From IMG/VR virus record IMGVR_UViG_3300032160_000299, positions 1 through 23,614 of that record: a stretch of DNA of 23,614 nucleotides. The stretch is one strand, 5' to 3'. Made by a program: the position numbers and the translations under genes. Below, in pieces: positions 1 to 23,614 of the stretch; position 1 is the first letter of the stretch; the number at the start of each line of letters is the position of its first letter. The notes under the pieces were generated by a model. The model made no database searches, was not told the DNA's origin, and saw only the letters and a program-made list of their open reading frames with translations. This DNA is from a virus.

Positions 1-198
1 CGCGAAGTGAAGCCCCCAGAGAAAGCCTTAGGCCTGAGCGATCGCGTCATCCAACGCAGGGCAGTGATTTTCGATGCCGACTATTTTTACCCCAGCCTGG
101 AACCGCACCCCGAGCTGCACGATCTTCCCTTTACTTATCCCCTTCCCTACGAACTTTTGAAGTGCTACCAGAGTCCCAGGCAGGATCTCGCCAGCTGA
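1..198 (+). CDS. Possible 3' end of a gene cut by the window edge (doubtful)
   Basis: The frame is open from base 1 to the TGA at 196-198, with a GTG at position 7. It could be the tail of a longer gene or a 63-residue protein. The product is rich in Pro, Tyr and Phe and matches no family I know. Codon third positions are moderately GC-rich. The opposite strand has a competing open frame (28-225) whose translation looks equally protein-like but has no good start codon until its last 30 residues. Neither frame can be preferred from the sequence alone. Confidence 0.25.
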   Translation, partial: REVKPPEKALGLSDRVIQRRAVIFDADYFYPSLEPHPELHDLPFTYPLPYELLKCYQSPRQDLAS

Positions 199-203
199 CC
201 GCG

Positions 204-452
204 ATGCACACCTGGGGCAAAACCTTCAAGCGCATCCCGGACGAATGGCGCAAACTCTATATCTCCCACCGCACCGACGAACAGATCCGGCAGGACCTGG
301 CGGTACTGTTCGATCGCGCCCACGACCTGAAACTGAAACTCTGGGCGCTCACGTTTGTCACCGGGATCGAGGGCGCCATCATCGGCTGGCTGGCCACGGC
401 ATTGCTGGATTGCGTCGAAGCCGGCCACAAAGCAGCATCTCTGATTCGATGA
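204..452 (+). CDS. Small one-helix membrane protein, unknown function
   Basis: An 82-residue protein from the ATG at 204. The first 45 residues are polar and charged with a likely amphipathic helix. Residues about 46-71 form one hydrophobic segment (LWALTFVTG...IIGWLATALL), followed by a short tail. Its size and single helix are compatible with a phage holin or a superinfection-type membrane protein, but nothing specific supports either, and no endolysin is adjacent. The stop overlaps the recombinase start (ATGA at 449-452), so the two are probably translated together. No clear Shine-Dalgarno sequence precedes the ATG. A longer form from a GTG at 162 is possible but adds residues of poor composition. 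Confidence 0.55.
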   Translation: MHTWGKTFKRIPDEWRKLYISHRTDEQIRQDLAVLFDRAHDLKLKLWALTFVTGIEGAIIGWLATALLDCVEAGHKAASLIR

Positions 453-1003
453 AAGTCGCACTCTACGCGCGCGTCTCGAAGCCGCCGAAAGGCGCGCTCA
501 ACGATCAACAGAAGCGCGACCAGAATCCGGAAGTGCAGCTGCGCGAGCTCCGCGAGTGGTGCGAACGCAGCCGGCACTCGGTCGTCGCCGAATACGTGGA
601 CCGGTTGAGCGGCAAAAACGCGAAGCGGCCTCAACTGCAGAAACTGATGCGCGACGTGGAAAAAGGATTGCAAGACATCGACGCCGTGATCGTATGGCGT
701 CTCGATCGCTTTGGCCGCTCGGTGCTCGATCTCGAAGACCTGGTCGGCCAGCTGCGGGCCGCCGGCGTTTCCTTCGTCAGCTTGAAAGAAGGATTCGATC
801 TCACCACGGCCACCGGAAAAGCCATGTTTGGGATGCTGGCCGTCTTCGCCGAATTCGAGCGCAACGTGATTGCCGAGCGCACCAAAGCGGGTATGGCTCT
901 GGCGCGCGCCGAAGGCCGGCTGCCAGGGCGAAAGATCGATCCACGCCACGGACCGAGCCGCACCACACGCTGGAGACAGCGCAAGCGGGCCGCAGCCGCC
1001 TAA
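449..1003 (+). CDS. Small serine recombinase (resolvase/invertase family)
   Basis: A 184-residue protein. The N-terminal motif LYARVS carries the predicted nucleophile Ser10. WRLDRFGRS (83-91) matches the conserved arginine-bearing active-site segment, and GKAMFGMLAVFAEFERNVI (123-141) is the typical region leading into the long E helix, ending near GRLPGRK (156-162). In Tn3/Hin-type enzymes a helix-turn-helix of about 40 residues follows. Here only about 22 mostly basic residues remain (RTTRWRQRKR, then four Ala), with no recognisable helix-turn-helix. The enzyme may bind DNA through the basic tail, or its 3' end may have been replaced. The start overlaps the upstream membrane-protein gene by ATGA. 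An upstream in-frame extension from 245 is rejected because it reads antisense-like Arg/His/Pro-rich sequence. Likely roles are resolution, inversion or integration. Confidence 0.9.
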   Translation: MKVALYARVSKPPKGALNDQQKRDQNPEVQLRELREWCERSRHSVVAEYVDRLSGKNAKRPQLQKLMRDVEKGLQDIDAVIVWRLDRFGRSVLDLEDLVGQLRAAGVSFVSLKEGFDLTTATGKAMFGMLAVFAEFERNVIAERTKAGMALARAEGRLPGRKIDPRHGPSRTTRWRQRKRAAAA

Positions 1004-1078
1004 TCCGCGCGTTTCATATCGAGCGAAATGAAACATCAACAACTTAGCGAGCAAAAAAGCAGCGATTTCCAGGCCTTT

Positions 1079-1121
1079 TTTGGTTTCTTTGATTTCTCTT
1101 TGATTTCCCGCGGAAACCAAA
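1079..1121. repeat. Stem-loop copy 1 (TTTGGTTTC / GAAACCAAA)
   Basis: Bases 1079-1087 (TTTGGTTTC) pair perfectly with 1113-1121 (GAAACCAAA). The 9-base-pair stem encloses a 25-base loop with two CTTTGATTTC units. The same arms recur at 1221-1254, so the hairpin is duplicated rather than incidental. Confidence 0.75.
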
Positions 1122-1148
1122 CGCGGGCGCGCGCAGGCCGTCTTTTCG

Positions 1149-1175
1149 CGAAAGCCTTTTGCAGCAAGGGTTTCG
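1149..1175. repeat. Third hairpin between the two copies
   Basis: CGAAAGCCTT (1149-1158) pairs with AAGGGTTTCG (1166-1175) in 9 of 10 positions, with one G-G mismatch and a 7-base loop. It lies midway between the two duplicated stem-loops. Its function is not evident. Confidence 0.5.
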
Positions 1176-1220
1176 GATCGTTTCTCGCGTCGCCGCCGTG
1201 GGCTGCAGGGCTTTGATTTC

Positions 1221-1254
1221 TTTGGTTTCTTTGATTTTCTGGGGCGAAACCAAA
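1221..1254. repeat. Stem-loop copy 2 (TTTGGTTTC / GAAACCAAA)
   Basis: Bases 1221-1229 pair perfectly with 1246-1254. The arms match copy 1, but the loop is 16 bases instead of 25. The direct repeat shared with copy 1 extends over 17 bases. Confidence 0.75.
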
Positions 1255-1314
1255 CAACTTTATGATCCGGAAGAACTTAACCCTTTTTGCTCTCAACAGA
1301 AAGGCCGCAGCCGC

Positions 1315-1518
1315 GTGAAGATCGAGATCCATCTCTCGCCGGCGATGTACCGCGAGCTGGTCGACGCCGCGGCCGATGTCGAAATGGAAGGCGCGGAGAG
1401 CGGCCGCAGCCCGGAGTCGGTCTTCGCCCGTGAGTGCGTCGAGTCGGTCCTGGCCGATCGCCGGCGAATGCATTCCCTGCTACGCCGGCGCGGCGATCTC
1501 CTGGTGGTGGCACGATGA
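1315..1518 (+). CDS. Small protein, possible ribbon-helix-helix fold
   Basis: A 67-residue protein from the GTG at 1315. The start IEIHLSPAMYRELVDAAAD resembles the strand plus first helix of small ribbon-helix-helix regulators, and SPESVFARECVESVLADR could be the second helix. This is pattern resemblance only. The frame is open further upstream, but through the AT-rich repeat island, where the translation is not credible. The 3' end overlaps the next gene by ATGA (1515-1518), which supports a real translated gene. The start is uncertain because the upstream GAAAGG is not well spaced. Confidence 0.5.
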   Translation: MKIEIHLSPAMYRELVDAAADVEMEGAESGRSPESVFARECVESVLADRRRMHSLLRRRGDLLVVAR

Positions 1519-1703
1519 AAAGACCTCGGCCGATCTTCTCGGATGAAAATGTCCCGGTCTACGCCGTCGGCGCCGCCGGCTTCTGGCTCGATCACTTCCG
1601 CCTGGCGGAGCGCGATCCGCTGGGCGCACTACTGAACGCGAAATTCGCGGAGATGCGCGCGCACCTGCAGCGAATCGGCGACACGATCTTCCCTTCTACT
1701 TAA
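1515..1703 (+). CDS. Hypothetical protein, 62 residues
   Basis: It starts within the stop of the previous gene (ATGA) and ends TAA immediately before the next ATG (TAAATGG), so it sits in a translationally coupled chain. The protein has a short basic N-terminus (MKRPRP) and a central hydrophobic stretch (VYAVGAAGFWLDHF), then a helix-prone C-terminal half. I do not recognise a family. Confidence 0.5.
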   Translation: MKRPRPIFSDENVPVYAVGAAGFWLDHFRLAERDPLGALLNAKFAEMRAHLQRIGDTIFPST

Positions 1704-1904
1704 ATGGATGCTCTCACGCAAAACCTAGAGACCCCGGTCATCGTGAACCCCGACGAATTCATGACCAGGCTGCGGCGCAAGTATTCGCTGCGGGTGCGAC
1801 GTGTGACTCCGCGATCCTTAGCTCGTTTCACCTGCGACTTCTGTTTGCACGGCGTGCACCGCAGCTGCTCCGGGAAGTGCCGCTGCCACGATCTGAATCA
1901 CTGA
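1704..1904 (+). CDS. Small protein with Cys/His-rich C-terminus
   Basis: A 66-residue protein abutting the preceding stop. The last 23 residues contain Cys44, Cys47, His49, His52, Cys55, Cys59, Cys61 and His62, spaced CxxC...CxxxCxC, consistent with a small metal-binding knuckle. The N-terminal part (FMTRLRRKYSLRVRRVT) is strongly basic, so a nucleic-acid contact is conceivable. No family is recognised. Confidence 0.5.
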   Translation: MDALTQNLETPVIVNPDEFMTRLRRKYSLRVRRVTPRSLARFTCDFCLHGVHRSCSGKCRCHDLNH

Positions 1905-1908
1905 TCCC

Positions 1909-4383
1909 ATGACACTCCGACGCCTCGTCGCCACCTGCCTCGCGCTCTCGATCCTGGGCGCCGTGCTGCTCACCGTCACACCTTCCCCGCTGCCAGCGCA
2001 GCAGAATAACCAGAACAACTTTTACACCGCGACACTCTATGCCGGCCTCGACGGCGCGACCTGCGGCGGCGCCGACATCATCGCCAAGGCGATCGCCTGC
2101 TCCGCGAACGCCAACGGCGCGCCGGTGCAGCTGGGGAATTTCAGTGGGACACAAGTCGTCGGGACTGAGACGATCTCGACCAGCGGGCAGATGTACGTCT
2201 TCCCGGCGCTCACGCTGCAGATCCAGCCGAGCAAAACCCTCACGCTCTCCGGTTCGAATAACGTTCTGGTCTTCAATGGCACGACCATCGACGAGTCGCA
2301 GCCCGTCTACAACGCAGGCACCATCACCGCCATGAATGGAACGGGCAACCAGACCGTCACCGGCTCGGGGACGAATTGGACCTCAGCCTTGGTCGGCGGC
2401 CACCTGGTTTGCGGCTTGGTGGACTTCGGCGCGTTCACTGTGGTGAGCACGACCCAGCTTCACCTGAACGCTTCGCCGGCGGCCATCTGCAGCGGCACCG
2501 GGCCGAACGCGGGAACGATCGGCTCCTACAACTCCGCCGGAACCTTTGTCTCTGGCGCCTACGACATCGGCGCGCCCCACACCATCTTTCCCTTCATCGT
2601 TGGCGGCACCAACAACACGATCGTGTGCAACAACTGCACGTTCACCGGCGATCTGTTCGCCTCGCAGGGCACCTCGATCGGGCCCACCACCACCGGCGTC
2701 GGCCACACCAACCTCGAAGTTACCGGCGCCACCGGCTTCCGTTTTATCGGCCTGGGAACTGCGACGATGCAGCAGTGCGGAGTTTACTGCCTCTACATCC
2801 CCAACGCTTCCTACACTCGGCTGTCGAACCTCATCCTGCAACAGAGCGCCTCGGCAGCGCTGAACGTGGACGCGAACTCGGTGCAGACCTTCGACAACGT
2901 CGCCGACACGATCTTCATTTACGAGTGCAACGAGAGCCCGACCCCGGCGAACACCGGCACCTACTGCCTCAATGCGCCGTCGACCGGCGGAACCGGATTC
3001 AACTCCGGCTGGACATTCAAAAATATCGTGATGAAGAACGACCAGGTGTGCACCGTCGGGCCGCTCTGCGATGGCACCACCAACGACGACGCCGGCAACT
3101 CCACCTACATCCCAACCGCGCAGATCGGCAACCAGGGGCCGGGAACGATCACCAGTTCTTCGACGTCCAGCACTTCGGTGACGCTTTCCGGAACTCCGAA
3201 CTCCAACTTCTGGACGAATGCAAACCTCGCGGGAGCGCAAATGTACTACTGCGCCAATGCGAGCGGATCGTGCGGCGGAAGCACCTACCTCGGAACGGTT
3301 TCCAGCGTCAGCGGGGCCACGGTGACGCTGAATGCCAACGCTACAGCCACTCTATCGAGCAACCTCTACACCTTCTACGTTCCGCTCAGCCTCTCGTCGA
3401 CCGGCGGATCACTCGGCGGGTTCCAGCCACTCGGGACCATCGCCGACTGGGACTTCTCGGGCACGATTCGCAACTTCGAGGCGGAAGGCACAACTCCACA
3501 GGGAACACATTTCAACCTGCACGACGTCGACTGCAGCTTAACCGGCGTGGTAATGGATGGTTCGCCCCGCGGCTCGGGTAGCGGCTGCGTCTCTCTTTTC
3601 CTGGGTAGTGCATTGATGGGCAACGGCACGATCCACGATATTCGCACGGCGTCGAGCGGCTATACGCTGAAATTCCAGCTGGGCGGCTCGGTGGCGGTCG
3701 ACACCGACGTGATGCAGGACATCACCATCCATGACGTCGTCGACTATGTTGACGCCTCACAGACGCTCGCAACCTTCACCGGGATCCAGGTGATTAACAA
3801 CTCCGGCGCCACGGCCTGCGGCGCTGGCACGCGAAAGTGTAATTGGTTGATCTCGAACGTCACCCTCACCAACGTCGACGTGCGATCGGCGCAAACGCAA
3901 GAGACTTACAGCGGGACCGGGCTGACGCTGACCAACTTCTGCAAGATCGCGCCCGCGGGCTGGATGGGGACGGTGATCCCGACGACCTGCGCATACACAG
4001 CGCCGCTCAATCTCGGCTCGACTTCCCAGAAAAGCGAGACGACGAGCGCTGACGCGAACGTTCTCACTGTGACGCCGCCCCCTGTGGTGGGCACCTATCG
4101 CGCCTGTGTTTCCGTCTCCGTCTCGGCCGCAACCTCAGGTGTCATCGGCTGGACCCTCAGCTGGACGGACTCGAATGGCAACGCGCAATCGAACATCGCG
4201 GAGCCGCTCTTCCAGTCCGGCACCGCGGCGCCGGCGCTGACTTTCACCACGAGTGCGGCGAGTGAGTACGACGCCTGCCACACCTTCGACATCAACAACG
4301 CCGCTGCAAACATTGTGGTCAAGTGGGTGGGCGGCGGAACCACCACGGCCAAAATGTCGGCGTCGATCGAACGCATCATTTAA
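1909..4383 (+). CDS. Large exported beta-rich protein, putative tail fibre or beta-helix
   Basis: An 824-residue protein. Residues 1-30 form a typical Sec signal peptide: RR at 4-5, a hydrophobic core, and a likely cleavage after SPLPA. The rest is rich in Gly, Thr, Ser, Asn and Val with short repeating strands (for example LTLSGSNNVLVFNGTT), as in right-handed beta-helix or pectate-lyase-like phage fibres. The C-terminal region of about 120 residues reads as a beta-sandwich. Paired cysteines along the chain would fit an oxidising, extracytoplasmic location. A signal peptide is unusual for a virion fibre and also fits an exported host-surface or moron-type product. The ATG lies 4 bases after the previous stop with little Shine-Dalgarno sequence, so coupling is likely. 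A second protein of the same general kind lies at 9379-11223. Confidence 0.65.
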   Translation: MTLRRLVATCLALSILGAVLLTVTPSPLPAQQNNQNNFYTATLYAGLDGATCGGADIIAKAIACSANANGAPVQLGNFSGTQVVGTETISTSGQMYVFPALTLQIQPSKTLTLSGSNNVLVFNGTTIDESQPVYNAGTITAMNGTGNQTVTGSGTNWTSALVGGHLVCGLVDFGAFTVVSTTQLHLNASPAAICSGTGPNAGTIGSYNSAGTFVSGAYDIGAPHTIFPFIVGGTNNTIVCNNCTFTGDLFASQGTSIGPTTTGVGHTNLEVTGATGFRFIGLGTATMQQCGVYCLYIPNASYTRLSNLILQQSASAALNVDANSVQTFDNVADTIFIYECNESPTPANTGTYCLNAPSTGGTGFNSGWTFKNIVMKNDQVCTVGPLCDGTTNDDAGNSTYIPTAQIGNQGPGTITSSSTSSTSVTLSGTPNSNFWTNANLAGAQMYYCANASGSCGGSTYLGTVSSVSGATVTLNANATATLSSNLYTFYVPLSLSSTGGSLGGFQPLGTIADWDFSGTIRNFEAEGTTPQGTHFNLHDVDCSLTGVVMDGSPRGSGSGCVSLFLGSALMGNGTIHDIRTASSGYTLKFQLGGSVAVDTDVMQDITIHDVVDYVDASQTLATFTGIQVINNSGATACGAGTRKCNWLISNVTLTNVDVRSAQTQETYSGTGLTLTNFCKIAPAGWMGTVIPTTCAYTAPLNLGSTSQKSETTSADANVLTVTPPPVVGTYRACVSVSVSAATSGVIGWTLSWTDSNGNAQSNIAEPLFQSGTAAPALTFTTSAASEYDACHTFDINNAAANIVVKWVGGGTTTAKMSASIERII

Positions 4384-4397
4384 TCAGCGAGAACCCT

Positions 4398-4808
4398 ATG
4401 CCACTCTACGGAAGCCAAGCCACTACCAACTCTCCCCTGCAGGCGGTCCGCGACGACCAGGTCGTGCCGGTCACTTTCTTTAGTGCCGAGACGCCCGCCG
4501 CCGGCCAAGCCTCGATCGCGGCCGGGTTGATGCCGGCAACGCCCGACGGACAACTGGGTCCGGTGGCCTTTCGTTTCTCCTGCCCGCTCGGGATCGGCGC
4601 TGGCGTGTTCCAGATCCAGGACGCCGACGTCGACGCCGCGGGCGAATACGACTCAATCTCCTTCGGCGGCGCCTCTCCCGGCACGGTGGCCTCGGCCAAT
4701 ATGAACGCCAGCGGGGTGGCGCGCGTCGAACTTATCCTGCGCGCGCGTTTTGTCCGAATCCTTTGCGTGACGGCGCCCTCAAACCCGGTCACGGTCACCG
4801 CAGTCTAA
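4398..4808 (+). CDS. Hypothetical small structural-type protein
   Basis: A 136-residue protein from the ATG at 4398, 14 bases after the preceding stop. It begins MPLYGSQATTN, and the body is a run of short beta-like segments (GPVAFRFSCPLGIGAGVFQIQDADVD). The last strands, ARVELILRARFVRILCV, resemble small phage decoration or fibre-associated proteins. No specific family is recognised. Its stop overlaps the next start by one base (TAATG). An upstream ATG at 4323 lies inside the fibre gene and is not needed. Confidence 0.6.
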   Translation: MPLYGSQATTNSPLQAVRDDQVVPVTFFSAETPAAGQASIAAGLMPATPDGQLGPVAFRFSCPLGIGAGVFQIQDADVDAAGEYDSISFGGASPGTVASANMNASGVARVELILRARFVRILCVTAPSNPVTVTAV

Positions 4809-5242
4809 TGGAACGGGTCTTCGTCAGAATCGCGCCCGAAGAGCAGGACCAGGCGATCTTCTTTTCGCTCTCGACGCCCGACGGAGATCTACTTGATCGC
4901 GATGTTTTCGAGCATCAATCGACGTTTTTGCTGGCCGCCATGAAGCCCGATCGCGACGGGGCGATTGCTTATCTTCCGGTGCAGCAGCCGCTCATGCTGG
5001 AGAACCTGATCTTCCGATCAGGCCTCACCGATCGCGAGCGCGCGGCCGCGATCTCGCGCCTAGTGGAAGCAGCAGCTGGTGAAGCCTGGCGGCGTGACGC
5101 CGGCGAGCTCTACTTCCTCTGCCGGCACCCGGAGACCTGCGCCTTCGCCGAGCGCCATCTCTTCGAGCGCATCGACGGCGAGGAGTCGCGCCTCAAGCTC
5201 AAGGTGTATCGCCTGAATTTGCGCGAAACGTTTGGAACCTAA
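4808..5242 (+). CDS. Hypothetical protein, possible acetyltransferase-like fold
   Basis: A 144-residue protein starting in the previous stop (TAATG) and ending in the next start (TAATG at 5240-5244). The opening MERVFVRIAPEEQDQA, the central helical RERAAAISRLVEAAAGEAWRR and the end HLFERIDGEESRLKLKVYRL give an alternating strand/helix pattern. It is vaguely reminiscent of the GNAT-like domains seen in some phage proteins, but no acetyl-CoA motif is visible. It sits directly upstream of the terminase genes. Treat the fold suggestion as weak. Confidence 0.6.
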   Translation: MERVFVRIAPEEQDQAIFFSLSTPDGDLLDRDVFEHQSTFLLAAMKPDRDGAIAYLPVQQPLMLENLIFRSGLTDRERAAAISRLVEAAAGEAWRRDAGELYFLCRHPETCAFAERHLFERIDGEESRLKLKVYRLNLRETFGT

Positions 5243-5739
5243 TGCCCCAGGGACGAGGCGGCGATCGCAGGAGACAAGCCGCGGCCAGCGGCAACAAGGT
5301 CGGCCGGCCGCCGAAACCGCAGATCCCGCTGCGCGCCGACAAAGGCATCGCGACCACCGTGCTCGCGATGGACGGGCCGCCGGTCCACATCCGGACCTGC
5401 GAGTGCGAAACCTGCCGCGGCAAGAAGTGTGAATGCCAACACCTCAAAAGCGACAAGGAAGGCGGGGCTGGAATCACGATCGAATGCGCGCACTGCCGCA
5501 CCCGCGCCGATCATGCCATCTGCCGCTGCGAAGTTTGCGCCTGGTGGGTGCACCTGGCGGCGCGCGACCAGCGGGTGAGCTTTGAGGCGCGCAAATATCT
5601 GACCGACCGACGCGATGGCAAGCCGGCACAGGGCGTTTTCATGGGCGACACGCGAGAGTCGGCGAGAGAGTTAGACTTTGGCGACCTCCCCGAGCTTATT
5701 GCCCCCGGTGAGCCTCTCGCGGCTGGTAAGCCCAATTGA
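5242..5739 (+). CDS. Cys-rich protein in the small-terminase position
   Basis: A 165-residue protein immediately upstream of, and overlapping, the large terminase gene, where phages usually encode the small terminase. The N-terminus is basic (RGGDRRRQAAASGNKVGRPPKP). The middle holds three cysteine clusters (Cys53, 55, 58, 63, 65; Cys82, 85; Cys94, 96, 99), likely metal-binding. A short segment YLTDRRDGKPAQ (119-130) resembles the 'LxDRxxGKPxQ' ending seen in several small-terminase-like phage proteins. I infer DNA recognition for packaging. The zinc-rich core is unusual for that role, so another DNA-binding function is possible. Confidence 0.55.
   Translation: MPQGRGGDRRRQAAASGNKVGRPPKPQIPLRADKGIATTVLAMDGPPVHIRTCECETCRGKKCECQHLKSDKEGGAGITIECAHCRTRADHAICRCEVCAWWVHLAARDQRVSFEARKYLTDRRDGKPAQGVFMGDTRESARELDFGDLPELIAPGEPLAAGKPN
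5664..5670 (+). promoter_or_regulatory. Ribosome binding site for terL
   Basis: GAGAGAG lies 7 bases before the TTG at 5678, inside the upstream gene. The alternative GTG at 5708 has no purine-rich tract before it, so TTG is preferred. Confidence 0.45.
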
Positions 5740-7186
5740 ACCGCAATGGGAATTTCTTCGGCAGATCACCAATTATGATTTCGTTCTCTACGAAGGCGAA
5801 GGCGGCGCCGGCAAAAGCTACATCCTGCGCTGGTGGCTGGTTCTCTTCCTGGTCGCCTGCTACCAGAAACTCGGCCTGCGCGGGGTTCGCGTTGGCATCT
5901 TCTGCGAAACCTTCAAGACGCTCCAGGACCGCCAGGTCTCCCGAATGCGCGCCGAGTTTCCCCGCGGGCTCGGCACCTTTCGCAGTGATCCCGCCCTCGA
6001 CTTCGTTCTCCGCGATGAGTACGGCGGCGGCCATCTTTGCATTCGTAACCTGGCCAAGCCCGACGAGTATTCCTCGGCCGAATTCGCGGCCATCGCGGTC
6101 GATGAGCTCACCAAAAACCCGCTGTCGGTTTTCAACGATCTGCGCTGGCGCCTCCGCTGGCCAGGAATTGCGCGGCCGAAATTCGGCGCCGCGACCAACC
6201 CCGGCGGCAAAGGGCACGCCTGGGTCAAGAAGTACTGGATCAAAAAAGAATTCCCCGCGGAGATGCGGCCGATCGCGGACCAGTTCGTTCGGGTGCACGC
6301 CAAGACCACGGACAACACCAAACTCGCGCCTGGCTACAGCAAAAGCCTCAAGACGTTGCCCCCAGAGATGGCTGGCCGCGTCGCCTACGGCAACTGGGAC
6401 ATCTACACCGGGCAATATTTCCCGCGGTTCAACGCCGATTCGACGATTGTCCCTTGTCACGTCATTCCCCACGCCGAGGCGATGGCCAAGATCCAGCCCT
6501 GGCACGCGCGCACGCTTTCGGGCGACTGGGGCTTCGATCACCCACATACTTTCCACTGGCACGCCAAGGACGAAAGAAATTGCGTAATTACCTATCGCGA
6601 GATCTGGGGCCGCGGAGTTGGCGAAGCGGAAGTCGGGCGGCAACTGACGGCCGCCGAGGCCCAGGATTTCAAATTCGCCCAGCTGAAAAACTTCGTGTTC
6701 TCCTGGGATGCCGGCAAACTTTCGCCGCGGGCCAGCAAGCGGCAGCCGAAGTCGATCTCCGATCTAGTGGCTGCGGCGCTCGGCCCACGCATCCCCAAGC
6801 CTCACCCCTGCGATTCCTCGCCCGGCGTGCGGCTGATTCGCGCCCGGCTGATGTCGCAGGTCATCGAAGCCGGCACCTGGCTGATCTCGGACGCCTGCCC
6901 GAAACTGATCGCCGCCATCCCCGAAATGATCCGCGACGAAAACGACCCCGAGCAGATGGCGAAAATGGACTGGAACGAAGCCACCACCGGCGACGATCCT
7001 GTCGACTCCGCCGGCATGGGCCTGCAGTGGATGATCGGCAGCGTCGCCAAACCCGACGAGGTCTCGCTCGAAGAGAAATTCCACCAGGTGCGGCAGCGCT
7101 TCGCGGCGCGGGTCGAGCCGGCCAAGCCAGGCGAAGACTGGTTCGCGAAGTTTGGCGGCCGTAAAGCCGTAAAGAGAGGGCGATGA
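5678..7186 (+). CDS. terL: Terminase large subunit (packaging ATPase/nuclease)
   Basis: A 502-residue protein of normal family length. The ATPase domain shows Walker A GEGGAGKS (40-47), Walker B AIAVDE (138-143, Asp142-Glu143) and a coupling motif GAATNPGG (170-177). The C-terminal RNase H-like nuclease shows candidate metal-binding aspartates in SGDWGFDHP (Asp283), FSWDAG (Asp344) and GDDPVDSAGMGLQW (Asp443). It would dock on the portal at 11770-14181 and drive DNA into the prohead, then cut it. The start is uncertain: TTG 5678 follows a GAGAGAG tract but overlaps the upstream gene by 62 bases, and GTG 5708 would shorten it by 10 residues. Function does not depend on this choice. Confidence 0.93.
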   Translation: MATSPSLLPPVSLSRLVSPIEPQWEFLRQITNYDFVLYEGEGGAGKSYILRWWLVLFLVACYQKLGLRGVRVGIFCETFKTLQDRQVSRMRAEFPRGLGTFRSDPALDFVLRDEYGGGHLCIRNLAKPDEYSSAEFAAIAVDELTKNPLSVFNDLRWRLRWPGIARPKFGAATNPGGKGHAWVKKYWIKKEFPAEMRPIADQFVRVHAKTTDNTKLAPGYSKSLKTLPPEMAGRVAYGNWDIYTGQYFPRFNADSTIVPCHVIPHAEAMAKIQPWHARTLSGDWGFDHPHTFHWHAKDERNCVITYREIWGRGVGEAEVGRQLTAAEAQDFKFAQLKNFVFSWDAGKLSPRASKRQPKSISDLVAAALGPRIPKPHPCDSSPGVRLIRARLMSQVIEAGTWLISDACPKLIAAIPEMIRDENDPEQMAKMDWNEATTGDDPVDSAGMGLQWMIGSVAKPDEVSLEEKFHQVRQRFAARVEPAKPGEDWFAKFGGRKAVKRGR

Positions 7187-7187
7187 T

Positions 7188-7361
7188 ATGAACCCGGCGA
7201 CCTTCGCCGTTTACACCTGGCGAACCGACAAATTCGCGGTGCTGAGCTTTCTTACATCGGCGATCGAAGAGTTTATCGGCGAGTGCAACACGGGCACAGT
7301 GACACTCACCCTGGCAAACAACTCAGACAAATCCGTGGCTGAGCAGGTTGGAGGGCGATGA
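7188..7361 (+). CDS. Small hypothetical protein, 57 residues
   Basis: A short gene between terL and the next gene. The ATG at 7188 lies 1 base after the terL stop and is preceded by GAGAGGG (7174-7180). The stop overlaps the following start as ATGA (7358-7361). The product begins MNPATFAVYTWRTDKFAV, with a helix-like centre (LSFLTSAIEEFIGEC) and a Thr/Asn-rich tail. No family is recognised. The evidence for it is the ribosome binding site and the exact coupling on both sides. Confidence 0.55.
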   Translation: MNPATFAVYTWRTDKFAVLSFLTSAIEEFIGECNTGTVTLTLANNSDKSVAEQVGGR

Positions 7362-7597
7362 AAGCCACCTTTACCATCATCGTCGATTTCGACCTGCAGC
7401 GCGGACACACCGCGCGCGTCGAATGCCGGCAGGACGCCCGCGGCATGGATGCCGTCGCCGCCATCCGCGCCCTGGTCGATGAAACCGCGCGGCTCACCGG
7501 GCGAACCCCGGAATACATTCTCGGCCTGGTCGAGAAGCACACCATAACCGTTGACGACAGTTTGCTGCTAGCGGCTGGGGCTCGGCGAGGCGCGTGA
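7358..7597 (+). CDS. Small hypothetical protein, 79 residues
   Basis: The ATG overlaps the preceding stop, and GGAGGG stands 4-9 bases upstream. The stop overlaps the next GTG start (GTGA at 7594-7597). It begins with a clear beta strand (MKATFTIIVDFDL), then DAVAAIRALVDETARLTGRTPEYILGLVEKH as one or two helices, giving a compact alpha/beta look. No known family. It belongs to the run of small genes between terminase and portal that is common in phages and often poorly characterised. Confidence 0.6.
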   Translation: MKATFTIIVDFDLQRGHTARVECRQDARGMDAVAAIRALVDETARLTGRTPEYILGLVEKHTITVDDSLLLAAGARRGA

Positions 7598-7827
7598 GTA
7601 ACGTTCGCGTGATGTCGCCGACAGGCGAGCTCGGCACCATCCCGGCGGAGAACCTGGCGGAAGCAGTGAAAGCCGGGGCGCGGGTGATGACGGCCGACGA
7701 TATGCGGGAACTTCGGCAAGAGATTTTCATGCAGCACGCAGTTTTCAAAGACGAGCACCAGCGATCGCGGAAACGCAAGCGGCGTTCGATCCTGACTAGT
7801 GGCCGCGTCAGGCGCGGACGGCGATGA
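7594..7827 (+). CDS. Small phage protein with a GxIPxxxLxxAxxxGA motif
   Basis: A 77-residue protein with a GTG start overlapping the previous stop. The N-terminal half contains SPTGELGTIPAENLAEAVKA followed by GARVM. From memory, small proteins with a 'PxGxxGxIP...L..A...GA' pattern occur in phage head-gene neighbourhoods; function unknown. The C-terminus is highly basic (RSRKRKRRS, SGRVRRGRR), suggesting nucleic-acid or portal contact. The stop overlaps the next ATG (ATGA at 7824-7827). Confidence 0.6.
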   Translation: MSNVRVMSPTGELGTIPAENLAEAVKAGARVMTADDMRELRQEIFMQHAVFKDEHQRSRKRKRRSILTSGRVRRGRR

Positions 7828-8267
7828 CGGCAGTGATCTGGTTTCTTGCGGGGCTGCTCGTCGCCATCCTGGGCGTCGGGTGGTTCGCCTTCGAGCGCCA
7901 GCGCGCGGTCTTTGAGCAGCTGGTCGAGGAAGTCAAGAACGATCGCGATGGCGCTTACCAGGAGATGCGCGTCTATCGCGGGCTGCTCTTCCCTGTGGTG
8001 AGAATGGCGGAAGAGGGAAAAAGTGTTGCAGGTTCGACTCCTGCCTCGCCGGTGCCCCTGGCGAGTAGCTCAATGGTAGAGCCTGCGGCCGGTCAAAAAG
8101 CCGGCCGGAGTTCAGGGCGTGCGCGGCCGCGTCAGCGCGTACCGTTCCGGCAGTTTTTCAATATGGCGCGCCGCGAGACGAACACGCCCCAGAAAAAGAC
8201 CGACGCCCTGGCCAGCGCGCTCGAATTAGCAACTCAATCCAAGGAGAAAAATTCCAATGGCAACTAG
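7824..8267 (+). CDS. One-helix membrane protein; 3' half overlaid by RNA-like element
   Basis: The frame gives 147 residues. Residues 4-22 are a transmembrane helix (VIWFLAGLLVAILGVGWFA). Residues 23-65 are charged and helical (ERQRAVFEQLVEEVKNDRDG), resembling small holin- or spanin-like phage membrane proteins. From about residue 66 the character changes: AGSTPAS and SSSMVEP are simply the reading of a tRNA T arm and D arm, and a basic Arg-rich stretch follows. The natural gene may once have ended near 8020, with the later frame open by chance. The last 34 residues from an internal Met at 8163 (MARRETNTPQKKT) could be a separate small product, but no ribosome binding site precedes it. Confidence 0.5.
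   Translation: MTAVIWFLAGLLVAILGVGWFAFERQRAVFEQLVEEVKNDRDGAYQEMRVYRGLLFPVVRMAEEGKSVAGSTPASPVPLASSSMVEPAAGQKAGRSSGRARPRQRVPFRQFFNMARRETNTPQKKTDALASALELATQSKEKNSNGN
8028..8107 (+). ncRNA. Circularly permuted tRNA-like RNA (T arm, acceptor, D arm, hairpin)
   Basis: The T arm comes first: 8028-8032 (GCAGG) pairs with 8040-8044 (CCTGC) around the canonical loop TTCGACT. Next, 8045-8051 (CTCGCCG) pairs with 8059-8065 (TGGCGAG) as a 7-base-pair acceptor stem (six Watson-Crick pairs and one G-U), closed by GTGCCCC (8052-8058). TA (8066-8067) occupies tRNA positions 8-9. A perfect D arm follows: GCTC/GAGC around AATGGTA (8068-8082), with the expected A14, G18-G19 and A21. Last comes a 7-base-pair GC hairpin (8086-8107) with an 8-base loop TCAAAAAG. 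This is tRNA order permuted with its ends in the variable region. The last hairpin is not a standard 7-base anticodon loop and no 3' CCA is encoded, so decoding is doubtful. Remnants of two tandem tRNAs are the main alternative. Confidence 0.7.
8104..8158 (+). terminator. Terminator-like hairpin after the tRNA-like element
   Basis: GCCGGA (8104-8109) pairs with TCCGGC (8146-8151), enclosing a second imperfect helix (GCGC 8121-8124 with GCGC 8135-8138, plus flanking pairs). TTTTT follows at 8154-8158. It partly competes with the preceding GC hairpin for bases 8104-8107, so the two could be alternative folds. The enclosed loop is long for a classical Rho-independent terminator. Confidence 0.4.
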
Positions 8268-8919
8268 CACTCCAGTTCCAACGCAGACTAAGCCGGCGCC
8301 CGTCGTCATTCCCGATGTGGTGCTGTTCAAAGCCTTCGGCCGCGTGCTTCCCGCTCTGGTCCTGGCACATCGCTTCGGCGAAGTGTCCCACCTGGGATCA
8401 CACGGCGAGCCGCTGCTCACCCTGGCCGTCATTGACCCGGCCCGCGAAAGCGGACTCGACAAGGACAAGGACGGAAACTTCGTCTATCCTGTCGGCCGCA
8501 TCCCGCAGGTTTTCACCGAGCACGACGTGGTCCACGTCTCGCACCTTTTCTCGGACGAATTCAAAAAGAAGAAAGCGATCCAGTCGCCGGCCGACGTCGC
8601 CGCCCAACGCGGCCACGGCGAATGGTCAGAATTCGTCGGTGATAATGACGAGCTGGTGGATCGCCTGCGCCGCAACCTGGGCGAAGCCACGGCTGAGGCG
8701 CTCAAGCAGAGCGATCAGTCGAACCGGCAGCGCGCCCGCGCGGAACTCGCCGAGTTCAAGCTGGCCGACGCCAACAACCAGATCGACAAGCAGGGCAAGA
8801 TCATCGCGAAGCTGCAGTCGGATACGATCGCGGCCGCTATGACGAAGCCGGCGGCATTCCCTGGCGCAACTGCTACGGAAGGCCAAAGCGCCTCAGGCAG
8901 CGAAGCCCCGAAGCAGTAG
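8257..8919 (+). CDS. Unassigned phage protein with C-terminal coiled coil
   Basis: A 220-residue protein with a strong ribosome binding site (AAGGAG, 8241-8246). The N-terminal ~140 residues are a mixed alpha/beta region with a Pro-rich start and segments such as VLFKAFGRVLPALVLAHRFG and PLLTLAVIDPARESG. Residues about 145-195 (DELVDRLRRNLGEATAEALK and following) are strongly helical and coiled-coil-like. The tail is Ala/Ser-rich and probably disordered. I do not recognise the family. Its location among packaging and head genes suggests a virion or assembly role. The start lies just inside the end of the upstream frame. Confidence 0.75.
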   Translation: MATSTPVPTQTKPAPVVIPDVVLFKAFGRVLPALVLAHRFGEVSHLGSHGEPLLTLAVIDPARESGLDKDKDGNFVYPVGRIPQVFTEHDVVHVSHLFSDEFKKKKAIQSPADVAAQRGHGEWSEFVGDNDELVDRLRRNLGEATAEALKQSDQSNRQRARAELAEFKLADANNQIDKQGKIIAKLQSDTIAAAMTKPAAFPGATATEGQSASGSEAPKQ

Positions 8920-8967
8920 CAGCGCGTCCCCGCTCAACACTCCGAAGAAACGAGGCAGCACACAACC

Positions 8968-9318
8968 ATGCTGACAAGCGAACGTAAACCGTTTTTCCAC
9001 GGCGCCGATCGCGCCGTGGACAGCGGTGATGACAAGGCCGGCAAGGACAGCAAGTCGAAAGGCGACGGCCTGCATCACCACGAGCTCCACGAGGACGAGG
9101 GCGGCGGCTACCACTCCGTGCACACTCATCCCGACGGCCGCAAGGAACACGGCGATTACGCCACCTACGAAGACGGCCGCGATCACATGGACGAGAAGTT
9201 CGGCCACGGCGAGGACCGCGAGGAATCCGCCGACGACGGCAGCGGCAACGAAGGCGGCGGCGATATGGACGCCGATGACATCGCCGGCAGCTACGGCCGC
9301 GCCGGCAGCTGCGAGTAA
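8968..9318 (+). CDS. Highly acidic, His-rich small protein
   Basis: A 116-residue protein. The centre is a dense His/Asp/Glu region (HHHELHEDEGGGYHSVHTH), then PDGRKEHGDYATYEDGRDHM, followed by an Asp/Gly-rich C-terminus (DDGSGNEGGGDMDADDIAG). The composition suggests divalent-metal binding and a largely unstructured chain. The sequence around EGGGYHSVHTHPDG looks like a conserved motif I associate with small proteins in environmental phages, but no function is known to me. GAGG (8951-8954) lies well upstream of the ATG, so the binding site is mediocre. Confidence 0.65.
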   Translation: MLTSERKPFFHGADRAVDSGDDKAGKDSKSKGDGLHHHELHEDEGGGYHSVHTHPDGRKEHGDYATYEDGRDHMDEKFGHGEDREESADDGSGNEGGGDMDADDIAGSYGRAGSCE

Positions 9319-9378
9319 CCAACAGTTTCCGACGTTTCACCATTTCGATCGACTTCCCACTAGGAGAAAACCAGCACC

Positions 9379-11223
9379 ATGAAAAAGCTACGTTTGATTC
9401 TCTGGTTGTACATCGCACTGGATCTGTTCATCGGAGGGCACAATGGTGGCCTTTTACCGCTGCCTCTCCTGGTGCCGCAAGCCAAGGCGCAATCGATTCC
9501 CATCGCCACTTCGACCGGCCCGTCCGCGATCTCGTTTGTCGCCGGAAAGTTTGTGGCCAACGAGTACAGCAACTACGGCAACCCTCTCGATTCGCAGGTC
9601 TATGGCGGCAACGCTTCGACCGGCTCTTCGACGATCACCCTGCGCGGTGGCTACATCGTCCTGAAGGACGGCCGTTCCATCGTTCCGTTCGCGGTTGGCG
9701 TGCCCATCGTCATCAATGACACCACGCCGGAGCTGGTGACGCCGACCGCAGTTTCCGGCTGCTACAAATCGCAGGGCATGAACCAGGACGCGATCCTGGT
9801 GACCTGCAGCGTCACCGCCAGCTTCAGCTTCACGCACGGGATTGGCGCCTCAGTGAGTTCCGGCACAGCCGGAGCTGCCGAAGCCGCCAACGATGCGGTC
9901 AACTGGGGCGGCGGCGTAGTGGTGCTCGCTCCCGGCTGGAAAGCTCAGCTGAATACTTCCTGCACCAACTGCTACGCCAACCAGACAGCGGCGCTGCAGG
10001 CGATTCTGCCCTACCCCAACGTCACCTTCGAGGATGACCAGCAAGGCCCGCCGCTCTACTGGAACCCCACTCCGGCGTTTGGCACTGCCTTCTCGGCTCC
10101 CTCCGCGCTGGCTTCGGGCACGGCGTTCTCCAGCACCACGGTTGCAGGATCTGCTTCCTACACCGGGGGCACCATCCACCTCTGCTATTCGCTGGTGGAC
10201 ATCATGGGCCACGAAGGCCCGTGCTCTTCGGACTATTCGTTCGCTGACACCTCGGCGAAAGCCATCGTGTTCACTGCGCCTCCGCCAGCGACCGGCGCCG
10301 TCGGATGGATTCCCTACATCGGACTGGAGTCTGGCGCAACCCAGAACGAGTACCAGGTGAAACTGTGGACCCAGCCCAGCGTAACCGGCAACCTTCCAGT
10401 AGGAAACGGGGTCTGCACCTTAAGTCCGATCCTCTTGCCGGCGGGAATTTTCGCCTGCGCCATCAGCAACGCCACCTACGGCGAGACCGGGTCGGGCGCA
10501 ACTGTGGCCGCTTATCCGGTGGTCACCTCTCCGCTGCCGGTGTTTGCCGGCGGCCAGGATGGTTCCGCCCCGAACTCTTACCTCGAAGGGAACACGGCTT
10601 CGCGCACGGTCTACCAGTACCAGCCGGGCGCCTCGCCGGGAACCCCTGGAGTGAATCGCACCTACGCTCCTTTCAACATCACCACTGCGGCAGCCTCGAC
10701 GGTCCCGCAAATCCTCGGAACCCTCGATCTGCCCGCGGGCTTTATGAACTACGTGGGGCGCTCAGTTGAGATCTGTGGCTATGCGTATTCCTCGACCCAG
10801 GGCGCAAGCACGATTGTGCAGATTGAATTCGAGTGGGATGCGCAAGGCTCGGACGTGACCACGGGCTTACCCGTAAAGCTCGGCGGCCCGATGGCCTTGG
10901 GCACTCTGACGACTGGCACCGTCGCCTCGTTCGATTTCTGCCAGGACATCACAACCACAGTGGCGGCGGCTGGGGCTACGGGCGGCTCACTGCAAACCGC
11001 TCACGGCTACCTCGCAGAGTGCGCCCTCAATACCTGCGCCACTCCATTCGTCGCTCCTAACGTGGGACCAGCGGCCAGCGCTTCGACCGGCTCTGCCCCC
11101 ACTTCTGCTGTGGGTTCGTTGAATCTGGCCGGTCCGTCCCGGATTCACATCGTCATGGTGCAAACCACCTCTTCCACTGCTGTCCCCAAGCTGGTTAACC
11201 TGACGATGCGTGTCCTCAACTGA
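9379..11223 (+). CDS. Second exported beta-rich protein, putative tail fibre or spike
   Basis: A 614-residue protein with a good ribosome binding site (TAGGAGA, 9361-9367). Residues 1-37 make a signal peptide: KK at 2-3, a hydrophobic core LILWLYIALDLFIGG, and an AKA|Q cleavage site. The mature part is rich in Gly, Ser, Thr, Ala and Val. It includes NWGGGVVVLAPGWKAQL (about residues 175-191), which resembles the first coil of a beta-helix or glycan-binding fibre, and a C-terminal sandwich-like end (GPSRIHIVMVQTTSST). Several Cys pairs are present (SCTNC, CALNTC). Like the protein at 1909-4383 it combines a Sec-type signal with a fibre-like body. Sequence identity between the two is not obvious, so they may be functional analogues rather than duplicates. 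Confidence 0.65.
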   Translation: MKKLRLILWLYIALDLFIGGHNGGLLPLPLLVPQAKAQSIPIATSTGPSAISFVAGKFVANEYSNYGNPLDSQVYGGNASTGSSTITLRGGYIVLKDGRSIVPFAVGVPIVINDTTPELVTPTAVSGCYKSQGMNQDAILVTCSVTASFSFTHGIGASVSSGTAGAAEAANDAVNWGGGVVVLAPGWKAQLNTSCTNCYANQTAALQAILPYPNVTFEDDQQGPPLYWNPTPAFGTAFSAPSALASGTAFSSTTVAGSASYTGGTIHLCYSLVDIMGHEGPCSSDYSFADTSAKAIVFTAPPPATGAVGWIPYIGLESGATQNEYQVKLWTQPSVTGNLPVGNGVCTLSPILLPAGIFACAISNATYGETGSGATVAAYPVVTSPLPVFAGGQDGSAPNSYLEGNTASRTVYQYQPGASPGTPGVNRTYAPFNITTAAASTVPQILGTLDLPAGFMNYVGRSVEICGYAYSSTQGASTIVQIEFEWDAQGSDVTTGLPVKLGGPMALGTLTTGTVASFDFCQDITTTVAAAGATGGSLQTAHGYLAECALNTCATPFVAPNVGPAASASTGSAPTSAVGSLNLAGPSRIHIVMVQTTSSTAVPKLVNLTMRVLN

Positions 11224-11245
11224 CGTGCCCGCGCTGTCGATCAAG

Positions 11246-11404
11246 ATGCGGCGCGCCACGGCGATCGCCGAGCACGATCCGGAGAAGCTCTACAAGCGAA
11301 ACCGATCGTTGCTCGGCATGACCCACCGGCAGCTGCACGAATTCGCCGATACGCCGGAAAGCGGCCTCCCCGAGCGCAAGCGTAAGCGGCCGAAGCACGA
11401 CTGA
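11246..11404 (+). CDS. Small basic phage protein (NRxLLxMxxxQLxEFA motif)
   Basis: A 52-residue protein from the ATG at 11246 (MRRATAIAEHDPEKLYKRN). The pattern HDPEKLYKRNRSLLGM, THRQLHEFADTP, GLP plus a basic tail matches a small protein type I have seen repeatedly beside portal and capsid genes in environmental phages ('KxNxxxLxMxxxQLxxFAxTxxxGLP'). Its function is unknown. GTG codons at 11210 and 11225 would extend it into the end of the fibre gene and cannot be excluded. Confidence 0.6.
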   Translation: MRRATAIAEHDPEKLYKRNRSLLGMTHRQLHEFADTPESGLPERKRKRPKHD

Positions 11405-11410
11405 TTTCCC

Positions 11411-11587
11411 TTGTCCCGCTCCGTGCTCAAACCGGAACATCGGCAGCAGCTGGCCGATCTCCGCGCCTGGGCGCGAAAGCAGGGACAACAACAAGCTCTG
11501 GCGCAGGACCGCGCTTCTTCACCTTCTCTCTCTGAACTGAAGCCAACCGGGTCACCTGCGCCAGATAGTTCTCAACCGAGCGAGTAG
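11411..11587 (+). CDS. Possible small protein, Gln-rich
   Basis: An open frame from TTG 11411 (or GTG 11423) to TAG 11587 would give 58 or 54 residues. It has one helix-forming stretch (PEHRQQLADLRAWARKQG) followed by a Ser/Pro-rich tail. It fills the gap between two small genes, and its stop lies 2 bases before the next ATG. There is no Shine-Dalgarno sequence and no family match, so the call rests on frame continuity and spacing. Confidence 0.35.
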   Translation: MSRSVLKPEHRQQLADLRAWARKQGQQQALAQDRASSPSLSELKPTGSPAPDSSQPSE

Positions 11588-11589
11588 CT

Positions 11590-11769
11590 ATGGCCAACTT
11601 CATCAGGAAAGCCATCCGGCATCCGGGCGCGGAAACGCGAGCGGCAAAGCGGAACAAGCGATCGAAGCGGCAAGAAGCCGAAGTCGAATCCCACTCCTCG
11701 AACCCTCATATTCGCGCCCGTGGCCTGCTGGGATTGCGGTTTATGAAGGGCGGAGATTTGCACCGCTAA
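11590..11769 (+). CDS. Small basic phage head-region protein (KAIxHPGAxTxxAK motif)
   Basis: A 59-residue protein directly abutting the portal start (TAAATGG). The N-terminus MANFIRKAIRHPGAETRAAK matches a short motif common in small phage proteins ('xKAIxxPGAxTxxAK'). The end NPHIRARGLLGLRFMKGG resembles the paired 'SPxxRxRAxLAxxL' segment of the same proteins. They are strongly basic and typically sit near portal or capsid genes; their role is not established. Recognition is from memory of the pattern, not an alignment. Confidence 0.6.
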   Translation: MANFIRKAIRHPGAETRAAKRNKRSKRQEAEVESHSSNPHIRARGLLGLRFMKGGDLHR

Positions 11770-14181
11770 ATGGACATCACCGAAGAACTCGACCAGGCGT
11801 CGCCGGCCGGCGACGCCGCGGAAGAAGAAGAACAGAGCTACGAGACCACCGACGGCAAGCCTTACGCCGACGACTTCTCGAACCTCTCCGAAGCCCGCCT
11901 GGGAGAACTGCGGGACGTGTGTGGCGCGATGGATCAGCGCGACGAGTGGGCGCGCATGATCGAGATCATTCGCACCACCCTGCGGCGCTATTTTCTGATC
12001 GGGCAGCAGCATCCGGAATGGAACTCGGACGCCGGCACCTTCCAGGTCGGCCCGTCGGGCGTGACGCTCGGCGATGAGGATGAAAATTACGAAGAGTTTT
12101 TCGAGGAAGAGTTCAACCTCTACCGCGCCTACCACGACGTCTTCAATGCCGTCTTCTCGCAAACCGCGGCGCCCTCGCGCATGGAACCCGACAAGCCGCA
12201 AAACGGCGACTCGGTGAAGGCCGCGCGCGAAGCCGGCAAATACCTCGATGTGTACCAGAAATTCAACCCGCCGAAAGTCGCGCAGTCGGAAGTCGGGACC
12301 CTGATGTGGACCGACGGCCGCATCGTCGCCGTCACCGACTACGAAACCGACGAGGAAAAATGCGGCGTCGACGAAGACGGCGAGCCGCTCGGCTCCGAGA
12401 TCACGCACTACTACGGCGTGCTCGAAACCAAGTGCCCCATCGTCGAGCCGTTCCGCAAGTGGCCTTACCTGAAAGTCGAGCGCGAGCTCGACATCGTCAC
12501 CGCCAAGCACGAGAACCCCAAGCTCGCGTCGAAGATCGAGAACTCCGCCAAGGGCCAGATCCCGAACAACGAGATCGCGCGCATGTCGCGGATCGCGGTG
12601 GCTGAGGGTATCGCGCAAGTTTCCTCGGACACGCTCGCCTACCTGGTCACCGAGGCACGTTGGTGGCTGCGGCCGCAGGCCTTCCGCCACCTTTCCCCCG
12701 ACAAGCAAGCCTTCTGGATCGGCGGCGAAGACAAGACCGAGAGCGGAGACAAGCGCAAGATCAAAGGCATTTTCGAGAAAGGCTGCCAGGTGAAATATAT
12801 CGGCACCGTGTTCGCCGGCGCCAAGCCAATCGCGACGGACGCCCAGGTCAAAGTGATGCACACCAATCCCGGCACCGGCAACACTCGTGGCTCGAAGTCC
12901 GACGCGCTCATTCCGATCCAGATGGAATTCAACGACGCGATGGGCATGTACAGCGAAATGATCCACAAGTGCATCCCACACACCCTGGTCAACACGCAGC
13001 AGACCAGCCTGGCCGCGCTCACCGAGCAGTTTTCGCGGTTCGGGGAGTGGGCGGCGCTGCAGATCGACAATGGCCTGCCTCTTGCCGAGAACATTTTCCA
13101 GGAGCAGACCGTCGACGTCCCCGCAAGCTTTCCGCAGTGGATCGCGAACCTGCAGGCGACGCTCCCGCAGCAGCTGGCCAACATCCAGCCGGCGATGTTT
13201 GGCGGCAACATGGAAGACCAGAAGACCGCGAAGGCCTACCAGCAGGCGAAGGATATGTCGCTCGGGGTGATGGCGATCGTTTGGGTGCCCTACCTGCAAT
13301 TCGCCGCCGGCATTCGCTGGCAGGCGGCACGCCTGGCAGCCAAACGCGAACAGAAACAGATCCAAGTTTCGCTCCCCGAAAAAGGTGGAAGATCGAAGAC
13401 AGTCTCGGTCGATGTGGGGGTGCTCGGCAGTGGCGGCTATCTCTCGACCGCGATCACCGACCAGAATTTCCCCGAGTCCCACACCGACCAGCAGAATCGC
13501 TGGTTCGGCATCTTCCAGTCGGCCGAGTCGAACCCCGCCGGCATTTCCGCGCAGATCCTCGCCGAGCCTGACAACCGCGTCGGCCTGAAAGAAGCGATCG
13601 GCCTCAAGCTGGTCATGCCCGGCGAGCAGGCGCGCGATCGCCAACTGAACGAGTGGGAACTGATGAAAAAGGAAGACGGCCCTATTCCCGACGTCGAAGG
13701 CGCCCAGGCGAAGACGGCCGCAAAACAGCAAGCGGCGCAGCAGGCGATCGAGGCGGTGAATCCTGGAACGCCGGCGCCGCCCGTCCCCGAGGAACCGCCG
13801 GAACCGAAGTCGAGTGTACCGATCCGCGTCGGCGATGACGACATCGAACACGCCCGGACCTGCCGCCGAATTTTAGAAAGCCAGGAAGTTTGGGATCTGC
13901 TGACCGAGGCGCCCGAAGTTGTCGAGGACCTGGTGCTGCACATGACGGCACACCTGAAACGGGCGCAGACCTCAGGCATTCAAATCCCCCCGGACCTGCT
14001 CGGGATCATTCCCCCGCCGCCAGTTCCCGCTTTGCCCGGAGCCCCCGGCGCCCCTGCACTGCCAGCCGCAGGCGCAGGCGTAGTGCCTCCGGTGAAGAAA
14101 GCCCCAGCAGCAGCAGCAGCAGCACCAGCCGCGGCGCTCGCGGCACCTTTAGGAGGATCCAATGCTACGGTATCTGCTTAA
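11770..14181 (+). CDS. Portal protein (putative)
   Basis: An 803-residue protein placed after terminase and directly before the scaffold-like and capsid genes, where the portal is expected. The N-terminus is acidic (EEEEQ). Helical segments DEWARMIEIIRTTLRRYFL and DYETDEEK lead into an alpha/beta core. TQQTSLAALTEQFSRFGEWA, LPQQLANIQPAMFGGNMEDQ and TAKAYQQAKDMSLGVMAIVW (middle to late part) resemble the stem/clip helices and the 'ARQRSE/Q-T-A-K-A' type late portal segment of podovirus-like portals. The C-terminus is a Pro/Ala linker with a six-CAG tract encoding poly-Ala. The 3' end overlaps the scaffold gene by 20 bases. It would form the dodecameric DNA channel and terminase dock. Assignment rests on size, order and style, not on a signature motif. 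Confidence 0.7.
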   Translation: MDITEELDQASPAGDAAEEEEQSYETTDGKPYADDFSNLSEARLGELRDVCGAMDQRDEWARMIEIIRTTLRRYFLIGQQHPEWNSDAGTFQVGPSGVTLGDEDENYEEFFEEEFNLYRAYHDVFNAVFSQTAAPSRMEPDKPQNGDSVKAAREAGKYLDVYQKFNPPKVAQSEVGTLMWTDGRIVAVTDYETDEEKCGVDEDGEPLGSEITHYYGVLETKCPIVEPFRKWPYLKVERELDIVTAKHENPKLASKIENSAKGQIPNNEIARMSRIAVAEGIAQVSSDTLAYLVTEARWWLRPQAFRHLSPDKQAFWIGGEDKTESGDKRKIKGIFEKGCQVKYIGTVFAGAKPIATDAQVKVMHTNPGTGNTRGSKSDALIPIQMEFNDAMGMYSEMIHKCIPHTLVNTQQTSLAALTEQFSRFGEWAALQIDNGLPLAENIFQEQTVDVPASFPQWIANLQATLPQQLANIQPAMFGGNMEDQKTAKAYQQAKDMSLGVMAIVWVPYLQFAAGIRWQAARLAAKREQKQIQVSLPEKGGRSKTVSVDVGVLGSGGYLSTAITDQNFPESHTDQQNRWFGIFQSAESNPAGISAQILAEPDNRVGLKEAIGLKLVMPGEQARDRQLNEWELMKKEDGPIPDVEGAQAKTAAKQQAAQQAIEAVNPGTPAPPVPEEPPEPKSSVPIRVGDDDIEHARTCRRILESQEVWDLLTEAPEVVEDLVLHMTAHLKRAQTSGIQIPPDLLGIIPPPPVPALPGAPGAPALPAAGAGVVPPVKKAPAAAAAAPAAALAAPLGGSNATVSA
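14151..14156 (+). promoter_or_regulatory. Ribosome binding site of scaffold-like gene
   Basis: A perfect AGGAGG, 5 bases before the ATG at 14162 and inside the portal coding sequence. It fixes the start and explains the 20-base overlap. Confidence 0.8.
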
Positions 14182-15535
14182 TTTCTGGTTGTTTCCGATT
14201 TTCGGACTCTTCGCCGCCGGCGTCGATGCCCTGGCCGGAGTGGATGGGGGCGGTGGCGACGGCGGCGATGCCGGCGATGGCGGCGATGATGGTGACGCCA
14301 GTGATGGCGCAGGCGCGGATGATGCCGGCGCAGACGATGTCGCGGACAGCGACGCAGCTGCGGGCGATGATGACGCAGCGGACGACACCACGATTGATCC
14401 CGAAGCCCTAGTCGATATTGGCGGCGGCCGCCAGGTGCCCGGCAAATGGAAAAAACTTTTCGACGCGGCGAATGAAGCCGGGCTCGGCAAAGAAGCCAAG
14501 CAACTCTACTTTGCCAACCAGCGCTTGATGAAGTCCTTCCCTCGCGGAGTCAATGAGGCGCTCCAGCTGTCGCAGAAAGTGGAAGAGCTCGGCGGCTTCG
14601 AGGGGATCGAGCAGATGCACGACGAACTTGACACCTACCACGCCGACGCCGAAGACTTCGAGAAAAACCCGGCGCGCTGGATCGAAACCAGTTTCAAAGA
14701 GAACGCCGACGCCTCGCTCGCCGCCTTCCGTCACGCGCTCGACTACGTTGGGGATAACCACCCCGAGCAATACGATCACCTGATGGCGAAGATCATCGTC
14801 GATGATCTGAAAGCCTGCCCCATCCATCGCATCCACGAATTTCTGGCCGGCCTGCAGAACAACCCGGAAGCGGCCAAGCTGGCCAAAGCGCTTTCCGACT
14901 ACTACAACTCGCGTTACGAGACGGCCGACAAGGCCCCGAAGGAAAAGCCCGACGAGAAAAACAAGGCGCTCACCGATCGCGAAAAAAAGATCGAAGAGCG
15001 CGAGATGAACACGCGCTACGCCGACGTGAACCGGGACGCCAACCCCTACTTGAGAAAGGGCGTCGTTAAAACTCTACAGGCCGAAGCCAAGAAGCTGGAT
15101 CTGAACCTCGACAAACTCGCGAAAGAATTCCCCGGCGAGTGGCGGGATCTGCTGAATGACGTCCACAAGCGGATCATGGAGGCGGCCATCAAAGACACCC
15201 GATTCTGCGACAAGTACGCGGCCCACGTGCGCACCAATGACCTGAAACGCGCGCTAGCCGCCATCAACCGCAAACACGACTCGCTGATACCCGACGCCGT
15301 GCGCGCCGCGATCGGCGAACGTGGACTGTTCCGCGGCAAAAAGAAACCCGGAAAAACTAGCGCCGGCGGCGACGGTGGCCAGGACCGCGGAAACGCCGCG
15401 CAGAACCATGGCTGGAAAAGCGTTTCGGCCAGGCCGGCGAAAGACGAGATTGATTGGGCGAAGACCTCGACCCGGCTGCAGCTCGACGGGAAATATATCT
15501 TGAACGACGGCTCGAAAGTCATCGTCCGCTACTGA
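14162..15535 (+). CDS. Scaffold-like protein with hydrophobic N-terminus
   Basis: A 457-residue protein between portal and major capsid, the usual scaffold position. Residues 1-25 are hydrophobic (LLNFWLFPIFGLFAAG). Residues about 26-75 are a Gly/Asp/Ala low-complexity acidic stretch. The rest is mostly charged and helical, with coiled-coil-like segments (FEGIEQMHDELDTYHADAED; NKALTDREKKIEEREMNTRY) and a basic C-terminal region (RGKKKPGKTS), as expected for a capsid-binding scaffold tail. It ends with short strands (DGKYILNDGSKVIVRY). The hydrophobic start is unexpected in a cytoplasmic assembly protein; see findings. The strong AGGAGG and exact spacing argue that this N-terminus is really translated. 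Confidence 0.65.
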   Translation: MLRYLLNFWLFPIFGLFAAGVDALAGVDGGGGDGGDAGDGGDDGDASDGAGADDAGADDVADSDAAAGDDDAADDTTIDPEALVDIGGGRQVPGKWKKLFDAANEAGLGKEAKQLYFANQRLMKSFPRGVNEALQLSQKVEELGGFEGIEQMHDELDTYHADAEDFEKNPARWIETSFKENADASLAAFRHALDYVGDNHPEQYDHLMAKIIVDDLKACPIHRIHEFLAGLQNNPEAAKLAKALSDYYNSRYETADKAPKEKPDEKNKALTDREKKIEEREMNTRYADVNRDANPYLRKGVVKTLQAEAKKLDLNLDKLAKEFPGEWRDLLNDVHKRIMEAAIKDTRFCDKYAAHVRTNDLKRALAAINRKHDSLIPDAVRAAIGERGLFRGKKKPGKTSAGGDGGQDRGNAAQNHGWKSVSARPAKDEIDWAKTSTRLQLDGKYILNDGSKVIVRY

Positions 15536-15749
15536 AAACATTTTGCTGCCTCTCGCGTCACTGAGAGCCGGACTCAGCCCAAAAAACGGGACGCGACAGG
15601 TGGACCTGCCGGATGGATTCCGGCGAGCTCGCGCTGGGCTCCGATCGGCGCACTGCTCAACGGTCACCACACACGGCACCAGTCCCGAGCCGGCGCCCGC
15701 GCGCGAAAAGGGGCGACCCGCGAAGCCCACTTACGAAAGGTGAGCCTCG
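15536..15749 (+). promoter_or_regulatory. Structured leader of the major capsid gene
   Basis: This gap of 214 bases is much longer than other junctions in the head module. A 7-base-pair stem (15553-15559 TCGCGTC with 15590-15596 GACGCGA) encloses a hairpin CTGAG/CTCAG (15561-15577) and an A-rich segment CCCAAAAAACGG. Next come a small CAGG/CCTG hairpin (15597-15608) and GCCGGA/TCCGGC (15608-15624). The rest is GC-rich. A short frame across it (15543-15743) has poor composition. It may carry a promoter, a processing site or an mRNA-stabilising fold for the abundant capsid message. No clear -35/-10 pair was seen. Confidence 0.5.
15735..15744 (+). promoter_or_regulatory. Ribosome binding site of major capsid gene
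   Basis: GAAAGGTGAG ends 5 bases before the ATG at 15750. It supports the ATG that includes the hydrophobic N-terminus rather than an internal start. Confidence 0.65.
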
Positions 15750-17072
15750 ATGTTTTCTATTTTTCAGTTCCTGCTCCTCTTCTGGATCCAGATCTTCCTG
15801 AACGGGATCGCCTGCTTTGCGGCCGGCAACAACGCGCAAACCGTCGCCTCGCAGCTCGAAGCCTTCATCCGCAAAGTCACGGACGGAATGCAGCGCGACT
15901 CGATGCTGTTCGACAAGATCGACAACCGCCCCACAGAAACCATGAGCTCGCGCGTTCTCTGGTGGACGCTCGATCTCGTGCCTGGCACTCTCACCCGCCA
16001 GGTCGATCCGGACGGCGGAAGCGCCGGCCGCGGCGCCGCCATCACCCAGGCGCGCGCCCAAGTGCAGGCCGCATTTTTCCTGGCTTGCACCGAAATGACC
16101 GACCTCGCGATGGCGGCCACGGACAACTCCAAGAAGTCCGTCGCTGACTACAAAAAGCGCAACCTGGAAAAGCAGATCTCGCAGTTCCGCAACCTCTGCG
16201 AGTCGCTGCTGAATTCCGATCTCAACGCTGCCGGCATCCTCGACACCATCACGTCGATCACGGGCAACGCGATCGGAGTGAACAACGCCAACAAATTCCA
16301 GGGCAACAAGGTCTACCAGGTGCTGCCCGCGGTGGGCCAGGCCTCGCTCGGCCCGATCACGACGCTCAATATCGACGTCAACGCCAAGACGCTCTACGTC
16401 ACAGGCGCCCTGCCGCCGAACATCGCCGTCGGCAACGTGCTCGCGGTGGACGGCTCGCCCGGCATTGTCAACTCGTCGCTGGGCTCGCTGCGTTCCAATC
16501 ACTTGGACTCGAACACCGGCAGCTGGAACAACCTGCCGCGCGGCAGCTTTCCCGGCCAACTGAAGACCCCGCACCTGGCGATGAACAATTTCGCCATTTC
16601 CCCGTCGGCGGTCGATCTTGGCCTGGTCTATCTGCGGCGCGTGCTGCCGGAGGACGAGGGCGAAGCGCTGGACCTGCTCATGCACATGGGCTACGACCAG
16701 CAGCAATCGCTCTCGAACTACGCCTACCTGGCTAACCCCACGATCATCTGGAACGAAGCCAAGGGTGATCGCAACATCGACATGATGAAGAAAATGGCCG
16801 CGGCCACCATGTCCGGCTACAAGAAACTCGTGTCGAAGCTGGCCACCCCTGGCGTGATCGACGCCCTGGCGATTGATCGCTGGTTCCGCGGCGAACTGCA
16901 GCCCGTCGGTCCGCTGACCCGCAACGGACAGACCGAATTCCAGACTTACGGCGATGATGGCGGTCTCGACTTCTCCATCATCGAGTACATCTGGGGCGGC
17001 TTCCAGGTCTGCATGGAGCAGCCGAAGTTCGGGCTCTACTATGACGGCTGCGCTTTGCCGTCCGGCACCTAA
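15750..17072 (+). CDS. Major capsid protein (putative)
   Basis: A 440-residue protein downstream of portal and scaffold and upstream of a co-chaperonin gene. After an unusual hydrophobic N-terminus (residues 2-25, FSIFQFLLLFWIQIFLNG) comes NAQTVASQLEAFIRKVTDGM, typical of an N-arm helix. Further segments fit a HK97-fold coat: charged SVADYKKRNLEKQISQFRNL as the long spine-helix region, VGNVLAVDGSPGIVNSS as a beta-rich axial part, YDQQQSLSNYAYLANP and MSGYKKLVSKLATPG, and a strand-rich C-terminus (FQTYGDDGGLDFSIIEYIW). It is the only candidate of correct size and place. The hydrophobic N-terminus lacks basic residues, so it is not a classical signal peptide. It might be a cleaved propeptide, but no protease gene is seen here. 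Confidence 0.75.
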   Translation: MFSIFQFLLLFWIQIFLNGIACFAAGNNAQTVASQLEAFIRKVTDGMQRDSMLFDKIDNRPTETMSSRVLWWTLDLVPGTLTRQVDPDGGSAGRGAAITQARAQVQAAFFLACTEMTDLAMAATDNSKKSVADYKKRNLEKQISQFRNLCESLLNSDLNAAGILDTITSITGNAIGVNNANKFQGNKVYQVLPAVGQASLGPITTLNIDVNAKTLYVTGALPPNIAVGNVLAVDGSPGIVNSSLGSLRSNHLDSNTGSWNNLPRGSFPGQLKTPHLAMNNFAISPSAVDLGLVYLRRVLPEDEGEALDLLMHMGYDQQQSLSNYAYLANPTIIWNEAKGDRNIDMMKKMAAATMSGYKKLVSKLATPGVIDALAIDRWFRGELQPVGPLTRNGQTEFQTYGDDGGLDFSIIEYIWGGFQVCMEQPKFGLYYDGCALPSGT

Positions 17073-17078
17073 ACCGCA

Positions 17079-17309
17079 GTGAGCAACCATCGGAACAAAA
17101 GGCGGATTGCAGGCGAGACGCACGCGAAGTTTGTGCGCCTGCAGTCCGCCTTTAACCGATCGGTCGCAGAAAACCGGCTCACGCTCGCCATCAACTTTTT
17201 GAACGATGCCTCGCGCGGCTACGCTTTACCACCGTGCCAACCGAAACCTCAACCCGATTCGGCGTCAGCTGCGAGTGTCCCCGCCAACACTTCTGCGGGC
17301 ACTGCATGA
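17079..17309 (+). CDS. Hypothetical small protein, 76 residues
   Basis: It has a GTG start 6 bases after the capsid stop. A basic N-terminus (RNKRRIAGETHAKFVRLQSA) and a helix (NRSVAENRLTLAINFLNDAS) precede a Pro/Ser/Ala-rich tail. No family is recognised and the Shine-Dalgarno sequence is weak. It overlaps the next candidate gene by 76 bases in another frame, so one of the two may be false, or the overlap may be genuine. Confidence 0.45.
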   Translation: MSNHRNKRRIAGETHAKFVRLQSAFNRSVAENRLTLAINFLNDASRGYALPPCQPKPQPDSASAASVPANTSAGTA

Positions 17310-17437
17310 CCGCTGGCCGAGCGCACAGCAGGATCTCGGAAGCGGATCCCTGGTGTCGGAAGTGCGGCCCGTTGACCGCAAAAGATGTCATCACCGTTTA
17401 CCCGGAGGGGCACAACTGTGGCTACCAAGGCTGCTGA
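17234..17437 (+). CDS. Cys-rich small protein (possible zinc knuckle)
   Basis: 67 residues from a GTG start. Cysteines lie at 13, 15, 21, 24, 41, 44, 62 and 67 (CECPRQHFCGHC, CRKC, CGYQGC), spaced like two or more zinc-binding pairs. Random GC-rich frames seldom give so regular a pattern. Its 3' end overlaps the GroES-like start region, which carries its own strong ribosome binding site. It is distinct from the other Cys-rich proteins in the window. Existence is uncertain because it overlaps genes in other frames on both sides. Confidence 0.4.
   Translation: MPTETSTRFGVSCECPRQHFCGHCMTAGRAHSRISEADPWCRKCGPLTAKDVITVYPEGHNCGYQGC
17404..17410 (+). promoter_or_regulatory. Ribosome binding site for the co-chaperonin
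   Basis: GGAGGGG ends 7 bases before the GTG at 17418. It selects that GTG over the in-frame ATG at 17385, which lies before this tract. Confidence 0.7.
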
Positions 17438-17939
17438 ACTCGTCATCCACGACAACCGCGCCGAATTCGCGCTGCGCAACAGCGAAGGCTCGACCGGCCT
17501 CGACATCAAGAGCGCCGCGGCGAAAGCCGAAGCCGTTCTCGACGTCCAGCAGAACGCGCTCAAGGACGACGCGGTCGCGGTCCCGCTCGGCGATCGCGTG
17601 AATGTGAAGCGGATCGCCCAGGCCGAACTCAGCGCCAACGGAATCATTCTCCCGGACACGGGCAAGAATCCGGCTTCCTTCGGGGTCGTCGTCGGCGTCG
17701 GACAGGGCCGCTATAACCTGGTCGGAACTCTCATTCCCTTGCGGGTTCGCGTTGGCGCGGTGGTGATGTTCGGCAAATACGCCGGCAGCGATCTACCGCT
17801 CTTCGGCGTCGCCAACAAAAACGCGGAGCCGCTGCTGTGCCTGCGCGAAGAAGAAATTATGCAGGTGATTATGACGCGCGAGGAGTACGAGCGCGTGCAC
17901 GCGACCGCGGATCCCGAGATCACCGGCACCGGAAAATGA
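17418..17939 (+). CDS. Phage GroES-type co-chaperonin
   Basis: A 173-residue protein whose residues 56-151 follow the GroES pattern: PLGDRVNVKR (56-65), the mobile-loop hydrophobic patch NGIILPDTGK (74-83, GIIL being the GroEL-contact tripeptide), VVVGVGQGRYNLVGTLIPL (90-108), VRVGAVVMFGKYAG (110-123, matching 'VKVGDxVLFGKYAG') and LLCLREEEIMQVI (139-151). A 55-residue N-terminal extension and about 20 extra C-terminal residues are unlike the usual ~97-residue GroES. It would cap host GroEL or a phage chaperonin and help fold the coat protein encoded just upstream, a role known for T4 gp31. The start is set by GGAGGGG before GTG 17418. The stop overlaps the next gene by ATGA. Confidence 0.88.
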   Translation: MATKAAELVIHDNRAEFALRNSEGSTGLDIKSAAAKAEAVLDVQQNALKDDAVAVPLGDRVNVKRIAQAELSANGIILPDTGKNPASFGVVVGVGQGRYNLVGTLIPLRVRVGAVVMFGKYAGSDLPLFGVANKNAEPLLCLREEEIMQVIMTREEYERVHATADPEITGTGK

Positions 17940-18616
17940 GCGACCTGGCCAACGCTTCGATCGAGCGGCCCGAGCCGCATCCCGTGCCCGAGTGGGTGGA
18001 GCGAGTGTGCGCCGATTTCGGTGTCACCGAGAGCGGCCTGCCGAAATATCGCGTGATCTGGAATCCCGATCGCACCCGAAAGATGAACATCTTAAACCCG
18101 GAAACCGGGCAGTTCGTTGAGATGGAAGTGCACAAATACCCGCGCCTGGGCGAGCGCTGGATCCTCGAAGTGCTGCTGCCCTGGGAGATCTACGGCCACT
18201 GGAACGAACAGGCCTTCGGGCCAAAGCCCGCCGACGGCGAGTATTGCCACACCCACACCTTCCAGCTGCAGATGCTCGACATGATGGAGCAGCCGGCACT
18301 CGAAACGACCATCTACCTTTCGCTCGACGATTTCGGATCCGACAATCTGCGGCTACTGCTGCACTGCATCGAGCGCGGCAAAGCGGTGCAGGCCTGGCAG
18401 CTGCGGAATTACGACCAGGAAATGATCGAGCGCGAAGAGAAGGCTTTCCACGATCAATTCGACAAGGTTTACGACGACAACCTCGGCGATCTCCGCGCGA
18501 TCGAGAAGCTCGCGGACAAAGCCGGCGTGCACCTGGGCCTCGACCCGCTGCCGGCGCCGATCGAGAAGCAACGCCGCGCGCGCGCGCGCAAACAGGGGAA
18601 AACCCTGATTCACTAA
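17936..18616 (+). CDS. Unassigned head-region protein, 226 residues
   Basis: It starts in the stop of the co-chaperonin gene (ATGA). The protein has mixed strands and turns in the first half (ADFGVTESGLPKYRVIWNPD; ILNPETGQFVEMEVHKYPRL), then helix-rich segments (REEKAFHDQFDKVYDDNLGD), and a very basic C-terminus (KQRRARARKQGKTL). I recognise no family. Coupling to the chaperonin and its position between capsid and connector genes suggest an assembly or virion role. Longer upstream starts read Arg-rich out-of-frame sequence and are rejected. Confidence 0.7.
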   Translation: MSDLANASIERPEPHPVPEWVERVCADFGVTESGLPKYRVIWNPDRTRKMNILNPETGQFVEMEVHKYPRLGERWILEVLLPWEIYGHWNEQAFGPKPADGEYCHTHTFQLQMLDMMEQPALETTIYLSLDDFGSDNLRLLLHCIERGKAVQAWQLRNYDQEMIEREEKAFHDQFDKVYDDNLGDLRAIEKLADKAGVHLGLDPLPAPIEKQRRARARKQGKTLIH

Positions 18617-18633
18617 CCCAAGGAGAATTTACC

Positions 18634-19488
18634 ATGCTGGTTCCCGTGCAAGGCGGAGTGCAGGCGCTGCAGAAACGCAATCGCCAGATCTTCGCGCAAG
18701 AAGCTGCGCTGTCCCTGGTCGAAATTCCGAACGTCTACATTTTCAACGTCGGGCCGCGGGTCTGGAAGGGCGTCGGCGCCGGCCGAGAGTGGACGATTCC
18801 CCCGTGCCCCAAGGGCGCGCGGCATTCCGAGCCGATTGCCGTGCCTATGCTCAACCTGAGCGAGATTGACCTGGCCGACGGCGGCAACAATCTCGGCATC
18901 GTCATCGATCCGGCCGTCACCGGGATCCAGAAGCAAGGCACCGAGCGCCGCCAGGTGAATGGAGTGGTCGACGACATCATCGGCCGGAACTCAACCACGC
19001 GCGAGCTCGACCTTTTCACCACCAACGGCGAATGGTTCGGCGTGTTCTCCTCGGCCACCGAAGAGCCGACCGACGAAGAGATCGAGGCCGCGAGCGACAA
19101 ACTTCACCAGATGGCGCAGCTGGTCTATCAGACCGGCGCCGAGAAGGTGCAGGCCGGCGACAAAGTCCGGATGGAGGATCGCAAGCTCTACAACTGGGCA
19201 ACCCAGCAGTTGGGCCTCAAGCCGCTCTGGGGCAACCTGGAACACACCATGTCGCAGTGCCCGGAGTGCGGCGAAGACATTCGCGAAGGCGCCAACGTTT
19301 GCAAACATTGCCACCTGGCGATCGACGAGCAGTCAGTCAAGGCGCGGGCACAGCAGCGCGCACGCGAAAACGCCGAGATCCTGGGCGCGGCCGCAACTGA
19401 GAACGCCGCGGCGCCGGCGAAGGGCAAGGGAAAGAAGAAAGCCGGCCCTGGAGAAAACACGCGGCCGACGATGGAGATGGGCGAGTAG
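18634..19488 (+). CDS. Virion-region protein with C-terminal zinc ribbon
   Basis: A 284-residue protein with a strong ribosome binding site AAGGAG (18620-18625). The N-terminal half is beta-rich (SLVEIPNVYIFNVGPRVW; GREWTIPPCPKG). The middle is helical (DEEIEAASDKLHQMAQLVYQ). Residues 209-226 form a zinc ribbon, CPECGEDIREGANVCKHC (Cys209, 212, 223, 226). The tail is Lys/Ala-rich and basic. Terminal zinc ribbons are more typical of cytoplasmic regulators and host proteins than of capsid components. The module could mediate assembly contacts or nucleic-acid binding. No known phage family is recognised. Confidence 0.72.
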   Translation: MLVPVQGGVQALQKRNRQIFAQEAALSLVEIPNVYIFNVGPRVWKGVGAGREWTIPPCPKGARHSEPIAVPMLNLSEIDLADGGNNLGIVIDPAVTGIQKQGTERRQVNGVVDDIIGRNSTTRELDLFTTNGEWFGVFSSATEEPTDEEIEAASDKLHQMAQLVYQTGAEKVQAGDKVRMEDRKLYNWATQQLGLKPLWGNLEHTMSQCPECGEDIREGANVCKHCHLAIDEQSVKARAQQRARENAEILGAAATENAAAPAKGKGKKKAGPGENTRPTMEMGE

Positions 19489-19492
19489 CTAA

Positions 19493-20530
19493 ATGGCTCT
19501 CGCGCCCCAAGCGCCTTACGACGCGCTCTCGACCATCACGCAGATGGTTCGCACCCTGCTCGGCGACTTCATCGCGGGGATCCAGCCGAACAACGCTGGC
19601 GTGGTCAACGTGGGCGGCGGCGGCTTTTCGATCACCTGGGTATCGGGGAACCAGTTTAGCGCCCTGATGAACAATGCCCCGATCCTCATCAACGGCGTGC
19701 CCAACGTGATCGCGATGGTGACGTCGCCGACGACGGCGACGCTGGTCAACCAGGCGGCCGTCGGAAACGGCAAGGCCTACTCGCTGGTGATTCCGACCGG
19801 CGACATCTTCTCCGACTCACAGGCCTACGTCCTGCCCACCATCAATCTCGGCTGGCGCAAAGTGCAAAAGCAGATGGCGATCAAGGGGCACCCGCGCCTG
19901 GAAAACACCGCGATCGTCACTGGCCTCCCGGTGATTGCGAACCTCGATCCCGCGGTCGAGCAATATATCAACTGGCAGGGATTTTACGACGGCGTCACCT
20001 TTTGGACGCCGGGGTCGCTCGCCGGCTGCCCCGTGCTGCCCCAGGATCTCATCATCCCGCTGCATCTCGACGAGCGGCAGAGTGTCTCGGGCGCCACGCC
20101 GACCAATCCGAACCTCAACGTCCTGCGGCCGATGCACCCCGCACCCAACGGGCTGCGCTCGAAGGCGAAGGGCAGCTGGAACCGATACTGGGACTGGCGC
20201 GAGGACGCGATCTATCTCCGCGGCGCGATCGTCGCGATGGACATGAAACTGCGCTACGCGGCTTACCTCGCCGACATCGCGCCGGGCGCGACGTTCGCGC
20301 AAACCCCGGTCCCGATCCTGGGCTGCGGTGAATCCGTCGCCAACTATTCCGCGGCGATCTTCGTCACCCCGCGCGGCGGCCAGGCACTGGCGCAGGGATT
20401 CAACGACGCCGGCGACATGGCGATCGCCAAGATCACCAGCGAAGCCACCAAACTCAAGCAGCGCGCCAGCGTGTCGCGGATCGCCTGGGGAACCCGCGGC
20501 CGGCGCCGGCGCGGTCACATGCCCTACTGA
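19493..20530 (+). CDS. Putative head-to-tail connector/neck protein
   Basis: A 345-residue protein. The opening APYDALSTITQMVRTLLGDF and later YVLPTINLGWRKVQKQM are the 'paired helices' style of phage adaptor/neck proteins. A beta insertion (VNVGGGGFSITWVSGNQF, ILINGVPNVIAMVTSPTTAT) lies between them. LPQDLIIPLHLDERQSVSG and then WNRYWDWREDAIYLRGAIV, MDMKLRYAAYL resemble a pattern I have seen in connector proteins of environmental podovirus-like phages, but this is recall, not alignment. The C-terminus is strongly basic (RIAWGTRGRRRRGH). It would join the portal ring to the tail. A role as a minor head protein is the alternative. Confidence 0.55.
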   Translation: MALAPQAPYDALSTITQMVRTLLGDFIAGIQPNNAGVVNVGGGGFSITWVSGNQFSALMNNAPILINGVPNVIAMVTSPTTATLVNQAAVGNGKAYSLVIPTGDIFSDSQAYVLPTINLGWRKVQKQMAIKGHPRLENTAIVTGLPVIANLDPAVEQYINWQGFYDGVTFWTPGSLAGCPVLPQDLIIPLHLDERQSVSGATPTNPNLNVLRPMHPAPNGLRSKAKGSWNRYWDWREDAIYLRGAIVAMDMKLRYAAYLADIAPGATFAQTPVPILGCGESVANYSAAIFVTPRGGQALAQGFNDAGDMAIAKITSEATKLKQRASVSRIAWGTRGRRRRGHMPY

Positions 20531-20555
20531 CAAATTTCACAAGGAGAAACCTTCG

Positions 20556-20999
20556 ATGCTCACCATTGCCGTGCAGACTTCGTCTTCCATGCTGCAGCCG
20601 CTCAACTGGAAGACGGGGAAAATGTTTCACGTTCTGTTCATCATCACCGCGACCAACGTCAACACCCCCGGCAACGCGAACCCCTACGTGGCCGGCGGCG
20701 ACACGCTCGATCTCACCGGATTGAATGCCCTGCTTGGCGGAATGCCCGGCCAGGTGCTGCCGACCTTTGAATTGCCGGTGAAGGTCGAAATCCAGTCAAT
20801 TCGGCCGAAGGGCGCGGCCAACAGCGGAAACCTCTACGTATACAGCTACGCGCCTGGAACCACGCTGCAGAATGGCGCCATGCAGGTGTTCACCGGCGCC
20901 GCCGCGCAGACCGCGCTGACTGAGCTCTCCGCCGGCAACTACCCCGCGGGCGTCCTGAATGACAGCATCCAGGGCGAAGGCATCTTCGTCCAACCGTAA
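20556..20999 (+). CDS. Small virion-type protein, possible decoration or tail protein
   Basis: A 147-residue protein from the ATG at 20556, after a strong AAGGAG (20541-20546). It is beta-rich, with short strands and Asn/Gly turns (VLFIITATNVNTPGNANPYV; LPVKVEIQSIRPKGAANSGN; LYVYSYAPGTTLQNGAMQVF). Strong translation signals and compact size suit an abundant capsid decoration or a tail-tube-adjacent protein. There is no specific family signature. An upstream extension into the connector gene is open but reads Arg/Pro/Ser-rich antisense-like sequence and is rejected. Confidence 0.65.
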   Translation: MLTIAVQTSSSMLQPLNWKTGKMFHVLFIITATNVNTPGNANPYVAGGDTLDLTGLNALLGGMPGQVLPTFELPVKVEIQSIRPKGAANSGNLYVYSYAPGTTLQNGAMQVFTGAAAQTALTELSAGNYPAGVLNDSIQGEGIFVQP

Positions 21000-21005
21000 C
21001 CGCTG

Positions 21006-21449
21006 ATGGCGATCTCGCAGCCAGGCGCGAACTATCGCAACCAGGCGGAGCTCCAGCAAAAAGACCGCCTGGTGGCGCAGGCGCTCGACGATCTCGCCTC
21101 CCAGGTCCAGGCCACGCGCGCGCAGGGCAACTTCGGCCAGGAAGGGCCGCCGGCGGCGCCGCATCCGGTGACGGCGATCGGCGTCGTCGGGCAGAACGGG
21201 TTCGCCAGCGTCACCCTGACGCACAACAGCGCGCCCGCCGGCGCGCGCTACGTGATCGAGTACGCGACCACGCCGAATTTCGCGGCCGGCACCGTCACCC
21301 GCATCGACAATGGAATCTCGCTCACCTGGCAGCAGTACCTCAAGGGGCAAAGGCTCTACTTCCGCGCCGCAACCATGTTCTCCGCGTCGGAGCTTTCGCC
21401 GTGGATCTATTTCGGCGGGACGCCCGCGCCAACGGTCGTAGCGATCTGA
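21006..21449 (+). CDS. Fibronectin type III-like structural protein
   Basis: A 147-residue protein. Residues 10-45 are Gln/Ala-rich and helical (AELQQKDRLVAQALDDLASQ), suggesting an N-terminal coiled coil for trimerisation or docking. Residues about 55-142 follow an FN3-like strand order: VTAIGVVGQNGFASVTLTH, then GARYVIEYATTPNF, GISLTWQQYLKGQRLYFRA and SPWIYFGG. Such domains are frequent in phage tail and baseplate proteins and may bind cell-surface carbohydrate. The gene begins 6 bases after the previous stop and ends 7 bases before the next start, so it is part of the tail-side operon. Confidence 0.6.
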   Translation: MAISQPGANYRNQAELQQKDRLVAQALDDLASQVQATRAQGNFGQEGPPAAPHPVTAIGVVGQNGFASVTLTHNSAPAGARYVIEYATTPNFAAGTVTRIDNGISLTWQQYLKGQRLYFRAATMFSASELSPWIYFGGTPAPTVVAI

Positions 21450-21456
21450 AACCACG

Positions 21457-23614
21457 ATGGGACTCACCGCACAGCTTCCGCAGATTCAGGACCAGCAAGT
21501 CAAAGACGTAACTCTGGCTCTGTTCGGCGGCCGTAAAACGGATATGTCGCCGTCGGACGTGCCCGAAGGCCTGAGCTTCGACACCGAGGACGGAATCTAT
21601 CTTCCTGGAGATTGGATCTCGCGGCCAGGACTCGCGCGACTCTACGCGGGCGGCGCCCTCCCTGCCGGCACCAGCGTGCTCTACGAAAAAACTTTCATCC
21701 AGCCGAACGATGATCCGCTGACCCTGGCGCTCACTTCGGACGGCAAGCTGTGGGCCGAAGATGTGGGCAACAGCCCGCTGAATCCGGCACAGATCGGCTC
21801 CGTGCCTGCGGGCCTCTACGCGCAATCGGTGAGCGCCTTCGGGCGTGAATACATCGCGTTCTCCGATCTCCTGCACGGCCAGGGTGTGCCGCTGCAGTAC
21901 GACGGCACCAACCTCGACCGGCTCACCATGGACGGACCAGGCGCCTCGCCGCAGGTGGCCAACTTTCAGCCGGCCAGCGCCACCCTCGCGGGCTCGGCCG
22001 TACATGTCAACATCGCGGTTTCGCCGGGCGGCATCGTCTTCGGCGGGCTGACCACGATCCCCATCGGGCCCAACGGCAAGTACGGCACGTTCTCTTACTA
22101 CGCTTATTTCACCGTCACCACGACCACGAATCACAACCTCGCCGAAGGCAACTACGTCACCATCGCCGGCTCGACCTCGACCCCAGCAGTCAACCAAAGC
22201 TGGCAAGTGGCGAGCACTCCCAGCGCGACGACTTTCACCGTTAACGGGATTTTCTATCCGACGGGCTCGGTCGCCAACGGCGGCGGGGGCACGGTCACGG
22301 TGAGCGCCAATGCGCTCCTGCGAGTGGCGAACGTGGTCACCGCGACCACCAGCGCCGCGCACGGTTTCATTCCGGGCTGGCAGGTGCAGATCTCGGGCAT
22401 CGCCAACAACGCGATCGGCGGAGGCATCTCGGCGATCGCGCGCGACGGGAATGGAGTGGTCACCGTCACTACCGCATCGGCGCACGGGCTGCCGGTCGGC
22501 GCCACCATCGCCATCACCGGAGTGACCGCCCCGGACGCCAGTTTCAACGGCACTTTCGCGGTGGCCACGGTCGTTAGTCCGACGCAGTTCACTTACCTGC
22601 AGGGCGGCACGGTCGAATCGTCGGGCGCACCCGGCGGCGGCGCCAACGTGCAGGATGTTTGGTCGACCACTGCTTTCATCCAGTCAACCCCGTCGGCCAC
22701 GACTTTCACCTACGCGCAACTGGGGCCGAATGACAACTCTTCGGGTTCGGGCACAGCGACCATCATCGGCCAGGTTTCACCCGGCGAGCACCAGCTGTGC
22801 ATGATGTGGCTCACGCGCCAGGGCTCTCTCTCGGCGCCTTCGCCGCCGATTCAGTTTGTGGCCAACGGCGGCCAGCAGCTGCAGCTGACGGAGATCGGCC
22901 TCGGCCCAAACAACGTCGTCGCGCGTGTGTTCGGGATCACCGGCGCCGGCGGCGACAATTTCTTTACTCTGGTTGCCACTCCCCAAGTCGCCGGGCAAGT
23001 CACCGGAACGGCGCTCATCATCCTCGACAACAGCTCGACCGACACCATTCTCGACTTTGCCGACAACACGATTTTAGCCGGCATCCCCATCGACCAGGTG
23101 GGCAACGATCTTTTCGACCAGGTGGTACTCGGTCCCGTGCTCGGGTGCTTCTCTTTTGCGTCGCGTCTCGCGGTCTGGGGCGACTACAACAAAGTCGAAA
23201 ACTTCGTGAACATGGGCTTCTGCGGGGGCTTCCTCTCGGGGACACGCTTGCCGCTCGGGTGGACGAATTCCGGGGCAGGCGCGGGCGGCCTGCTGGAGCA
23301 GGGAGGATCCTGGGCGTCAGGGTGGGTGTGGCAGTTCACCGGCGACGGCAGCGGCAACAAAAAAGGCCTGCTCTCGCAAAGCGCCTTCCAGGATGTTTTC
23401 GGCGACGCGATCATCTCGCCGAATACTCAGTACGCCGTGCGCATCTGGGCTAAGCAAGGCAGCGGCGCGCAAGCCGGTCATGTCTTCGTCACCCTGACCA
23501 GCGCTTCGACCGGATTTTCAGCGATCGCGCAGTTTTCAATCGCTGGGTTCGGGGCCGGCGGCAGCATGACGGCGCTGGTTCAGCTTAGCCAGGTGACGCC
23601 GGCCGTCATTCCCC
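21457..23614 (+). CDS. Large tail/neck protein with Ig-like repeats, truncated by window end
   Basis: The frame is open from ATG 21457 to the last base: 719 residues and no stop, so the gene continues beyond the window. The N-terminal ~170 residues (MGLTAQLPQIQDQQVKDVTL; PEGLSFDTEDGIYLPGDWIS; RPGL; QSVSAFGREYIAFSDLLHGQ; YDGTNLDRLTMDGPGA) resemble beta-propeller-like neck or tail-stabilisation proteins of environmental phages. Three related modules follow, with a pattern like 'TxxxHxLxxGxxVxIxG...F.V..V.S.TxFTY' (about 22110-22250, 22320-22440, 22456-22611). A carbohydrate-binding-like beta sandwich appears near the cut end (WGDYNKVENFVNMGFCGGFL). The role is inferred from order and composition only. 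Confidence 0.7.
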   Translation, partial: MGLTAQLPQIQDQQVKDVTLALFGGRKTDMSPSDVPEGLSFDTEDGIYLPGDWISRPGLARLYAGGALPAGTSVLYEKTFIQPNDDPLTLALTSDGKLWAEDVGNSPLNPAQIGSVPAGLYAQSVSAFGREYIAFSDLLHGQGVPLQYDGTNLDRLTMDGPGASPQVANFQPASATLAGSAVHVNIAVSPGGIVFGGLTTIPIGPNGKYGTFSYYAYFTVTTTTNHNLAEGNYVTIAGSTSTPAVNQSWQVASTPSATTFTVNGIFYPTGSVANGGGGTVTVSANALLRVANVVTATTSAAHGFIPGWQVQISGIANNAIGGGISAIARDGNGVVTVTTASAHGLPVGATIAITGVTAPDASFNGTFAVATVVSPTQFTYLQGGTVESSGAPGGGANVQDVWSTTAFIQSTPSATTFTYAQLGPNDNSSGSGTATIIGQVSPGEHQLCMMWLTRQGSLSAPSPPIQFVANGGQQLQLTEIGLGPNNVVARVFGITGAGGDNFFTLVATPQVAGQVTGTALIILDNSSTDTILDFADNTILAGIPIDQVGNDLFDQVVLGPVLGCFSFASRLAVWGDYNKVENFVNMGFCGGFLSGTRLPLGWTNSGAGAGGLLEQGGSWASGWVWQFTGDGSGNKKGLLSQSAFQDVFGDAIISPNTQYAVRIWAKQGSGAQAGHVFVTLTSASTGFSAIAQFSIAGFGAGGSMTALVQLSQVTPAVIP

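Follow-up and report, generated by a model that had tools for sequence, protein, structure and literature searches.

We identified a YrlA-type tRNA-like module (positions 8022-8084, plus strand) that lies in frame inside a small gene for a putative membrane protein (7824-8267, plus strand) in a stretch of viral DNA of 23,614 nucleotides, which is referred to here as the window. In the reading that we prefer, with a probability of roughly 0.7, the tRNA-like module of a YrlA RNA was captured into this gene, where it is most likely tolerated and not used. What appeared to be a novel permuted tRNA is identified here with the tRNA-like domain found in Y RNAs. The permuted order itself was already known; new here are the unusual place of a YrlA-type module and its occurrence without the usual outer stem.

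The module and the hairpin that follows it lie at 8022-8084 and 8086-8107 of the plus strand. A T-arm mimic is present at 8028-8044, in which a perfectly paired stem of five base pairs (GCAGG, 8028-8032, with CCTGC, 8040-8044) closes the loop TTCGACT (8033-8039), as read directly from the sequence and as obtained by folding. It is followed by an acceptor-stem mimic (8045-8065) whose strands CTCGCCG (8045-8051) and TGGCGAG (8059-8065) form seven of seven pairs across a connector of seven bases (GTGCCCC, 8052-8058), the terminal pair being U.G. The dinucleotide TA (8066-8067) separates the second acceptor strand from a D-arm mimic at 8068-8082, which consists of a perfect stem (GCTC, 8068-8071, with GAGC, 8079-8082) and the loop AATGGTA; this arm was compared with the YrlA consensus GUAGCUCA..GGUAGAGC in the Rfam model alignment. 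The last part is a GC-rich hairpin (CGGCCGGT-CAAAAA-GCCGGCCG, 8086-8107) that folds into a stem of eight base pairs with a loop of six nucleotides. Reading of the sequence revealed no CCA after the acceptor strand, and no anticodon arm in the flanks, neither ahead of the T arm nor behind the D arm. The anatomical details of the preliminary description proved accurate throughout, including the order T, acceptor, D and the statement that no CCA is encoded. When folded in isolation, the 92 nucleotides from 8022 to 8113 adopt the described arms with a z-score of -3.9, and none of 200 shuffled sequences folded as well. In longer contexts a rival fold is nearly as stable (-61.8 kcal/mol for the free fold of 7985-8125 versus -60.8 kcal/mol with the module forced). 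A search with the consensus pattern of the T and D arms, in which up to three mismatches were allowed, gave one match in the window, without mismatches, compared to 0.01 per shuffled window.

A cmscan search at permissive thresholds matched positions 8022-8084 (plus strand) to RF02553 (YrlA, Y RNA-like) with 42.1 bits and an E-value of 2.4e-8. The matched part of the model (positions 25-83) is exactly the T-acceptor-D tRNA-like module; the match is partial and stays below the gathering score of 69 bits, at which no Rfam family was found in the window. YrlA RNAs are modular: the 5' and 3' ends pair into a stem to which Rsr, the orthologue of Ro60, binds, and a second domain is similar to tRNA in its D, T and acceptor arms (PMC8394870, section 3.3; PMC7790460). 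This tRNA-like domain is the site of modification by DusA and TruB and of PNPase binding (PMC8394870). Because the YrlA domain already has the order T-acceptor-D, the permuted order in the window, supported by both the RF02553 match and the reading of the sequence, represents a design already familiar from this RNA class. Judged by its sequence, the element is the tRNA-mimicking part of a YrlA-class Y RNA and not a member of an undescribed class of permuted tRNAs. The preliminary description knew of no phage family of this kind, a statement which has to be corrected, since T-acceptor-D defines the YrlA domain (RF02553; PMC8394870) and YrlA in phages had been mentioned in print (PMC7765460). 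Its guess of a tRNA mimic without a decoding role is supported.

The ends of the RF02553 model (positions 1-24 and 84-114), which form the outer stem that binds Ro60/Rsr, are unmatched in the window. The place of the 3' strand of this stem is occupied by the GC-rich hairpin, which is not matched by RF02553 either. The partition function gave 0.0 expected pairs between the two flanks in a test of low power, in which the bacterial controls reached 7-25 in eight of nine cases and 0.4 in the other; both this test and the RNAduplex test for an outer stem discriminate weakly, as most bacterial copies did not exceed their own shuffles. The motif UUGUCG, found near the 3' end of several bacterial YrlA copies, is absent from 8083-8200 on the plus strand, and PF05731 (TROVE/Ro60) had no match in the 23.6-kb window; as the contig is incomplete, such a gene may lie outside it. 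Because the Ro60 stem is missing, a classical Ro60-PNPase particle should not be expected from this module. In the preferred reading, the outer stem was either lost or never transferred.

The module is located entirely within an open reading frame of 444 nucleotides (7824-8267), which was overlooked in the preliminary description and encodes a protein of 147 amino acids with a hydrophobic N-terminal segment. Read in frame, the module gives a Ser/Pro/Ala-rich linker (KSVAGSTPASPVPLASSSMVEPAAG). The gene is situated in a packaging context, downstream of the gene for the terminase large subunit [5678-7186, plus strand (PHROG 979, E = 6e-10; PF03237, E = 1.2e-5)]. The plus strand of the window also encodes a GroES-like co-chaperonin of the phage (17385-17939; PHROG 3188, E = 3e-12) and, at the left end, a serine recombinase/DNA invertase (245-1003; PF00239, E = 8e-43) that probably starts further inside the frame, around residue 68.

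A syntenic relative of the window [IMGVR_UViG_3300020583_000021 (L004, the same contig as L159)] has a terminase that is 57% identical and a counterpart, 87% identical, of the 440-amino acid protein encoded at 15750-17072. The orthologue of the module-containing gene is found between the same neighbours as a continuous frame of 136 amino acids without the module (L004:6940-7350). In a tblastn search, the reading frame 7824-8267 aligned with L004:6937-7296 at 36% identity (E = 1e-24); both ends of the gene align and the middle differs, such that positions 8019-8123 (plus strand), filled by the module, have no clear counterpart in L004. Between the conserved AE[EN]G (AENG in L004) and RPR there are 35 codons in the window versus 17 in L004. 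The gene also has weaker, more distant relatives in L163, L164 and L175, which likewise lack the module, and Rfam searches and the structural scan identified no YrlA-like module in the relatives from the phage group (L002-L004 and L159-L184). A module position conserved across the phage group was rejected on this basis. Searches with the whole 444-nucleotide gene against deposited phages returned short matches only, many of them to tRNA genes, and no related loci were found via the open reading frame at 8257-8919. Since the orthologue and the relatives searched lack the module, it was either gained in the lineage of the window or lost repeatedly elsewhere; most likely, a YrlA module was captured in this lineage alone, within a protein linker that tolerates changes in length. 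The window provides an example of a YrlA module embedded in frame in a protein gene for which a relative has a module-free orthologue.

We infer a capture event, probably a recombination, in which part of a YrlA gene entered the membrane-protein gene at a linker of variable length, the Ro60-binding stem having been lost or left behind. The module would be transcribed within the late mRNA and could adopt there the fold of a tRNA mimic with the order T-acceptor-D; translation would continue through it as part of the linker. As the linker accepts a Ser/Pro/Ala-rich stretch, the captured piece is most likely tolerated, and tRNA-binding enzymes (TruB, Dus, PNPase) would recognise it incidentally at best. 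Against a capture speak the partial, sub-cut-off match to RF02553, the lack of an outer stem and the lack of a TROVE gene in the fragment. The three intact arms suggest a recent capture but equally suggest selection for the fold.

Alternatively, the module could be a functional cis-acting or processed RNA that recruits RNase P, PNPase or tRNA-modifying enzymes, or that is excised as a tRNA-mimicking small RNA, in which case the DNA would be dual-coding. We consider this unlikely. All arms are intact and the isolated 92 nucleotides fold much better than their shuffles, and DusA and TruB act on YrlA, which also tethers PNPase (PMC8394870), but the fold competes with one of nearly equal energy in longer contexts and the module is absent from all searched relatives of the phage group, which argues against its conservation as a regulator of the gene. 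Slightly less likely still is that a dual-coding tRNA mimic of the Y RNA type, devoid of the Ro60 stem, is maintained in the late mRNA, either to attract tRNA-processing or tRNA-modifying enzymes or PNPase and so control the mRNA, or to be released as a decoy RNA. A functional RNA here would mean that a tRNA mimic acts from inside a coding sequence.

Neighbouring tRNA genes also place a T arm ahead of a D arm, and tandem tRNA genes therefore served as the control. The module could represent the 3' half and the 5' half of identical tandem tRNA genes carried into the gene, the acceptor pairing being a consequence of their shared acceptor stem. Viral contigs were scanned for the arm pattern with the acceptor unconstrained, and the resulting matches (at least 145, window included) were sorted by ARAGORN tRNA calls. 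Among the matches listed, six or seven of the seven acceptor pairs were present in 13 of the 18 viral matches that overlap no tRNA gene; among those listed with two tRNA genes, 7 of 110 reached six pairs and none reached seven, the number found in the window. Viral tandem tRNAs with partly matching acceptors thus exist, as do viral tRNAs with the same half sequences, and the T and D arms of the window module are of tRNA grade. An origin from such a pair would nevertheless require that the spacer measured about six nucleotides and lacked CCA, and that the acceptors of the two copies were fully complementary. In addition, the flanks of the module show no anticodon arms, and both its connector length (7) and its arrangement equal those of bacterial YrlA modules. 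We regard this origin as unlikely.

For a covariation analysis, the 18 tRNA-free viral matches among those listed were aligned with the window, giving 19 modules that were unselected for pairing. In this alignment 91.7% of the cells pair versus 57.5% after shuffling, and 85 cells show changes on both sides versus 28. The covariation score was 0.918 compared to 0.256 for shuffled alignments, indicating that the acceptor and T stems covary strongly in the viral modules. Compensatory changes across the connector, which had been proposed as a check on the acceptor stem, were found for all seven acceptor pairs in the 19 modules. RF02553 matched six of the six viral loci tested, with 33-39 bits. The acceptor pairing, the covariation and these matches indicate that YrlA-type modules, that of the window included, are widespread in viral contigs, where they are common at scores below the Rfam cut-off.

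YrlA-like modules, often near tRNA genes, were observed in ten viral records (L020, L022, L026, L048, L067, L073, L081, L087, L118, and L122), and those tested scored far under the Rfam cut-off. These ten records, which are up to 128 kb long, gave no match for a TROVE (Ro60) gene. In L067, a GOLLD RNA (5852-6576; 207 bits) lies just upstream of the YrlA match and several tRNAs. L048 has a full-length tmRNA match (4738-5051; 112 bits) together with tRNAs and the YrlA match, and another tmRNA match is present in L022. L081 was considered as a second case of a module inside a gene and was rejected: its long open frames have no further support, tRNA remains lie around the module and a UUGUCG motif follows it, and we take it as an ordinary intergenic YrlA. 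RF02553 at E ≤ 0.001 also gave matches below the cut-off in the control genomes of E. coli and B. subtilis. These are probably tandem tRNA genes, and weak matches to the model therefore need to be checked for acceptor pairing.

The acceptor sequence of the window (CTCGCC ... GGCGAGTAGCTCA) was found as a pattern in three bacterial genomes, in the permuted order and with no tRNA gene nearby. One of these, the acidobacterium Acanthopleuribacter pedis, has several YrlA matches, some of which are about 1 kb from a TROVE (Ro60-like) match. Six YrlA matches form two clusters on contigs C9 and C46 of this genome (G001; L128 and L133), and a weak TROVE match lies roughly 1 kb from one of the clusters. 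Donor searches with patterns combining either the T arm and the acceptor or the acceptor and the D arm led for the most part to normal tRNA genes of viral contigs; the combined module was in no case retrieved, and no close sequence relative of the window module was found in the pattern searches.

It is highly improbable that the window represents a new phage class of true circularly permuted tRNA genes in which 8086-8107 would serve as the anticodon arm: the order of the arms is as in permuted tRNA genes, but T-acceptor-D is also the order of the known YrlA module, the hairpin has a six-nucleotide loop (CAAAAA) on its eight-base-pair stem and not an anticodon-like loop of seven nucleotides, no CCA is present, ARAGORN detected neither tRNA nor tmRNA in the window, and no homologue with this hairpin was found. 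The hairpin, placed at the anticodon position in the preliminary description, is not supported as an anticodon arm and corresponds in place to the unmatched Ro-stem side of the YrlA model, and the proposal of a true permuted tRNA gene or a circular RNA received no support. A decoding tRNA or tmRNA was rejected on the negative results of ARAGORN and of Rfam at gathering score.

Circularly permuted tRNA genes are known from red algae and archaea. The window module shares their permuted arm order and differs from them in having no anticodon arm with a seven-nucleotide loop, so that the set of four arms is incomplete, and in showing no sign of a joined decoding tRNA. It resembles the permuted two-piece tmRNA (RF04321) in that the D arm comes after the T arm and the acceptor in gene order; unlike this tmRNA, the module has no CCA, no tag frame or pseudoknots were seen, and Rfam and ARAGORN gave no tmRNA match. 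In comparison with YrlA RNA (RF02553), the module is devoid of the outer Ro60-binding stem, lies inside a coding gene, scores under the Rfam cut-off and has no Ro60 match beside it within the 23.6-kb fragment, but it has in common with this RNA the T arm, the acceptor stem with its short connector loop, the TA and the D arm, all in the same order, as well as the consensus loops GGUUCGA and GUAGCUCA..GGUAGAGC.
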